This document shows positions 1 through 64,000 of a DNA stretch of 64,000 nucleotides, piece after piece. The DNA lies in assembly GCF_029238095.1 (NCBI RefSeq), contig NZ_JAQWGS010000027.1, forward strand, positions 124,001 to 188,000, given 5' to 3'. Below the pieces are notes generated by a model. That model was not told the DNA's origin. It made no database searches and saw only the letters and a list, made by a program, of their open reading frames with translations. The translations under genes were made by a program, and so were the position numbers. How positions within the stretch are numbered: position 1 is the stretch's first letter; the number at the start of each line of letters is the position of its first letter. The stretch comes from Lacinutrix sp. Lineage in GTDB: Bacteria > Bacteroidota > Bacteroidia > Flavobacteriales > Flavobacteriaceae.

Positions 1-2
1 AT

Positions 3-374
3 GGTTATGCTAAAGTTTCAAAGAGTACAAAAAAAGTATTCCAAAAATTTATAACTAAATATTTTGAAGAACGTGAACAAATGATTTGTGCTTTTGTACT
101 AGTAGATATTCGTCACGAACCACAGCCTATAGATTTAGAATTTATGCAATATTTAGGCGAAGGTGGCATTCCGTTTTGTGTGATTTTCACCAAAGCAGAT
201 AAGCTAAAACCAAAAGCCATAGACAAGCATGTAGAAGATTATAAAAATATTATGCTGGAAACTTGGGAGTCTATGCCACAACATTTTATAACGTCGAGTT
301 CTAAAGATATAGGTAAAGATGAAGTGCTTGGGTTTATTGGTGAATTGAATGATGGAATGGAGAAAAGCATCTAA
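3..374 (+). CDS. engB: Ribosome biogenesis GTPase EngB/YihA, C-terminal part
   Basis: This is the C-terminal part (about 123 residues) of the small TRAFAC GTPase EngB/YihA, which assists assembly of the large ribosomal subunit. The reading frame is open from the window edge. The first residues read GYAKVSK, the stretch just after the G3 DxPGYGYA motif, so the P-loop and Switch I lie outside the window. The G4 motif TKAD is present (near base 195), preceded by VDIRHEPQPID, which is typical of the family. The G5 region is ITSSSKDIGKDEV. The ATG at 81 is internal, not the start. The next gene begins 3 bases after the stop with a TTG codon. Family assignment is firm; only the N terminus is missing. 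Confidence 0.93.
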   Translation, partial: GYAKVSKSTKKVFQKFITKYFEEREQMICAFVLVDIRHEPQPIDLEFMQYLGEGGIPFCVIFTKADKLKPKAIDKHVEDYKNIMLETWESMPQHFITSSSKDIGKDEVLGFIGELNDGMEKSI

Positions 375-377
375 AAA

Positions 378-1046
378 TTGAAAAAAAGTGTAGCCATAAT
401 ATTCTTTATGTTTTTGACATTCTTTACTTATGGTCAAGAAACTATTTATATTGACGAAAAAGGAGATACAATTAGTAAAAAAGTCTATGTCGAAAAATGG
501 AGGAATAACGATTTACTATCAAGCTCATGGCATCATAAAGATAAAAAAGGCAAAAACTATGTCACATTAAGAAACCTTTATTTAAAAGGCAGGTATGACT
601 ACAAAAATATAAAAAGCAAACTAGAAGAAATATCACATATCAAAATTCCTGACTCAGTAATATTATTGATTGAGTATAATTATAAAGATGACCTCTGCTC
701 ATCTAGGAGAGATAATAATTGGAATTATTCTGAAGTTAGTGAGAGAAAAAAATTTACAAATCCGATGCGGAAAAAATTATCTAAGAAAAACATTTTTTTA
801 ATCTCTTTATTTGAATCTGGAATGACAATAAAAAACAAACCTAAGAACAAGCGTGAGTATTTTTTTATTGATAAAAACAATTTCTTCAGAGAAAAAATAT
901 TTATTAGCCCAACATTATGTGGTTCATTTGCACTACTAAAAACAAATGGAGAATGTGTTATTAGAAATGGAGAATACAGAGCAGACTCTATGGCAGAGCT
1001 TCTTAAAGCTGAGTTTTGGAAACTTTTTTTTGAAAAAGAGGAATAG
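378..1046 (+). CDS. Hypothetical secreted protein
   Basis: I do not recognise a family. The predicted 222-residue protein starts with TTG at 378, only 3 bases after engB. That start gives a good Sec signal peptide (MKKSVAIIFFMFLTFFTYG followed by QE), so export to the periplasm or outer membrane is likely. The mature part is rich in Lys, Asn and aromatic residues, with no clear repeats, membrane segments or catalytic motif. There is a pair of cysteines, one mid-protein (DDLCSS) and two near the C terminus (TLCGSF, GECVI). The close spacing suggests transcription together with engB. The coding call rests on the signal peptide and the uninterrupted frame. Confidence 0.7.
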   Translation: MKKSVAIIFFMFLTFFTYGQETIYIDEKGDTISKKVYVEKWRNNDLLSSSWHHKDKKGKNYVTLRNLYLKGRYDYKNIKSKLEEISHIKIPDSVILLIEYNYKDDLCSSRRDNNWNYSEVSERKKFTNPMRKKLSKKNIFLISLFESGMTIKNKPKNKREYFFIDKNNFFREKIFISPTLCGSFALLKTNGECVIRNGEYRADSMAELLKAEFWKLFFEKEE

Positions 1047-1055
1047 TTAACCAAA

Positions 1056-1919
1056 ATGCATCAAAAACAAGTTCACATTGTTTCTAAGTTAGAAAAACCT
1101 ATAAGACTTCAAGAATACGGTGTTGGCCTATTTGAGTTGGTTTATACCAAATCTGCCTTAAAAAAAGCATTAAAAAAAGATTACATTACTGTAAATGGTG
1201 TTCATGCAACATCAGCTACTTACATAAATGGAGGAGAAACTATTTGTTTATGTGTTCCAGAAGATGGTAACCCAAAAACCAAACTAAAATTAAAGCTAAA
1301 CGTATTATTTGACGACGATTATTTGGCAGTCATCTACAAACCAGCAGGCGTTTTAGTAAGCGGAAATAGCTTTAAAACTATTGCAAATGCTTTACCTCAA
1401 AACCTAAAAAGGAGTACGCTTCCAGATGCTACAATACCTCAACCAGTTCACAGATTAGATTATCCTACAACTGGCTTATTATTAATAGGAAAAACAAATA
1501 ATAGTATTCGAGAATTAAACAACCTTTTTGAAAACAAAAAAATCAAAAAAACCTATTACGCTATTACCATTGGAGACATGGCACCTAAAGGAAATATAAC
1601 TTCTAGTATTGATGGTAAACAGGCTCAATCTAACTTTACGGTAAAAGCAAGTGTTACATCGAAAAGGTTTAGTAAACTTAATTTAGTAAAGTTGAAACCT
1701 AAAACTGGGAGAAAACACCAATTAAGAAAACATTTATTAAGTATTGGAACACCAATTTTAGGAGATAAAGACTACGGAATAGAGCCTTATATATTAAAAG
1801 GCAAAGGCTTGTATTTACATGCTTATGCTTTAAATTTCGTGCATCCTTTTACAAAAGACAAAGTGTCTTTTAAAGATGAATTACCCAATAAGTTTAAAAA
1901 GATATTTGAAGGAAAATAA
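1056..1919 (+). CDS. RluA-family RNA pseudouridine synthase
   Basis: A 287-residue member of the RluA/RsuA-like pseudouridine synthases, which isomerise specific uridines in 23S rRNA or tRNA. Residues 1-80 look like an S4-type RNA-binding domain (ALKKDYITVNG). The catalytic domain begins with the DDYLAVIYKPAGVLV segment. Motif II is HRLDYPTTGLLLIGK, in which Asp135 is the expected nucleophile; the family usually has HRLDxxTSG, so the YPT variant is slightly unusual. KTYYAI and GRKHQLRKHL (the RxHQ(L/I)R motif) follow, as in RluA enzymes. The target uridine cannot be read from sequence. The gene is convergent with the ABC permease downstream, with a small repeat in the 99-base gap. Confidence 0.9.
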   Translation: MHQKQVHIVSKLEKPIRLQEYGVGLFELVYTKSALKKALKKDYITVNGVHATSATYINGGETICLCVPEDGNPKTKLKLKLNVLFDDDYLAVIYKPAGVLVSGNSFKTIANALPQNLKRSTLPDATIPQPVHRLDYPTTGLLLIGKTNNSIRELNNLFENKKIKKTYYAITIGDMAPKGNITSSIDGKQAQSNFTVKASVTSKRFSKLNLVKLKPKTGRKHQLRKHLLSIGTPILGDKDYGIEPYILKGKGLYLHAYALNFVHPFTKDKVSFKDELPNKFKKIFEGK

Positions 1920-1966
1920 ACATTTCGACTGCGCTCAAGGCAAACTATAGAAAGTAATTAAACAAA

Positions 1967-1989
1967 GACCTTTCAGGTTTTAAAAACCT
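1967..1989. repeat. Dispersed palindromic repeat, copy 1
   Basis: An imperfect palindromic element lies between two convergent genes. It starts GACCTTTC and continues into the 15-base core AGGTTTTAAAAACCT (1975-1989). The same 15-base core recurs at 31411-31425, and the GACCTnTCAGGT half recurs at 35321. It could also act as a weak transcription end signal here. Just upstream, 1921-1939 holds an out-of-context GC-richer stretch (TTTCGACTGCGCTCAAGG) that looks like another intergenic repeat fragment. Confidence 0.55.
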
Positions 1990-2018
1990 AAAAGAATTAA
2001 TTAAACTTTATAAATAAA

Positions 2019-3110
2019 TTAATTATTCACATCTAAAGCATCGCGTAACGCATTACCTATAAGCATAAATGCCATAACTAAAAACATAATACAAAGTCCA
2101 GGAATAATTGCTAAGTAAGGCTTACCTAAAATAATATAATTGTAATGATCTTTTATCATTGCTCCCCAACTTGCCATAGGTGGTTGTGCTCCAATACCCA
2201 AAAAGCTTAAACCACTTTCTATTAATATTGCAGCTGCAAAATTTGCTGCACAGATTACAATTACTGGAGCCATAATGTTTGGCAAAATATGTTTTGTAAT
2301 AATACGATAGTTATTAAACCCTAAAGCACGTGCTGCTGTAACATATTGCATTTCTTTAGCGCTAATTATTTGTCCACGCACTACTCTTGCAACTTCAACC
2401 CACATTGTTAAACCTACAGCAATAAACACTTGCCAAAAACCTTTACCTAAAGCTAAAGTAATGGCTATTACCAATAGCAAGGTTGGTATAGACCAAGTCA
2501 CATTTATTATCCACATAATAAACGCATCCACTTTTCCACCAAAATAACCTGCTACGCTTCCCATAAAAATGCCAATAACTAAGGAAATAAAAACAGCTAC
2601 AAAGCCAATAAAAAATGAAATTCGTGCTCCAACTAAAATACGACTAAGTAAATCTCGACCATATTTATCGGTTCCTAAATAGAAGGTTTTTTTAGCGATT
2701 AATGTTTCAGGTTTTATAGATGCATCTTCTAACGTGTAAACCTTTTCAATACCTTTTAATCCATCGGAAACATATTCGGTATAAAGGATTGTATTTGCAG
2801 AAATAGCGTGTTGAGAGATGGGGATTTCGGTTACTGTATTATTTTTTCCGAAGAACACCTTATCAATAAAACCTTGCTGGTTTTCAATTTGCGATGGTAA
2901 AACCAACATATCTATAGAAAATCCTGGCGCTTTAGAATGAATTGAAACATGCATCTGGTTTGCATGTTTGGAATTATCTGGAGCAAACAGATAAGCAAAT
3001 ACAGAAATTACACCAACAAACACTATAAAATAAAAACTAAAAACGCCCCAAAAATTCTTCTTGAATTTTTGGAGCGCTAATTTAGATAATGAGTTTGCTG
3101 TTGTACTCAA
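2019..3110 (-). CDS. ABC transporter permease, DppC/OppC family
   Basis: A 363-residue inner-membrane permease of the dipeptide/oligopeptide ABC importer family. One N-terminal membrane helix (about residues 17-42) is followed by a long extracytoplasmic stretch of about 100 residues, then the conserved FYLGTDKYGRDLLSRIL entry to the five-helix BPD_transp_1 core. The EAA loop that contacts the ATPase is TAARALGFNNYRIITKHILP. The C-terminal GLSFLGIGAQPPMASWG is the usual DppC signature. No ATPase, second permease or binding protein gene lies nearby, so it is an orphan permease here. It starts 6 bases after the stop of the prc-like protease, so the two are probably co-transcribed. The substrate is unknown; peptides are a family-level inference. 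Confidence 0.88.
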   Translation of the reverse strand: MSTTANSLSKLALQKFKKNFWGVFSFYFIVFVGVISVFAYLFAPDNSKHANQMHVSIHSKAPGFSIDMLVLPSQIENQQGFIDKVFFGKNNTVTEIPISQHAISANTILYTEYVSDGLKGIEKVYTLEDASIKPETLIAKKTFYLGTDKYGRDLLSRILVGARISFFIGFVAVFISLVIGIFMGSVAGYFGGKVDAFIMWIINVTWSIPTLLLVIAITLALGKGFWQVFIAVGLTMWVEVARVVRGQIISAKEMQYVTAARALGFNNYRIITKHILPNIMAPVIVICAANFAAAILIESGLSFLGIGAQPPMASWGAMIKDHYNYIILGKPYLAIIPGLCIMFLVMAFMLIGNALRDALDVNN

Positions 3111-3116
3111 CGTTTA

Positions 3117-5258
3117 TTAATCTTTTATGGTCGCTACTTTTTTAATTTCGTAGGTCATTTTTAAATCGGCCAATACATTTAAAGCTTCTTCTAAATATAC
3201 ATCTTTACTTAAATTTTTGTGCCATCTCACTCTTTTTTCTTTTAAAATAGTATCTGTTTCAAAAAGCGCAGTCTCATATAGTAAAGATTGAAATGTTAGA
3301 TTTGTTTTGTACTCTGAAATAGCATCAAATTGTTTTGCTTGCTCTTGATCGGCATCCAATTCTGCTTTATACTTTTTGTAATTTAAAGAATATACATTCT
3401 CATCCATTTGTGTTTTTATCCACCTTGCATTTTCTTCAATAAGTTTTAATTGAGCATTATTACCCATACGTACTTTACTATTACTTATTGTTGTATCATA
3501 ATCGAAATAATTATTCCAATAATCGTATTTTACAGGATCTATTTTATCCCATGCTAATGGGTTGTCTTGATCGCGTTCACCTATGTCTACAAAACTGTAA
3601 CGGTCTGGCACCACAACATCACTCTTAACACCTTCTAATTGTGTTGAGCCACCATTAATTCTATAAAATTTCTGACGTGTAATTTTAATTGCACCTAGAT
3701 CTCCATGAGAACTGTTACGCACCATTCGGTTTAAATCTAATATATTTTGAACAGTCCCTTTACCATACGTTTGTTTACTTCCAATAATAATAGCACGCTT
3801 ATAATCTTGCATTGCTGCAGCCAAAATTTCTGATGCAGAGGCTGATAATTCGTTAACCATAATTACCAAAGGCCCATCCCAAATAATAGATTCATCGGTA
3901 TCTTCTAAAACTTCTTTTGGCTCTTTTGTAGAACGCACTTGTACAATTGGTCCATCTTTAATAAAAAGACCTGCAATATCTACCACAGTTTTTAGAGAGC
4001 CTCCTCCATTATTTCTAAGATCTAAAACCAAGCCTTCAATACCCTCAGCTTTTAAACGTTCTATTTCTAGTTTAATGTCTGAGGCTGCATTACGATTATT
4101 ATAATCTTCGAAGTCTATATAAAACTTCGGTAGGTTTATTAAACCAAATTTTTTATCATTTTTTATTACTGTAGAAGATTTAGCATAAGTTTCTTCAAGT
4201 TCTACTATATCTCTAGTTATTGTAATATCTTCTATAGTGCCATCCACTTTTTTAAGTGTTAAAATTACTTTCGTTCCTTTTGGACCCTTGATTAATTTTG
4301 TAGCATCGTCTATACGCATACCAACAATACTAACAGCGTCTTTTTCGTCTTCTTGGCGTACTTTTAAAATAATATCACCAACTTCTAACTGTTCACCTCT
4401 CCAAGCTGGACCACCAGAAATTACTTCTACAATTTTAGTGTAATCCATTCTTTTTTGAAGTCTTGCTCCAATACCTTCAAGTTTACCAGACATTTGTTGA
4501 TCGAAACGCTCTTTGTCTGTTGGAGCGAAATAAGATGTATGTGGATCAAACTCTTCTACAATAGCATTAATATACATTGCAAACCAATCTTTACGTTCCA
4601 AATCATCTACATAATCTGTATAATAAGCATCTAGATTTTTCTTGGTTTCAGTTCGTGCATCAACTTCTAATTCTTTTAAAGACTTTTTAACTTTAGGCTT
4701 ATCATTAGGTAAAGAATCATTTTCTTGTTCTTGGTTTCTTATTAACTCATCATAGTTAGAAATGGTACTAAACTTCAACAATTGTCTCCAACGTTCTTTT
4801 AATTGTCTCTTGTTTTTAACGTAGTCTTGTTTTTCGTAATCTGTATTAAACTCTTCATCTATAGTATAGTCAAAAGGTTCTGCCAATACTTCTTTATAGT
4901 ATGCTTCAGCTTCTGCCATACGCTGAACTAAACGCTCATTAGTAACATTAAAAAATGTAATATCGTACACTTTTAGCTGGTCATCAATCTGTGTTTTATA
5001 TTTTTCAAACTCTTTAATATCGCTCTTTAAAAGAAAACGTTTTAAAGGATCTATTTGCTTTAAATAGGTGTTATAGACATCTTCAGAAAATTCGTCATTG
5101 AGGTCTTTTGGTTCAAAATGTAATTGCTCTAAAGCTAATGTTATAATTTGCACTAAGAGTTTGTCTTTATCTGGATCGTTTTCTACTTTACTAGTAAAAC
5201 TACAAGAACCAAAAGCCAATAAGAGTACTAGCAATAATATATTATATTTCCTTTTCAT
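3117..5258 (-). CDS. prc: Carboxy-terminal processing protease (tail-specific protease, S41A)
   Basis: A 713-residue periplasmic serine protease of the Prc/Tsp type, which cleaves proteins from their C termini and controls envelope protein turnover. The N terminus is a lipoprotein signal (LLLAFGSC, Cys19). A helical N-terminal domain covers about 30-240, a PDZ domain about 245-345 and the S41 core about 365-510. The LDLRNNGGGSL strand and the catalytic part LSASASEILAAAMQDYKRA followed by GKGTVQ are clear; by comparison with E. coli Tsp the Ser/Lys dyad is Ser474 and Lys500. The C-terminal extension of about 200 residues matches the long Tsp subfamily. It is the first gene of a two-gene unit with the permease downstream, and divergent from surE. 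Confidence 0.95.
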   Translation of the reverse strand: MKRKYNILLLVLLLAFGSCSFTSKVENDPDKDKLLVQIITLALEQLHFEPKDLNDEFSEDVYNTYLKQIDPLKRFLLKSDIKEFEKYKTQIDDQLKVYDITFFNVTNERLVQRMAEAEAYYKEVLAEPFDYTIDEEFNTDYEKQDYVKNKRQLKERWRQLLKFSTISNYDELIRNQEQENDSLPNDKPKVKKSLKELEVDARTETKKNLDAYYTDYVDDLERKDWFAMYINAIVEEFDPHTSYFAPTDKERFDQQMSGKLEGIGARLQKRMDYTKIVEVISGGPAWRGEQLEVGDIILKVRQEDEKDAVSIVGMRIDDATKLIKGPKGTKVILTLKKVDGTIEDITITRDIVELEETYAKSSTVIKNDKKFGLINLPKFYIDFEDYNNRNAASDIKLEIERLKAEGIEGLVLDLRNNGGGSLKTVVDIAGLFIKDGPIVQVRSTKEPKEVLEDTDESIIWDGPLVIMVNELSASASEILAAAMQDYKRAIIIGSKQTYGKGTVQNILDLNRMVRNSSHGDLGAIKITRQKFYRINGGSTQLEGVKSDVVVPDRYSFVDIGERDQDNPLAWDKIDPVKYDYWNNYFDYDTTISNSKVRMGNNAQLKLIEENARWIKTQMDENVYSLNYKKYKAELDADQEQAKQFDAISEYKTNLTFQSLLYETALFETDTILKEKRVRWHKNLSKDVYLEEALNVLADLKMTYEIKKVATIKD

Positions 5259-5504
5259 TTGTGTAAATTTATTGTTTTAAAAGATCACAAGCAATTCGTT
5301 ATTAAATCCTTGTGTAAGCAATACCGTTTTTAACATACTCGTTTCGTAAGCTTTTTAAAATAATGTTAAGAGCAAAATTTCTACTAAAATAAAAGAAAAA
5401 ACCGTGCCAAGTATCCAGAGACAAGCTAATTTTTTGTTAAACCACTAATTTTAGTAAATTCGTTAAGAAATTATGTATTTTAGCTCGTAAATAAAGGCCT
5501 TTTA

Positions 5505-6281
5505 ATGAAAAAAAAACCACTCATTTTAGTTACCAACGATGATGGTGTTACAGCACCAGGAATTCGTACATTAGTTAGTGTTATGAAAACTATTGGAGAT
5601 GTTGTAGTGGTCGCACCAGACAGTCCACAAAGTGGTATGGGACATGCTATTACTTTAGACTCAACGCTGCATATAGAAAAAATCTATGTAGAAACTAATG
5701 GTTACGATACTTATAGTTGCTCTGGAACTCCTGCAGATTGTGTGAAAATTGCATTAAATGAAATTCTTGACAGACGACCAGATTTAGTTGTTTCTGGCAT
5801 TAATCATGGTAGCAACTCTTCTATAAACGTTATTTATTCTGGTACTATGAGTGCAGCAATAGAAGCTGGAATAGAAGGAATTCCAGCCATTGGTTTTTCG
5901 CTTTTAGATTACAGTTGGAATGCTAATTTTGAACATTCGAAATCTTATATAAAGTCTATTGCAGAAAATGTTTTAAATGAAGGACTAACAGAAGGTATTG
6001 TACTTAATGTAAACATTCCTAATTTAGAACAAAATAAAATTAAAGGTATTAAAATATGTAGGCAAGCCAAAGCCAACTGGAAAGAAGAATTCGACAAACG
6101 AAAAACACCTCAAGGCAAAGATTATTATTGGCTTACTGGAACTTTTGTTAACTATGATAAAGGTGAAGATACAGACGAGTGGGCTCTAGAACATGGTTAT
6201 ATTTCTGTAGTGCCTGTTCAATTCGATTTAACTGCGCATCATGTCATACAAAAACTAAACACTTGGAGTTTTAATGAATAA
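5505..6281 (+). CDS. surE: 5'/3'-nucleotidase SurE
   Basis: A 258-residue metal-dependent nucleotide phosphatase that removes phosphate from nucleoside 5'- and 3'-monophosphates and is linked to stationary-phase survival. The N-terminal LVTNDDGVTAPGI carries the metal-binding Asp pair. DSPQSGMGHAIT, SCSGTPADCVKIAL and DLVVSGINHGSNSS, with its metal-ligand Asn, are all in the expected order, and the length is normal. The next gene overlaps its last 8 bases, so the two are translationally coupled. It is divergent from prc across about 245 bases that hold no further gene I can support. Confidence 0.96.
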   Translation: MKKKPLILVTNDDGVTAPGIRTLVSVMKTIGDVVVVAPDSPQSGMGHAITLDSTLHIEKIYVETNGYDTYSCSGTPADCVKIALNEILDRRPDLVVSGINHGSNSSINVIYSGTMSAAIEAGIEGIPAIGFSLLDYSWNANFEHSKSYIKSIAENVLNEGLTEGIVLNVNIPNLEQNKIKGIKICRQAKANWKEEFDKRKTPQGKDYYWLTGTFVNYDKGEDTDEWALEHGYISVVPVQFDLTAHHVIQKLNTWSFNE

Positions 6282-6561
6282 AAAAGCTGTTTTTATTGGT
6301 TTTATTATTGGTTTAATAACAACCTTAGTTGGAATTACTATTTACACCATATTTATTGGTCTTAAATTAAATTTACCAACTCAAGATATTACAAACAAAT
6401 TGCTCTCTACAAGTGTAATTGGTAAGCGCGCAAGCATAGGAGTTTTACTTAACATACCAGTTTTTTACTACTTTTTACACTATAAAAAAGAAGATTATGC
6501 AAAAGGTTTATTAATTGCTATAGTTTTAGTAGCTTTAATTTTTATATTAAATACTTTATAA
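6274..6561 (+). CDS. Small hypothetical membrane protein
   Basis: A 95-residue protein of unknown function. Its ATG lies inside the end of surE (8-base overlap). Two or three hydrophobic helices are visible: about 7-29 (FIGFIIGLITTLVGITIYTI), about 50-68 around the VLLNIPVFYYFLHY segment, and the C-terminal LIAIVLVALIFIL. A cytoplasmic or periplasmic loop with YKKEDYAKG separates the last two. The coupling to surE and the position before lpxB suggest an envelope role, but nothing more specific can be said. Confidence 0.75.
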   Translation: MNKKAVFIGFIIGLITTLVGITIYTIFIGLKLNLPTQDITNKLLSTSVIGKRASIGVLLNIPVFYYFLHYKKEDYAKGLLIAIVLVALIFILNTL

Positions 6562-6654
6562 ATTAAAGAAACTTGAAGATTAGTAATTTCACCCTTAGTT
6601 GATATTAAATAAAAAGAACAAGCTCTAACTTTAAAAAAAGCAATAAATAAAAAA

Positions 6655-7767
6655 ATGAAATATTACATTATTTCAGGAGAAGCCTCTGGCGATTTACATG
6701 GCTCTAATCTAATGAAAGCTTTACAGCGCGAAGACGTAAATGCCGATTTTAGATTTTGGGGAGGCGATCTCATGAAAGCCGTGGGTGGAACGCTAGTAAA
6801 ACACTATCGTGAACTCGCATTTATGGGCTTTATAGAAGTAATATTAAATTTAAGAACCATTGCAAAAAATCTTTCCTTTTGCAAACAAGATATAGAAGCC
6901 TATAATCCAGAGGTAATAATTTACATAGATTATCCAGGCTTTAATTTACGTATAGCCAAATGGGCAAAACAGAAAAACTACAAAAACCATTACTACATTT
7001 CTCCTCAAATTTGGGCTTGGAAAGAAGGTCGTATTAAAGCCATAAAAAGAGATGTAGATGAAATGTATGTTATTCTGCCTTTTGAAAAACAATTTTACGA
7101 AGAAAAACATGAATTTCCTGTACACTTTGTTGGACACCCACTAATTGATGCCATTGGAGACAGACAACAAGTTGACGAATTTGTTTTCAGAAAAAATAAT
7201 GGTTTAAGCGAAAAACCTATTATTGCTTTATTACCAGGAAGCCGAAAACAAGAGATAAAAAAAATGCTTTCTGTAATGCTCAGTCTAGTAGACGATTATA
7301 AAGATTACCAATTTATTATTGCTGGTGCTCCAGGCCAAGATTACGAGTTTTACAAACAGTTTATAAAAAAATCGAATGTGCATTTTTTAAATAATAAAAC
7401 CTACGATTTACTTAGTGTCTCTACAGCTGCTCTGGTCACTTCAGGAACAGCAACTCTTGAAACAGCTTTGTTTAAAGTGCCTCAAGTTGTTTGCTACAAA
7501 GGGAGTTGGGTATCTTACCAAATAGGAAAACGTGTTGTAGATTTAGACTATATTTCTCTGGTAAATTTAATATTGAATAAGGAAGCTGTAACAGAACTTA
7601 TTCAAGACGATTTTAACACTAAAAGACTAAAAAAAGAGTTAGATATTTTACTTAACGCTTATGAACGCACCAAATTTTTTGTTAATTATTACGAACTAGA
7701 AAAAGATTTAGGAGGAAAAGGTGCAAGTGAAAACACTGCTAAATTAATTTATAACGCTACTGCCTAA
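6655..7767 (+). CDS. lpxB: Lipid-A-disaccharide synthase LpxB
   Basis: A 370-residue GT19 glycosyltransferase that joins UDP-2,3-diacylglucosamine to lipid X to form the lipid A disaccharide at the inner face of the inner membrane. The N terminus reads IISGEASGDLHGSNLM, the family hallmark. YIDYPGFNLRIAKWAK, YYISPQIWAWKEGRI, HPLIDAI, LPGSRKQEI and the donor-binding SGTATLETALFKVPQVV follow in order. Length is normal. Its stop is followed directly, without any gap, by the ATG of the NlpC/P60 lipoprotein gene. This shows the cell makes lipopolysaccharide or lipooligosaccharide, consistent with lptC later in the window. Confidence 0.97.
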   Translation: MKYYIISGEASGDLHGSNLMKALQREDVNADFRFWGGDLMKAVGGTLVKHYRELAFMGFIEVILNLRTIAKNLSFCKQDIEAYNPEVIIYIDYPGFNLRIAKWAKQKNYKNHYYISPQIWAWKEGRIKAIKRDVDEMYVILPFEKQFYEEKHEFPVHFVGHPLIDAIGDRQQVDEFVFRKNNGLSEKPIIALLPGSRKQEIKKMLSVMLSLVDDYKDYQFIIAGAPGQDYEFYKQFIKKSNVHFLNNKTYDLLSVSTAALVTSGTATLETALFKVPQVVCYKGSWVSYQIGKRVVDLDYISLVNLILNKEAVTELIQDDFNTKRLKKELDILLNAYERTKFFVNYYELEKDLGGKGASENTAKLIYNATA

Positions 7768-8295
7768 ATGCGAAAAATTGCCCTAATACTCTTTATTATT
7801 GTTACGCTTTCGAGTTGCGGAAGTACTAAAAACAAGCGTGTGGTTACTAGAAAATCTCAAACCACAAAAACAGTTAAAAAAAGTAATAAACCTACAACTA
7901 CTGCAAAGCCTTCAATAGTAGAATCTATTATTAAAAATGCTGAAAAATATGAAGGCACACGTTATAAATATGGTGGTACAACAAAAAAAGGCATGGATTG
8001 CTCTGGATTAATTTACACAGCTTTTAAAGAAGATAATATTACAATACCGCGTGTTTCTAGTGCAATGGCTAAAACAGGAGATTGGATAGATTTAAAAAAC
8101 GTACGAGAAGGCGACTTACTTTTTTTTGCAACTAAAAAAAATAGCCGAAGTGTAAACCATGTTGGTTTAGTAACTGCTATTAATGGAGATGCTATTGCGT
8201 TTATTCATTCAACTACAAGTAAAGGTGTTATAACTTCTACATTAAAGGAAAAATACTGGTATTTTGCGTTTGTGCAAGCAAGGCGCGTGCTGTAA
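7768..8295 (+). CDS. NlpC/P60 family lipoprotein (cell-wall hydrolase)
   Basis: A 175-residue lipoprotein with a C-terminal NlpC/P60 cysteine peptidase domain, which usually cuts peptide stems of peptidoglycan between D-Glu and meso-diaminopimelate. The signal ends in a lipobox-like TLSSC (Cys17), followed by a Lys/Thr-rich linker (20-50). The active-site set is visible: Cys78 in GMDCSGLIY, His131 in NHVGLV and a third polar residue, His147, in FIHST. ATG follows the lpxB stop directly. The length matches small Spr/NlpC-like outer-membrane lipoproteins. Confidence 0.93.
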   Translation: MRKIALILFIIVTLSSCGSTKNKRVVTRKSQTTKTVKKSNKPTTTAKPSIVESIIKNAEKYEGTRYKYGGTTKKGMDCSGLIYTAFKEDNITIPRVSSAMAKTGDWIDLKNVREGDLLFFATKKNSRSVNHVGLVTAINGDAIAFIHSTTSKGVITSTLKEKYWYFAFVQARRVL

Positions 8296-8319
8296 ACTTT
8301 TATTTACTATATTAATGGA

Positions 8320-10347
8320 GTGAAACTCCTAAATTTTACAATAATAAAACTAACCGTTTGCTTAGTTATTGGAATTTTGATTGGTTACTTTGTTACAATT
8401 CCATTAACTATTACTTTGTGTGCAATAAGTTTTCTTATACTTCTATTAACACTTATTTATTTTATTTCTAAACAAAAAAGACATAAAACCGTTTGGTTTG
8501 GTATTACTAGTTTTTTAATTATGATTTGCATTGGAGTACTTACTACCTGTATTCATAACGAAAAACTAGACAAAAATAATTATACAAACATTGATACCAA
8601 AAACAAGTTAATCACTTTTAGAATTAGAACGACGCTAAAATCTGGATTGTATAACGACAAATACATTATTAATATTTTAAAAATTGGTGATGCTTCAGTA
8701 TCTGGAAAAGCGTTGCTAAATGTATCAAAAGACAGCCTAAATACTGTATTAAAAGTTGATGCTATCTATGCCACTTCAGAAGGATTCAAACCTATTGTGT
8801 CTACAATTAATCCTTATCAATTTAATTATAGAAGCTATCTCGAAAAACAATATGTTTTTAAACAACTATATGTTAACCCTTCTAGGCTTTTCCGTGTAAG
8901 TGAAAAAAAACACACCATTTATGGTTACGCAGATTGGGTAAGAGAAACTATTAATACAAAACTAAAAGCTAACCATTTTAAACCAGACGTTCTAGCAATT
9001 ATTAATGCTCTAATTTTAGGACAACGTCAAGATCTTAGCAAAGATATTTATGATAGTTACACAGATGCTGGAGCTGTACATATTCTTGCTGTTTCTGGAC
9101 TTCATGTTGCTTTAATTCTATTACTACTTAATTTTGCTTTAAGACCATTAAAACGTTTTAAATATGGACGACAACTTACTGTTATTATTTTAGTGTTATT
9201 AATGTGGTGCTTTGCAATTATTGCTGGCTTATCTGCTTCTGTAACCCGAGCCGTTACTATGTTTAGTATTATAGCAATAGGCATGCATTTAAAACGACCA
9301 ACCAATATTTATAATACTTTGGCTATCTCTATTTTTGTGTTGCTTCTTTTTAAACCGCTTTTCTTATTTGATGTTGGTTTTCAGTTGAGTTATCTAGCTG
9401 TAATTGCAATTGTTGCCATTCAACCTAGGTTAGTAAAACTTTGGAAGCCTAAAAATTTTATTATTGCTAAAGTTTGGGATTATTTTACGGTTGGTATTGC
9501 TGCACAATTTGGTGTTGCACCTATAAGTTTATACTATTTCCATCAATTTCCGGGATTATTTTTTGTCGCTAATGTAATTATCATTCCGTTTTTAGGATTT
9601 ATTTTAGCAACTGGTATTTTTGTGATTATTCTGGCGCTTTGTAACGCACTCCCTAAGTTTTTAGCAGATGCTTTTAGTTTTATTATTTCTAGCATGAACG
9701 ATTTAATGAAATGGTTATCGCTTCAAGAAAGTTTTTTATTTAAGGATATTTCATTTAATGGTTGGCAAGTAATTGCAGCATATATATTTGCAATAGCATT
9801 TGTACAATTAGGCATACAGAAAAACTATAAATGGCTAAAATTTACACTTATTTCTATTTTGCTTTTTCAAGGTGTAAATTTATTTAACAAATATACCAAT
9901 AGCACAAATTCATTAACGGTTTTTCATAAAAGTAGACATACAATTATTGGCGAAAAGACACAAAACAAACTCGATGTGTTTTCAGATTTAGATAGTTTAA
10001 ATCAATTTAGCAATTTAAAAGACTATGTTATTGGAAATAATATTAAAGTAATTAATGGATTTAAGATTCCGTCCTACATTCAAACAAAAAGCCACACTAT
10101 TCTTATTGTAGATAGTCTGGGAGTTTACAATGTAAAAAAGCTTAAACCTCATTATATTATACTAACACAATCTCCAAAAGTAAATTTAAAAAGACTTATA
10201 GATTCTATACAACCAAAACAGATTATTGCAGATGGTAGTAATTACAAATCTTATGTTACGAGATGGAAGGCAACCTGTTTAAAACAAAAAATTCCGTTTC
10301 ACTACACAGGTGAAAAAGGATTCTTTTCTTTAGCTTTAAAAAAATAA
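8320..10347 (+). CDS. comEC: ComEC/Rec2-family DNA uptake channel protein
   Basis: A 675-residue polytopic inner-membrane protein of the ComEC family, which moves single-stranded DNA into the cytoplasm during transformation. The start is GTG at 8320; no in-frame ATG fits better. Two or three N-terminal helices are followed by an OB-like periplasmic domain (DUF4131-like, about 90-190). The competence domain begins at about 220 with ILGQRQDLSKDIYDSYTDAG and AVHILAVSGLHVALI, the strongest family motif. About ten membrane helices follow up to residue 525. The C-terminal 140 residues sit where other ComEC proteins carry a metallo-beta-lactamase-like domain, but the HxHxDH metal site is absent. The stop lies 2 bases from the stop of the convergent thioredoxin-like gene. 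Confidence 0.92.
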   Translation: MKLLNFTIIKLTVCLVIGILIGYFVTIPLTITLCAISFLILLLTLIYFISKQKRHKTVWFGITSFLIMICIGVLTTCIHNEKLDKNNYTNIDTKNKLITFRIRTTLKSGLYNDKYIINILKIGDASVSGKALLNVSKDSLNTVLKVDAIYATSEGFKPIVSTINPYQFNYRSYLEKQYVFKQLYVNPSRLFRVSEKKHTIYGYADWVRETINTKLKANHFKPDVLAIINALILGQRQDLSKDIYDSYTDAGAVHILAVSGLHVALILLLLNFALRPLKRFKYGRQLTVIILVLLMWCFAIIAGLSASVTRAVTMFSIIAIGMHLKRPTNIYNTLAISIFVLLLFKPLFLFDVGFQLSYLAVIAIVAIQPRLVKLWKPKNFIIAKVWDYFTVGIAAQFGVAPISLYYFHQFPGLFFVANVIIIPFLGFILATGIFVIILALCNALPKFLADAFSFIISSMNDLMKWLSLQESFLFKDISFNGWQVIAAYIFAIAFVQLGIQKNYKWLKFTLISILLFQGVNLFNKYTNSTNSLTVFHKSRHTIIGEKTQNKLDVFSDLDSLNQFSNLKDYVIGNNIKVINGFKIPSYIQTKSHTILIVDSLGVYNVKKLKPHYIILTQSPKVNLKRLIDSIQPKQIIADGSNYKSYVTRWKATCLKQKIPFHYTGEKGFFSLALKK

Positions 10348-10349
10348 AC

Positions 10350-10898
10350 TTAGCTTTTAAATTCTGAAATAAATTCTTTTTGATAGGTTTCCCATTCTTC
10401 TTTTGTTTTAACTTCTTTGTATTTATTAGAAGTAAAAAGCTTCAAATAAATTTCTAACTGCTTTGGAAGTAAATACCCAGAAATTGGAGAAATGAGTTTA
10501 AATTCGTCATCAAAAAACACCATTGTTGGATAGGCATTAACACTTAAATATCTAGCAAATTGATGTTTTGCATTGCGTGTGTTTATCTTGTCTGGATTAT
10601 AATCTGGATTTGTAAAGGTATTACCTTCGAATTTCACAGTAGTATTGCCTTCAGCATTAAATTTAATAGCATAAAAGTTGTCATTTATATATTTAGCAAC
10701 ATCTGTATTACCAAAAGTGTTTTTATCTAACATTTTACAAGGACCACACCAATTCGTATAAACATCCATAATTATTTTTTTTGGATTCTTTTTTTGAAGC
10801 TCTACCGCTTCTTCAACTGTAATCCAATTAATCTCTTGTGCAAAGAGTGTAATGCTTACTAAAAGTGTAAGTAATGATAGAAGTATGTGTTTTTTCAT
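10350..10898 (-). CDS. Thioredoxin-like protein, exported (copy B)
   Basis: A 182-residue thioredoxin-fold protein with a Sec signal peptide (to about residue 20, ending LFAQE), so it should act in the periplasm. The redox site is WCGPC with Cys51 and Cys54, in the context VYTNWCGPCKMLD. The conserved cis-Pro is in NAYPTMVFF. A 20-residue insertion between the first helix and the next strand (GNTTVKFEGNTFTNPDYNPD) is shared with the neighbouring paralogue. It is close to the thioredoxin_7/DUF255-like group. It lies 10 bases downstream of that paralogue and is probably co-transcribed. The partner proteins are unknown. Confidence 0.88.
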   Translation of the reverse strand: MKKHILLSLLTLLVSITLFAQEINWITVEEAVELQKKNPKKIIMDVYTNWCGPCKMLDKNTFGNTDVAKYINDNFYAIKFNAEGNTTVKFEGNTFTNPDYNPDKINTRNAKHQFARYLSVNAYPTMVFFDDEFKLISPISGYLLPKQLEIYLKLFTSNKYKEVKTKEEWETYQKEFISEFKS

Positions 10899-10908
10899 TT
10901 TACTAAAT

Positions 10909-11460
10909 TTATAATTCAGAAAATTCTGGTTTAAATGCTCTATAATATTTAAAAAAATCTTCTTGTGTTTTCAAATTCTCATGAATATTATTTTTAAACA
11001 ACTTAAGAAACAGCTCCAATTGTTGCGGTTTTTTATAACCTATTAAAGAGGTTAATAATTCTGCTTCTTCATCTAAAAAAACAATTGTTGGATAAGAACG
11101 AATACTAAAATAATTAGCTAATTGATGTGCAGAGTTTCTTCGGTTTGCTTTAGCTGGATCGTAATTAATATTGGTAAACTTATAATCTTTAAAATTAACA
11201 ACTGTATTACCTTCTGCATTAAATTTTACAGCGTAATAATGTTTGTTTACGTATTCAGCAACATCTTTATTAGCAAATGTATTTCTATCCAGCATTTTAC
11301 ATGGTCCACACCATGCTGTGTACATGTCCATCATTATTTTTTTAGGATTCTTTTTTTGAAGTTCTACAGCTTCTTCAAGTGTAATCCAATTAATTTCTTG
11401 CGCAGGAATTATTACAGTTGCAAAAACAGTAAACAATACCAAAACAATATATTTTTTCAT
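10909..11460 (-). CDS. Thioredoxin-like protein, exported (copy A)
   Basis: A 183-residue paralogue of the adjacent gene with the same layout: signal peptide to about residue 20, INWITLEEAVELQKKNPKKI, WCGPC at Cys51/Cys54, the same insertion (GNTVVNFKDYKFTN) and cis-Pro in RSYPTIVFLD. The N-terminal 60 residues are nearly identical in the two copies, while the C-terminal 40 have drifted, as expected after an old tandem duplication. This is the promoter-proximal copy on the minus strand. The function is probably a periplasmic disulfide reductase or oxidoreductase; the direction of electron flow cannot be told. Confidence 0.88.
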   Translation of the reverse strand: MKKYIVLVLFTVFATVIIPAQEINWITLEEAVELQKKNPKKIMMDMYTAWCGPCKMLDRNTFANKDVAEYVNKHYYAVKFNAEGNTVVNFKDYKFTNINYDPAKANRRNSAHQLANYFSIRSYPTIVFLDEEAELLTSLIGYKKPQQLELFLKLFKNNIHENLKTQEDFFKYYRAFKPEFSEL

Positions 11461-11510
11461 ATTAATATTTGTATTTTATATAGTCTCAATTAGTGTTCCA
11501 AAATTACACT

Positions 11511-11549
11511 AAAACAACAAAACGCCGAAATTAGGCGCTTTGTTGTTTT
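11511..11549 (-). terminator. Intrinsic terminator after the POT transporter gene
   Basis: A hairpin with arms ACAACAAAaCGCC and GGCGcTTTGTTGT (one A/C mismatch) and a 7-base GAAATTA loop. Read on the minus strand it is followed by T-rich sequence. It sits between the end of the POT gene and the start of the thioredoxin-like pair, so it probably separates two transcription units. Confidence 0.7.
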
Positions 11550-11565
11550 TAAAAATTTATTTAAT

Positions 11566-13155
11566 CTATTTAATGCCGTGCATCATTTTTAATAATTTAC
11601 GGTTGAGAATTAACATAATTAATGCAGCTGCAATAGGTATTATTGTAAATATTAAAAAGAAGGTTGATAGACCGTGTTCTTCCATTATTGGATCCATATA
11701 ACTTCCTGTAAAACCACCTAAAAGGTTTGCAAAGAAATTTGCGGTAAACCAAATACCAAACATTAAACTCACGAATTTAACAGGAGCTAATTTACTAACA
11801 TAAGATAAGCCTACTGGAGATACACACAATTCTCCCATAGTATGCAAGAAGTATGCAATTACCAAAAACATTAAACTAACAGATGCTGTTTTTGCGCCAT
11901 CTGGTATACCTGCTGCTCCATAAGCTAATGCTCCAAATCCTATTCCTACTAAAAATAATCCTATAGCAAACTTAACTGGTCCTGATGGATTATATTTACT
12001 TTCCCATACTTTAGAAAATAAAGGTGCAAATAAGATAATGAATAATGAATTAAGAACTGAGAACCAAGATGCTGGAACTTCTGTAGTATCAGATTGAAAC
12101 TCTCTGTATAACATCCAAATAACAATTCCCCAAATAATAACAAAACTTAATCCTAAAATAATATTAGCTAAAGAATATTTGCTATAAGTTTGTTTAAATA
12201 ACATTGCTAAAACCCATGTAATTACTAACATTGGTATAACAGTAATTATAGTATTTATTATTTTAAAAGATGTTGCTGCACTTCCTTCTAGGGCTCTATC
12301 TGTATAATCTGCGGCAAAAATGGTCATAGATCCACCAGCTTGCTCAAATGCCCACCAGAAAAAGACAACAAATAACGACAGAATTCCAATAACTATCATT
12401 CTATCTCTAACTACTTTAGAGTTCTCTACTCCTTTAACAATTTCTTCAATATCCTCTTCTATCTTTTCAACACTGTCTTCAATTACATCTTCAAAATCTC
12501 CTACTTTAACAGGTGTTAAACCTATTTTTCCAAATATTTTTTGAGAGAAATAAAATTGTAACATCCCAAAAAACATAAATATACCAGCAAGACCAAAACC
12601 ATAATGCCAACTTACATTTTCGCCAATATAACCACATAACAATATTCCTAAAAAAGCACCTGCATTAATACCCATATAAAAAATAGTATAACCTGCATCC
12701 TTTTCTTTTCCTTGTGATTTGTATAATTGTCCAACCATTGAAGAAATATTTGGCTTAAACAAACCGTTTCCTACAATTAAAAATGTTAACCCAGCGTAGA
12801 AGAATATCGAGGTTAAACCTTCTAAAGCCATAGAAGCGTGTCCAAGCGTCATAATAAATGCACCTAATATAACCGCTTTTCTATAACCCATAAATTTATC
12901 GGCAATAAAACCACCAATTATTGGCGTTAAATATACGAGTCCTGTGTACCATCCATAAAGAACAAGAGCATCTGCTCTTTCCCATTCCCAACCACCATCT
13001 ATCAATGTTGAGACTAAAAATAATACTAAAAGTGCACGCATTCCATAATAAGAAAAACGTTCCCACATTTCTGTAAAAAACAAAACAAAAAGACCAGATG
13101 GATGGCCTAATACTGTTTTTTGATTGGTTTCTGAACCTCCAAATTTAAATTCCAT
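11566..13155 (-). CDS. POT/PTR-family proton-dependent peptide transporter
   Basis: A 529-residue major-facilitator importer of di- and tripeptides coupled to protons. The N-terminal helix carries the ExxERF motif that binds protons and the peptide N terminus (FTEMWERFSYYGMRALL). The PTR2 signature region FYMGINAGAFLGILLCGYIG is in helix 5. About 14 hydrophobic helices can be counted, with a charged loop near residues 220-245 (EDVIEDSVEKIEEDIEEIV) between the two halves, as in bacterial POTs. It lies 60 bases downstream of a DPP IV-type peptidase that would release its substrates. Family certain, exact peptide range unknown. Confidence 0.95.
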   Translation of the reverse strand: MEFKFGGSETNQKTVLGHPSGLFVLFFTEMWERFSYYGMRALLVLFLVSTLIDGGWEWERADALVLYGWYTGLVYLTPIIGGFIADKFMGYRKAVILGAFIMTLGHASMALEGLTSIFFYAGLTFLIVGNGLFKPNISSMVGQLYKSQGKEKDAGYTIFYMGINAGAFLGILLCGYIGENVSWHYGFGLAGIFMFFGMLQFYFSQKIFGKIGLTPVKVGDFEDVIEDSVEKIEEDIEEIVKGVENSKVVRDRMIVIGILSLFVVFFWWAFEQAGGSMTIFAADYTDRALEGSAATSFKIINTIITVIPMLVITWVLAMLFKQTYSKYSLANIILGLSFVIIWGIVIWMLYREFQSDTTEVPASWFSVLNSLFIILFAPLFSKVWESKYNPSGPVKFAIGLFLVGIGFGALAYGAAGIPDGAKTASVSLMFLVIAYFLHTMGELCVSPVGLSYVSKLAPVKFVSLMFGIWFTANFFANLLGGFTGSYMDPIMEEHGLSTFFLIFTIIPIAAALIMLILNRKLLKMMHGIK

Positions 13156-13214
13156 ATAAATAATTATTAGTTAGTAAAGTTGTTTTATTTTTAAGTTTTG
13201 AACACTATATTTTT

Positions 13215-15410
13215 TTAGTTCTGTACTTGAATTTTATCTCCTAATGTGCGATCTATAAAATTAGTCATTTTTGTATACAAGTGTTTTCTTGTGTTTCCTC
13301 CATAAATACCATGATTTTTATCTGGATAAATCATCCACTCAAACTGTTTATCTGCTTGTATTAATGCTTCAACCATTCGCATTGTGTTTTGCACATGTAC
13401 ATTATCGTCTCCTGTTCCATGAATTAATAAAAAGTCGCCTTTTAATTTGTCTACATGGTTAATTGGTGAATTATCATCATAACCACTAGCATTTTCCTGT
13501 GGTGTTGTCATGTAACGTTCTGTATATATAGAATCGTAAAACCTCCAGCTTGTAACAGGTGCAACTGCTATTGCCATTTTAAAAACATCTCTTCCTTTAA
13601 ATAAGGCGTTACTAGACATAAAACCACCATAACTCCATCCCCAAATTCCTATTCTTGAAGCATCTACATAATTACGTTTTCCTAATAACTTTGCAGCTTC
13701 AATTTGATCTTCAACTTCAAATTTCCCTAATTCTTTTTGGGTTACTTTTTTAAAATCTGCACCTTTAAACCCTGTACCTCTTCCATCTACGCAAGCTATA
13801 ATATATCCTTTTTGAGCTAGCATTTGGTACCAGTAATCGTTTGCATTATTCCATCTATTTGCAACTTGCTGTGAACCTGGTCCAGAGTATTGAAACATAA
13901 ATAATGGATATTCTTTTTTAGCATCAAAATTAGCTGGTTTAATCATCCACATATTTAAATCATTCCCATTTATATTTATTGTACTAAATTCTTTTTTAGA
14001 CATTTTATATTCAGAAACAGTTTTAGTGAGTTCAGAATTTGTTTTAATAGTTTTTAAAACATAACCATTTACAGCATCGTTTAAAGTATATAAAGGTGGT
14101 TGTGTTACACTAGAAAACGTATTAATAAAATATGTGAAATCTGCACTAAAATCTGCATTATTAGTACCTGTTTCTTTTGTTAATCGTTTTTTGTTGGTTC
14201 CAGATAATTTAATGGAATATACATCTCGATTTACAGAACCATTTTCAACAGATTGATAATAAATAGTTTCGGTTTTTTTATTAAAACCATAGTAGTTAGT
14301 AACTTCCCAATTTCCTTTGGTGATTTGATTTATAAGTTTTCCTTTTTTTCCATAATGGTAAATATGGTTGTAACTATCTTTCTCGCTAGTCCAGATAAAA
14401 CTATTATCCTCTAAAAAAGTTAAATTATCTGTTATATCTACATAAGCATTATCTATTTCTTTTAACACTACACTAGTGTTGTTAGTTTTTGAATTGTAAA
14501 AAATTAAGTCTAGTTGATTTTGGTGTCTATTAAGTATTTGCAGGCTTAAAACATCTGGATTATTGGTCCATTGTATTCTTGGAATATATTCAAATTGTGC
14601 TCCAAGCGCTACTTTATTAGTTGAATTTGCTTTAAGATCGTAGACATGAAGCGATACTATGGCATTAGCTTCACCTGCTTTAGGATATTTAAATACAGTT
14701 TGTGTTTGGTATAAGTTTTTTCCATAAACATCCATTGAGAATTCTGGAACTTCTGTTTCATCAAAGCGAATAAAAGCAATTTTATTGCTGTCTGCATTCC
14801 ATTCGAAAGCACGAACAAAAGCAAATTCTTCTTCATAAACCCAATCTGTAATACCATTAATAATTTTGTTTTTTTCACCATCTTTAGTAAACTGTATTGT
14901 TTTACCAGAAGCTATATCTTTTATGTATAAATTATTATTTAATCCGTAAGCTACTTTTTTGCCATCTGGCGAGAATGTTGGCTCTTGAATTTTAGCTTCA
15001 GAAATAGAGGTTAGTGCATTTGTTTTAGTATTAAAAACGAAGTAGTTTGCTAAAGTAGAGCGTCTAAAAATAGACTCTTGATTTGTCGCTAAAAGCACTT
15101 GTGATTCATCATCACTAAAAGTGTAGTCTGTAAAATATTTAATAGCCTCTAAACTGGAAGAATTTACTAAAGTCTTAACCTTCTCTAAGGTTTTGTAATC
15201 ATAGATATCTATAGTTGTAGAACCGCTGGCTCTATCAAAATTTAAAACCGAATACTCTTGACCACTATTCATAGAATGTAAAGCATCTAAGCTTTCGGTT
15301 CTAAAAGTACCATCGTTCCAAATATTGTCTAAGGCAATCTCTTTGTTTTGTGCTGTAATTAAAGTAGTTACTAATAAGCAGAAAAATGCTAAATATTTAG
15401 AAAAAGTCAT
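13215..15410 (-). CDS. Prolyl dipeptidyl peptidase IV-type S9 peptidase
   Basis: A 731-residue exported serine peptidase of family S9B, which removes X-Pro (or X-Ala) dipeptides from peptide N termini. A signal peptide (to about residue 20, LITAQ) is followed by a beta-propeller domain (about 40-480), then the alpha/beta-hydrolase domain. The catalytic triad is Ser593 in GWSYGGFMS, Asp668 in HGTGDDNVH and His700 in YPDKNHGIYGG. The propeller contains DWVYEEEF, the double-Glu motif that binds the free N terminus in DPP IV. Length is typical of bacterial DPP IV. It forms a likely operon with the POT importer downstream and is divergent from HMG-CoA reductase. Confidence 0.95.
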   Translation of the reverse strand: MTFSKYLAFFCLLVTTLITAQNKEIALDNIWNDGTFRTESLDALHSMNSGQEYSVLNFDRASGSTTIDIYDYKTLEKVKTLVNSSSLEAIKYFTDYTFSDDESQVLLATNQESIFRRSTLANYFVFNTKTNALTSISEAKIQEPTFSPDGKKVAYGLNNNLYIKDIASGKTIQFTKDGEKNKIINGITDWVYEEEFAFVRAFEWNADSNKIAFIRFDETEVPEFSMDVYGKNLYQTQTVFKYPKAGEANAIVSLHVYDLKANSTNKVALGAQFEYIPRIQWTNNPDVLSLQILNRHQNQLDLIFYNSKTNNTSVVLKEIDNAYVDITDNLTFLEDNSFIWTSEKDSYNHIYHYGKKGKLINQITKGNWEVTNYYGFNKKTETIYYQSVENGSVNRDVYSIKLSGTNKKRLTKETGTNNADFSADFTYFINTFSSVTQPPLYTLNDAVNGYVLKTIKTNSELTKTVSEYKMSKKEFSTININGNDLNMWMIKPANFDAKKEYPLFMFQYSGPGSQQVANRWNNANDYWYQMLAQKGYIIACVDGRGTGFKGADFKKVTQKELGKFEVEDQIEAAKLLGKRNYVDASRIGIWGWSYGGFMSSNALFKGRDVFKMAIAVAPVTSWRFYDSIYTERYMTTPQENASGYDDNSPINHVDKLKGDFLLIHGTGDDNVHVQNTMRMVEALIQADKQFEWMIYPDKNHGIYGGNTRKHLYTKMTNFIDRTLGDKIQVQN

Positions 15411-15590
15411 TAAGTATATTTTTTTAATAAGATAATGTCAAGTTTACTAAAAAATATGCAAAAAACCGTAATTATTAACAGTTAATTACTGTTTAAAAAA
15501 CATAAAAGACTAGCTGTTTTAATTTCGTTAAAGTAACTCTAGGACAAAACAATAGGTGTTTTGTATCTTCGCACCACAAAATAGCACCAA

Positions 15591-16889
15591 ATGAGCGCAA
15601 CAATTTCTGGTTTTTCAAAACTGTCTAAATCCGAAAAAATAGATTGGATAGTTAGTCACTATCTATCAAATTCAAAATCTGCAAAACAAACTATCACACA
15701 ATATTTTAATGCAGACCAAAAGCTACAACAGCTTCATGATGAGTTTATAGAAAACACAATTACAAATTATTATTTACCTCTTGGTGTGGCTCCAAATTTT
15801 GTAATCAATAATAAAACATACGCCATACCTATGGCTATAGAAGAAAGCTCTGTCGTTGCAGCTGCTAGTAATGCTGCAAAGTTTTGGATGCAACGTGGTG
15901 GCTTTAAGGCCAAAGTGCTTTCAACTACAAAGATTGGACAAGTACATTTTGTGTTTACTGGTAATTTTGAAGACTTAAAACAGTATTTTAATACTATAAA
16001 ATCAAAACTAATTACAGACACAAAACCTATTACTGCAAATATGGAAAAACGTGGTGGTGGTATTATAGATATTGAATTACGAGATAAGACCGAAGACTTA
16101 GAGCATTACTACCAACTCCATGCTACCTTTGAAACATTAGATGCTATGGGAGCAAATTTTATAAATTCTTGTTTAGAACAATTTGCAAAAACGTTTAAAA
16201 CTGAAGCTGACAAATACTTGAGTGCTCCAATAGAAATAGTTATGAGTATTCTCTCTAATTATGTGCCTAACTGTTTGGTTCGTGCCGAAGTCTCTTGTAA
16301 AGTTGAAGATTTAAAAAACAAGACTATTTCTGGAATAGCTTTTGCTGAAAAATTTGTTCGCGCTGTTAATATTGCAGAAATAGAACCATATCGTGCTGTA
16401 ACTCACAACAAAGGTATTATGAATGGTATTGATGCAGTGGTTCTAGCAACAGGAAACGATTTTAGAGCTGTTGAAGCTGGTGTTCATGCTTACGCTGTAA
16501 AAAACGGAAAATACAGCAGTCTTACGCATGCAAAAATAGAAGAAGGTGTGTTTACGTTCTGGATAGAACTACCTTTAGCTCTAGGCACAGTTGGTGGATT
16601 AACAGGATTACACCCATTAGTTAAAGTAGCTCTAGATATTTTAGGAAAACCTTCAGCAAAAGAACTCATGCAAATTGTAGCTGTTGCAGGATTAGCACAG
16701 AATTTTGCTGCTTTAAGATCGTTAACTACAACAGGAATTCAAGAAGGACATATGAAAATGCACTTAATGAATATTCTAAATCAGATTAATGCTACTCATG
16801 AAGAAAAAGAAGAGATTATTCAGCATTTTAAAACCCATACTGTAACACATAGTGCAGTTGTTTCTGAAATTGAAAAACTTAGACAATAA
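15591..16889 (+). CDS. Hydroxymethylglutaryl-CoA reductase, class II
   Basis: A 432-residue HMG-CoA reductase of the bacterial class II type, which interconverts HMG-CoA and mevalonate using NAD(P)H. The N terminus (ISGFSKLSKSEKIDWI) matches the class. The catalytic Glu lies in IEESSVVAAASNAA (residues 83-96). NKGIMNGIDAVVLATGNDFRAVE contributes the catalytic Lys and Asp, and EGHMKMH near the C terminus the His region. No membrane anchor is present, as expected for class II. It overlaps the next kinase gene by one base (TAATG), so the pair is translationally coupled. In Bacteroidota this enzyme probably works in the biosynthetic direction for isoprenoids; direction is inference. Confidence 0.95.
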   Translation: MSATISGFSKLSKSEKIDWIVSHYLSNSKSAKQTITQYFNADQKLQQLHDEFIENTITNYYLPLGVAPNFVINNKTYAIPMAIEESSVVAAASNAAKFWMQRGGFKAKVLSTTKIGQVHFVFTGNFEDLKQYFNTIKSKLITDTKPITANMEKRGGGIIDIELRDKTEDLEHYYQLHATFETLDAMGANFINSCLEQFAKTFKTEADKYLSAPIEIVMSILSNYVPNCLVRAEVSCKVEDLKNKTISGIAFAEKFVRAVNIAEIEPYRAVTHNKGIMNGIDAVVLATGNDFRAVEAGVHAYAVKNGKYSSLTHAKIEEGVFTFWIELPLALGTVGGLTGLHPLVKVALDILGKPSAKELMQIVAVAGLAQNFAALRSLTTTGIQEGHMKMHLMNILNQINATHEEKEEIIQHFKTHTVTHSAVVSEIEKLRQ

Positions 16890-17803
16890 TGCTACGTTTC
16901 TACAGTCACGGAAAATTATTGCTAACAGCAGAATATGTTGTACTTGATGGTGCTAAAGCATTAGCATTACCAACAAAGTACGGACAATCTTTAACCGTTA
17001 AAACTATAGAACCTCTTAAATTAATTTGGAAAAGTATTGATTACAAAGGAGAAGTTTGGTTTGAAGATATATTTGACATCTCTAATACTAAGATTTCTCA
17101 ATTTGTACGAAATAACAATCCAGTTTCAAAAAGATTAATCGAGATATTAAATGCAGCAAAAATTCTTAATCCTGAATTTTTAGATACAAATAATGGCTAT
17201 GAAGTAGTTTCTACCTTAGAATTTCCAAATAATTGGGGATTAGGCTCCTCTTCAACACTTTTAAATAATATAGCACAATGGGCAAAAATAGATGCGTTTA
17301 TACTGTCTAACATAACATTTGGAGGTAGTGGATATGATATTGCTTGTGCCAATAATAACACTGCAATTCTATACTATCTAAAGCATAAAAAACCTAAAGT
17401 TGAATCCGTTTTATTTAATAAAAATTATTTAAATGAATTATTTTTTGTGCATTTAAACAGAAAACAAAACAGTAGAGATTCTATAAAAACCTACCGAAAA
17501 AACAAGAGCAATACTGAAACTATAATTGATAAAATAAATACTATTACTTCTAATTTTTTAAAAACAGAAACTTTAAACGAATTTAACTCACTAATTAACG
17601 AACACGAAACATTAATTGGAGCCATTACTAATCAAACACCAATTAAACAACGCCTATTCAAAGATTTTAAAAACGAAATAAAAAGCCTTGGTGGTTGGAA
17701 TGGTGATTTTATTTTGGCAACAGGTAAAAAAGACTATGTACATTCTTATTTTAAAGAACGTGACTATAACACTATTATAGATTATAAAGACATGATTCTT
17801 TAA
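16889..17803 (+). CDS. GHMP kinase, GYDIA family (mevalonate-pathway-like)
   Basis: A 304-residue small-molecule kinase of the GHMP superfamily. The N-terminal FYSHGKLLLTAEYVVLDGA is the substrate-binding start seen in mevalonate-type kinases. The ATP-binding glycine loop is GLGSSSTLLNN (near residue 117). GGSGYDIACA gives the GYDIA name to this group, which is found mainly in Bacteroidota. The start codon shares a base with the HMG-CoA reductase stop, so mevalonate or a phosphorylated derivative is the likely substrate. Which phosphorylation step it catalyses cannot be read from sequence. A strong terminator follows 21 bases after the stop. Confidence 0.85.
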   Translation: MLRFYSHGKLLLTAEYVVLDGAKALALPTKYGQSLTVKTIEPLKLIWKSIDYKGEVWFEDIFDISNTKISQFVRNNNPVSKRLIEILNAAKILNPEFLDTNNGYEVVSTLEFPNNWGLGSSSTLLNNIAQWAKIDAFILSNITFGGSGYDIACANNNTAILYYLKHKKPKVESVLFNKNYLNELFFVHLNRKQNSRDSIKTYRKNKSNTETIIDKINTITSNFLKTETLNEFNSLINEHETLIGAITNQTPIKQRLFKDFKNEIKSLGGWNGDFILATGKKDYVHSYFKERDYNTIIDYKDMIL

Positions 17804-17824
17804 AATACATATTTGTTTTATTGG

Positions 17825-17861
17825 TATAAAAAAAGCCTCGCAATGCGAGGCTTTTTTTATA
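17825..17861. terminator. Bidirectional intrinsic terminator
   Basis: A perfect inverted repeat with 17-base arms and a 3-base AAT loop: TATA7GCCTCGC, loop, GCGAGGCT7ATA. The GC-rich stem flanked by A7 on one side and T7 on the other works on both strands. It ends the HMG-CoA reductase/GHMP kinase unit on the plus strand and the long envelope operon on the minus strand. Confidence 0.95.
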
Positions 17862-17877
17862 CTAAATGATAGCAATA

Positions 17878-18282
17878 TTAATTATCATCACTAAACATAT
17901 ACTCTATTTGAAATATTTGACCTTGTTGTGTAACATTAAAACTTTGTGTTTTAACAATATTATTTACATCCTTAATTATTAATGTTGCTTGGTAAGCTAC
18001 AAAAGGCATAGGACTTAAATCCTCATATTTTAACTTAAAAACCGTTTGTAAGCTAACCACTCTATTTTCATATGGTTTAATGTATGGAGAGGTACTAGAC
18101 AACTCTACCAAATCTACATCATCAATAGTTGTAGTAATACTAGCATCTCTATCGTCTGTAGTTGTCACCTCAAAATTCATTGTGGTTGTTTTAGGAAATG
18201 CAGAACCTCCTGTTGTTCCTCCATCGTCTGAAGAACAGCTAAATACGATAGCTAAAATAAATATTGAAAAAATCTTTTTCAT
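17878..18282 (-). CDS. Small hypothetical lipoprotein
   Basis: A 134-residue lipoprotein without a recognised domain. The signal ends in IVFSC (Cys16) followed by SSDDGG, an acidic and Ser-rich start that in Bacteroidota fits export toward the cell surface. The rest is predicted beta-rich (TTTMNFEVTTTDD, QTVFKLKYEDLS) and could be a small Ig-like or beta-sandwich fold. It lies 12 bases after the PpiD-like gene and is the last gene of the minus-strand operon before the terminator. Confidence 0.8.
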   Translation of the reverse strand: MKKIFSIFILAIVFSCSSDDGGTTGGSAFPKTTTMNFEVTTTDDRDASITTTIDDVDLVELSSTSPYIKPYENRVVSLQTVFKLKYEDLSPMPFVAYQATLIIKDVNNIVKTQSFNVTQQGQIFQIEYMFSDDN

Positions 18283-18294
18283 AATTAATAGTTT

Positions 18295-20427
18295 TTATTG
18301 CACTGTTTTTGCTCTATAATCTTCAATCTCTGAAGCTTCTTTTAAAGCGTTATATAGTCTTGTGTTTATAGAACTCGCTTTTTCAGTTGCTACTTGATTA
18401 GCAAAAGACTGATAATTCTCTAGCTCAACTGCTGGTGTTTTTTTAGTAACCTGTACCATATATACACCTTTTACTCCAGTAATTAACCTAGATGTTTGTC
18501 CTTCATCTAATCCAAATGCTGTTCCCACAACTAAAGGTTCTGAACCTGCTCCTGGAATAGTAGGATTTTTCATATTAATTGCTGGTGCTGTCTTGACCGT
18601 TTGATTTTCTGCTGCTGCAACATCTTCTATAGTTGTAGCACTAATTCTATCCATTATTAATTTTGCTTTCTTTTGCTTTCTAATTTCTGGTAGAGCTGTT
18701 ACGGAAGCATCTTCTGTATTCATTAATCCAGCTTCATTTTTTGCCGTAATTTGAGCAACAATATAACCATCTGTTGTTTCAAAACGTTTAACATCTCCTA
18801 CTTTAGATCCATCTTCAAATGTCCAACGCACTAAACTTCTTAGTGGTCCAACACCTGGAATATTTTCGTCTAATTCTTTAATTGTAGTTACAGGATTAAC
18901 CTCTAATGTATTGGCTTTTGCTGCATCTTGAAAGTCTTGCTTTTCAAGTTCTACTTCAAAATTAGTAGCAGTTCTAAATACTTCATTTTCTGTTTCTACA
19001 GAAGGTTCAATAACTCTTTCGATTGTTGCAACTTTGTATGAAGGTTTTTTAGATTTTCTATCTAATAACTCCATAACATGAAAACCAAATTGAGTTTTAA
19101 CAACTCCCAAATCACCAATATTCTTTGTGATTTCGAATTCATTAAATTCCTCAACCATTGTGCCACTTGCGTGCCAATCGTAAACACCTTCTTTAGCAAT
19201 ACTGCCTTGATCTGAAGACATTGATACTAATCCTGCAAACTTTGATTTATCTTTTCTTATAATAGATAAAATACTATCTGCCGTCTTTTTTGCCTCAAGC
19301 TCTGTTTTAACAACGTTTGGATTTGTACTTAAAGAATCTTTAAAAGGTATTAATATATGTCTTACTTTTAAAGAATCGTAAGATTGTTCTGTTTCTAGTA
19401 GTTTAGTAATTTTATAACTTGTTCCTTCTTTATAAGGACCATAAACTTCGCCTACATTTAATTTAACTATATTATCTCTAACTCCTTCTGCAAAAGAGGA
19501 TGCAAATAGAAATCTATCTTGAAATTTAACAGCACCATCAGATTCTGCATTGGCAAGTGCAATAGCGTCTTCTGTATTCATTTCTGCAAAACCTGGTGTT
19601 TTTTCTGTTTCTTTTGTTGTTTCGTTATAGATTTCTGTTCCTTTAATAAAATCATTAAGTTCTGCTTTAATAGCATTTTCATCTTCTAAAGATGGTATGT
19701 TTTCAAACTTAACATATTGTAAATCTGTAGAAGCTTCAACTTCGTATTTTTTCTTGTTTTTATTGATGTAAGAAGTAATTTCAGATTTAGAAACTTCAAT
19801 AGTACTATCTGCAATAGTAGTAAAAGGAATAGACACATATTTAATGTCAACTTGTTCACTTTGTAATTTATGCTCTAACTCACCTTCTGCTAAAGTTGCT
19901 GTAGATGCAGCTTTAATCATATTAATGTAGTTTTGTTGTAATGCACTAGATGCTGCGGCATTTTCTTGCTGAATCCATCTGTTATAAAAACCATTTTGAC
20001 TATTAGATTTCTTTAAATCTAGTATGTATTGATTTAGTAAAGACTCATCAAAAATACCATCGGCATTTAAAAATTGTGGACTATTTGCATACGTTTTCTT
20101 TAATAAATCACGCATTTGCTCTCTACCTACAGTTAAACCTAATTGGTTAAACTGAGATTCCATTACTGCTTTTCTAACTTCTATGTCATAAACTTGGTTC
20201 ATGATTTGAGATTGCGTTGCATTAGGATTGTTACGATCATCTACTTGAGCCATAAATTCTTGACGTGAAATGTCTTTTCCGTTAATAGTAGCTACTACAT
20301 CTGGAGATTTATTAAATAATGCATCTTTGTTATCGAAAAGACTCGATAGTATAAATGCAAAAAGTGCTAATGCGATTACCAATATTAGTACAACTGTTTT
20401 CTGTCTTATCTTATTTAAAATTGCCAT
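18295..20427 (-). CDS. Periplasmic peptidyl-prolyl isomerase/chaperone, PpiD/SurA-like
   Basis: A 710-residue membrane-anchored folding factor. One N-terminal helix (about residues 12-31, VLILVIALALFAFILSSLF) anchors it in the inner membrane. A SurA_N-like helical domain (about 40-240, with INGKDISRQEFMAQVDDR) follows. A parvulin-type PPIase domain starts at about residue 345 with LKVRHILIPFKDS and ends with GFHVMELLDRK. A second, parvulin-like but degenerate region occupies the C terminus. This is the PpiD arrangement, and the protein should help outer-membrane and secreted proteins fold after Sec export. It is separated by about 160 bases from the CBS-domain gene upstream. Confidence 0.92.
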   Translation of the reverse strand: MAILNKIRQKTVVLILVIALALFAFILSSLFDNKDALFNKSPDVVATINGKDISRQEFMAQVDDRNNPNATQSQIMNQVYDIEVRKAVMESQFNQLGLTVGREQMRDLLKKTYANSPQFLNADGIFDESLLNQYILDLKKSNSQNGFYNRWIQQENAAASSALQQNYINMIKAASTATLAEGELEHKLQSEQVDIKYVSIPFTTIADSTIEVSKSEITSYINKNKKKYEVEASTDLQYVKFENIPSLEDENAIKAELNDFIKGTEIYNETTKETEKTPGFAEMNTEDAIALANAESDGAVKFQDRFLFASSFAEGVRDNIVKLNVGEVYGPYKEGTSYKITKLLETEQSYDSLKVRHILIPFKDSLSTNPNVVKTELEAKKTADSILSIIRKDKSKFAGLVSMSSDQGSIAKEGVYDWHASGTMVEEFNEFEITKNIGDLGVVKTQFGFHVMELLDRKSKKPSYKVATIERVIEPSVETENEVFRTATNFEVELEKQDFQDAAKANTLEVNPVTTIKELDENIPGVGPLRSLVRWTFEDGSKVGDVKRFETTDGYIVAQITAKNEAGLMNTEDASVTALPEIRKQKKAKLIMDRISATTIEDVAAAENQTVKTAPAINMKNPTIPGAGSEPLVVGTAFGLDEGQTSRLITGVKGVYMVQVTKKTPAVELENYQSFANQVATEKASSINTRLYNALKEASEIEDYRAKTVQ

Positions 20428-20588
20428 CTGTTGAAATAGATTATATGCTAATTGTTATTTGAAATATAGTGGGCGAAAATACCATTTTCTATTTAATAAT
20501 AAAAGTAGAAATTGGCAATAATTTTATTATTATTAAAAGGATAGTTTAATTTTAATAAAATAAAGGCTAAATAGAGTCTTTTTAAAGG

Positions 20589-21881
20589 TTAATCGTCTGT
20601 TTTAACTTTTAAAGACACTAAATCTATTTTAGTATTTGAGACTTCTAATATTTTAAATTGAAAATTTTCTGTAGTTACAATATCGTTTTGTTGCGGTATT
20701 TCTTCTGTATGGTCTACTATTAATCCTCCAAGTGTTTCGTAATTTTCTCCTTCTGGTAGGTTTAATTTATGCACCTCATTTAGGTAATCGACTTCTAATC
20801 TTGCAGAAAAAATAAAATTAAAATCGTCAATTTTTTCTTCTCTTAACACAACAGTGTCATGTTCGTCTTCTATTTCCCCAAAAAGTTCTTCAACAATATC
20901 TTCAACAGTCATAATTCCTGAAGTTCCACCATATTCGTCTAAAACCACAGCAATACTTTTACGCTTTTTAATAAGGATGTTTAAAATATCGTTTGCCAGC
21001 ATAGTTTCTGGTACAAATTCAACAGGTAACACCATAGCTTTTATGGTTTTGGGATTTTTAAACAACTCAAAAGCGTGAGCATAACCAACAATATCGTCTA
21101 TAGTGTCTTTATATATTAATATTTTAGACATACCTGTTTCTGTAAATAATGTGCTTAAATTTGAAACAGTATCGTTAATCTCTAAAGCCATAATCTCTGT
21201 TCGAGGAATCATAACCTCTCTTGCCTTGACTTCTGCAAACTCTAAGGCGTTTTGAAATATTTGTATTTCGGTATCGATATTGTCATGCGCTTCTACAGAT
21301 TCCATTTGTTCACTAATATAGTGTCCTAGCTCTACTTTGGAGAATGCTAATTGTACTTGGTCACCTTCTGTTTTAAAGAATTTTTTAAGTACGAAATCTG
21401 AAATCCATAGCACAAAATCTGAAATAAAAGTAAATAACAAATAAAACAAATAAGCAGGAAATGCTAACACTTTAATTAATGTATTACTATAAATTTGAAA
21501 GAATACTTTAGGAAGAAACTCTGCAGTAAATAATATTAATAGGGTTGAGATAATAGTTTGCGACAACAAACTTAAATCTGTTAACAGGTACTTTAAAAAA
21601 GGATAGTTACCAACAAGAGAAACAAACCACTTTACCAGTAAATCTCCCATAAAAAAACCATAAATAACCAATGCTATATTATTTCCAATTAGCATTGTTG
21701 CGATAAACTTTGATGGTTTTGCTGTTAATTTTGAAAGAATTTTAGCTAAGAAATCGTCTTGCTTTTTCTCTATTTCAATATGAATTTTATTGGCGGAAAC
21801 ATAAGCAATCTCCATACCTGAAAAAAATGCCGAAAGTATTAACGACACTATTATAATACCAATAATTACTGTTGTAGTCAT
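20589..21881 (-). CDS. CNNM/CBS-domain membrane protein (HlyC/CorC family)
   Basis: A 430-residue inner-membrane protein. The N-terminal CNNM (DUF21) domain has about four hydrophobic segments (residues 5-165), beginning IIGIIIVSLILSAFFSGMEIAYVSA. Two CBS domains (about 215-335, with VMIPRTEIMAL and SIAVVLDEYGGTSGIMTVEDIVEELFGEI, quoted here as two adjoining blocks) and a C-terminal CorC_HlyC/TerC-associated domain (about 350-425) follow. Relatives are linked to magnesium/cobalt efflux; GldE of gliding bacteria has the same layout, but no gldD, ssb or mutY lies beside it, so I do not call it gldE. It lies 3 bases after the small membrane protein gene. Confidence 0.9.
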   Translation of the reverse strand: MTTTVIIGIIIVSLILSAFFSGMEIAYVSANKIHIEIEKKQDDFLAKILSKLTAKPSKFIATMLIGNNIALVIYGFFMGDLLVKWFVSLVGNYPFLKYLLTDLSLLSQTIISTLLILFTAEFLPKVFFQIYSNTLIKVLAFPAYLFYLLFTFISDFVLWISDFVLKKFFKTEGDQVQLAFSKVELGHYISEQMESVEAHDNIDTEIQIFQNALEFAEVKAREVMIPRTEIMALEINDTVSNLSTLFTETGMSKILIYKDTIDDIVGYAHAFELFKNPKTIKAMVLPVEFVPETMLANDILNILIKKRKSIAVVLDEYGGTSGIMTVEDIVEELFGEIEDEHDTVVLREEKIDDFNFIFSARLEVDYLNEVHKLNLPEGENYETLGGLIVDHTEEIPQQNDIVTTENFQFKILEVSNTKIDLVSLKVKTDD

Positions 21882-21884
21882 GTA

Positions 21885-22148
21885 TTACTTGTTATTTCTA
21901 TCTTCATATTTTTTATGAAAATGTCTTCTAAAGAAAAACATAAAGGTCGCTAGCGCAAATAGAAACAAAGATAGATAGGCATGGTTTGTATCTGTATTCC
22001 ATGTTGTTATACAATCGTATAAAAAATATATACCTGCTATAATATAGATGTATTGAGAAAATTTTAAATATTTCATTTGCTTGTATTGGTTATAGTAAAG
22101 ATATATAAAATTTAGAAACCGAAATAGAATAGTATTATTCTTCGCCAA
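21885..22148 (-). CDS. Small hypothetical membrane protein
   Basis: An 87-residue protein starting inside the end of lptC (14-base overlap). Two hydrophobic segments are visible, roughly 31-46 (IYIIAGIYFLYDCITTW) and 56-72 (LSLFLFALATFMFFF), followed by a basic tail RRHFHKKYEDRNNK. The first 28 residues are polar and Tyr-rich, so an internal start at MKYLKFSQ (about residue 24) is possible and would remove the overlap. No known domain; the location suggests an envelope role. Confidence 0.7.
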   Translation of the reverse strand: MAKNNTILFRFLNFIYLYYNQYKQMKYLKFSQYIYIIAGIYFLYDCITTWNTDTNHAYLSLFLFALATFMFFFRRHFHKKYEDRNNK

Positions 22149-22692
22149 TATAGTAACTGCCGCTTATTTCTAAAACTTCTGCTTTTTTAAAATCACGATC
22201 AGAATCGAAACCTTTACCATTAGTTAGGTAATCTATAGTTTTATGTTTTACAGGTAAATTTGTAAACATCCATTGCTTATTTTGGTCGAAATATAATTGG
22301 TCTGCAAATAAACTATCGCCTTGATGAGAAGAAATCACAACGTTTCCCTGCATGTCTATTACATCTGTTTCACTGTAAATAATGGCATAATCTGAAACAA
22401 TTGTTGTGCGTTGATTTTGATCATCGAAAACGTGCAATGTCACGCCATCTGGAAATTCTGAATAACCAAATGTCCTGTTTTCAAAATCTAACAGTTTTGG
22501 ACTAATTAAATTTGCAACAACACGACCAGAATCTGTACGCTTAGCGTTAATATCTATGCCAACGCCTTGAGGTTCGTTTTCGCTAATACCAATTTTATTA
22601 ACTTCTTTAAAGTTATTAGTACAAGAAAAAAACAAAGTCATAGCTAATGCTATGACTCCGTTTTTTATAATATGTACTTTATTATTTTCCAT
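22135..22692 (-). CDS. lptC: LPS export protein LptC
   Basis: A 185-residue LptC-type protein, which takes lipopolysaccharide from the LptBFG ABC transporter and passes it to the periplasmic LptA bridge. An N-terminal signal/anchor ends in FFSC (Cys24), so it may be a lipoprotein, unlike the anchored E. coli protein. The OstA-like beta-jellyroll shows in DFENRTFGYSEFPDGVTLHVF, read as short blocks, then VVSDYAIIYSET and DMQGNVVISSHQGDSLFADQLYFD. The start ATG shares a base with the stop of the TPR protein. The call rests on fold-type repeats and the conserved operon position next to coaX and PpiD. Confidence 0.88.
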   Translation of the reverse strand: MENNKVHIIKNGVIALAMTLFFSCTNNFKEVNKIGISENEPQGVGIDINAKRTDSGRVVANLISPKLLDFENRTFGYSEFPDGVTLHVFDDQNQRTTIVSDYAIIYSETDVIDMQGNVVISSHQGDSLFADQLYFDQNKQWMFTNLPVKHKTIDYLTNGKGFDSDRDFKKAEVLEISGSYYIGEE

Positions 22693-24026
22693 TAATTAAT
22701 TTTTGGAACAGTAATACTTCTTTGAATCCAACAACCAATTTTAATCGTTTTACCAGACATATCCTCTTTAAAAATATCAGGCTTTGAAGGCGCTAAAGCT
22801 CTATACTTACTTGCAGTATCACTACTTGCTTTTGCTGCTTCGTTAGCAGCTAACCAATAGATAGCTCTTTTCTCGAAGTTGGTATTCCCACAGCTTTTTA
22901 CACTTCCTGCATACATAGATGCCACTTGTAAATAACCACTAGCATCTGCTGGATTTAACTCCATAGACTTGTAATAATACTCTCTAGCTTTGCTGTTGCT
23001 TCCTTTAGACTTAAACTCACCAGCTAATTTTCTGTATAATTTCGCTTTCTTTAAAGGATCTGTTTGTAAAGATAATGACTGATCGAAATATCTTTGCTCT
23101 CCTGTAATTACATATAAGTACCATGCAGTATCTGCATTTGGTTCTAAGGTGTTTTTCTGCTTTACAATTTTAACAAACATTGGGTCTTCTTTACAACCTT
23201 TAGCATATAATTTATTCATAGCTCTTTGTAACCATACACCATCGCTTTTGTTTGCCTCGTAATCTCTTTGGTAAATTGGGATTAAGACTTCGCAATTTGC
23301 TCTGTCTCCTAGTTCTTGATCTACACTTGGAGTAATTTTATCAAAAGCAGCTAGTGTTTGTGTATAGAACCTCTTATATTTTTCGTCTTTAGAACTTATT
23401 TTTTCTCCTTTAGCAATAAGTTGATTTAACTTAGTAGAATTTTCATCAACTTCTTTTTCAATTTTATCAACAATATCATCATACTTATCAAAAAGTTGTT
23501 GTGGCGTTTTTAGACCTTTATCGTACAAACTCACCATCATTTTAAAGTAAATATACAACCCTTTTGGACTTGTAAAGTTCTCTAAATCAACTTTATAGAT
23601 TGAGTCAAATTCATTATATAATTGCTCATCTGTTAAACCTAATAATTCTTTATATTCGTATCTAAGCTCTGCCTTTTTAGCTTCGAACTTTCCTTTTGGA
23701 GATTTACTAGCATAATTAACCATTCTAGAATCCCATAACATTAATAATTCGTTAATGTTTTCTACTTTTTTAGCATCTGTAGTTGCTGCTTTTAATAGAC
23801 CTTCAAACATATCTTCTCCATATTTGTATAAACCAGAGAGATTGAATTTTGGACAATCTTTAATGGCCTTTCTGTAATATGGAAGAGCTTCTTCATATTT
23901 TTTTGCCTTAACAGTTTCTGCAAATAAAGACATGTTATTGGTGCAATCTTCATTACTTGTTTGAGCAAAAGTTATATTGAACCCAAAAAGTAAAAATGCT
24001 ATTAATAATGTAATGTTAGTTTTCAT
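22692..24026 (-). CDS. TPR-repeat periplasmic protein
   Basis: A secreted helical-repeat protein of about 444 residues. The frame extends to an ATG at 24053, but that adds nine polar residues before a good signal peptide; I place the start at 24026 (MKTNITLLIAFLLFGFNITFAQ), which also avoids overlapping the upstream gene. Repeats of the TPR type are visible near the N terminus (EEALPYYRKAIKDCPKF) and in the C-terminal third (AREYYYKSMELNPADASGYL). Cysteines are scattered (NCEVL, KGCKEDP, SCGNTN, IGCW). Its position between an outer-membrane barrel protein and lptC suggests a role in outer-membrane assembly; the exact function is unknown. Confidence 0.85.
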   Translation of the reverse strand: MKTNITLLIAFLLFGFNITFAQTSNEDCTNNMSLFAETVKAKKYEEALPYYRKAIKDCPKFNLSGLYKYGEDMFEGLLKAATTDAKKVENINELLMLWDSRMVNYASKSPKGKFEAKKAELRYEYKELLGLTDEQLYNEFDSIYKVDLENFTSPKGLYIYFKMMVSLYDKGLKTPQQLFDKYDDIVDKIEKEVDENSTKLNQLIAKGEKISSKDEKYKRFYTQTLAAFDKITPSVDQELGDRANCEVLIPIYQRDYEANKSDGVWLQRAMNKLYAKGCKEDPMFVKIVKQKNTLEPNADTAWYLYVITGEQRYFDQSLSLQTDPLKKAKLYRKLAGEFKSKGSNSKAREYYYKSMELNPADASGYLQVASMYAGSVKSCGNTNFEKRAIYWLAANEAAKASSDTASKYRALAPSKPDIFKEDMSGKTIKIGCWIQRSITVPKIN

Positions 24027-24045
24027 AATCTTAATGTTTGTGTTA

Positions 24046-25362
24046 TTAGTCATATTTTCTTTTTTCGAACCATCTATCGTTTAATGATAAACTTACTTTA
24101 AAGTTTAAAAAGTTCTCTTGAATTAAGTTAGCGTTAGTTGTACCACGTTTTCCAATTTCAAATCCTAAATTGGCATTAGAAAATGGATTTCTAATTGTAC
24201 CAACTGGTAAACCTACTCCAAAAGATATGCCAAACTCTTTAATAGCCTCATTTTGCACTTCTAAACCTGTGTTCTCAAAACGTAAACCTGCTCTATAAAC
24301 TACTCTATTCCAATAGTTTGAAAACGAATTGTATTTAGGAATATAAAATCCTCCTAAAGATAATGTTGTAGCATCTACAAACGTAGTTCCTGTATTTTCG
24401 TACAATGCATTAGAAAACTCGCTTGTGTTTTGTGTGGTATATTCTACTCCTGCAAACCATTGCCTTGGTGCACCTACACCTGCTCCAAAAGAAAGTCTAG
24501 AAGGTAATTTTAACGTTGTAACGTCTAATCCAGCTGCAGCCAAATCTGCATTTATGGTGTTAACTGCAAACTCTGCTCCTGTGATGCTATTTATTGTTAT
24601 GTTAGAAAATGATCGTTGATTATTAGAGTTTAAATCGCTTGAAGGTGAAAACGTTAAAGCAGATTGTAACTGTAGCTTATCTGAAACCATACGTTCATAA
24701 TGCAAGCCTAAATTAAAATTAAGTCCACTTAAATCTGATCTATTTTCCTCTCTAGATTGGGTTTGTAAAAGTTCACCATCACTGTTGTAGCCAAACTCTA
24801 TAGTATTGTTTTGAATATTTCCAAAGTTATAATTTGCATCTATTCCAGCACTTAAACCATCGGTTATTTGGTAACCAAAAGAAACAAAAGCCTTGTTTAG
24901 ACCTCCTTCTCCTCTAAAACGCGTATCTAAATTACCAGAAGCATTATTGGTTTCCAATCTGTAACCTACTGCTGTATAAGGCAACAAACCAAAACCAAAA
25001 CCAAGCTTACCAAGTGGCACAGATAAGGCTAAATAATCAAAGGTTGAAGATTTAACTCGATCTGAACTTGAATTTGTTTTTAGTTTTGTAGAGGTGTGTC
25101 CTCCTCCAACAGCAAACTTTACAGGACGACTTTCGTTTTTAAAAGTTTCAATATTATTTCCACCATAAGTTGCTGGATTTCTCAAATTAATATGAATACT
25201 ATCTTTATAAATACTCAAACCTCCCATACTTATATTCTCTACAGTACCTTTAAATTTTAAAGTTCCAATACCGTAAAAAGAATATGGTGAAGCTGTTGTT
25301 TCTTGAGCGTAACTTTGAATTGCATATAGTGCAATAAAAACTAATACAAGTTTTTTTATCAT
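24046..25362 (-). CDS. Outer-membrane beta-barrel protein
   Basis: A 438-residue outer-membrane protein with a signal peptide (to about residue 19, QSYAQE). The opening of the mature part, ASPYSFYGIGTLKFKG, is typical of a Bacteroidota barrel group related to PorV/FadL-like proteins. Many alternating strands end in aromatic residues (LGFGFGLLPYTAVGYRLE, RAGLRFENTGLEV), and the C terminus is basic (WFEKRKYD) instead of ending in Phe. It overlaps coaX by 4 bases (ATGA). I infer a channel or assembly function; no substrate is evident. Confidence 0.85.
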   Translation of the reverse strand: MIKKLVLVFIALYAIQSYAQETTASPYSFYGIGTLKFKGTVENISMGGLSIYKDSIHINLRNPATYGGNNIETFKNESRPVKFAVGGGHTSTKLKTNSSSDRVKSSTFDYLALSVPLGKLGFGFGLLPYTAVGYRLETNNASGNLDTRFRGEGGLNKAFVSFGYQITDGLSAGIDANYNFGNIQNNTIEFGYNSDGELLQTQSREENRSDLSGLNFNLGLHYERMVSDKLQLQSALTFSPSSDLNSNNQRSFSNITINSITGAEFAVNTINADLAAAGLDVTTLKLPSRLSFGAGVGAPRQWFAGVEYTTQNTSEFSNALYENTGTTFVDATTLSLGGFYIPKYNSFSNYWNRVVYRAGLRFENTGLEVQNEAIKEFGISFGVGLPVGTIRNPFSNANLGFEIGKRGTTNANLIQENFLNFKVSLSLNDRWFEKRKYD

Positions 25363-26090
25363 TTGTGTTGATTAAATTGTAAAATAAAATTCAAACCTTC
25401 TAAAAGGAAATTTGAATTCGCAAATATGCTACTTTTTAATTGTTTAGACAACATTTTAGCATCTCCTCCTGTTAAAATTACTGTTAAATCTTGATATTTT
25501 TCTTTATACTGACTTATTGTACCATCAATTTCGTTTAAAACACCATTAACTACGCCAGAATGCATAGAATTTGCAGTAGAATCTCCAATAATTTGTTTTG
25601 GAACTTCTGTTGTTAACAGTGGTAAATTTGCAGTTTGATTATGCATGGCTTTGTAACGCATACGAACACCTGGAGAAATTGCACCTCCTAAATATTCGTT
25701 TTTACTATTTATAAAATCGTATGTAATGCAGGTTCCAGCATCTATTATTAAAACATTATTGTCTGGAAATTCTCCAACAGAAGCACATACTAAAGCTATT
25801 CTATCGATGCCTAGCGTTTTGGGAGTGCTATATAAATTTTTAAAAGGAAGATTTGTAGTATGTGATAAAATTTGAAGTTGAAACTTTGCTTTTAAATATA
25901 TCAAGGTTTTACTATCTAATTTACCAACAGAAGACACTATTACTTGATTAATTTCCTCGAATTTTTTTTGAAGCTTTTTTACTTCAATACTACAATTTTT
26001 AGTCTCTATACGCTCTTTAGCAATTAGCTTGTTGTTTCTAAAAACAGCAAGTTTAGTATACGTATTACCTACATCTATAATTAAATTCAT
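25359..26090 (-). CDS. coaX: Type III pantothenate kinase
   Basis: A 243-residue CoaX, the ASKHA-fold kinase that phosphorylates pantothenate in the first step of coenzyme A synthesis. The N-terminal phosphate loop is LIIDVGNTYTKLAVF. The second ATP-site motif appears as LIIDAGTCITYDFI, with the catalytic Asp at DAGT. GGAISPGVRMRYKAMHNQTANLP is the family loop, here noted in two blocks, and VILTGGDA closes the nucleotide site. Type III enzymes are not feedback-inhibited by CoA, a family property. It is the first gene of the long minus-strand envelope operon and overlaps the barrel-protein gene by 4 bases. Confidence 0.96.
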   Translation of the reverse strand: MNLIIDVGNTYTKLAVFRNNKLIAKERIETKNCSIEVKKLQKKFEEINQVIVSSVGKLDSKTLIYLKAKFQLQILSHTTNLPFKNLYSTPKTLGIDRIALVCASVGEFPDNNVLIIDAGTCITYDFINSKNEYLGGAISPGVRMRYKAMHNQTANLPLLTTEVPKQIIGDSTANSMHSGVVNGVLNEIDGTISQYKEKYQDLTVILTGGDAKMLSKQLKSSIFANSNFLLEGLNFILQFNQHK

Positions 26091-26230
26091 AAATTAAATT
26101 TAAAAAACAAACTTACAAAATTGAACTTATAAAATTCACTCTATTTAACTGATATAATGATAACTGAACCAGTATATCAAATTTAAAAATTAATAAAACA
26201 TTAAAATCTAATAAAATTTTACATTTTTTG

Positions 26231-26262
26231 TTTTGTAGGTATTAAAAATGAAGCTATATTTG
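26231..26262 (+). promoter_or_regulatory. Bacteroidota-type promoter of tRNA-Phe
   Basis: TTTTG at 26231-26235, then exactly 19 bases, then TATATTTG at 26255-26262. This matches the primary sigma-factor promoter of Bacteroidota (-33 TTTG, -7 TAnnTTTG). The expected transcription start, a few bases after 26262, lies about 15 bases before the mature tRNA. Confidence 0.85.
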
Positions 26263-26283
26263 CACTCGCATTTTTATGCAACT

Positions 26284-26359
26284 GGTGCCTTAGCTCAGTT
26301 GGTAGAGCAAAGGACTGAAAATCCTTGTGTCCCTGGTTCGATTCCTGGAGGCACCACCA
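26284..26359 (+). tRNA. tRNA-Phe (anticodon GAA)
   Basis: A 76-base cloverleaf. The acceptor stem pairs GGTGCCT (26284-26290) with AGGCACC (26349-26355), followed by discriminator A and an encoded CCA (26357-26359). The D arm is GCTCAGTTGGTAGAGC. The anticodon stem-loop is AAGGA-CTGAAAA-TCCTT, giving anticodon GAA. The T arm is CCTGG-TTCGATT-CCTGG. A good promoter lies upstream and a terminator starts 6 bases downstream, so it is its own transcription unit. Confidence 0.98.
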
Positions 26360-26364
26360 CTAAT

Positions 26365-26406
26365 AAGCCTTAAGCGTTTGATTTTAAACGATTTAAGGCT
26401 TTTTTG
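26365..26406 (+). terminator. Intrinsic terminator after tRNA-Phe
   Basis: A hairpin with outer arms AAGCCTTAA (26365-26373) and TTAAGGCTT (26393-26401) and inner arms CGTTT and AAACG, followed by a run of T. It sits between the tRNA and the convergent 515-residue protein gene and could work in both directions. Confidence 0.85.
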
Positions 26407-26429
26407 GTTTTAAGAAATTAGTAAAATAG

Positions 26430-27977
26430 CTATGTTTTTTTTGCTAAATATTTTTTTCTAATAATTTCACCAACTGGTATATTCTCTATTTTACTTTCTA
26501 ACCAAGAAATAACATCTAAATACAAAAAGGCACGACGCTCAAAAGGATGGTCTTCATATACTTTGAGTTTTTTATGTAAATCAATAAAAGCATTCTTTAA
26601 ATTTTGTGGATAGATGTCTTGAAGGCCACGAATAAACTTTATCATTTCTTTTTGAACCTCATGTAAGTCATTCATTTTAATTAAAAACTTATAAGTACCA
26701 CGTAATAAGGATTCTAGATGGTAATCTAAGCCTGCTTCATAATGTGCAACCAAATTTAAAACTCTAGAAAAACACAACAAATCTTCACGCATGGAAAGTG
26801 TTTTATTAGCTATAATTTTATCCAAATACTTTATAGAGGCTTTGTTGTTTCCTGCACCAAAGTGAAGACTCGCAAATTTGTAATAAAAAATCATTTTGTG
26901 ATGTGGATCTATCCTGTTGTTAAATTGATGTAATTCAATTTCAATCTCAGGAATTAACACTAAACCATCATCAAAACTACCATCTATAAAGTGGCCATTT
27001 ATTTTATGAAAATTACTATACAAAAATACAAGCGTGGACACATTTTCATCTTTTGGAAAATTAGTATCACTTGTAATTTTATTAAAAATTTTTAATTTTT
27101 GAACAAACTTTTCTTTATTGCGAATAAAGAATAATGATTCTAAAAGATAGTTATTTCCTTTTAGAAAAAAAACAGGATTTAAGTTTATCATATTTGGATA
27201 TTGTTGAAATAAACTAACCCATTTTGAAGCATATTTATAGCAATTCAAAAAATCTTGCATTAAGAAACTATACCATAAATGCGCTTTGTAGAGCCATAAT
27301 TTTTCTCTAAACCCTAGTTTTACTATATCAACCTTTGGAAGATGATTTTTAAAATAAGTAGATACAACATTACTTTCATTCTTATTTTTTACGTATCCTG
27401 TTTTTAAAATAATACCATACAACTGTAATGACAAATTAGACAACTTGCTCGTTATTACATTTAATTCACTTATTTCTTTTGCTTGAAAAGTAAGTTCGTC
27501 GGCTCTTGTGCTAATGCTTCTTGTTATGTATTGTGCTTCTATAATCTTTTCAAACTCAATGATTTCAAATGCCAAGTTTTTCTCTTCATTGGTAATCGCG
27601 AGATCACTAGCTTTATCTAATATTTTTAAACTCTGTTTGTAGAGTCCTTTATGATAGAGAATGGATGCAAAATCTAATTGTTCCCTAATTTGAGAACGAA
27701 TATTTTGATGTGAAGGGTTTAATTTTAAACTTATTAAAATTTGTTTATACAAATGTGCTTTTACATTTGCTAATTGTTGTTTTTTAATTTGAGTGGATTT
27801 CAATATTAAAACCTCATCATATTGTTTTAGTTTATCTAAAACGGTAAATAAGTTTAAAAATTTTGAATCTTGATTAATACCTAATCTACCGACATAGAGT
27901 TTAAATTGTCGTTTCTCAGACTTAGAGAGGGATTTCACTAAGACAAATACAGGATCTTTTTGGTCTTTAGTCATCAA
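26430..27977 (-). CDS. Conserved hypothetical cytoplasmic helical protein
   Basis: A 515-residue protein with no signal peptide and no motif I can name. It is almost wholly alpha-helical by eye, with repeated pairs of amphipathic helices of about 35-40 residues that suggest a TPR-like or other solenoid fold (e.g. LYHKGLYKQSLKILDKASDL). The N terminus DPVFVLVKSLSKSEKRQFK resembles the start of a group of Flavobacteria-specific proteins of unknown role. It is transcribed divergently from leuA across 145 bases, and convergently with tRNA-Phe. The 40% or so Lys/Leu/Ile/Asn composition is normal for this genome. Scaffold or regulatory protein is a guess. Confidence 0.8.
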   Translation of the reverse strand: MMTKDQKDPVFVLVKSLSKSEKRQFKLYVGRLGINQDSKFLNLFTVLDKLKQYDEVLILKSTQIKKQQLANVKAHLYKQILISLKLNPSHQNIRSQIREQLDFASILYHKGLYKQSLKILDKASDLAITNEEKNLAFEIIEFEKIIEAQYITRSISTRADELTFQAKEISELNVITSKLSNLSLQLYGIILKTGYVKNKNESNVVSTYFKNHLPKVDIVKLGFREKLWLYKAHLWYSFLMQDFLNCYKYASKWVSLFQQYPNMINLNPVFFLKGNNYLLESLFFIRNKEKFVQKLKIFNKITSDTNFPKDENVSTLVFLYSNFHKINGHFIDGSFDDGLVLIPEIEIELHQFNNRIDPHHKMIFYYKFASLHFGAGNNKASIKYLDKIIANKTLSMREDLLCFSRVLNLVAHYEAGLDYHLESLLRGTYKFLIKMNDLHEVQKEMIKFIRGLQDIYPQNLKNAFIDLHKKLKVYEDHPFERRAFLYLDVISWLESKIENIPVGEIIRKKYLAKKT

Positions 27978-28122
27978 CTAATAATTAGATTAAATATTTG
28001 ATTTTTAAGTTTTTACAACAAATTTTATCGATTGAACATCGTAACATTTTCAAGAGTGATAATTAGTAATAATTAACCAAAGTATAAATTAGTCTTTCAA
28101 TAGAAAAATAAAAAGTGCTTAA

Positions 28123-29310
28123 ATGTCAAATAATCAAATTCAAATTTTCGATACCACACTTAGAGATGGAGAACAAGTTCCAGGTTGTAAATTAAATACA
28201 GAACAAAAAGTCGTCATCGCAAAACAATTAGATTTATTAGGTGTAGATGTTATTGAAGCTGGCTTTCCTGTTTCAAGTCCAGGCGATTTTAAATCGGTTG
28301 AAGCCATCTCAAAAATTGTAAAAAACGCAACAGTTTGTGGTTTAACACGTGCTGTAGAAAATGATATTAAGGTCGCTTCTGAGGCACTGAAATATGCAAA
28401 AAGACCTAGGATTCATACAGGAATAGGCACATCAGACTCACATATTATTCATAAATTTAAATCTAATAAAGACACTATAATAGAACGTGCTTTTGCTGCT
28501 GTTAAGTATGCCAAATCGTTTGTTGAAGATGTAGAGTTTTATGCTGAAGATGCTGGGCGTACAGAAAACGACTATTTAGCTAGAGTTTGCGAAGCAGCAA
28601 TAAAAGCTGGTGCAACTGTATTAAATATTCCAGATACAACAGGTTATTGTTTACCTAGTGAATATGGAACAAAAATTAAGTATTTAAAGGAGAACGTAAA
28701 AGGCATTGAAAAGGCCATTTTATCCTGTCACTGCCATAACGATTTAGGTTTGGCAACCGCAAATTCTATTGAAGGTGTTATTAATGGTGCAAGACAAATA
28801 GAATGTACCATTAATGGTATTGGTGAACGTGCAGGAAACACAGCCTTAGAAGAAGTTGTAATGGTTTTAAAACAACACCCTTATTTAAATTTAGATACAA
28901 ATATTAAAACCGAAATGCTATATGGAATGAGTCAATTGGTTTCCGATAGTATGGGAATTTACACCCAACCAAACAAAGCCATTGTTGGCGCCAATGCTTT
29001 TGCGCACAGTTCTGGAATACACCAAGATGGCGTGATTAAAAATCGTGAAACTTATGAAATTATAAACCCTAAAGACGTTGGTGTTACAGAATCTGCTATT
29101 GTATTAACCGCCAGAAGTGGTCGTGCTGCTTTAGCGTATAGAGCTAAAAATGTAGGTTACGAGTTAACAAAATTACAGCTTGATGATGTATATGCCAATT
29201 TTCTATGCTTTGCAGATAGAAAGAAAGAGATCAATAATAATGATATTCATCAAATTATCGAAACAAGTAATGTGTATCACCAAATAATATCAGCACAATA
29301 TGAGCAATAA
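28123..29310 (+). CDS. leuA: 2-isopropylmalate synthase, short form without regulatory domain
   Basis: A 395-residue enzyme that condenses acetyl-CoA with 2-oxoisovalerate, the first committed step of leucine synthesis. The DRE-TIM barrel signature is [14 protein letters not shown] near the N terminus; the metal-binding HxH is in [15 protein letters not shown], and [16 protein letters not shown] follows. [19 protein letters not shown] marks the linker region. The protein ends at about residue 395, where E. coli-type LeuA (about 520 residues) goes on into the leucine-binding regulatory domain; that domain is missing. Homocitrate or citramalate synthase are alternatives, but the leuCDB context makes isopropylmalate synthase most likely. 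It overlaps leuC by 11 bases. Confidence 0.94.
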
Positions 29311-30700
29311 AACATTATTCGATAAGGTTTGGGATGCACATGTGGTAGACACCATAAAAAAAGGCCCACAAGTACTCTATATTGATAAACATTTAATACA
29401 CGAAGTCACAAGTCCGCAAGCTTTTAATGAACTAGAAGCTCGCGGAATTCCTGTTTTTAGACCTAATCAAATTGTTGCTACTGCAGACCATAATACACCA
29501 ACACAAAATCAAGATCAACCTATTAAGGATGATTTGTCTAGAAAGCAACTAGAACAACTCTCTACTAATTGTGAAAAAAATAATATTACACTTTACCAAC
29601 TTGGCCATAAATACAATGGTATCGTTCATGTTATGGCTCCAGAATTAGGCTTTACACAGCCAGGAATGACAATGGTTTGTGGAGACAGTCATACTTCAAC
29701 ACATGGTGCTTTTGGAGCCATTGCTTTTGGAATTGGCACCAGCCAAGTAGCACAAGTTTTTGCAAGCCAATGTTTACTGTTAACAAAGCCAAAAAGCTTA
29801 AGAGTGAATGTAAATGGTAGACTTAAAAAGGGTGTTTTACCAAAGGATGTTATACTTTATATCATTTCAAAATTAGGTACCAATTCTGGCACAGGTTATT
29901 TTTGTGAATATGCTGGAGACGTTTTCCAAAATATGTCAATGGAAGGCAGAATGACCGTTTGTAATATGAGTATAGAAATGGGAGCACGAGGTGGTATGAT
30001 TGCACCAGACCAAACAACTTTTAACTATGTAAAAGGAAGAGCATATGCTCCTAAAGGCAAAGATTTTGAAAAAAAAGTAGCCTATTGGAAAACGCTTCCA
30101 ACAGATAAAGGTGCAACTTTTGACAAAGAATATACTTTTGATGCTGAAGACATAGAACCCATGATTACCTATGGCACTAATCCAGGAATGGGAATTAAAA
30201 TTTCTGAAAATATTCCAACTATTAAAGATTCATCGTTTATAAAGTCTTTGGAATATATGAATTTTGAAGCTGGTGAAAGTTTAATTAACACACAAATAAA
30301 CTATGTATTTATTGGTAGTTGCACAAATTCTAGAATTGAAGATTTTAGAGTTGCAGCGCAATATGTAAAAGGAAAACAGAAAGCAGATAATGTAACTGCT
30401 TGGTTAGTTCCAGGAAGCAAACAGGTAGAAGCTCAAATTATAGCCGAAGGCTTAAAAACTATTTTCGAACGAGCTGGTTTTGAACTAAGACAACCTGGTT
30501 GTTCAGCATGTTTAGCCATGAACGATGACAAAATTCCGCAAGGAGAATATTGCGTTTCTACATCTAATAGAAACTTTGAAGGACGACAAGGACAAGGTTC
30601 AAGAACCATTTTAGCAAGTCCTTTAGTTGCAGCTGCAACAGCAATAGCTGGAAAAATAGTAGATGTAACAGAAAATATTGAAACTTTAGAATTCGCATAG
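29300..30700 (+). CDS. leuC: 3-isopropylmalate dehydratase, large subunit
   Basis: A 466-residue aconitase-family subunit that, with LeuD, converts 2-isopropylmalate to 3-isopropylmalate. It carries the 4Fe-4S cluster: Cys in [13 protein letters not shown] and the pair in GCSACLAMN. The [20 protein letters not shown] and [18 protein letters not shown] motifs match the family, as does the C-terminal [19 protein letters not shown]. Length is normal. It starts inside leuA and is followed by leuD after one base, so all three are translationally coupled. Confidence 0.97.
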
Positions 30701-30701
30701 C

Positions 30702-31292
30702 ATGGAGAAATTTACAACATTAACATCAAGAGCTATTCCTTTAGATATAGCTAACGTAGATACAGACCAAATTATTCCTGCTCGTTTTTTAAAAGCCACA
30801 GACAAAAAGGGTTTTGGAGATAACGTGTTTAGAGATTGGCGTTATAATAAAGAGGGTTCAGAGAATGTAGAATTTACATTAAATCAACCTAAATATGCTG
30901 GAAACATATTGGTTGCTGGAGATAATTTTGGTTGTGGTTCTAGTCGTGAACATGCTGCTTGGGCCTTAGTTGGTTATGGCTTTAAAGTAATTGTATCTAG
31001 TTTTTTTGCAGACATTTTTAAAGGTAACGCCTTAAATAATGGCCTATTACCGCTTCAGGTTTCTGAGGACTTTTTACAACATTTAATATCAGAAATCAAA
31101 GCAGATCCAAAAGTAAAATTAAGAGTAGATTTAAGAAATCAAAAAATCCGTATTAATAGCAGTAAACGCTTTGAAAGTTTTGAAATTGATGCTTACAAAA
31201 AAACATGTATGATAAATGGTTATGATGATATTGACTATTTACTAAGTAAAAAAGAAATGATTACAGCTTTTGAAAATGCAACTAGTAGGTAA
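30702..31292 (+). CDS. leuD: 3-isopropylmalate dehydratase, small subunit
   Basis: A 196-residue swivelling-domain subunit of isopropylmalate isomerase. The start region [23 protein letters not shown] and the substrate-contacting [14 protein letters not shown] loop are diagnostic (the first noted in overlapping short blocks). The length is typical of the LeuD1 type. It begins one base after leuC. About 228 bases containing a palindromic repeat separate it from leuB, so leuB may be expressed at a different level. Confidence 0.97.
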
Positions 31293-31401
31293 GTGCGTTA
31301 GCGATTACCTATCTATGTTATTTGATAAATCAGAAATTGTGATTGCTTTGCAGTTAATGTGACATCCTTTTTTTCATATAACGGAAAGCGCGACGTTTTG
31401 C

Positions 31402-31431
31402 GATCCTTCAAGGTTTTAAAAACCTGGCAGG
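31402..31431. repeat. Dispersed palindromic repeat, copy 2
   Basis: In the leuD-leuB gap: GATCCTTCA, then the 15-base core AGGTTTTAAAAACCT (31411-31425), then GGCAGG. The core is identical to that at 1975-1989. The flanking sequence (GCGCGACGTTTTGCGATCC) is more GC-rich than normal spacer here, suggesting inserted or mobile repeat material inside the leu operon. Confidence 0.55.
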
Positions 31432-31520
31432 CATGAGTAAAAGGTAACGCAAAAAAAATAAAAATAATAATTAAAAAGATAAGATTGCAGGATGAGATTC
31501 CTGCTTTCGAAGGAACTAAA

Positions 31521-32639
31521 ATGAAATTAAACATAGCAGTATTGCCTGGTGATGGTATAGGACCAGAAGTAACAGCACAAGCCATTAAGGTTTTAAAAGC
31601 CATTGCTTTAGAATTTGACCACATGTTTCTATTTAAAGAAGCTTCTGTTGGTGCTATAGCAATAGATCAAGAAAACGATCCACTACCAGATACAACTTTA
31701 AAATTATGCAAAACAAGTGATGCTATTTTATTTGGCGCCATTGGTGATCCCAAATATGATAACAATCCTAGTGCAAAAGTAAGACCCGAACAAGGCTTAC
31801 TTAAGCTTAGAAAAGAATTAGGATTGTTTGCTAATATAAGACCTGTAAAAGCTTATGAAACGCTTCTTGAAAAATCACCTTTAAAAAAAGAGATTATTCA
31901 AGGTACAGACATTAGTATTTACAGAGAGTTAACTGGTGGTATTTATTTTGGTGAAAAAAAATTAAGTGAAGATGGAAATACCGCTTCAGATTTATGTGAA
32001 TATTCTCGAGAAGAAATTGAACGTATTGCACATTTAGCCTTTAAGGCTGCGCAAAACAGAAAGAAAAAAGTGACTTTAGTTGATAAAGCAAATGTATTAG
32101 AAACCTCTCGTTTATGGCGAAAAGTAGTCACAGAAATGGCACCAAATTATCCAGATGTTGCACTAGATTTCTTATTTGTTGATAATGCAGCAATGCAAAT
32201 GATTTTAAATCCAAAACAATTTGATGTGATCTTAACCGAAAACTTATTTGGCGATGTTATTAGTGACGAAGCTAGCGTTATTAGTGGCTCTATAGGTTTA
32301 TTAGCTTCAGCTTCGGTTGGAAACAAATACGCTATGTTCGAGCCCATTCATGGTTCTTATCCGCAAGCTACAGGAAAAGGTATAGCAAATCCTATTGCTT
32401 CTATTTTAAGTGCTGCCATGTTATTAGAGCATTTTGGGTTATTAGAGGAGGCAGAACTTATAAAAGAAGGTGTAAATAAATCTTTGAAATTAAACGTTAC
32501 AACTCCAGATTTAAATGTAACTTACGATAACGTTTCTACTAATAAAGTTGGTGATTTTATTGCCGATTTTATTAGTAACCCAAAAGATTCAAACCTTAAT
32601 TTTACCAATATTCACTTAGGACAATCCACAATAATTTAA
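31521..32639 (+). CDS. leuB: 3-isopropylmalate dehydrogenase
   Basis: A 372-residue NAD-dependent decarboxylating dehydrogenase giving 2-oxoisocaproate. I choose the ATG at 31521 (MKLNIAVLPGDGIGPEV), preceded by an AAGGA-like site; a TTG at 31485 would add 12 residues without family support. LFGAIGDPKYD, RELTGGIYFGEKK, DKANVLETSRLWRKVV and SDEASVISGSIGLLASAS, with the metal-binding Asp residues, and FEPIHGSYPQATGKGIANP are all present. Its stop shares a base with the ppc start (TAATG). Confidence 0.97.
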   Translation: MKLNIAVLPGDGIGPEVTAQAIKVLKAIALEFDHMFLFKEASVGAIAIDQENDPLPDTTLKLCKTSDAILFGAIGDPKYDNNPSAKVRPEQGLLKLRKELGLFANIRPVKAYETLLEKSPLKKEIIQGTDISIYRELTGGIYFGEKKLSEDGNTASDLCEYSREEIERIAHLAFKAAQNRKKKVTLVDKANVLETSRLWRKVVTEMAPNYPDVALDFLFVDNAAMQMILNPKQFDVILTENLFGDVISDEASVISGSIGLLASASVGNKYAMFEPIHGSYPQATGKGIANPIASILSAAMLLEHFGLLEEAELIKEGVNKSLKLNVTTPDLNVTYDNVSTNKVGDFIADFISNPKDSNLNFTNIHLGQSTII

Positions 32640-35218
32640 TGCCAACACAACCTAAACTTACACGATTTAATCAGAACGTATTATCTAAATACCAGATATA
32701 CAATAGTATATTTATGACGCTTCCTTTTGATACCATTACAAAAACTGGAGCACTTTTACCACTTTTTCATGAAACCTGCCAGAAAGGTTTTGCTAATCAA
32801 GACAACCCAACAACAATAGTTGAGCGTTTTTTTGAAAAGTACCAAGCAAGACGCTCTAAAGAAAGCCAAACAAACTTACTGTTCCGTTTTATTCAATATA
32901 TTGAACGCCAAGTCGTATTGTTTGACGCCATTGAAGATGCAGCTTTTCCTGTGGTAAATAATATGGATGGTATAGGAACGTTACGTAGTCTAAAAGAAAC
33001 GGCATCATCTGAAAACAAACTAGAAACATTAAAAAAATATCTTGAAAAATTTAAAGTTCGTATTGTCTTAACAGCACATCCAACACAATTTTATCCAGGT
33101 TCTGTTTTAGGAATTATTACAGATTTAAGTGAAGCTATTAGAACAAACGATTTGCTTCAAATAAACGATTTATTAGCACAATTAGGGAAAACGCCATTTT
33201 TTAAAGACAAAAAACCAACACCTTACGACGAAGCTGTTAGTTTAATATGGTACCTAGAAAACGTGTTTTATAAATCCTTCGGAACCATTTATGACTACAT
33301 TCAGCAAAATATTTTTGATGGTAAACATATAGATAATGATATCATTAATATTGGTTTTTGGCCAGGAGGTGATAGAGATGGAAATCCATTTGTAACACCA
33401 GAAATCACCTTAAAAGTTGCTAAAAGATTACGAGAAACAGTTATAAAAAACTATTATCGTGATGCTAGAAATTTAAGACGAAAGTTAACTTTTGAAGGTG
33501 TAGAACAAAGAATAGTTTATTTAGAAACTGAGCTTTATAAAATTATTACTCGCGAAAAAACAGAGTTGACATTAGAATCTTTTACTTCAGAGTTAAAAGA
33601 GATTAAGCAAACCATAATAGATAAACACCAATCTCTATACGTAAACGAAGTTAACAGCTTGCTTAATAAAATTCATCTTTTCGGATTTCATTTTGCTAAT
33701 CTTGATATTAGGCAAGATAGTAGAAAACACGCACTATTTTTTAATGATATGGTTAACACTTTAATAGAAAGTGGTAGTCCTCTATTTCCAAAAAACTATC
33801 ATGATTTATCAGAAAAAACCCAAATTCAAATACTATCTAAAGTCAAAGGCGAAGTAGATTTATCATTAATTAAAGATGAAGAAACCTTAAAGGCTTTAAA
33901 AACTATGAAAGCCATAAAAACCATACAAACTACAAATGGTGAAGTGGCTGCAAACCGTTATATTATTAGTAATAATCAAACAACATTACATGTTATGCAA
34001 TTATTTGCAATGCTAAAACTAGTAGCATTTCAAGAGGAATTAACAGTAGATATTGGACCATTATTTGAAACCATTACTGACTTAAAAAATGCACCACAAG
34101 TCATGGAAGATTTATATTCCAATCCAGAATACGCAGCGCACTTGAAAGCGAGAGGAAGCAAGCAAACCATAATGCTTGGTTTTAGTGATGGCACAAAAGA
34201 TGGTGGTTATTTAATGGCTAATTGGGCAATCTATAAAGCCAAAGAAAACTTAACTGCTATTTCAAGACAATATGGTGTAACTGTAATTTTCTTTGATGGT
34301 CGTGGAGGACCACCAGCTCGAGGCGGAGGAAAAACACATAATTTTTACGCGTCTCTAGGTCCAACCATTGAAGATAAAGAAGTTCAATTAACTATTCAAG
34401 GGCAAACTATTAGTTCTAATTTTGGAACATTAGAGTCATCACAATATAACCTAGAACAACTAATAAGTTCTGGAATTCACAATAGTTTAAGTGGAAAAGA
34501 ATTAACTATGCTTCCAGAAAACAGAGCTGTAATGACAGATTTATCTGAGCGAAGTTATAAAGCCTATTCAGCCTTTAAGGCACATCCAAAATTCATTTCG
34601 TATTTAGAGCACATGAGTACTCTTAAATATTATGCAAAAACCAATATTGGAAGTCGCCCATCTAAACGTGGAAAAGCTGCTGGTTTAGTGTTTGAAGATT
34701 TAAGAGCGATTCCTTTTGTAGGCTCTTGGAGTCAATTAAAACAGAACGTTCCAGGATTTTTTGGTGTTGGCACAGCTTTAAAACATTATGAAGATATTGG
34801 AGAGTTTGATAAAGCACAACACTTGTTTAAAACATCAGATTTTTTCAAAACATTGATTGAGAACAGTATGATGTCTTTGTCTAAATCGTTTTTCGATTTA
34901 ACAAAGTACATGAGTGAAGATCCAGAATATGGGGAATTTTGGAACGTTATTTATAATGAATACGAAACCTCAAAACGTCTTATATTAAAACTTACTGGTT
35001 ATAAAGAATTAATGGAAGGAGAACCATCTGGAAAAGCATCTATTGCTGTTCGTGAATCTATAGTTTTACCTTTATTAACGATACAACAGTATGCTTTAAA
35101 AAAGATTCAAGAACTTGAAAAAGCTGACGTAAAAGACGAAGCACAAATAAAAATATACGAAAAGATGGTGACTCGTTCTTTATTTGGAAATATAAATGCG
35201 AGCCGTAATTCGGCTTAA
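32639..35218 (+). CDS. ppc: Phosphoenolpyruvate carboxylase
   Basis: An 859-residue PEP carboxylase, which adds bicarbonate to PEP to form oxaloacetate and refills the TCA cycle. VLTAHPTQFYPGSV carries the catalytic His; GFWPGGDRDGNPFVTPE, the second His/Arg region FFDGRGGPPARGGGKTH and SRPSKRG (allosteric/Arg site) are all clear. GFSDGTKDGGYLMANW is also diagnostic. The C terminus ends MVTRSLFGNINASRNSA, where NASRNSA differs somewhat from the QNTG end of many PEPCs. It starts within the leuB stop, so it is translationally coupled to leucine synthesis; the physiological reason may be carbon balance with 2-oxo acid consumption. A terminator follows. Confidence 0.95.
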   Translation: MPTQPKLTRFNQNVLSKYQIYNSIFMTLPFDTITKTGALLPLFHETCQKGFANQDNPTTIVERFFEKYQARRSKESQTNLLFRFIQYIERQVVLFDAIEDAAFPVVNNMDGIGTLRSLKETASSENKLETLKKYLEKFKVRIVLTAHPTQFYPGSVLGIITDLSEAIRTNDLLQINDLLAQLGKTPFFKDKKPTPYDEAVSLIWYLENVFYKSFGTIYDYIQQNIFDGKHIDNDIINIGFWPGGDRDGNPFVTPEITLKVAKRLRETVIKNYYRDARNLRRKLTFEGVEQRIVYLETELYKIITREKTELTLESFTSELKEIKQTIIDKHQSLYVNEVNSLLNKIHLFGFHFANLDIRQDSRKHALFFNDMVNTLIESGSPLFPKNYHDLSEKTQIQILSKVKGEVDLSLIKDEETLKALKTMKAIKTIQTTNGEVAANRYIISNNQTTLHVMQLFAMLKLVAFQEELTVDIGPLFETITDLKNAPQVMEDLYSNPEYAAHLKARGSKQTIMLGFSDGTKDGGYLMANWAIYKAKENLTAISRQYGVTVIFFDGRGGPPARGGGKTHNFYASLGPTIEDKEVQLTIQGQTISSNFGTLESSQYNLEQLISSGIHNSLSGKELTMLPENRAVMTDLSERSYKAYSAFKAHPKFISYLEHMSTLKYYAKTNIGSRPSKRGKAAGLVFEDLRAIPFVGSWSQLKQNVPGFFGVGTALKHYEDIGEFDKAQHLFKTSDFFKTLIENSMMSLSKSFFDLTKYMSEDPEYGEFWNVIYNEYETSKRLILKLTGYKELMEGEPSGKASIAVRESIVLPLLTIQQYALKKIQELEKADVKDEAQIKIYEKMVTRSLFGNINASRNSA

Positions 35219-35272
35219 AATGCCAATACAAGGGCCTAGAAATAAAAGGATAATTAAGTCGTATCCAAATAT

Positions 35273-35306
35273 AAAAACCTCGAAGTATTTAATTTCGAGG
35301 TTTTTT
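35273..35306 (+). terminator. Intrinsic terminator of the leu-ppc operon
   Basis: Perfect 12-base arms AAAAACCTCGAA (35273-35284) and TTCGAGGTTTTT (35294-35305) around a 9-base loop, ending in T6. It lies 55 bases after the ppc stop and before the convergent PII gene; the A-rich left side makes it usable on the minus strand too. Confidence 0.92.
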
Positions 35307-35320
35307 CTTGTAAGAATATA

Positions 35321-35333
35321 GACCTGTCAGGTC
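35321..35333. repeat. Palindrome GACCTGTCAGGTC, partial copy of the dispersed repeat
   Basis: Thirteen bases with 6-base perfect arms around a central T. It matches the left half of the repeat copies at 1967 and 31402 (GACCTTTCAGGT and GATCCTTCAAGGT) but lacks the TTTTAAAAACCT half. It is probably a truncated copy. Confidence 0.5.
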
Positions 35334-35355
35334 TTTTATTCTGTTAGTTCAATTA

Positions 35356-35697
35356 TTATCTTAATAAATTTGAGCCCTTTTCTCCTGTTCGAATGCTATA
35401 TATCTGATTTATCGATGAAACAAACAACATTCCATCTCCAACAGCATTGGAAGTAGCAGATTCTAAAATTGCTTTTATTGTAACTTCTTCAAAATCGTCA
35501 TTAACAATTATAGTTAAATAACATCTTTTAATATTATTTGTTTCTTTAATAACCATACTCGAAACATCATTATCTTCTTTATCTATTCCAAGACCTGTAA
35601 CATCCCAATAAGAAAAAAAATTAACACCTACTTCCTGTAACGATTTAGTAACATCTTTAAACTTAGATTTTCTAATTATTGCTTCTACTTTTTTCAT
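35356..35697 (-). CDS. glnK: PII-family nitrogen regulator with altered T-loop
   Basis: A 113-residue PII signal protein; such trimers bind ATP/ADP and 2-oxoglutarate and plug the Amt ammonium channel. The N-terminal MKKVEAIIRKSKFKDV, the B-loop NAVGDGMLFV and the C-loop SIRTGEKGS are family hallmarks. The T-loop (about residues 36-55, DKEDNDVSSMVIKETNN) has the usual length but no Tyr at the place of the uridylylated Tyr51, and lacks the Q of the GxQ 2-oxoglutarate site. It follows amt by about 80 bases on the same strand, the classic amt-glnK pairing. Binding to Amt is likely; control by GlnD-type uridylylation is not. Confidence 0.9.
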   Translation of the reverse strand: MKKVEAIIRKSKFKDVTKSLQEVGVNFFSYWDVTGLGIDKEDNDVSSMVIKETNNIKRCYLTIIVNDDFEEVTIKAILESATSNAVGDGMLFVSSINQIYSIRTGEKGSNLLR

Positions 35698-35778
35698 TAA
35701 AATAACTTAGCTTTCTATTAAAATAGCCCTAGAAATAGTTTCTAGAGCTATTATTTTTAATAATTAAAATCAATATTA

Positions 35779-37080
35779 TTATCTTTCTCTTTTTCCTGGA
35801 TAAGCTATTTCGCCATGTTCCGATAAATCAAGACCCACTCTTTCTTCCTCTTCACTAACACGAAGTCCCATGGTTACTTTTAATACTTTTAAAATAATAA
35901 ATGACAAACCAATTGACCAAATAGCATATGCTAAAACACCAATCGCTTGAGTTCCTAACTGTCCAGCTCCTCCTCCATTAAAAAGACCTATTCCTGTATC
36001 GCCATCAATTCCCCAAAGTCCAATTACTAAAGTTCCCCAAGCACCTGCAACACCATGTACTGAAGCAGCACCAATTGCATCGTCAATTTTTAATTTTTTC
36101 TCAATAAACTCTATAGAAAACACAACAATAACACCTCCAATTAAACCTGCAAAGACAGCTCCAATTGCCGACATATTACCACATCCAGCAGTAATACTTA
36201 CTAATCCTGCTAATGCACCATTTAACGTTTGAGGTAAATTAGGTTTGCCATACCAAATCCAAGTTGTAATTAATGCTCCTAACCCACCAGCAGCAGCAGC
36301 TAAATTAGTAATTAACACAACATTAGAAGCTCCTACAGCATCTGCGCCTCCCCAAGCTAATTGAGATCCACCATTAAAACCAAACCATCCTAACCAAAGG
36401 ATAAAAACACCTAAAGTTGCTAGTATTTGATTGTGCCCTGGGATAGATAATACTTTACCATCTACAAATTTCCCGATTCTAGGTCCTACCATAAAGGCAG
36501 CTACTAAAGCAGCCCATCCACCAACAGAGTGAACAATAGAAGATCCTGCAAAATCAATAAACCCTAATTCGGTTAACCAACCAGAGCCTTGCCACTGCCA
36601 TCCACCAGCAATTGGATAGATTAAAGCAGTCATAATAACAGAAAATATTGCATAAGTGGAATATTTAGTACGTCCGGCAATAGCTCCAGATACAATTGTT
36701 GCGGCTGTTGCTGCAAACATAGTTTGAAAGAATAAATCTGCTCCTTCGCCTTGCATTAAACCACTCCAAAAAAACCATCCATTTGATGTGTCTCCATACA
36801 TCAATGAGTATCCTACTAACCAATAAGTTAAAGAACCAACGCAAATGTCAAGTAAATTTTTCATTGCAATGTTAGCTGCATTTTTTGAACGTGTCATTCC
36901 TGTTTCAACTAATGTAAAACCTGCTTGCATAAAGAATACTAAAATACCCGAAAGTAGCATCCATAGCATCCCTAAATCTCCATTGATTGCACTAACTGCT
37001 TCTTCAATATCTTTTGTTGTGGCAGGTACAACTTCTTGTACCGCCATTAAATTTGGTAAAAATGTTAAAAAATAATCCAT
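35779..37080 (-). CDS. amt: Ammonium transporter Amt
   Basis: A 433-residue channel of the Amt/Rh family with 11-12 helices. The pore His pair is visible in SSIVHSVGGWAAL and ASVHGVAGAWGTL. The family motif around the first helices reads FMQAGFTLVETGMTRSKNA, and DDAIGAASVHG is close to the Amt signature. The cytoplasmic C-terminal tail (EEERVGLDLSEHGEIAYPG) is the one that contacts PII. It lies between a porin-like gene and the PII gene, all on the minus strand. Confidence 0.97.
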   Translation of the reverse strand: MDYFLTFLPNLMAVQEVVPATTKDIEEAVSAINGDLGMLWMLLSGILVFFMQAGFTLVETGMTRSKNAANIAMKNLLDICVGSLTYWLVGYSLMYGDTSNGWFFWSGLMQGEGADLFFQTMFAATAATIVSGAIAGRTKYSTYAIFSVIMTALIYPIAGGWQWQGSGWLTELGFIDFAGSSIVHSVGGWAALVAAFMVGPRIGKFVDGKVLSIPGHNQILATLGVFILWLGWFGFNGGSQLAWGGADAVGASNVVLITNLAAAAGGLGALITTWIWYGKPNLPQTLNGALAGLVSITAGCGNMSAIGAVFAGLIGGVIVVFSIEFIEKKLKIDDAIGAASVHGVAGAWGTLVIGLWGIDGDTGIGLFNGGGAGQLGTQAIGVLAYAIWSIGLSFIILKVLKVTMGLRVSEEEERVGLDLSEHGEIAYPGKRER

Positions 37081-37109
37081 AATATTTATTTTATTTAGTT
37101 AGACTGTAA

Positions 37110-38090
37110 TTAGAACTTATATATCGCTGCAACTACAAATGAGCCTAAGCTTTTAGTTGCCATTAAATCTTTGTCAATAAAAATATCTTCCGACCCACTG
37201 TCTAATCTAATTTCCGGCTTGATTATTAAATCGTCAACAGCATAGCTTCCTGTTAATGTAAATGCAATAACACTTGGATCATCATCTATAGCTTCACTTT
37301 GTGTTTGAAAGAACTCACCTCTTAAACCCAAACTAAACGTTTCACTTAAAGCATATTGTGGATACAAGTCAACACCGTAAAAACCTTCACCATCATTATC
37401 TGCATAGGCGGCATTTATTCCAATAAAGAAATCTTCTGTAGCATCAAAACCTCCAGTATAATCTACTTCAAAACCTAAACCTGCATCATCGTATAATAAA
37501 TTTAAAAATTGACCATCATAACCTAATTGTGCTCCAATAGCATAACTTCCATCTGGATTAAATTCGGTAACATCTGTTTGATTAAAAACACCAAGCATTA
37601 AACTTAAATCTTCAGATAAAGTAAAATCTACTTTTAAACCTGTGTGAGAGAATGGTCCATTTGAAAACAAGTAAGATGTACTGTAGTTAAAGTTACCAAC
37701 AGGTGAAATAACCTCATAACCTAAAAAGGTATTAAACTTCCCTATTGTCAATTTTGTGTTTTCGCTAATATTATAAAAAGCAAATAACTGGTTAAGAACA
37801 GTAGCACTTGCTGCTTCTCCTCTTGGTCCAAATACTAAATCTGCAACTGCTCCAGCTTTACCTTTTTCGTAAGATGCTATAATATTCCCCATTCCTAGTG
37901 AGAAACCTGCAGTGTCTGCAAATGATGTTGCAGGTGCAATTTGATTAGTGTCATTTGGTGCTGTAAAATTCGCTCTGTAATAAGCATCTACGCTACCCTC
38001 AAAACTGAATTTCTTTTCTGTTGTTTCTGCTTCTTGGGCAAATAAAAATGTAGTTGCAAAAAGAACCATTAGTGTAAATAATTGTTTCAT
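37110..38090 (-). CDS. Outer-membrane porin-like beta-barrel protein
   Basis: A 326-residue protein with a signal peptide (LMVLFATTFLFAQE) and a mature region of alternating beta-strands (VDAYYRANFT, GLKVDFTLSEDLSLMLGVF, QLGYDGQFLNLLYDD), ending in the aromatic FVVAAIYKF expected of outer-membrane barrels. It resembles the BBP2/OmpL-like porins of Bacteroidota. It is first in the minus-strand unit ahead of amt and glnK, so it may admit ammonium or small nitrogen compounds when nitrogen is scarce; that role is inferred from position only. Confidence 0.85.
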   Translation of the reverse strand: MKQLFTLMVLFATTFLFAQEAETTEKKFSFEGSVDAYYRANFTAPNDTNQIAPATSFADTAGFSLGMGNIIASYEKGKAGAVADLVFGPRGEAASATVLNQLFAFYNISENTKLTIGKFNTFLGYEVISPVGNFNYSTSYLFSNGPFSHTGLKVDFTLSEDLSLMLGVFNQTDVTEFNPDGSYAIGAQLGYDGQFLNLLYDDAGLGFEVDYTGGFDATEDFFIGINAAYADNDGEGFYGVDLYPQYALSETFSLGLRGEFFQTQSEAIDDDPSVIAFTLTGSYAVDDLIIKPEIRLDSGSEDIFIDKDLMATKSLGSFVVAAIYKF

Positions 38091-38532
38091 AATTTTTTAT
38101 TTTAATTGTTAGTTTAGGCCATCAAATCTATATTAAAAACTTTTTAACCCCTAAAAAATATAGGTATATATGTTCATTTTTACAATAATTTAAATTTTTA
38201 CCCTATTTTTTATAGGGTATGATAAATTATATGTGTGTTTTTTAATAATTTCACATATAGAAAATTGATTAAAACCGAAATAATATGATTTTTATTAAAT
38301 TATTTTCAACAATTTGATTAATACGCAAACGTTTTCGTAATAAAAATCAATTTTTATTAAAAATAATTCATTATTCATTTGTTAAAATATTCTTGTTTTA
38401 TTATCAAATTTTGATTTAGAATGAACAATTCTATCGATTTGAGAAAAATGTTTATGCTTTTTTTTAGTTCGCTTCATTACCTGTATATTGGAACAACAAT
38501 AAGACTGAAAAAATCTATAAATTTGACTGAAT
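38091..38532. promoter_or_regulatory. Divergent control region between porin-amt-glnK and gltBD
   Basis: The 442 bases carry no long gene. They hold two clear inverted repeats: TACCCTAT-5-ATAGGGTA (38199-38219, perfect 8-base arms) and TATATGTG-16-CACATATA (38228-38259, perfect 8-base arms). A degenerate CCCCTA...TATAGG (38148-38164) lies about 52 bases upstream of the first. TAAATTTG (38518-38525) fits a -7 promoter box just before gltB, though no TTTG lies at the right distance. I infer binding sites for a nitrogen-responsive regulator of both operons. Confidence 0.5.
38199..38219. promoter_or_regulatory. Candidate operator, perfect inverted repeat
   Basis: TACCCTAT and ATAGGGTA separated by TTTTT. 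The perfect 8-base arms contain GGG/CCC triplets that stand out from a region of nearly pure A/T. The site lies about 110 bases upstream of the porin-amt start and 314 bases upstream of gltB. A related but imperfect site (CCCCTA, TATAGG) is centred about 52 bases away, close to five helical turns, which suits cooperative binding. Confidence 0.5.
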
Positions 38533-38540
38533 ATGCTTAA
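38421..38540 (+). CDS. Possible small upstream ORF overlapping the gltB start
   Basis: An ATG at 38421 opens a 39-codon frame (begins [15 protein letters not shown], ends INLTEYA) whose TAA stop (38538-38540) lies 5 bases inside gltB. Such a stop/start overlap would couple translation of gltB to this frame. The peptide is hydrophobic and aromatic in its first half. There is no homology I can name, and a 39-codon open frame by chance is possible, although less likely in AT-rich DNA where stops are frequent. Confidence 0.25.
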
Positions 38541-41500
38541 GAAACAAGGACTTTATTTACCAGAATTTGAACACGATAATTGTGGTGCTGGATTTATATG
38601 TAGTTTAACAGGAAAACGCTCAAATGATATCATACATAAAGCATTAGAAATTTTAGTAAAATTAGAGCATCGAGGTGCTGTAAGTTCAGATGGCGTTACC
38701 GGAGATGGCGCTGGTATTTTAATAGATATTCCACACAAATTTTTTAAAATATTCTGTGAGTTCAATTTACCAGAAGCTGGAGACTATGCAGTAAGCAATG
38801 TGTTCCTTCCAAAAAAAGAAAATCAACGTCAATATTGTATTGAAATTTTTGAAACTGAAATAAAAAAACAAGGCCTTAATCTTATTGGATGGAGAGATGT
38901 ACCAGTAAACAGTGAAGTATTAGGTCGTGTTGCAAAAGTAACCGAACCTTTTATAAAGCAAATTTTTATAGGAAAGACAGACGAGAAACAAACAGACCGA
39001 GAATTCAACTTAAAATTATATGCTGCTAGAAAAATTGCAGAGCATACTATATATGACTCAAAATTATCTGAAGCACAATTTTTTTACCTTCCAAGTCTTT
39101 CTACAAAAATCATCATTTTTAAAGGGCTTTTAATGCCTGAACATATTAATGAATATTATCTCGACTTATTCAATTCTGCTTTAGACACTAGATTAGCTTT
39201 GGTTCATCAACGTTTTTCAACCAACACATTTCCAACTTGGGATTTAGCACAACCGTTTAGATACATTTGTCATAATGGTGAAATAAACACAGTTCGTGGT
39301 AATGTTTCGCGTATGTTTTCTCGTGAAGAAATAATGGAAAGTCCATTATTTGGTGACGATATTAAAAAAATAATTCCTACTATTTTAAGAGGAAAATCGG
39401 ATTCTGCAACTTTAGATATGGTTGTCGAATTATTACTAATAACAGGTCGTTCGCTTCCAGAAGCTATGATGATGTTAGTTCCAGAAGCTTGGGAGAAAAA
39501 CCCGAACATGTCTGATGCAAAACGTGCTTTTTACGAATACAATTCTTGCCTCATGGAACCTTGGGATGGACCAGCTTCTATACCTTTTACAGATGGCAAT
39601 TTTATTGGTGCTGTTTTAGATAGAAATGGTTTGCGACCTTCAAGATACACAGTTACTAAAAAAGGAAATGTTATCATGTCCTCAGAAACTGGAGTTGTAG
39701 ATATTAAACCAGAAAATGTGGAGTATCATGGCCGTTTAGAGCCTGGAAAAATGTTTTTGGTAAACATGAATGAAGGTCGGATTGTAAACGATGAAGAAAT
39801 TAAAGAAGACATCGCCTCTAGACATCCTTACAGACAATGGTTGGATGAAAATTTAGTGCATTTACGAGATATTTCAGCAAAAAAAGGACCTATTAAATAT
39901 GATGAAATAGAACTGAAAAAACGTGAAGTTGTTTTTGGTTATACAGAAGAAGATTTAAACACTATTATTCGTCCAATGGCACAATTAGGTAAAGAACCTA
40001 TTGGATCTATGGGAAGCGATACACCAATTGCTATTTTGTCTGAACGACCACAATTAATCTACAATTACTTTAAACAGTTATTTGCACAAGTAACCAATCC
40101 TCCTTTAGATGGTATTCGCGAAGAGTTAATTACAGACATAAGTCTAACTTTAGGAAGCGATGTTAATCTATTCGACATTAATGCTGAACATTGTAAAAAG
40201 CTGAAAATCCAAAATCCTGTAATTTCAAAACACGATTTAGATAAAATTAGAGATTACGATACTAATCCAGATTTTAAAGTCGAATCTATTTCTATGTTAT
40301 ATGAAGTAAATAGAGGATTAAACGAATTAGAAGTTGCACTTGAAAATTTAGTTACTAAAGCATCAAAAGCAATAGACGAAGGTGCAAATATCATCATACT
40401 TTCAGATAGATATGTAGACGACAATCATGCACCAATTCCTGCACTTTTAGCCTGTTCGTATGTAAATCACGCGTTACATAAATTAAAAAAACGTTCAAAA
40501 ACTAGTCTAATTATTGAATCTGCAGAACCACGTGAAGTGCATCATTTCGCTTTATTATTTGGGTATGGAGCAAGTGCCGTAAATCCTTATATAGTAAATG
40601 AAATTGTTCAAGAACAAATTAACAGTAAAGATGTAACAGATTTAGAATATCTAGCCGCTATTAAAAATTACAATAAAGCTGTTGGAAAAGGTATTTTAAA
40701 AGTGATGAACAAAATTGGAATTTCAACCTTAAATTCCTATCGTGGCTCACAATTATTTGAATGTATTGGAATTAAAACCACTACAGTAGAAAAGTATTTT
40801 CCAAATACACCAACACGTATTCAAGGCATTGGGTTAAGAGAAATTGAACAAGAAATTGTAAAACGTCATAAAAAAGCATTTCATAATAATACAGAACCAA
40901 CTATTGAAGTTGGTGGAGAATACAGATGGAGACGTGGACAAGAAAAGCACATGTTTAATCCATTAACTGTTGCCAAACTTCAAGAATCAGTTCGTACTAA
41001 TAAAGCGTCTACTTTTAAAGAGTTTTCAGATTTGGTAAATAACCAATCTAAAAGCCTAATGACTATTAGAGGATTATTTGAATTCGACAAATTCGATCCC
41101 ATTCCAATAGACGATGTAGAACCTTGGACAGAAATTGTAAAACGATTTAAAACTGGAGCCATGTCTTATGGTTCTATTAGTAAAGAAGCACACGAAAATT
41201 TAGCAGTAGCTATGAACAGAATTGGAGGGAAATCCAATTCTGGTGAAGGCGGAGAAGATCAGGAACGTTTTTACAAAAGCTCTCAAGGCGATTGGAAAAA
41301 CTCTGCAATAAAGCAAGTGGCTTCTGGACGCTTTGGAGTAACATCTAACTACTTAACAAGCGCGAGCGAAATTCAGATAAAAATAGCACAAGGTGCAAAA
41401 CCTGGTGAAGGCGGTCAATTACCAGGACCAAAAGTAAATCCAGAAATTGCCAAAACAAGAAACTCGACACCTTATGTTGGTTTAATTTCGCCACCACCAC

Positions 41501-43029
41501 ATCACGACATTTATTCTATTGAAGATTTATCGCAATTAATTTACGATGTAAAATCGGCAAACAGAGAAGCAAGAATTAATGTAAAATTAGTTTCTGAAAT
41601 CGGTGTTGGGACCGTTGCTGCGGGAGTTGCCAAAGCAAAGGCAGATGTTATTCTAATTGCTGGTTTTGATGGCGGAACAGGAGCTACACCTTTAACTTCT
41701 CAAAAACACACAGGATTACCTTGGGAACTAGGTATAGCCGAAGCACAACAAACTTTAGTAATGAACAATCTTAGAAATCGTATTGTTTTAGAATGCGACG
41801 GACAATTAAAAACTGGTCGAGATGTCGCTATTGCTTGTTTACTAGGCGCAGAAGAATTTGGTTTTGCTACAGCTCCATTAGTTGCATCAGGATGTATTAT
41901 GATGCGTGTTTGCCACTTAAACACCTGTCCTGTTGGCATTGCAACTCAAAATCCTGACCTGCGTAAAAAGTTTAAAGGCAAGCCAGAACACGTGGTCAAC
42001 TACATGTATTTTGTTGCACAAGAATTACGCGAAATTATGGCGAAACTAGGCTTTAGAACCATTAATGAAATGGTTGGACAATCTCAAAAGCTAAACAGAA
42101 ATAAAGCGATAGATCATTATAAGTCATCAGGAATAGACTTAACACCAATATTGCATAAAGTAGAAGTTACAGACGATGTTAAACTATATAATACAGAACA
42201 GCAAGATCATAATTTAGAACTGCATTTGGATTTTAAAATTATTAAACAGGCACACCAAGCCTTATTTAGAAGACAGAAAACGCATTTACAATTGCCAATC
42301 ACTAATATAGATCGTGCAGTTGGCGCAATTGTGAGTAATGAAATTTCTAAAATTTATGGCGCAGATGGACTACCTGAAGACACTATAAACATTGATTTCA
42401 CAGGATCTGCTGGACAAAGTTTTGGTGCCTTTACCACAAAAGGCATCACATTTACTGTTCATGGAAACACAAATGACTATTTAGGAAAAGGCTTATCTGG
42501 AGCAAAATTAATTATTAAAGTCCCAGAAAAATGCACCATTATTCCTGAAGACAATATCATTACAGGAAACGTAACATTATATGGCGCAACCTCTGGAGAG
42601 GTCTATATAAACGGAAAAGCAGGCGAACGTTTTTGTGTTAGAAATTCTGGTGCAAAAGCAGTTGTAGAAGGTATTGGAGATCATGGTTGCGAGTATATGA
42701 CAGGAGGAATTACTGTGATTTTAGGTGAAGTTGGACGAAACTTTGGCGCAGGAATGAGTGGTGGAATTGCTTATGTACTAGATAAAGAAGGCACATTTAA
42801 AAAGAGTTGTAATGCTGAAGATTTAAATATTAATCGAATTGAAAGTGAAGACGATGCAATTCAACTAAAACAATTAATAGAAAATCATATTGAAGCTACT
42901 GGAAGTCCTTTAGCCAAAAGAATTTTGATAGACTGGGCAAACTACCTTCCAAAGTTTAAAAAAGTATTACCAGAAGAGTACAGACAAGCCTTAGTAAGAT
43001 TAGAACAAGAACAATTAGAACTAGCGTAA
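38533..43029 (+). CDS. gltB: Glutamate synthase, large (alpha) subunit
   Basis: A 1498-residue ferredoxin/NADPH-type glutamate synthase large subunit, which moves the amide of glutamine to 2-oxoglutarate. The N-terminal class II glutaminase has its nucleophile at Cys17 in [13 protein letters not shown], exposed after a 16-residue propeptide is removed. The FMN synthase domain contains [11 protein letters not shown] and [14 protein letters not shown]. The 3Fe-4S cluster Cys are spaced CX5CX4C in [18 protein letters not shown]. The C-terminal beta-helix shows G-rich repeats ([13 protein letters not shown]). Length is normal. It is divergent from amt and followed after 3 bases by gltD, as an operon. 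Confidence 0.98.
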
Positions 43030-43032
43030 ATT

Positions 43033-44499
43033 ATGGGAAAGATAACAGGATTTTTAGAACACAAACGCCAAGACGAAACACATCAAACACCAAAAAAGCG
43101 TATAAAAAACTACAAAGAATTCACCATTCCTCTTGAAGAAAATAAACTAAAAGATCAAGGTGCACGCTGTATGGATTGTGGAATTCCGTTTTGCCATAGT
43201 GGTTGTCCACTAGGAAATTTAATTCCAGATTTTAATGATAAAGTCTATAAAGGCAAATGGAAAGAAGCTGCCGTAATTCTACACAAAACTAACAACTTTC
43301 CAGAGTTTACAGGACGTTTATGTCCTGCACCTTGCGAAGAAGCTTGTGTTGTAGGCATAAATGAAGATCCTGTAACCATAGAAAATATTGAAAAAAACAT
43401 AGTTGAAACCGCTTTTAAAGAAGGCTGGATAACTGCACAGCCCCCAAAAATAAGAACCGAAAAAACAGTCGCTGTTATTGGTTCTGGCCCTGCTGGATTA
43501 GCAGCTGCACAACAACTAAATCGAGCAGGACATTCCGTCGTTGTTTTCGAACGTGATGAAAAAGTTGGTGGTTTGTTACGTTACGGTATTCCAGATTTTA
43601 AAATGGAAAAGAATATTATCGATAGACGTGTTGCTGTTTTAGAAGAAGAAGGCATTACCTTTAAAACCAATGCTCACGTTGGCAAAAACATCGATACAAA
43701 ACAACTTAAAGAAGAATTTGATGCTGTAATTTTATGTGGAGGAGCAACTGTAAGACGAAACATTCCTATTCCTGGAGCAGACTTAAAAGGTGTAACGCAA
43801 GCCATGGATTTTTTAAAATTGAATAACCAATATGTAGATGGTTTAGTCGATTTTACAACTATTATTTCTGCTAAAGGAAAAGATGTTATTGTAATTGGTG
43901 GTGGAGACACAGGAAGCGATTGTATTGGCACTTCTAACCGTCATGGTGCAACTTCTGTTACTAATTTTGAAATACTAAGTAAACCAACAGAAGGAAGACC
44001 CGCACATCAACCTTGGCCTTATTGGCCTATGAAATTAAAAACAACCTCATCGCATCAAGAGGGTGTAGAACGGTTTTTTAGTGTATCGACTAAAGCGTTT
44101 ATAGGAGACAAAAAAGGAAATCTAAAAGGCTTAAAAACAGTTGAAGTAGAATGGCTTTTTAAAACAGGTGAAAGACCTCAACTTAAAGAAGTTCCAAACA
44201 CAGAAAAAGAATGGAAATGCGACTTAGCATTATTAGCACTCGGATTCACTGGAGCCGAAAAAACATTAGCTGAGCAATTTGGATTGGAGATGGATTTTAG
44301 AACTAATATTCAAGCTTCAACTAAAAATTATAAAACTAATATTCCTGGCATTTTTGCAGCTGGAGATATGCGCCGTGGACAGTCTTTAATTGTTTGGGCA
44401 ATATCAGAAGGCAGACAAGCTGCATATTATGTAGATGCATATTTAATGGGAGAATCTAGTTTACCACTGAAAGATGATAGCGATTTACCAAGAGTTTAA
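43033..44499 (+). CDS. gltD: Glutamate synthase, small (beta) subunit
   Basis: A 488-residue flavoprotein that passes electrons from NADPH to GltB. The N-terminal iron-sulfur region contains CMDCGIPFCHSGCPLGNLIP and CPAPCEEACVVGI, which carry the 4Fe-4S ligands. FAD binding is at VAVIGSGPAGLAAAQQL (about residue 147) and NADPH binding at VIVIGGGDTGSDCIGT. The C-terminal FAAGDMRRGQSLIVWAI closes the FAD site. Length is normal. It begins 3 bases after gltB. Confidence 0.98.
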   Translation: MGKITGFLEHKRQDETHQTPKKRIKNYKEFTIPLEENKLKDQGARCMDCGIPFCHSGCPLGNLIPDFNDKVYKGKWKEAAVILHKTNNFPEFTGRLCPAPCEEACVVGINEDPVTIENIEKNIVETAFKEGWITAQPPKIRTEKTVAVIGSGPAGLAAAQQLNRAGHSVVVFERDEKVGGLLRYGIPDFKMEKNIIDRRVAVLEEEGITFKTNAHVGKNIDTKQLKEEFDAVILCGGATVRRNIPIPGADLKGVTQAMDFLKLNNQYVDGLVDFTTIISAKGKDVIVIGGGDTGSDCIGTSNRHGATSVTNFEILSKPTEGRPAHQPWPYWPMKLKTTSSHQEGVERFFSVSTKAFIGDKKGNLKGLKTVEVEWLFKTGERPQLKEVPNTEKEWKCDLALLALGFTGAEKTLAEQFGLEMDFRTNIQASTKNYKTNIPGIFAAGDMRRGQSLIVWAISEGRQAAYYVDAYLMGESSLPLKDDSDLPRV

Positions 44500-44690
44500 T
44501 CAAGCTCATAAAATAATTCATCTACAATATTTACATTTTGCTCTTTAAGCAAATGCATTAAAGATTTCCATTGCTTATTTTTTAAACTATTGGATTGAAA
44601 CGAAATCATTTTGTAATCATTGTAAATGATTCTTATTGTTGGTTCTTTTTTAAATTTATTCTGAACAGTAAAAATACTGAAAGATATTTA
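44496..44690 (-). pseudogene. Possible gene remnant or small ORF on the minus strand
   Basis: A frame of about 63 codons is open on the minus strand between stops at 44688-44690 and 44496-44498, and its end overlaps the gltD stop. It reads like real protein (…KKEPTIRIIYNDYKM, SLKNKQWKSLMHLLKEQ, IVDELFYELD) with helical periodicity, but the only ATG leaves 37 codons (about 44496-44609). I find no upstream start in this frame. It could be the decayed C terminus of a gene or a small ORF. No function proposed. Confidence 0.3.
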
Positions 44691-44701
44691 GGTAAAGCTA
44701 T

Positions 44702-44724
44702 GTTTAAAAAAGCCTTTTTTAAAC
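44702..44724. terminator. Palindrome that may end the gltBD unit
   Basis: GTTTAAAAAAG and CTTTTTTAAAC, 11-base perfect arms with a single central C. It lies between gltD and the convergent gapN. The stem is A/T-rich and the loop too short for a classical hairpin, so terminator activity is only a possibility; cruciform or protein binding are alternatives. Confidence 0.35.
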
Positions 44725-44777
44725 CAAAAACTGAAATAAATTCCCTACTGTAAATATCTCATTTATAAGTGCTTTAT

Positions 44778-46355
44778 TTAAAGAATGTAATCTGTACTCA
44801 CAAAGTTTGAAGCTCTAGAGTCAAGCAAATCCTTTAAAATAGCGTTATTATAATCGTTGTCTTTAGATGCTACAAAAGTTCTAATTGAAAAAGAACGTAA
44901 AGCATCATGCACGCTTAGTGTTGCAACAGCAGAATCTTTACGACCAGTAAATGGATATACATCTGGCCCTCGTTGACAAGAACTATTTAAATTAACACGA
45001 CAAACCAAGTTTACTAAAGCATCTATTAAAGGTGCTAAAGTTTTTACATCTTGACCAAATAAGCTTACTTGCTGTCCATAATTTGAAGCGGCCATATCAT
45101 CTAAAGGTTCTTCTATATTACTAAAAGGAACAATAGGAATTACTGGTCCAAATTGTTCTTCATTAAATATTCTCATCTCTTTAGTAACTGGATATACTAC
45201 CGCTGGAAAAATATAGTTTTCAGTAGTTTCTCCTCCTTTTTTATTAATAACTTTTGCGCCTTTTGAAGTTGCATCGTCAATTAATTCTTGAATATATGCT
45301 GGTTTATCTGGTTCTGGTAATGGTGTTAACTTTGCACCGTTTTCCCATGGATTTCCAAATTTAAGAGCATCTACTTTTGCTGAAAAGCGACTGTTAAATT
45401 CTTCTACAATATTTTCATGAACATATAATACTTTTAATGCAGTACAACGTTGACCATTAAAGGATGTGGCACCTGCAATACATTCGTCTATTGCTAAATC
45501 TAAATCCGCATCTTTTAATACTATCGCTGGGTTTTTTGCTTCCAAGCCTAAAACCAAACGCAATCTATTACTTTTTGGGTGTTGGCTTTGTAACGCATTT
45601 GCAGATTTACTATTTCCTATTAATGCTAGTACATCTATTTTTCCTGATTGCATAATTGGAGCAGCTACTGTTCGTCCTCTTCCATAAATAATATTTACTA
45701 CACCCTTTGGAAAACTAGTTTTAAAGGCTTCTAATAAAGGTGAAATTAATAAAACACCATGTTTAGCAGGTTTAAAAATGGCTGTATTACCCATAATTAA
45801 AGCAGGAATCAAAAGTGCAAACGTTTCATTTAAAGGATAATTATAAGGACCTAAACATAAAACAACTCCTAAAGGACCACGACGAATATGTGCGTTTACA
45901 CCAGCGTTTTTTTCAAATTTCGCACTATCACGATCCATTTGTTTGTAGTCTTCAATAGTATCATAGATATATTCAACCGTTCTATCAAATTCCTTTTCAG
46001 AATCTGGCAGATTTTTACCAATTTCCCACATTAACAACTTTACTATTTCCTCACGCTTGGTTTTCATTTGTGTCACAAACTTTTCCATGCAAGCAATGCG
46101 ATCTACAACTTTCATTGTTGGCCATAAACCTTGACCTTTTTTGTATGCTAAAGATGCTGCATCTAAAGCCTCTAAAGCTTCTTTTTCTCCAAGAGTAGGA
46201 ATGCTTCCTAAAAGTGTTGGTTTATATACTTCTGTAGAAGAAATTGTTGAAAAGACTCGAGTTGTTTCTCCTTTCCATTTTTTTAATTCTCCACCAACTA
46301 AATATGTGTCTTGGTTTGTAAGTTTTGTTATTTGAAATTCTTTTGGAATGCTCAT
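44778..46355 (-). CDS. gapN: NADP-dependent non-phosphorylating glyceraldehyde-3-phosphate dehydrogenase
   Basis: A 525-residue aldehyde dehydrogenase of the GapN type, which oxidises glyceraldehyde-3-phosphate straight to 3-phosphoglycerate and makes NADPH. The cofactor-binding [18 protein letters not shown], catalytic Glu in LGLEAKNPA and catalytic Cys in [10 protein letters not shown] are present. The C-terminal [20 protein letters not shown] block is characteristic of GapN and separates it from other aldehyde dehydrogenases. It lies 12 bases after ilvA on the same strand and is probably in the ilv transcript, which would link NADPH supply to IlvC and glutamate synthase. Another ALDH role is possible but less likely. 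Confidence 0.87.
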
Positions 46356-46367
46356 TATTTATTTTGT

Positions 46368-47636
46368 TTAAACTAAAAATTGAAATAAATCTGGTTTATT
46401 GTTTAAGTAATCTCCATAAAAATTATGAAGTTTCATTTTAGTAATTAATGGTTCTAAATCTTTTGGCGATTTCAGTTCTAATCCAACAACTGCGACGGCA
46501 TTATCTCTGTTTGCTTTTTTAGTGTATTCAAAATGTGTGATATCATCTGTTGGACCTAAAATATCGACTACAAAATCTCTTAAAGCTCCTGCACGTTGTG
46601 GAAATTTAACAATGAAATAATGTTTTAAATTCGCATATAACAGCGCTCTTTCTTTTATTTCTGCTGTACGTGTGATATCATTATTACTTCCGCTTATTAC
46701 ACAAACCACGTTTTTACCTTTTATTTCTTCAGAAAACTGGTCTAAAGCAGAAAGACTTAATGCTCCTGCTGGTTCTACAACAATAGCATCTTTATTATAT
46801 AAATCTAAAATGGTCTGACAAATCTTGCCTTCGTCTACTGTTACCACACGATGTAAAGTCTCTTTACAAATGGCGAAATTTAAATCGCCAACGCGTTTCA
46901 CCGCAGCCCCATCAACAAAGCTATCTATGGATTTTAGTTCTATATTTTGATTATTTCTAATAGAATTTAACATGGCAGGAGCTCCTTTAGGTTCGACACT
47001 AATAATTCTAGTTTGTGGTGATAATATTTTAAATACCGAAGATAATCCTGCAGCCAAACCTCCACCACCTACTGCTAAAAAAACATAATCTATAACATTT
47101 GATTGTGCTTGTTGTATAATTTCTAAACCAACTGTTGCTTGACCTTCTATTACTTTCTCATCGTTAAAAGGATGAATAAATGTTTTATTTAAAGCTTCGC
47201 ATTGCGTTTTGGCTTTGTGAAAAGCATCATCAAAAGTATCACCAACTAGAACAACATCTACGTATTCTTCCCCAAACATTTTTACCTGTTCAATTTTTTG
47301 ATTAGGTGTTGGAGATGGCATAAAAACAGTCCCTTTTATCTTCAATAATTTACATGAAATAGCAAAACCTTGTGCATGATTGCCAGCACTAGCACATACA
47401 ATTCCATTTTCAATTTGGTTATTACTTAAACTTGAAATTTTATTGTAAGCGCCTCTAATTTTGTAAGAACGAACTTCTTGCAAGTCTTCTCTTTTAAAAA
47501 AAATATTAGCACCAAATTGCTTTGAATAGCGAGCGTTTTTACTTAAAGGTGTAACAGATGCAATACCTTTTAATTTTTCTGCGGCTTCTTCTATAGCTTT
47601 TAATGTTGGCCTATATATTGTTTTTGTATCTTCCAT
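46368..47636 (-). CDS. ilvA: Threonine ammonia-lyase (threonine deaminase)
   Basis: A 422-residue PLP enzyme converting threonine to 2-oxobutyrate for isoleucine synthesis. The PLP Lys is in VRSYKIRGAYNKI, the substrate loop in CASAGNHAQGFA and the phosphate-binding glycines in LAVGGGGLAAGLS. The C-terminal 80 residues (HYFIVKFPQRAGALRDFV) form one ACT-like regulatory domain, making it the shorter biosynthetic form with a single such domain instead of the two in E. coli IlvA. Isoleucine feedback is therefore likely but may differ in detail. It lies 64 bases downstream of ilvC. Confidence 0.95.
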   Translation of the reverse strand: MEDTKTIYRPTLKAIEEAAEKLKGIASVTPLSKNARYSKQFGANIFFKREDLQEVRSYKIRGAYNKISSLSNNQIENGIVCASAGNHAQGFAISCKLLKIKGTVFMPSPTPNQKIEQVKMFGEEYVDVVLVGDTFDDAFHKAKTQCEALNKTFIHPFNDEKVIEGQATVGLEIIQQAQSNVIDYVFLAVGGGGLAAGLSSVFKILSPQTRIISVEPKGAPAMLNSIRNNQNIELKSIDSFVDGAAVKRVGDLNFAICKETLHRVVTVDEGKICQTILDLYNKDAIVVEPAGALSLSALDQFSEEIKGKNVVCVISGSNNDITRTAEIKERALLYANLKHYFIVKFPQRAGALRDFVVDILGPTDDITHFEYTKKANRDNAVAVVGLELKSPKDLEPLITKMKLHNFYGDYLNNKPDLFQFLV

Positions 47637-47700
47637 TTTGAATTCCCACTGAAATGGAAACCTGTGTTTATTTCAATAATTCTGTCTTAACTATAACAAT

Positions 47701-49197
47701 CTAGACAATAGTTTTAACTTTTGCTTCCGCTTTTATTACTTTCATAGCGGTCATTGAAGCTCTTAATTTTTCGCCAATTATTTCTACAGGATGAGTTCTA
47801 ATAGCGTTATTTATAAAGATAAGGTGTTGGTTATCTACAGCATTTGTTTGTGTAAATGGTTTACCTATTATATTTGTTTTTACAGTATCCATAAAACTGG
47901 CTAATAGTGGTTTACAAGCATGATCAAATAAATAACAACCATATTCTGCAGTATCTGAAATGACACGATTCATTTCAAATAATTTTTTTCGAGCTATGGT
48001 ATTTGCTATTAATGGTGTTTCATGTAACGATTCATAATAGGCAGATTCTGCAATTATACCAGCATCTGTCATCGATTCAAAAGCTAACTCAACACCAGCT
48101 CTAACAAAAGCAACCAATAATGTTCCATGGTCAAAATATTCTTGTTCTGATATTTCGTTTGTTGTTACTGTTGTTTTTTCAAAAGCAGTTTCTCCTGTTG
48201 CTGCTCGCCATTTTAATAAGTTAGCATCATTATTTGCCCAATCCTCCATCATCGTTTTTGAAAAATGACCAGAAATAATGTCGTCCATATGTTTGTGAAA
48301 TAATGGTCTCATAATCTCTTTTAATTCTTCTGAAATTTCAAATGCTTTTATTTTTGCTGGATTAGACAAGCGGTCCATCATATTGGTAATACCACCGTGT
48401 TTTAGCGCTTCGGTAATAGTTTCCCATCCATACTGAATCAATTTTGAAGCATAACTAGCCTCAATACCTTCTTCAACCATTTTATTAAAACATAAAATAG
48501 AACCTGTTTGTAGCACACCACACAAAATGGTTTGCTCACCCATTAAATCACTTTTTACTTCTGCTATAAATGAAGATTGTAAAACTCCAGCACGATGCCC
48601 TCCTGTTGCTGCTGCATATGCTTTTGCTTGTAACCAGCCTTTATTTTCAGGATCGTTTTCTGGATGTACTGCAATAAGTGTTGGCACTCCAAATCCGCGT
48701 TTAAACTCTTCTCTAACCTCTGTCCCTGGACACTTTGGAGCTACCATAATTACGGTTATATCTTCACGTATTTTAGTGCCTTCTTCTACAATATTAAAAC
48801 CATGAGAGTAGCTTAGTGTTGCTCCTTTTTTCATTAAAGGCATTACTGTTTTTACTACATTGGTGTGTTGTTTATCTGGTGTTAAATTAAGTACTAAATC
48901 TGCGTCTGGAATTAAATTATCGTAAGTATCAACAGTAAAGTTGTTATTGGTCGCGTTTATAAACGAATCCCGTTTTTCATCAATTGCTTGTTGACGTAAG
49001 GCATAAGAAATATCTAATCCAGAGTCACGCATGTTTAAACCTTGATTTAAACCTTGTGACCCACAGCCTATAATTACAATTTTCTTTTCTTTTAAAGCAT
49101 TTACACCGTCTTGAAACTCTGATGCGTCCATAAAACGACACTTCCCTAATTGCTCTAATTGTTCTCTTAAAGTTAACGTATTAAAATAATTTGACAT
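47701..49197 (-). CDS. ilvC: Ketol-acid reductoisomerase, class II (long form)
   Basis: A 498-residue enzyme that isomerises and reduces acetolactate or acetohydroxybutyrate using NADPH and Mg2+. The Rossmann site is [20 protein letters not shown], with the following YALR segment preferring NADPH by analogy. [19 protein letters not shown] and [10 protein letters not shown] belong to the catalytic core, and a second knotted domain repeat fills the C-terminal half ([20 protein letters not shown]). The length shows the long E. coli/plant type. It starts 14 bases after ilvN ends. Confidence 0.96.
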
Positions 49198-49211
49198 TTT
49201 TTATTCTATTT

Positions 49212-49739
49212 TTAATGTTGTAATGCTGCAAGCATTGTTGATATTTTCATTTCGTCTTTTGTTACTGCTATACGTCCTGAGCGTGTAAATTGCATGATTC
49301 CAAAAACATTTAATTCTCTATATAATAAGTCTATCTCTTCCTTTCTTCCCGATTTTTCAATAACAAAAAAATCTTTGTTTACGGTAACTATTCTGGAATT
49401 ACTTTCTTTAATTATATTCTGAATGTGACGCTCATCAAACAATAAATTTGATTTGATTTTGAACATACACGATTCTTGATAAATTGTTTCTTCTTCGGTA
49501 TGATAATATGCTTTAATAACCTCAACTTGCTTTTCTATCTGTCCAATGATTTTTTTCATTTGCTCTTCAGAAAGCTTAACTACCATAATCCATTTGGTTA
49601 CATTTTCAATTTCTGAAACCGAAGAATTTATACTCTCTATATTAATATGTCTTCTTTGAAAAATTGCCGAAATACGGTTTAGTAATCCGATGTTATTTTC
49701 GGTATAAATTGAAACTGTATATATTATTTGTGCACTCAT
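49212..49739 (-). CDS. ilvN: Acetolactate synthase, small regulatory subunit
   Basis: A 175-residue ACT-domain subunit that binds valine and controls the large subunit. The N-terminal ACT domain reads YTVSIYTENNIGLLNRISAI, then FQRRHINIESINSS, as in IlvH/IlvN. The C-terminal half (VTVNKDFFVIEKSG, GIMQFTRSGRIAV) matches the second domain of the family. It is preceded by ilvB with a 46-base gap. Confidence 0.94.
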   Translation of the reverse strand: MSAQIIYTVSIYTENNIGLLNRISAIFQRRHINIESINSSVSEIENVTKWIMVVKLSEEQMKKIIGQIEKQVEVIKAYYHTEEETIYQESCMFKIKSNLLFDERHIQNIIKESNSRIVTVNKDFFVIEKSGRKEEIDLLYRELNVFGIMQFTRSGRIAVTKDEMKISTMLAALQH

Positions 49740-49785
49740 TTATTTAGTTTTAGCTAATTCCACTTTTGTCTTAGTTATAAAAACA

Positions 49786-51519
49786 TTACTCTAATCTTAT
49801 ATCTGAAACACTTGCTCCTGTTGGAATCATAGGAAAAACATTGTCTTCTTTTTCTACTCTTACTTCCAAAAAATAAGGTCCATCTGTTGCTATCATTTCT
49901 TTTACAGCAGCTTTTAAGTCTTTTCTTGTTGTTACTTTTTTTGCTTCAATAAAATAGCCTTTAGCAATTGCAACAAAATCTGGATTCGTCATTTCAGTTG
50001 ATGCATAACGTTTATCAAAAAATAATTGTTGCCACTGTCTAACCATTCCTAAAAACTCGTTATTTAGTACCACAATTTTTACAGGAACTTTCTGTTGAAA
50101 AATAGTTCCTAATTCTTGTATTGTCATCTGGTAACCACCATCGCCTATAATTGCAACTACTTCTCTTTCTGGCGCAGCCATTTTTGCACCTATTGCTGCT
50201 GGCAAAGCAAATCCCATGGTGCCTAGTCCTCCAGAGGTAATGTTGCTCTTGGTTTTATTGAAGTTAGCATATCGACAGGCAATCATTTGATGCTGACCAA
50301 CATCGCTAACAATAGCAGCTTCTCCTTTTGTTTGTGTATTAATCTCTTTTAATACTTCTCCCATGGTCAAACCTTCTTTGGTAGGATGTAAATCGTTTTT
50401 AATGACTTTCTCGTATTCTATATTATATAAATCTTTAAACTTTTGGTGCCAGTCTTTGTGTGAGTTTTTATTTAACAAAGGTAATAATGACTTTAAACTT
50501 GCTTTTGCATCACCCAAAACAGCAACATCTGTTTTTACATTCTTATCAACCTCAGCAGGATCAATTTCAAAATGAACCACTTTGGCTTGTTTTGCATATC
50601 GAGATAAATCACCTGTCACACGATCATCAAAACGCATTCCAATAGCAATCAAAACATCACAATCGTTTGTTAATACATTAGGTGCATAATTACCATGCAT
50701 ACCTACCATACCTATATTAAGGTAATGAGATGTTGGCAATGCAGAAGCCCCTAAAATAGTCCAAGCCGAAGGAATTCCTGCTTTTTCTATTACTGCTTTA
50801 AATTCAGCTTCAGCTTTACTTAAAATAACGCCTTGTCCCCAAACTATTAGTGGTTTTTTAGCATTATTTATTAATTTTGCAGCTTCCTTTAAAGCCTTTT
50901 TATCTGTTTTAGGAACTGGAACATAACTACGAATTCTAGTACATTTTTCATATTTAAAATCAAATAGTTCAAATTGTGCATCCTTAGTGATGTCAACAAG
51001 GACAGGACCAGGTCTTCCGGTTTTAGCAATGTAAAAAGCTTTAGCCAAAACTTCAGGAATCTCTGATGCTTTTGTAATTTGATGATTCCATTTAGTTACA
51101 GGTGTTGATATCCCTATAATATCGGTCTCTTGAAATGCATCTGTACCCAATAAATGAGATCCTACTTGACCTGTAATACAAACCATTGGAGTACTATCTA
51201 TTTGAGCATCTGCAATTCCTGTAATTAAATTGGTTGCTCCAGGACCAGAAGTTGCGATTGCAACACCAACTTTACCAGAAATACGCGCATAGCCTTGCGC
51301 AGCATGCGTAGCTCCTTGCTCATGACGTGTTAATACATGATGAATTTTATCCTGATACTTGTAAAGTTCATCATAAACTGGCATGATTGCACCTCCTGGA
51401 TATCCATAAAGAATATCTACACCTTCTGCTAAAAGACATTTAATAACAGCTTCGCTACCTGAAATATGTTCTGCTTTTTGTGAAGATTTATGTGTCTGTT
51501 TTATGGTTTCTGCTTCCAT
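49786..51519 (-). CDS. ilvB: Acetolactate synthase, large catalytic subunit
   Basis: A 577-residue ThDP- and FAD-dependent enzyme making acetolactate and acetohydroxybutyrate. YGYPGGAIMPVYDELY and HHVLTRHEQGATHAAQGYAR carry the catalytic Glu; the ThDP/Mg motif is IGDGGYQMTIQELGTI…KIVVLNN. GLGTMGFALPAAIGAK and MVRQWQQLFFDKRYA are typical of anabolic acetohydroxyacid synthases, as opposed to catabolic AlsS. It lies 38 bases after ilvD. Confidence 0.97.
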   Translation of the reverse strand: MEAETIKQTHKSSQKAEHISGSEAVIKCLLAEGVDILYGYPGGAIMPVYDELYKYQDKIHHVLTRHEQGATHAAQGYARISGKVGVAIATSGPGATNLITGIADAQIDSTPMVCITGQVGSHLLGTDAFQETDIIGISTPVTKWNHQITKASEIPEVLAKAFYIAKTGRPGPVLVDITKDAQFELFDFKYEKCTRIRSYVPVPKTDKKALKEAAKLINNAKKPLIVWGQGVILSKAEAEFKAVIEKAGIPSAWTILGASALPTSHYLNIGMVGMHGNYAPNVLTNDCDVLIAIGMRFDDRVTGDLSRYAKQAKVVHFEIDPAEVDKNVKTDVAVLGDAKASLKSLLPLLNKNSHKDWHQKFKDLYNIEYEKVIKNDLHPTKEGLTMGEVLKEINTQTKGEAAIVSDVGQHQMIACRYANFNKTKSNITSGGLGTMGFALPAAIGAKMAAPEREVVAIIGDGGYQMTIQELGTIFQQKVPVKIVVLNNEFLGMVRQWQQLFFDKRYASTEMTNPDFVAIAKGYFIEAKKVTTRKDLKAAVKEMIATDGPYFLEVRVEKEDNVFPMIPTGASVSDIRLE

Positions 51520-51557
51520 ATTTATTATTAGTCTTTTTATTTTATTATTTTACTTAA

Positions 51558-53237
51558 TTAAGCATCAGTAATACAGCCTCTAGATGCAGATGCTACTGTT
51601 TTTGAGTATTTATATAAAATTCCTTTATTATGTTTTAATGGTGGAGCAACCCATTTTAATTTACGTTCTGCTAATTCTTCATCAGAAATCAAAACATTTA
51701 TGGAATTGTCTTCTGCACTAATTTTTATTCTGTCTCCTGTTTTTAATAAGCCTATTGTTCCTCCAGATTGTGCTTCTGGTGTAATATGACCAACTACAAA
51801 GCCATGTGTCCCTCCAGAAAAACGACCATCTGTAATTAATGCTACAGATTTACCTAAACCTGCTCCCATTATTAAGGATGTTGGCTTTAACATTTCTGGC
51901 ATTCCTGGACCTCCTTTTGGTCCAACATATCTTATAACAACAACATCTCCTTTTTCTACTTCTCCGTTTGAAATTCCTGTGTTTGCTGCTTGCTCGCCAT
52001 CATATACCACTGCTTTACCTTCAAAAAGTAATCCTTCATTTCCAGAAATTTTTGCTACTGCACCTTCTGTTGCTAGGTTTCCGTAGATAATTTGAATATT
52101 TCCTGAGGATTTTAATGCTTTATTTTTTGGATAAATAACGTCTTGATCTTCAAATTCCATAGCTTTTACATTAGCTAAATTTTCTGCTAATGTTTTTCCT
52201 GTTACTGTTAAACAATCACCATGTAAATAACCATTATCTAATAAATATTTCATTATTGCTGGTGTGCCACCAACTCCGTGAACATCTTCCATTAAGTATT
52301 TTCCAGATGGCTTTAAATCTGCAATTAAAGGTGTTCTATCTGAAACTTTTTGAAAATCTTCTAAAGTAAACTCAATATCAGCGGCATGTGCAATGGCTAA
52401 AAAATGTAATACAGCATTTGTAGAACCACCTAAAGCGTTTACAATTGCAATAGCGTTTTCTAAAGATTCTTTAGAAATAATATCTATTGGTTTTAAATCT
52501 AATTCTAATAAATTTTTAATAGCTAATGCTGTGCGCTCTGCTTCAGATAATTTATTAGGATTCTCTGCAGGAATAGAAGAATTGTAAGGTAATGCAAAAC
52601 CCATACACTCTATTGCAGAAGCCATAGTATTAGCTGTATACATGCCACCACAAGCTCCAGCTCCAGGAATGGCTCTTTTAATAATTTCTCTATATTCTTC
52701 TTCTTCAATTTCGCCAGAAACTTTTTGTCCCAAAGCTTCGAAAGCAGAAACGATGTTTAATTTTCTTCCTTTATAATTTCCAGAGGCAATAGTTCCTCCA
52801 TACATCATTATAGATGGTCGATTTAATCGCAACATAGCTATAACTGCTCCTGGCATATTTTTATCGCAACCAACCACAGAAATCAAAGCATCATAACTTT
52901 GTGCATTCATAACGGTTTCAATAGAATCTGCGATAATGTCTCTTGACACCAATGAATAATTCATTCCTGAAGTTCCCATAGAAATTCCGTCTGAAACACC
53001 AATGGTATTAAACCCTAAACCAACTAAACCTGCTATTTTACATTCTATTTTAACTTCTCCTGCTAATCCATTTAAATGCATGTTACAAGGATTACCATCG
53101 TAACCAGTGCTTGCAATACCTACTTGGGCTTTCTGCATGTCTTCATCGGTCAAGCCAACAGCATAGAGCATGGCTTGAGAAGCTGGCTGAGAATCGTCTT
53201 GTGTTAATCGTTTACTGTGTTTGTTTAAATCGCTCAT
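51558..53237 (-). CDS. ilvD: Dihydroxy-acid dehydratase
   Basis: A 559-residue iron-sulfur dehydratase for the last common step to 2-oxoisovalerate and 2-oxo-3-methylvalerate. Cluster Cys lie in [20 protein letters not shown] and [34 protein letters not shown] near the C terminus is diagnostic. Length is normal. It is the first structural gene of the operon; the start lies about 190 bases downstream of the attenuator terminator, so the whole ilv operon is under its control. Confidence 0.97.
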
Positions 53238-53428
53238 ATTGATTGTGCAAATTCTATTTGCTGGACTAAATTAGTGGTTTATAGGTTTTCTGTATATCAT
53301 GAATACGTTTATTAAGCTAAATCCAATACAACTAAATATTATATAAATATTTAAAAAACAGATACTTAACTGTAATTATTTATGATGTTCAATACTTTTA
53401 ATAATTAACGTGTTTACATTACAAGCAT

Positions 53429-53458
53429 AAAAAAAGCCTTCCATTTATAGGAAGGCTT
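53429..53458 (-). terminator. ilv attenuator (intrinsic terminator in the leader)
   Basis: On the minus strand: AAGCCTTCC (53458-53450), a 7-base TATAAAT loop, GGAAGGCTT (53442-53434) and a run of seven T (to 53429). The 9-base stem is perfect. It lies between the leader peptide and ilvD, not after a full gene, so it fits an attenuator. Its 5' arm can pair instead with the segment that spans the last codons of the leader peptide (53495-53487). Confidence 0.88.
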
Positions 53459-53482
53459 AAAATTAATTTATGTTTTAATTTG

Positions 53483-53557
53483 TCATAGCATTCCTTGGCC
53501 TCGTGAAATAATCACGATGCAAATAATAGAAATGATATTAATGGTTTGTTCTTTCAT
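53483..53557 (-). CDS. ilv leader peptide (Ile-rich)
   Basis: A 24-codon frame from ATG at 53557 to TGA at 53483. The peptide starts MKEQTINIISIICIVII and ends SRGQGML: 8 of 24 residues are Ile, clustered at positions 6-17, plus one Val and a terminal Leu. Stalling at Ile codons would signal low charged tRNA-Ile. An antiterminator segment overlaps the last codons, directly before the stop, followed 25 bases later by the attenuator hairpin. It is too short for ordinary ORF calling. Read as a ribosome-mediated attenuator of the ilv operon. Confidence 0.85.
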   Translation of the reverse strand: MKEQTINIISIICIVIISRGQGML

Positions 53558-53565
53558 AATGAATT

Positions 53566-53596
53566 CAAATATTGAAAAAACTTTGTTGTAATCCAA
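53566..53596 (-). promoter_or_regulatory. Candidate promoter of the ilv operon
   Basis: On the minus strand: TTG (53596-53594) in a T-rich run, 20 bases, then AATATTTG (53573-53566), one base away from TAnnTTTG. Transcription would start only a few bases before the leader-peptide ATG (53557), so the leader message would be almost leaderless. The spacing suits the Bacteroidota sigma factor, but the match is not perfect. Confidence 0.5.
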
Positions 53597-53707
53597 AAAA
53601 TTTTAAAAAAAATACTGATTCCCTAATGTTTTATGTAATCTTTAAGAACTAACTACGACAAAAAATATTATATTAGAAATTCTAAAAAAATAACTAAACT
53701 TTTATAT

Positions 53708-54043
53708 ATGTCCAATACATATTACGATCCTGCAGACCTAAAGAAATTTGGAAAAATTAGTGAATGGAATCAGGATTTAGGTGATAAATTTTTTGAGTAT
53801 TACGGTAAAGTATTCGAAGAAGGTGCGCTCTCTGCTAGAGAAAAATCATTGATTGCGTTAGCTGTAGCGCATACAGAACAATGTCCTTATTGCATTGATG
53901 CTTACACAAAAGATGGTTTACAACGTGGTATAACAAAAGAAGAGATGATGGAAGCACTACATGTAGGAGCGGCTATTAAAAGTGGTGCAACCTTGGTTCA
54001 TGGTGTACAGATGATGAATAAAGTAAACAAATTAGATGGTTAA
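53708..54043 (+). CDS. Arsenosugar-cluster AhpD-like (peroxidase-like) protein
   Basis: A 111-residue protein of the carboxymuconolactone decarboxylase/AhpD fold. The redox pair is Cys59/Cys62 in EQCPYCIDAY, preceded by the AVAHT segment of AhpD. The His that normally follows the second Cys by four residues is Tyr66 here, so classical AhpD alkylhydroperoxidase chemistry is doubtful; a thiol-reducing role for pentavalent or trivalent arsenic compounds is conceivable. It is the first gene of the arsenosugar cluster, 55 bases before arsS. This small CMD protein typically accompanies arsS/arsM in bacteria. Confidence 0.88.
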   Translation: MSNTYYDPADLKKFGKISEWNQDLGDKFFEYYGKVFEEGALSAREKSLIALAVAHTEQCPYCIDAYTKDGLQRGITKEEMMEALHVGAAIKSGATLVHGVQMMNKVNKLDG

Positions 54044-54098
54044 TTTAAAACCATAATCTTTTTTACTTCGTAAAACTTATAAATTAAGAACACCTTTA

Positions 54099-55154
54099 AT
54101 GGCAATAAAATCCCTAAAAAAGCAAGGAAGCGACTTATCAAATAGTAAAAGACAATTAGAACTTTTATCTAATGGTATTTTTGCTAATGGTGAATTACCT
54201 ACGTTTAAAAATAAAATTTCGGAAAGCAATCAGTTTCCTTTAAAAGCAAAAACACTTGAGATTCTTCAAGTTAATGTTGGCTATATGTGTAATCAAGTAT
54301 GCGAACATTGCCATGTAGATGCTGGTCCAGATAGAAAAGAAATAATGACGAGAGAAACCATGCAACAAATTCTTGATGTTATTAAAACTACTGGAGCACA
54401 TACTTTAGATTTAACTGGTGGTGCGCCAGAAATGAACCCAGATTTTAGATGGTTTGTTGAAGAGGCCTCAAAAATTGGAATTAAAGATTTTATAGTACGC
54501 TCTAATTTAACCATTATTCGCGCTAATAAAAAGTTTTACGATTTACCAGATTTTTTCAAAAAACATAACATTCATGTGGTAAGTTCTATGCCACATTGGA
54601 CTCGTGGAAAAACAGATAAACAACGTGGTGAAGGTGTTTTTGACATGTCTATAAAAGCCTTGCAAGAGTTAAACGAACGTGGTTATGGTATGCCAGATAG
54701 TAATTTAAAGCTAGATTTGGTTTACAACCCAAGTGGTGCTTTTTTGCCTGGAGACCAAGCAGCAATGGAAAAAGACTTTAAAAAAGCGTTGTTAGAGGAT
54801 TTCAATATACAGTTTCATAATTTATTTGCAATCACTAATCTTCCAATTTCTCGTTTCTTAGATTATTTAATAGCATCAGAAAACTATGAGGATTACATGT
54901 ATTCTCTTGTTGAAGCTTATAATCCCGCAGCTGTAAAAAACGTAATGTGTACTAACACTTTGTCTGTAAGTTGGGATGGTTATTTGTATGATTGCGATTT
55001 TAACCAAATGTTAGAACTCCCAGTAAATAGTAAAGTAAAACACATAAGCCAATACAAACAAGAATTACTGGAAGGCAGAAATATAGTAATTTCTCAACAC
55101 TGTTATGGTTGTACTGCAGGCGCAGGAAGCAGCTGTCAAGGTGTTGTGGCATAA
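54099..55154 (+). CDS. arsS: Arsenosugar biosynthesis radical SAM enzyme ArsS
   Basis: A 351-residue radical SAM enzyme. Cys64, Cys68 and Cys71 (MCNQVCEHCH) form the CX3CX2C site of the 4Fe-4S cluster. LTGGAPEMNPDFRWF is the GGE-like SAM segment. The C terminus holds further Cys: SVSWDGYLYDCDFNQ and CYGCTAGAGSSCQG, the region that carries selenocysteine in some relatives; here all are Cys and no in-frame TGA is read. Known ArsS proteins attach a 5'-deoxyadenosyl group to dimethylated arsenic, giving the precursor of arsenosugars. It is followed after 8 bases by a rhodanese gene. Confidence 0.92.
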   Translation: MAIKSLKKQGSDLSNSKRQLELLSNGIFANGELPTFKNKISESNQFPLKAKTLEILQVNVGYMCNQVCEHCHVDAGPDRKEIMTRETMQQILDVIKTTGAHTLDLTGGAPEMNPDFRWFVEEASKIGIKDFIVRSNLTIIRANKKFYDLPDFFKKHNIHVVSSMPHWTRGKTDKQRGEGVFDMSIKALQELNERGYGMPDSNLKLDLVYNPSGAFLPGDQAAMEKDFKKALLEDFNIQFHNLFAITNLPISRFLDYLIASENYEDYMYSLVEAYNPAAVKNVMCTNTLSVSWDGYLYDCDFNQMLELPVNSKVKHISQYKQELLEGRNIVISQHCYGCTAGAGSSCQGVVA

Positions 55155-55162
55155 ATTTAAAA

Positions 55163-55654
55163 ATGAAAAAAAGTCTATATATTATATTTGCGCTCATTAC
55201 TTTAATAGGAAACGCTCAAAACTCTCTTGAAGATTTACTTAAAAAGTATAACGATAATGGTGTGCCTTATATAACTGTTGAAGAATTAGCAAGCCCAAAA
55301 ACCCAAGCTATTATTTTCGATACTCGAGAACCAAAAGAGTTTAAAGTCAGTCATCTAGAAAATGCCGTTTGCGTAGGTTACGATAATTTTGATATTGCTA
55401 AAGTTGAAAAACTTCACCCAAATAAAAACAAAAAAATAGTGGTGTATTGTTCTCTTGGAATTAGGTCTGAAACGATTGGAAAAAAACTAATGAAAGCAGG
55501 TTACACCAATGTTTATAATTTATATGGTGGTATTTTTGAATGGAAAAACAAAAATTTCATTGTTATAGATTCCGAAGAAAAAGAAACAAATAAAGTCCAT
55601 ACTTATAATAGAGACTGGAGCAAGTGGCTAAAAAAAGGTGAAAAGGTTTTCTGA
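55163..55654 (+). CDS. Exported rhodanese-like protein
   Basis: A 163-residue protein starting at ATG 55163; an earlier in-frame ATG at 55109 would add 18 residues in front of a good signal peptide and overlap arsS, so I reject it. Signal peptide MKKSLYIIFALITLIGNAQ, then one rhodanese domain (about 35-135) with IIFDTREPKEFKVSHLENA and the active-site loop VVYCSLGIRSE, Cys96. A sulfur or thiol-transfer role, perhaps thiolation of arsenic or reduction of disulfides in the periplasm, is inferred from position between arsS and the glycosyltransferase. Confidence 0.9.
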   Translation: MKKSLYIIFALITLIGNAQNSLEDLLKKYNDNGVPYITVEELASPKTQAIIFDTREPKEFKVSHLENAVCVGYDNFDIAKVEKLHPNKNKKIVVYCSLGIRSETIGKKLMKAGYTNVYNLYGGIFEWKNKNFIVIDSEEKETNKVHTYNRDWSKWLKKGEKVF

Positions 55655-55682
55655 TTTTTGATAAAAAAGAGATTAAAAAATA

Positions 55683-56291
55683 ATGCATAAAAACCTTATC
55701 ATAACATTTACTAGAAATCCAGAATTAGGAAAGGTAAAATCGCGTCTAGCAAAAGATATTGGAGAAGCTTCAGCTTTAGAAGTTTACAAATTACTTTTAG
55801 AGCACACCAAAAATGTACTTTTACAATTAGATTGTGACAAAGCAGTATATTATTCAGTAAAAATAAGAGAAAACGATATTTGGGATTCCGAAATCTTCTC
55901 AAAACACCAACAATCTGGCAATGATTTAGGAGAACGCATGCAAAATGCATTCAAGAATGGATTCGAAAAAGGCTACAAAAATATTATTATAGTTGGTAGT
56001 GATTTATACGATTTGGATGCTGAAATCATAAATACAGCTTTTAAAAAACTAGAAAGCCATGATAATGTTATTGGTCCAGCCGTAGATGGTGGTTATTACT
56101 TGTTAGGCATGAAAACACTTCATCCATCGGTATTTAAAATAAATAATTGGGGAACCCAAACGGTTTACAAGCAAACCATTTCAAAATTAAACACTAATAG
56201 CATGTATGTTTTAGACACACTTAACGACATAGATTACGTTGAAGACTTAGAGCCTTACAACGTTTTTAAACCTTATTTAAAAAATGACTAA
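55683..56291 (+). CDS. Arsenosugar-cluster GT-A-like transferase (DUF2064 type)
   Basis: A 202-residue protein of the DUF2064 group, similar in fold to nucleotide-sugar GT-A and CofC-type nucleotidyltransferases. TRNPELGKVKSRLA is the nucleotide-binding start, NDLGERMQNAF follows, and VGSDLYDLDAEII replaces the usual GSDxPxL. It ends LNDIDYVEDLEPY. In arsenic clusters this family is called an arsenosugar biosynthesis glycosyltransferase. The last 8 bases overlap the purine nucleoside phosphorylase gene, so the two products are made together and may act in series. Donor and acceptor are unknown. Confidence 0.88.
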   Translation: MHKNLIITFTRNPELGKVKSRLAKDIGEASALEVYKLLLEHTKNVLLQLDCDKAVYYSVKIRENDIWDSEIFSKHQQSGNDLGERMQNAFKNGFEKGYKNIIIVGSDLYDLDAEIINTAFKKLESHDNVIGPAVDGGYYLLGMKTLHPSVFKINNWGTQTVYKQTISKLNTNSMYVLDTLNDIDYVEDLEPYNVFKPYLKND

Positions 56292-57096
56292 ATACTTAAA
56301 TAAAACAGTAGAATACTTACAAGATAAAGGTTTTAAAAACCCAGAAATTGGTATTATTCTTGGTACTGGCTTAGGCCAACTAACAGACGAAGTTGAGATT
56401 ATTCAAGAGGTAAGCTACAATCATATTCCTCATTTCCCAACAGCAACAGTAGAGTTTCATAAAGGTAAATTAATCTATGGAACCTTAGAAGATAAGACCG
56501 TAATTATTATGCAAGGTCGTTTTCATTTATATGAAGGCTACACGTTGCAAGATGTTACTTATCCTGTTCGCGTAATGGAAAAATTAGGTATTAAAACATT
56601 ATTAGTTTCTAATGCTTCTGGTGCAATTAATTTGAATTATAAAAAAGGAGAATTAATGTTAATAGACGATCATATTAATTTACAAGGTAGTTCTCCTTTA
56701 GCGTTTAAAGGAGTTGAAGTATTAGGTGAGCGTTTTGTAGATATGAGTGCGCCTTACGACTTAGAAATAAACACAAAATTTAAAGCTATAGCTAAAGTAA
56801 ACACTATTACTTTACACGAAGGTGTTTACGCTAGTGTTGTTGGACCACAGCTAGAAACTAGAGCAGAATATAGAATGCTAAAAATTATAGGTGCAGATGC
56901 TGTAGGTATGAGTACTGTGCCAGAAATTATTGTTGCCAATCATTTAAATTTAAAGGTAGCTGCAGTTTCTGTATTAACAGATGAATGTAATCCAGATGAA
57001 CTAAAACCTGTTGATATTCAAGAAATTATTGCCATGGCGAAAAAAGCAGAGCCAGACATGATCACTTTATTTAAAGAACTAATTAAAACGATTTAA
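56284..57096 (+). CDS. Purine nucleoside phosphorylase (trimeric class), in the arsenosugar cluster
   Basis: A 270-residue class I nucleoside phosphorylase, cleaving purine nucleosides with phosphate to base and ribose-1-phosphate. GIILGTGLGQLTDEV is the phosphate-binding start, GRFHLYEGY and SNASGAIN line the site, and GADAVGMSTVPEIIVANH matches human PNP closely. Where human PNP has Asn243 (SLITNKV) this protein has Asp (SVLTDEC). In the related MTA phosphorylase an Asp at this position binds adenine. This suggests 6-aminopurine (adenine) nucleosides as substrates. The frame overlaps the transferase by 8 bases. A housekeeping nucleoside role is the alternative. Confidence 0.93.
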   Translation: MTKYLNKTVEYLQDKGFKNPEIGIILGTGLGQLTDEVEIIQEVSYNHIPHFPTATVEFHKGKLIYGTLEDKTVIIMQGRFHLYEGYTLQDVTYPVRVMEKLGIKTLLVSNASGAINLNYKKGELMLIDDHINLQGSSPLAFKGVEVLGERFVDMSAPYDLEINTKFKAIAKVNTITLHEGVYASVVGPQLETRAEYRMLKIIGADAVGMSTVPEIIVANHLNLKVAAVSVLTDECNPDELKPVDIQEIIAMAKKAEPDMITLFKELIKTI

Positions 57097-57130
57097 CATT
57101 AAATATTTATCAATAAACATTTGTTAACTA

Positions 57131-57156
57131 AACTGATAATTGATTAACTGATAATT
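57131..57156 (+). repeat. Tandem direct repeat upstream of arsM
   Basis: AACTGATAATT occurs at 57131-57141 and again at 57146-57156, a 15-base period, 14 bases before the arsM start. It could be a regulator site or replication slippage. The 74-base gap before arsM is the largest between genes in this part of the cluster. Confidence 0.45.
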
Positions 57157-57170
57157 AATAATTAAAAAAA

Positions 57171-58139
57171 ATGAGCTATTTAAACGCAACTAACGATTTA
57201 TATAAAGAAGCAGCACTAACTCCAGATGTAGGTTTATGCTGTACAACAAATCCTATTTGGGAATTACCAGGTTTAAAAATCCCCAAAATTATGCAAGAGA
57301 TGAATTACGGTTGTGGGAGTACTGTAAATGCTAGAGATTTAACCAACAATCCTAAAATGCTTTATGTTGGTGTTGGTGGAGGCATGGAGTTACTTCAATT
57401 TGCGTATTTCAATCGTCAAAAAGGTGGTGTTATTGGCATAGATGTTGTGGATGAAATGTTAGAAGCCTCGAGAAAAAACTTTATTGAAGCCGAAGCACAA
57501 AACGATTGGTTTAAAAGTGAATTTGTAGACCTTGTAAAAGGAGATGCCTTAAACCTAAATGTTGAAGATAATTCTATTGATGTTGCAGCGCAAAACTGTT
57601 TATTCAATATTTTTAAAGCAGAAGACTTAAAGAGAGCTATAGAAGAAATGTATCGTGTTTTAAAACCTCACGGAAAGTTAGTAATGAGTGATCCTACTTG
57701 CGAACAAGAAATGAACGATACTCTAAGAAATGACGACAGATTACGTGCGTTGTGTTTAAGTGGAAGTTTACCTATTGCAGACTATGTAAAAGCGTTAACA
57801 GATGCTGGTTTTGGAACTATCGAGATTAGAGCTAGAAAACCTTACAGAATTCTAGATCCTAAAAATTATCCTACAGCAGAGTTAATATATATAGAATCTA
57901 TAGAAGTTGCAGCCATTAAAGATCCAATGCCAGAAGATGGACCTTGTATTTTTACTGGAAAAGCAGCCATATATTATGGTGATGAGGATTATTTTGATGA
58001 CAAAAAAGGACATGTTTTATTAAAAAACCAGCCAATTGCAATTTGCGATAAAACAGCAGGAGATTTGGCTAATTTAAAAAGAGACGATATTTTTATTAGC
58101 GAATCCACCTACCATTACGATGGTGGAGGCTGTTGCTAA
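57171..58139 (+). CDS. arsM: Arsenite methyltransferase ArsM (arsenosugar type)
   Basis: A 322-residue SAM-dependent methyltransferase that methylates trivalent arsenic. The N-terminal part holds Cys23/Cys24 (VGLCCTTNP) and Cys48 (MNYGCGST). The SAM motif I is MLYVGVGGGMELLQFAYF and GVIGIDVVDEML follows. Further Cys are in AAQNCLFNIF and SDPTCEQEM, matching the Cys set that binds As(III) in ArsM. The C terminus ends GGGCC, a possible extra thiol pair. This is the version found with arsS, making dimethylated arsenic for the radical SAM step. Confidence 0.93.
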   Translation: MSYLNATNDLYKEAALTPDVGLCCTTNPIWELPGLKIPKIMQEMNYGCGSTVNARDLTNNPKMLYVGVGGGMELLQFAYFNRQKGGVIGIDVVDEMLEASRKNFIEAEAQNDWFKSEFVDLVKGDALNLNVEDNSIDVAAQNCLFNIFKAEDLKRAIEEMYRVLKPHGKLVMSDPTCEQEMNDTLRNDDRLRALCLSGSLPIADYVKALTDAGFGTIEIRARKPYRILDPKNYPTAELIYIESIEVAAIKDPMPEDGPCIFTGKAAIYYGDEDYFDDKKGHVLLKNQPIAICDKTAGDLANLKRDDIFISESTYHYDGGGCC

Positions 58140-58185
58140 CTAATAATCGACACTTATTTTTATCACTTAAATGTAAAAAATAACA

Positions 58186-59067
58186 ATGGAAAAATATATA
58201 GACATTATAAAAAACGCCTACTTAGGTTATTGGAATTATCTTAAAAATGAAATCATTACCATTAATCATTGGGACAATTATTTTTATGGCTTAATAGCTA
58301 TATCTATTATTGTTTGGGTATTAGAAATGGCATTTCCGTGGCGAAAAAAACAAGCCTTATTTAGAAAAGATTTTTGGTTAGACACTTTCTACATGTTTTT
58401 TAATTTCTTTTTATTAAACCTTATCGTTCTTATTGCGCTTACAGATACTGCAGCTGTTTTTTTTAATGATATTCTAGGTTTAGTAGGTCTTTCGATATCA
58501 AGTTTTCAGCTATTCGATGTTGATGAATTACCATTGTGGTTAGGCTTATTTATCTTTTTTATTGTAAGTGATTTTACACAATGGAATACACATAGATTAT
58601 TACATCGTGTGCCTATGTTGTGGAATTTCCATAAAGTACACCATAGCGTTAAAGAAATGGGCTTTGCGGCACATTTACGTTACCATTGGATGGAGCCTAT
58701 TGTTTATAAATCTTTACTTTACATTCCAATTGCCATTATTGGAGGATTCGATGCGCAACAGGTTGCCATTGTTCACTTTTTTGCCATAACTGTTGGCCAC
58801 TTAAACCATGCTAACTTAGGTTGGGATTATGGCGTTTTAAAATATGTGTTTAACAACCCAAAAATGCATATTTGGCATCACGCAAAAGCGCTTCCAGAAC
58901 ATACTAACTACGGTGTTAATTACGGCATTACATTAAGTATTTGGGATTACCTTTTTAAAACCAATTATGTTCCTGGAAGTGGCAGAGATATAGAATTAGG
59001 ATTTAATGGAGATGAAACCTTTCCAAAAGACTTTATTAGTCAAGAATTATATCCTTTAAAAAAATGA
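58186..59067 (+). CDS. Sterol desaturase/fatty-acid hydroxylase family membrane protein
   Basis: A 293-residue membrane di-iron enzyme of the FA-hydroxylase superfamily. The His clusters are H136RLLH, H149KVHH, H205LNH and H228IWHH, the complete set of ligands for two irons. Four to six hydrophobic segments (about 34-50, 64-88, 115-130, 175-188) surround them. Relatives oxidise sterols, fatty acids or ether-lipid chains. Inside the arsenic cluster an oxidation of an arsenolipid chain or sugar-linked alcohol is plausible but unproven. It overlaps the DUF547 gene by 4 bases (ATGA). Confidence 0.9.
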   Translation: MEKYIDIIKNAYLGYWNYLKNEIITINHWDNYFYGLIAISIIVWVLEMAFPWRKKQALFRKDFWLDTFYMFFNFFLLNLIVLIALTDTAAVFFNDILGLVGLSISSFQLFDVDELPLWLGLFIFFIVSDFTQWNTHRLLHRVPMLWNFHKVHHSVKEMGFAAHLRYHWMEPIVYKSLLYIPIAIIGGFDAQQVAIVHFFAITVGHLNHANLGWDYGVLKYVFNNPKMHIWHHAKALPEHTNYGVNYGITLSIWDYLFKTNYVPGSGRDIELGFNGDETFPKDFISQELYPLKK

Positions 59068-60011
59068 AACACCTTTCAATAGTATTACTAATAATTACAG
59101 TATTGTCTTGTAGTAGTACTAAAAAAATAATAGAAAATACTCCAAAAGAAATTGCTAAAACGAATTCTATAAGTATTGAAGACATTCCTGAGGTTGTAGA
59201 AGATAGTATCGCTCAAACATTAGAGGTTATAGACAGAAACGGAAAAACAATTGCAAAAATTGACACTTTTAAAGAGACTAAAGACCTTTTAGAAAACGAA
59301 AATAAAACGGAAGAAACTAATTCTAAAATACCACTACCTCCAAATCCTCCTAAACAAGATTACAACTCAATTTTCAGCCATAAAAGATGGAATTCAATAT
59401 TACAAAAGCATGTATCCAACATTGGAAATGTTGATTATAAAAGCATTAGAGAAAATCGGACAGAACTTGATATTTACATTGATACTTTAGGTGAAAATAT
59501 GCCAACAGAAGATTGGACCAAAAACCAAAAACTAGCCTATTGGATTAACGCTTACAATGCCATGACAGTAGATTTAATTATTAAAAACTACCCAATACAA
59601 AGCATTAAAGACATTAAAAATCCTTGGGAACAACGCCTTTGGGAACTAGGAGACAAATGGTATAATCTTGATGAAATTGAACACCAAATTTTAAGAAAAA
59701 TGGACGAGCCTCGTATTCATTTCTCTATAGTTTGCGCCTCATTTTCTTGTCCAAAATTACAAAATGAAGCCTTTACAGCTTCAAATTTAGAACAACAATT
59801 AACCAACGTTACAAAAGCATTTTTATCAGATTCTAATCGGAATAGTATTAAAAAAAACAATGTAAAACTTTCTAAAATATTTAAATGGTTTAAAAAAGAT
59901 TTTGAGCAAAACGGTTCGTTACTCGATTTTTTAAATAAGTACTCAGAAATCGAAATTTTAGAAAATGCAAAACAATCGTATTTAGATTATAATTGGGATT
60001 TAAACGACTAA
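59064..60011 (+). CDS. DUF547-domain lipoprotein
   Basis: A 315-residue lipoprotein. The signal ends in VLSCSS (Cys16), then an acidic and Pro-rich linker (to about 105) and a DUF547 domain (about 110-305). Typical DUF547 segments are KLAYWINAYNAMTVDLI, SIKDIKNPWE, LDEIEHQILRKMDEPRIHF and CASFSCPKL, in which two Cys lie close together. DUF547 proteins have unknown chemistry but are frequent beside arsenosugar genes. It lies 4 bases into the desaturase gene and 17 bases before the next glycosyltransferase. Confidence 0.9.
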   Translation: MKHLSIVLLIITVLSCSSTKKIIENTPKEIAKTNSISIEDIPEVVEDSIAQTLEVIDRNGKTIAKIDTFKETKDLLENENKTEETNSKIPLPPNPPKQDYNSIFSHKRWNSILQKHVSNIGNVDYKSIRENRTELDIYIDTLGENMPTEDWTKNQKLAYWINAYNAMTVDLIIKNYPIQSIKDIKNPWEQRLWELGDKWYNLDEIEHQILRKMDEPRIHFSIVCASFSCPKLQNEAFTASNLEQQLTNVTKAFLSDSNRNSIKKNNVKLSKIFKWFKKDFEQNGSLLDFLNKYSEIEILENAKQSYLDYNWDLND

Positions 60012-60028
60012 TTGCTATAAAATTACCA

Positions 60029-60718
60029 ATGATTTCTATAGTTATTCCTATACTTAACGAAGCCGAAAACATAGAAAAACTCCTTTTTCATTTAATAGAT
60101 AATGCTTCGCTTAAAAACATTCAAGAAATTATTGTTGTAGATGGAGGAAGCACAGACGGTTCTCAAGAACTTGTTAAAAATTTAGACTTAAAAGTAATTC
60201 TGTTAAACTCTAAAAAAGGTAGAGCGATACAAATGAATAGAGGAGCAAAAATTGCAAAAGGTGAAATACTATACTTCTTACATGCCGATTCTTATCCACC
60301 AACACATTACGACAAATACATAATAGACGAAGTAAAACAGAATAATCAAGCAGGTTGTTTTCGTTTAACGTTTAACAATAACCATTGGTGGTTACGTTTG
60401 GCGAGTTGGTTTACCCAATTTTCATGGAGAGCTTGTAGAGGTGGAGACCAAAGTCAGTTTATTACAAAAGCGCTTTTTGAAGATATTGGAGGTTTCGATG
60501 AGCGTTTTACTATTTACGAAGACAATATTTTAATTAACGAACTCTATAGACGTAAGGAATTTGTGGTTATTAATAAAAAAATAATAACGTCTGACAGACT
60601 CTACAAGCGTCATGGTATTTGGAAGCTTCAATATCATTTTTGGGTTATTTATATTAAAAAATGGTTTGGTGCAAATGCACAAGAATTACACAATTATTAT
60701 AAAAAATATATTAGCTAA
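60029..60718 (+). CDS. Arsenosugar-cluster family 2 glycosyltransferase
   Basis: A 229-residue GT2 enzyme. I choose the ATG at 60029 (MISIVIPILNEAENIEKLL); an upstream in-frame ATG at 59993 would overlap DUF547. The nucleotide-sugar site includes VVDGGSTDGSQEL and the metal DxD-like FLHADSYPPTHY. GGDQSQFI and YEDNILINELYRR are further family features. It would attach a sugar or glycerol-linked group to the arsenic-containing ribose; donor and acceptor are not known. Together with the DUF2064 transferase this makes two sugar-transfer steps in the cluster. Confidence 0.9.
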   Translation: MISIVIPILNEAENIEKLLFHLIDNASLKNIQEIIVVDGGSTDGSQELVKNLDLKVILLNSKKGRAIQMNRGAKIAKGEILYFLHADSYPPTHYDKYIIDEVKQNNQAGCFRLTFNNNHWWLRLASWFTQFSWRACRGGDQSQFITKALFEDIGGFDERFTIYEDNILINELYRRKEFVVINKKIITSDRLYKRHGIWKLQYHFWVIYIKKWFGANAQELHNYYKKYIS

Positions 60719-60780
60719 GGTTTTTAAGCTCTAAAATCCCTATTTTTAAAAATCTTTAAAACTATCTAATCCAATTTAAA

Positions 60781-61080
60781 ATGAAGAAATCTACAAAAAT
60801 AATACTTGGTATTTTACTTATAGCAACACTTACAAGTATTAGCTTATATAGAAAATATCTTAGAAATCAAGCACGAATAGAGCAACAGGAAAAAGAAAGA
60901 GAGGTCGCTAGAGAGTATTATATAAAGCAAAAAGAACTTAAAATTAAGGAACAAGAAGAAGAGCGCTTAAGGATTTTAGATTCAACAGGAAAAGCTAGAA
61001 TGGACGAGCTAAATGCTGGCATGAAACAACTAAAAGAAACCAGAGAGCGCCTTGAAAAGGAAATTAGAGACAGTAAATAA
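60781..61080 (+). CDS. Small membrane-anchored coiled-coil protein
   Basis: A 99-residue protein with a single N-terminal helix (about residues 5-22, TKIILGILLIATLTSISLY), then about 75 residues that are nearly all charged or Gln (EQQEKEREVAREYYIKQKE, KIKEQEEERLRI, KQLKETRERLEKEIRDSK) with a heptad pattern, so a parallel coiled coil. It has no recognised domain. It lies 62 bases after the glycosyltransferase, in the same direction. A scaffold for the membrane part of the cluster is possible, but nothing shows it. Confidence 0.75.
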   Translation: MKKSTKIILGILLIATLTSISLYRKYLRNQARIEQQEKEREVAREYYIKQKELKIKEQEEERLRILDSTGKARMDELNAGMKQLKETRERLEKEIRDSK

Positions 61081-61462
61081 ACTTTATTCAATAAACCTAA
61101 CTAAAATTAATATAATCTAGAGTTTTAAAAATGCTGACCAATACCAAAAACTAGCCCTTGTGGTTCTCCACTTGTAATACCAATACTATTACTATTATTA
61201 CTGCTATTTTTTTCATTTAAAATTCATTTTTGTTTTCCTGAATATAGAAACCTGTTAACATTATCTTTTAGATATAACTTTTGCTTCAGTCTGAAACAAT
61301 TCAACAAACTTTCAAAAAAATCAAAAAAAATCTCGTCTCTATATTTATAAGAAACTTACAAAAACAAACAATTTATATCTATTCTAAATATCTACTTCCA
61401 GATTAAGTTTCTATCTTGTATCACGACTTAAGCACAATAGTAATTAAAATAGAAACCCATAA
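61081..61462. other. Intergenic region inside the arsenosugar cluster
   Basis: The 382 bases contain no complete gene I can support. On the minus strand 61223-61125 is open between stops and reads like a protein end (NSIGITSGEPQGLVFGIG, ends QHF) but has no start; a frame ATG at 61227 on the minus strand is closed after four codons. The right part (61300-61462) is AT-rich and may hold the promoter of the flavoprotein gene. No clear terminator is visible. Confidence 0.5.
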
Positions 61463-62806
61463 ATGGAACATATCGTAATTATTGGAAACGGAATTTCGGG
61501 TGTCACTTTAGCAAGACACATAAGAAAAAACTCCAATAAAAAAATCACTATCGTTTCTGCAGAAACCGATTATTTCTTTTCTCGTACAGCTTTAATGTAC
61601 GTTTATATGGGACATATGAAATTTGAGCACACACAGCCTTATGAAAATTGGTTCTGGGAAAAAAACAGAATTGAACTTAAAAAAGGATTTGTACAAACTA
61701 TCGAAACCCATTCTAAAACACTTCATTTTGCAAAAGGCGATACTTTACAATACGACAAGTTAATTCTTGCAACTGGAAGTAAACCTAACAAATTTGGTTG
61801 GCCTGGTCAAGATTTAGATGGTGTTCAAGGACTATACAACAAACAAGATTTAGACACACTAGAACAAAACGCACCTAATAATAAAGTTTGTAATCGCGCT
61901 GTAATTGTTGGTGGTGGATTAATAGGCATTGAATTTGCCGAAATGCTAGTAAGCCGTAAAATACCAGTTACCTTTCTTGTAAGGGAAAGTAGTTTTTGGA
62001 ATGGTGTGTTACCAGAAGGCGAAAGCGAAATGATTAGCAGACATATAAAAACGCATCATATAGATTTACGTTTATCTACTAATTTAAAAGAAATTAAAGC
62101 AGACGAAAACGGACGAGTAAAATCTATAATTATTGAAGAAACTGGTGAAGAAATAAACTGTAATGTCGTTGGGTTAACTGCTGGTGTTACACCTAATATA
62201 GATTTTATAAAAAAATCTAATATAGAAACAGACAAAGGTGTTTTAGTAAATAGAAAACTAGAAACTAGTGTTCCAGATGTTTATGCAATTGGAGATTGTG
62301 CGCAACAAAGAGAAGCTATTGGAAACCGAAGACCAATTGAAGCAGTCTGGTATACAGGACGCATGATGGGAGAAACTTTAGCACAAACCATTTGTGGTAA
62401 TCCTATGGAATATAATCCTGGCCATTGGTTTAATTCGGCAAAATTTATGGATATAGAATACCAAACCTACGGTTGGGTATTTGGAGAACGTAATCGCCCA
62501 GATTACGAAAAACATTTTCATTGGATACATAAAGACGATAATAAATGTATAACCATTGCTTACCATAAAGACACTAAACTGTTTTTAGGTATAAATACTT
62601 TTGGAATAAGAATGCGTCATGAATTTTTCGATAATGTTTTAACAAAAAAATGGACAGTAGATAAAGTTATCGAGCACCTTTCGGCAGCGAATTTTGATCC
62701 AGAATTTTACAAACTACACGAAAAAGATATTGTAACTCAATTCAATTCTGAAACAGGCAGCACTATTTTGCTAAGTAAAAAAAGCTGGAGAAAAATCTTC
62801 GCATAA
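61463..62806 (+). CDS. FAD/NAD(P)-dependent oxidoreductase
   Basis: A 447-residue flavoprotein of the pyridine nucleotide-disulfide oxidoreductase class II type. FAD binding: VIIGNGISGVTLARHIRK; middle motif KLILATGSKPNKFGWPG; NAD(P) binding: AVIVGGGLIGIEFAEML; FAD closing motif VYAIGDCAQQRE. There is no redox-active CxxxxC, so it is like NirB/ferredoxin-reductase-type and not a glutathione reductase. A C-terminal extension of about 100 residues is rich in His and aromatic residues. It precedes the 4Fe-4S membrane protein by 12 bases, so the two probably form an electron-transfer pair. Confidence 0.88.
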   Translation: MEHIVIIGNGISGVTLARHIRKNSNKKITIVSAETDYFFSRTALMYVYMGHMKFEHTQPYENWFWEKNRIELKKGFVQTIETHSKTLHFAKGDTLQYDKLILATGSKPNKFGWPGQDLDGVQGLYNKQDLDTLEQNAPNNKVCNRAVIVGGGLIGIEFAEMLVSRKIPVTFLVRESSFWNGVLPEGESEMISRHIKTHHIDLRLSTNLKEIKADENGRVKSIIIEETGEEINCNVVGLTAGVTPNIDFIKKSNIETDKGVLVNRKLETSVPDVYAIGDCAQQREAIGNRRPIEAVWYTGRMMGETLAQTICGNPMEYNPGHWFNSAKFMDIEYQTYGWVFGERNRPDYEKHFHWIHKDDNKCITIAYHKDTKLFLGINTFGIRMRHEFFDNVLTKKWTVDKVIEHLSAANFDPEFYKLHEKDIVTQFNSETGSTILLSKKSWRKIFA

Positions 62807-62818
62807 GTACTAAAGAAT

Positions 62819-64000
62819 ATGAAAATAATTAAACATACAGGACTCGTTCTTTTTATAATTGCCTTGACCATTTTTACAGGAACTCTATTTACAGGTTCTT
62901 TTGGGCTAACAAAAGCCGAAGTAGAAGAATATGTCACAGCACAAGGCTATAAAAGTGAAGTAATAACTGAAGCTCTAGAAAAAGCAGTTTCTACAGAAAA
63001 AGAACTTTCAATTTTCGAATTCTCAAACCGTGTACGTGACGCCTATCAAGCATCTAACGATCATTATGATAATTTAATAGCAAAATATGATGCTGAAAAA
63101 AATTGGGATAAAAAAGGAGAGCAATACCAATATAAAATCTACGGCAAACCTCACACCCTAAGTTACAATCTCGCTAAAAATGCAGGCTCTGGTTATGTTA
63201 AAGAAAATGCAGGACTCATGTGGTGGTTAACTTTTGGATTAGGCATCATTGGAGCGCTATTATTTATATTACCAAACTTTATTTTATTAGGAGCTCCAGG
63301 CATTAAAAACGATGGTGTTTTTCATAAAGCAGCTACCAATCGTGGATGGATAGCTTGGCTAGTATTGTTCTACTTGGTTACCTTTTATTTATTACTTTAT
63401 TTTAAAGCAGACTATGTTGTAAACTGGACGTATATTTTAGACCCAATTAGCGAGTTTTTAAATGGTGGTAAAGCTAGCCAATGGTTTGTTTACGGGTTTT
63501 TATATTGTACAATAATGACGGTTATGGCTGTACGTATGTTCATAAAATACCGTCATAATAAATACCAAATTTTGAGAACAACCTCGGTACTATTCTTTCA
63601 AATTGTATTTGCTTTTTTAATTCCAGAAATCATGACTAGCTTAAACATGCCTGGTTACGATTTTAAAAATGCTTTTCCATTAGATTACGATTTCTTTTTT
63701 GAATGGAATATTGAAAAACTAACAGAAAGTGGTGCTGTTGGTCTTTTTATACTCGTTTGGGGAACCATTTTAACATTAGTAATTGTGCCATTAATGGTTT
63801 ATTTCTTTGGAAAACGTTGGTATTGTAGTTGGGTTTGTGGTTGTGGTGGCTTAGCCGAGACTTTAGGAGATCCATACAGGCAATTATCAGATAAAAGTTT
63901 AAAATCATGGAAACTGGAACGCTGGGTTATCCATTCGGTTTTAGTGTTTTCTGTACTCATGACAGTAGTAACATTATATTGTTATTTTTCTGGAGCAGAA
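62819..64000 (+). CDS. 4Fe-4S polyferredoxin-like membrane protein (partial, cut by window end)
   Basis: An open frame from ATG 62819 to the window edge, 394 codons without stop, incomplete at the 3' end. The N terminus is an anchor helix (LVLFIIALTIFTGTLFTG), then a periplasmic part of about 100 residues, then four or more helices. YCSWVCGCGGLAETLGD (Cys336, Cys340, Cys342) resembles the NapH/RdxA-like membrane iron-sulfur family, whose ferredoxin Cys cluster would follow beyond the edge. It starts 12 bases after the FAD enzyme. A role in passing electrons across the membrane for the cluster is inferred. Confidence 0.85.
   Translation, partial: MKIIKHTGLVLFIIALTIFTGTLFTGSFGLTKAEVEEYVTAQGYKSEVITEALEKAVSTEKELSIFEFSNRVRDAYQASNDHYDNLIAKYDAEKNWDKKGEQYQYKIYGKPHTLSYNLAKNAGSGYVKENAGLMWWLTFGLGIIGALLFILPNFILLGAPGIKNDGVFHKAATNRGWIAWLVLFYLVTFYLLLYFKADYVVNWTYILDPISEFLNGGKASQWFVYGFLYCTIMTVMAVRMFIKYRHNKYQILRTTSVLFFQIVFAFLIPEIMTSLNMPGYDFKNAFPLDYDFFFEWNIEKLTESGAVGLFILVWGTILTLVIVPLMVYFFGKRWYCSWVCGCGGLAETLGDPYRQLSDKSLKSWKLERWVIHSVLVFSVLMTVVTLYCYFSGAE

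Follow-up and report, generated by a model that had tools for sequence, protein, structure and literature searches.

The question raised by this locus is how transcription into the isoleucine and valine genes of a Lacinutrix strain is controlled. In the window (the whole stretch of DNA analysed, 64,000 nucleotides), ilvD, ilvB, ilvN, ilvC and ilvA lie adjacent to one another on the minus strand, and the end products of the operon are Ile and Val. The first gene, ilvD (51558..53237), encodes a dihydroxy-acid dehydratase (TIGR00110, 711.8 bits, above the cut-off), and ilvB (49786-51519), ilvN (49212-49739), ilvC (47701-49197) and ilvA (46368-47636) were each assigned by an NCBIfam match above the cut-off. 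The upstream neighbor is divergent (53708 onward, plus strand), so that a minus-strand terminator in the gap has only a leader to end. The attenuators of the enterobacterial ilvGMEDA, ilvBN, his and trp operons follow the Yanofsky model. Here, a leader, a hairpin, an antiterminator segment and an intrinsic terminator occupy 53557-53434 (minus strand), 5' of ilvD-ilvB-ilvN-ilvC-ilvA. Judging from sequence comparison and modelled RNA folding, we consider it very probable that this element is a ribosome-mediated transcription attenuator of ilvDBNCA that senses charged tRNA-Ile and, to a lesser extent, charged tRNA-Val. A first-pass annotation of the locus had proposed ribosome-mediated attenuation, and it is still the best reading in view of the Ile-rich frames, the covarying helices and the own-locus antiterminator pairing found in relatives.

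The leader ORF (53483..53557, minus strand) comprises 24 codons followed by TGA, translates to MKEQTINIISIICIVIISRGQGML and recurs in relatives. Minus-strand reading from 53557 to 53483 bears out the original description of eight Ile residues within codons 6-17 (codons 6, 8, 9, 11, 12, 14, 16 and 17) and one Val (codon 15). Such a content within 24 codons, placed before an ilv operon, makes this a leader rich in codons for the products of the operon. When every ATG was counted, the window contained 520 small ORFs of 15-45 codons, one of which had at least eight Ile in 24 or fewer residues. Upstream of the leader, a putative -7-like box of a promoter designated P1, AATATTTG (53566..53573, minus strand), ends 8 nt before the leader ATG, so the predicted 5' UTR is approximately 4 nt. 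The box differs at one of the six specified positions from the consensus TAnnTTTG, which was mapped at -12 to -5 as the sigma-A -7 box of Flavobacterium psychrophilum (excerpted text of PMC9723704). TTTG was found in the 45 nt that precede the first leader ATG at 69 of 86 loci, compared to a shuffle mean of 32, and in 38 of those 69 it was located 8-12 nt before the ATG. From these positions we infer that P1 is a real promoter and that its transcript begins a few bases 5' of the leader ORF.

Three segments of the predicted transcript can pair in alternative ways upstream of the final arm of the terminator. Region 1, AUAUCAUUUCU (53528..53538, minus strand), covers part of codon 7, Ile 8, Ile 9 and Ser 10, and can pair with region 2, AGGAAUGCUAU (53485..53495, minus strand). 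Region 2 is the partner either of region 1, as a protector, or of region 3, AGCCUUCCU (53449..53457, minus strand), as an antiterminator; region 3 is also the 5' arm of the intrinsic terminator (3:4; 53434..53458, minus strand), whose T-run goes on to 53429. As had been claimed, AGGAATGCT (53495-53487) pairs with AGCCTTCCT (53457-53449) in eight of nine positions. The perfect 9-bp terminator stem was likewise confirmed, with a loop of 7, and the seven T residues reported behind it hold if the last two bases of the stem are counted. This was the sole terminator-like site in 601 nt (shuffle mean 0.1), and GCCTTCC..GGAAGG occurs at one place in the 2.3-Mb sequence of the strain's own genome. The fold of the leader region had a z score of -4.98, with none of 200 shuffles as good, and in the minimum-energy fold region 1 is paired with region 2. 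The anatomy of the switch had thus been read correctly at the outset, except that the 1:2 protector helix, which joins codons 7-10 to the antiterminator segment, had been missed. That helix also changes the standing of the short hairpin CGTGA-TTATT-TCACG (53516-53502), which is present and overlaps the Ile codons as described. Its treatment as a separate element was rejected, as the minimum-energy fold and covariation both make it the tip of the longer 1:2 helix. Written out to 53501..53517 (minus strand), this pause hairpin, UCGUGA-UUAUU-UCACGA, forms with a probability of 0.90-1.00 as long as the transcript has not reached region 3, and the 1:2 pairs of the window form at that stage with a probability of 0.5-0.7. 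The 2:3 duplex of the window taken alone is not exceptional, with 18 of 100 shuffled spacers pairing as well, and its support therefore comes from relatives.

Other cis-regulatory RNAs (a T-box, a riboswitch or a protein-bound leader) control ilv and leu genes in other phyla, and the ilv-leu operon of Bacillus subtilis is described as having a tRNA-Leu T-box in excerpts of PMC5794164. Control of the present terminator by an RNA of this kind is nonetheless highly improbable. Over 53200-53800 no Rfam family reached its gathering score (the best, Phe_leader, RF01859, scored 30.8 bits against 55), and the Ile-rich ORF and its placement would stay unexplained.

Recurrence of the ribosome-mediated arrangement was surveyed using a detector that called an Ile/Val/Leu-rich ORF followed by a terminator within 90 nt. 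From 110 genomes with an ilvD match, 100 loci were taken, to which the strain's own locus was added from the window; ilvD-matching genomes G004, G008, G052, G062, G065, G067, G069, G095 and G127 were left out, and duplicates L009 and L011 were removed. This set of 101 Flavobacteriaceae loci and a named set of 78 loci are not wholly independent, one region being present in both (as L028 and L168). With thresholds fixed after seeing the data, the stricter detector found the arrangement in 51 of 101 Flavobacteriaceae ilvD upstream regions, compared to 2 of 101 when reverse-complemented and 0-2 of 101 in each of five dinucleotide-shuffled sets. In the named set it was found in 26 of 78, compared to 3 of 78 reverse complements and 0 of 78 in three shuffles. 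The looser threshold gave 59 of 101 and 27 of 78, a tally in which the longer L193 was substituted for L139, and 5 of 895 shuffled regions. Matches outside Flavobacteriaceae include Saprospiraceae (L025, L038, L047 and L080) and Ignavibacteriae (L016). The detector found no attenuator at L138, the ilvD locus of G091, a genome labelled as the same genus as the window. As a separate observation on these genomes, the window's IlvD shares 85-94% identity with its counterparts in 21 genomes from other genera and 68% with the G091 protein, which suggests two ilvD lineages or exchange.

A further site in the window also trips the detector: at approximately 17736-17780 (plus strand), the short ORF MYILILKNVTITLL is followed by a strong terminator, AAAGCCTCGCAATGCGAGGCTTTTTTT, and the site is probably an ordinary terminator.

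Most of the matches before ilvD fell into two types, whose definitions, like the thresholds, were fixed after seeing the data. In type A, to which the window belongs, the leader resembles MKKQILNIISIIVIVIISQ[RG] and the terminator carries CCTTCC; in type B, the leader is shorter and the terminator carries CCTGTATC. Fifty type A leaders contain 303 Ile and 137 Val among 1022 residues, and 27 type B leaders contain 131 Ile and 67 Val among 481. By the looser detector, the 101 Flavobacteriaceae loci divide into 34 with A, 13 with B, 11 with A then B, one other and 42 with no detected attenuator, and the 78 loci of the named set into 11 with A, three with B, two with A then B, two other tandems, nine others and 51 with none. 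Neither A, B nor any tandem arrangement appeared in five sets of 179 shuffled regions, which yielded five matches of other type. Ile is favored by AT-rich codons, and an AT-rich intergenic region might by chance hold both a hydrophobic ORF and a terminator; the shuffled regions, with 0-2 detections against 51 among the real loci, make coincidence extremely improbable.

The first-pass annotation had looked to Flavobacteriaceae for conservation, and there Ile-rich frames recur, the 1:2 and pause helices covary, and antiterminator pairing within a locus beats pairing across loci. Alignment and folding of type A were performed on 50 loci (49 distinct sequences); nine of the 59 loci classed as A were left out (L005, L016, L023, L030, L051, L104, L106, L121 and L160). 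The 1:2 helix with its tip was paired in 80.9% of cells across the 50 loci, compared to 36-57% when slid by 1-3 columns, and its covariation score was 0.291, compared to 0.090-0.132 when slid. Both-sided changes occurred in 42 cells, against 16.9 in shuffles and 20-37 in slid versions, and all six pairs of the hairpin tip showed such changes among the 49 distinct sequences. The number of 1:2 and tip pairs with both-sided changes (11) did not stand out, being reached in 145 of 500 shuffles and lying within the 7-13 of slid versions. The 7-pair core of the terminator was paired in 94.2% of cells in the 49 distinct sequences. The type A 2:3 duplex was stronger within loci than across them (-9.77 vs -8.70 kcal/mol; permutation p 0.0002; 50 loci), and own-locus pairing exceeded the cross-locus mean in 37 or 36 of the 50, these within- versus cross-locus tests being inflated by related sequences. 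In just 27 of the 50 did five or fewer of 100 shuffles pair as well.

What is kept also bears on the leader peptide. A peptide and a short RNA would be released each time the terminator works, and either might act in trans, for which peTrpL of Sinorhizobium is a reported precedent (PMC7298713). Across loci, however, the hairpin and the Ile/Val codons are kept while the peptide varies, and action in trans would leave room for a cis role too. We therefore regard a trans-acting leader product as improbable and return to the ribosome-mediated reading.

In the mechanism proposed here, transcription would start a few bases before the leader ORF, and RNA polymerase would pause at the 1:2 hairpin. When Ile is scarce, the ribosome would stall at codons 6-17, 2:3 would form and polymerase would continue into ilvD. 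When Ile is plentiful, the ribosome would reach the stop codon and cover region 2, and the 3:4 terminator would form. This scheme was modelled by folding the transcript truncated before region 4, where antiterminator and protector compete, while holding unpaired a ribosome footprint that extends from 16 nt upstream to 13 nt downstream of the first A-site base. In this thermodynamic model, the probability of the antiterminator in the window was 0.85 for a ribosome on any of the Ile codons, dropped to 0.30 on codon 19, 0.11 on codon 20 and 0.07 on codon 21, and was 0.09 at the stop, so that the modelled switch falls just after the last Ile codon. A switch greater than 0.3 between the best Ile/Val/Leu codon and the stop was seen in 50 of 50 type A and 18 of 27 type B loci. 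With the middle Ile/Val/Leu codon as the scoring position, switching was seen in 50 of 50 type A loci, compared to 118 of 300 with shuffled spacers, and in 17 of 27 type B loci, compared to 17 of 162. For leaders ending in Leu, the window included, the spacer in this control began after that Leu, so that their region 2 was left unshuffled. As modelled, the outcome depends on ribosome position. With no ribosome at all, the window still gave an antiterminator probability of 0.85; shut-off without translation is thus not predicted for it, and as 1:2 forms first at 0.5-0.7, kinetics would decide.

In type B, the stop TGA often falls within region 2 (TGATACAG) or a few bases upstream of it. In the type B set, from which one of 28 loci was omitted (L028, leader identical to that of L168), 2:3 was paired in 97.4% of cells without both-sided changes, and among the seven pairing bases 19 of 24 substitutions keep pairing through G-U with a nearly invariant region 3. 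The duplex was stronger within than across loci (-11.25 vs -10.55 kcal/mol; p 0.0078; 27 loci), again in a test inflated by related sequences, with own-locus pairing above the cross-locus mean in just 13 (rows) or 15 (columns) of 27. Given the lack of both-sided changes, the weak own-locus advantage and switching in 18 of 27, B is less sure than A. Common use of the type B terminator among flavobacteria was considered and rejected: its exact pattern was found in nine of 60 genomes, at one place in each, eight of them at ilvD, and the ninth is an intergenic terminator between genes read as rlmN and queA.

The two types occur together at 13 loci (L008, L037, L101, L128, L140, L141, L143, L145, L146, L169, L170, L174 and L193), and the order is A then B in all 13. 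The 11 of these that belong to the 101-locus set carry 11 different genus labels. The second ATG follows the stem of the first terminator by 9-89 nt, and by 24 nt or less in 11 of the 13. So short a gap leaves little or no room for a promoter, and B should therefore be transcribed mostly through A. L016 and L030 hold tandem pairs of another kind. The window has one attenuator (A) and no B, and thus lacks the tandem of two leaders and two terminators. Where both are present, we infer that A and B gate transcription serially. Read-through would then multiply, and the response to a shortage of Ile or Val would thus be steeper than one attenuator allows.

The first-pass annotation had also called the attenuator complete, which was overstated, as the gap from the terminator to ilvD has room for a second putative promoter, P2. 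On the minus strand, this gap in the window contains a distal operator-like site, TTGAACATCATAA (53380..53392), a proximal element, TTGGATTTA (53318..53326; consensus TTGAATTTA), 66 bp from the distal site, and a motif match to a -7-like box, TAATTTAG (53266..53273), from which the promoter is predicted. The same block, consisting of TTGAACATCATAA, a weak CTGATAATCAG-like center, TTGAATTTA and TAnnTTnG, was found in the terminator-to-ilvD gap at 58 of 179 loci, the window included. Its first motif, with two or fewer mismatches, was present in the last 300 nt of 61 of 179 regions, compared to three on reverse complements and 4.2 in shuffles. Of 63 loci with this motif at the same tolerance, 58 were aligned, L014, L133 and L155 having been excluded by position and L017 and L175 removed by hand as apparent coding matches. 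Spacing within the block is nearly fixed: the distal site and the proximal element are 66 bp apart in 56 of 58, the proximal element and the -7 box 51-53 bp apart in all 58, and the distal site and the -7 box 117-119 nt apart in all 58. The P2 box column reads TAnnTT[TAC]G in 54 of 58 and exactly TAnnTTTG in 12, and the center of the block fits a loose palindrome in 28. At the 34 block loci with an A or B attenuator, the block always lies 3' of the last terminator, beginning 11-27 nt further on in 30; the other 24 of the 58 have no detected attenuator. A structured RNA was considered for the block and rejected, as RNAalifold predicts no pairs in the 58 sequences. The block is likely to be an operator together with promoter P2. 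A second putative promoter located after the terminator implies that the attenuator probably gates one of two promoters, and P2, if real, weakens its hold.

The operator-like site connects ilvD to leuA. Exact TTGAACATCRTAA occurs twice in the strain's own genome, before ilvD (the distal site above) and before leuA, a pattern that was chosen after the leuA site had been seen; at one or fewer mismatches there was no excess in that genome, with 24 sites against 27 for the reversed control. The leuA promoter region (28032..28092, plus strand) contains TTGAACATCGTAA at 28032-28044 and TAAATTAG at 28085-28092, and the leuA ATG is at 28123. Among 30 leuA loci, the strain's own included, taken from 47 genomes with a match, TTGAACATCGTAA was found within two mismatches in 23 promoters, compared to 0.40 expected from shuffles, and in none of the 30 on the reverse strand. 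The 23 sites begin 52-53 bp before a TAnnTT[CA]G box, which is the distance of the proximal element at ilvD. Taken as a mark of a wider regulon, the whole block was rejected: in the strain's own genome its profile is strong at ilvD alone (E 3.5e-14), the next of 15 matches (E 0.011) lies in a coding ORF and the 13 others have E values of 0.1 to 10. A strict pattern of the block matched in four of 80 genomes, at ilvD in all four, and was too narrow to recover the window. The presence of TTGAACATCRTAA before both ilvD and leuA likely points to a candidate branched-chain regulator.

It is conceivable, although we think it unlikely, that P2, under a DNA-binding branched-chain regulator, is the main source of operon transcription and that the attenuator is minor or vestigial. 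The breadth of the block, including its 24 loci without a detected attenuator, its nearly invariant 117-119 nt architecture and the recurrence of the site before leuA all speak for such control. A vestige would decay, however, whereas the attenuator helices and the Ile/Val codons are kept, and P2 is a motif call and its regulator putative. With the attenuator retained as the principal reading, P2 and the operator-like site common to leuA would probably add an attenuator-independent supply. For Flavobacteriaceae ilvD as a whole, the sequences lean somewhat towards an arrangement of as many as three layers that always follow the same order (the A attenuator, the B attenuator, and an operator with second promoter that forms a regulon with leuA), with A and B serial on one transcript and responding to the same amino acids; the window would have this arrangement without B.

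The element has end-product codons in a short leader ORF, 1:2, 2:3 and 3:4 alternatives, an intrinsic terminator and an operon for those amino acids in common with enterobacterial ilv attenuators. It departs from those systems in having ilvD as the first gene, a leader ORF that probably begins very near the 5' end of the transcript, no shut-off without translation in the window model and a second putative promoter past the terminator. A comparative study by Vitreschak et al. in 2004, which predicted branched-chain attenuators, reportedly included some Bacteroidetes/Chlorobi. The first-pass annotation was right that attenuation is established for enterobacterial operons, although the process is also known elsewhere, through hints from leader peptides in a flavobacterium (PMC9723704) and an ilvD attenuator in Staphylococcus aureus (PMC5794164), according to portions of these two sources. 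In S. aureus, the ilvD attenuator is supported by selected mutants and reporters, and the ilv-leu operon shares with the window a leader peptide, terminator and antiterminator before ilvD as well as a DNA-binding regulator, putative here (PMC5794164, in part). There, a Leu-rich leader (three Ile) is combined with an antiterminator that sequesters the poly-U tail, and CodY is the regulator; in the window, the leader is Ile/Val-rich, region 2 pairs with the 5' arm of the terminator, and the putative operator, which has a -7-like box of its own, is located 3' of the terminator. Dual control of ilvD, by attenuator and CodY, is thus known outside this family (excerpts of PMC5794164).

F. psychrophilum belongs to the same family as the host of the window, both have leader peptides before amino-acid operons, and clues to leader-peptide attenuation before its amino-acid biosynthesis operons have been published (PMC9723704). 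Section 19 of that paper places pheA and hisG among conserved 5' elements, does not name ilvD and does not work out the mechanism; ilvD has no occurrence in the searched text of PMC9723704. Upstream of a PDT-family (pheA-like) gene of the strain's own genome, L196 (approximately 1337-1463, plus strand) contains the ORF MKTIQNTYYSWYYFFFCKKNETAYM followed by a strong terminator, likely a Phe/Tyr attenuator judging by this layout. The hisG match in the strain's own genome is split into two overlapping pieces, L194 and L195 (G000:C26:154845-155302, minus strand), with a stop inside each, which we attribute to a frameshift or an assembly error.

For the 13 A-B relatives, a comparison is offered by mgtCBR of Salmonella, in which two short ORFs in one leader are each an attenuator (portions of PMC3641672). 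The signals of mgtCBR are ATP and proline and its stem-loops are unlike intrinsic terminators (same portions of PMC3641672), whereas each of the two leaders in the A-B relatives is Ile/Val-rich and is followed by an intrinsic terminator of its own. In Bacteroides thetaiotaomicron, sORFs reminiscent of leader peptides have been noted (PMC7366714, excerpt). According to part of a 2010 survey, ermC apart, none were known outside Proteobacteria and Actinobacteria before its own Firmicutes case (PMC2965389), and part of a 2021 survey describes an unrelated ilvD motif in Veillonella (PMC8632094). Among the open-licence matches listed, no paper dealt with ilvD attenuation or serial amino-acid attenuators in Bacteroidota. 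The element of the window belongs to a known class of attenuators; the serial A-B arrangement in relatives and the operator that P2 appears to share with leuA are less expected.

For the family, these findings turn a suspicion of flavobacterial attenuation already in print into a family-wide case that is open to testing, in which helices covary and a switch codon is predicted. Serial A and B attenuators offer a natural test of whether repeating one sensor sharpens a metabolic switch, and TTGAACATCRTAA ties ilvD to leuA through a candidate branched-chain regulator. Flavobacterial ribosomes do not rely on Shine-Dalgarno sequences (PMC9723704, in part), and leaders that seemingly start near the 5' end of the transcript would show how such ribosomes keep step with RNA polymerase.
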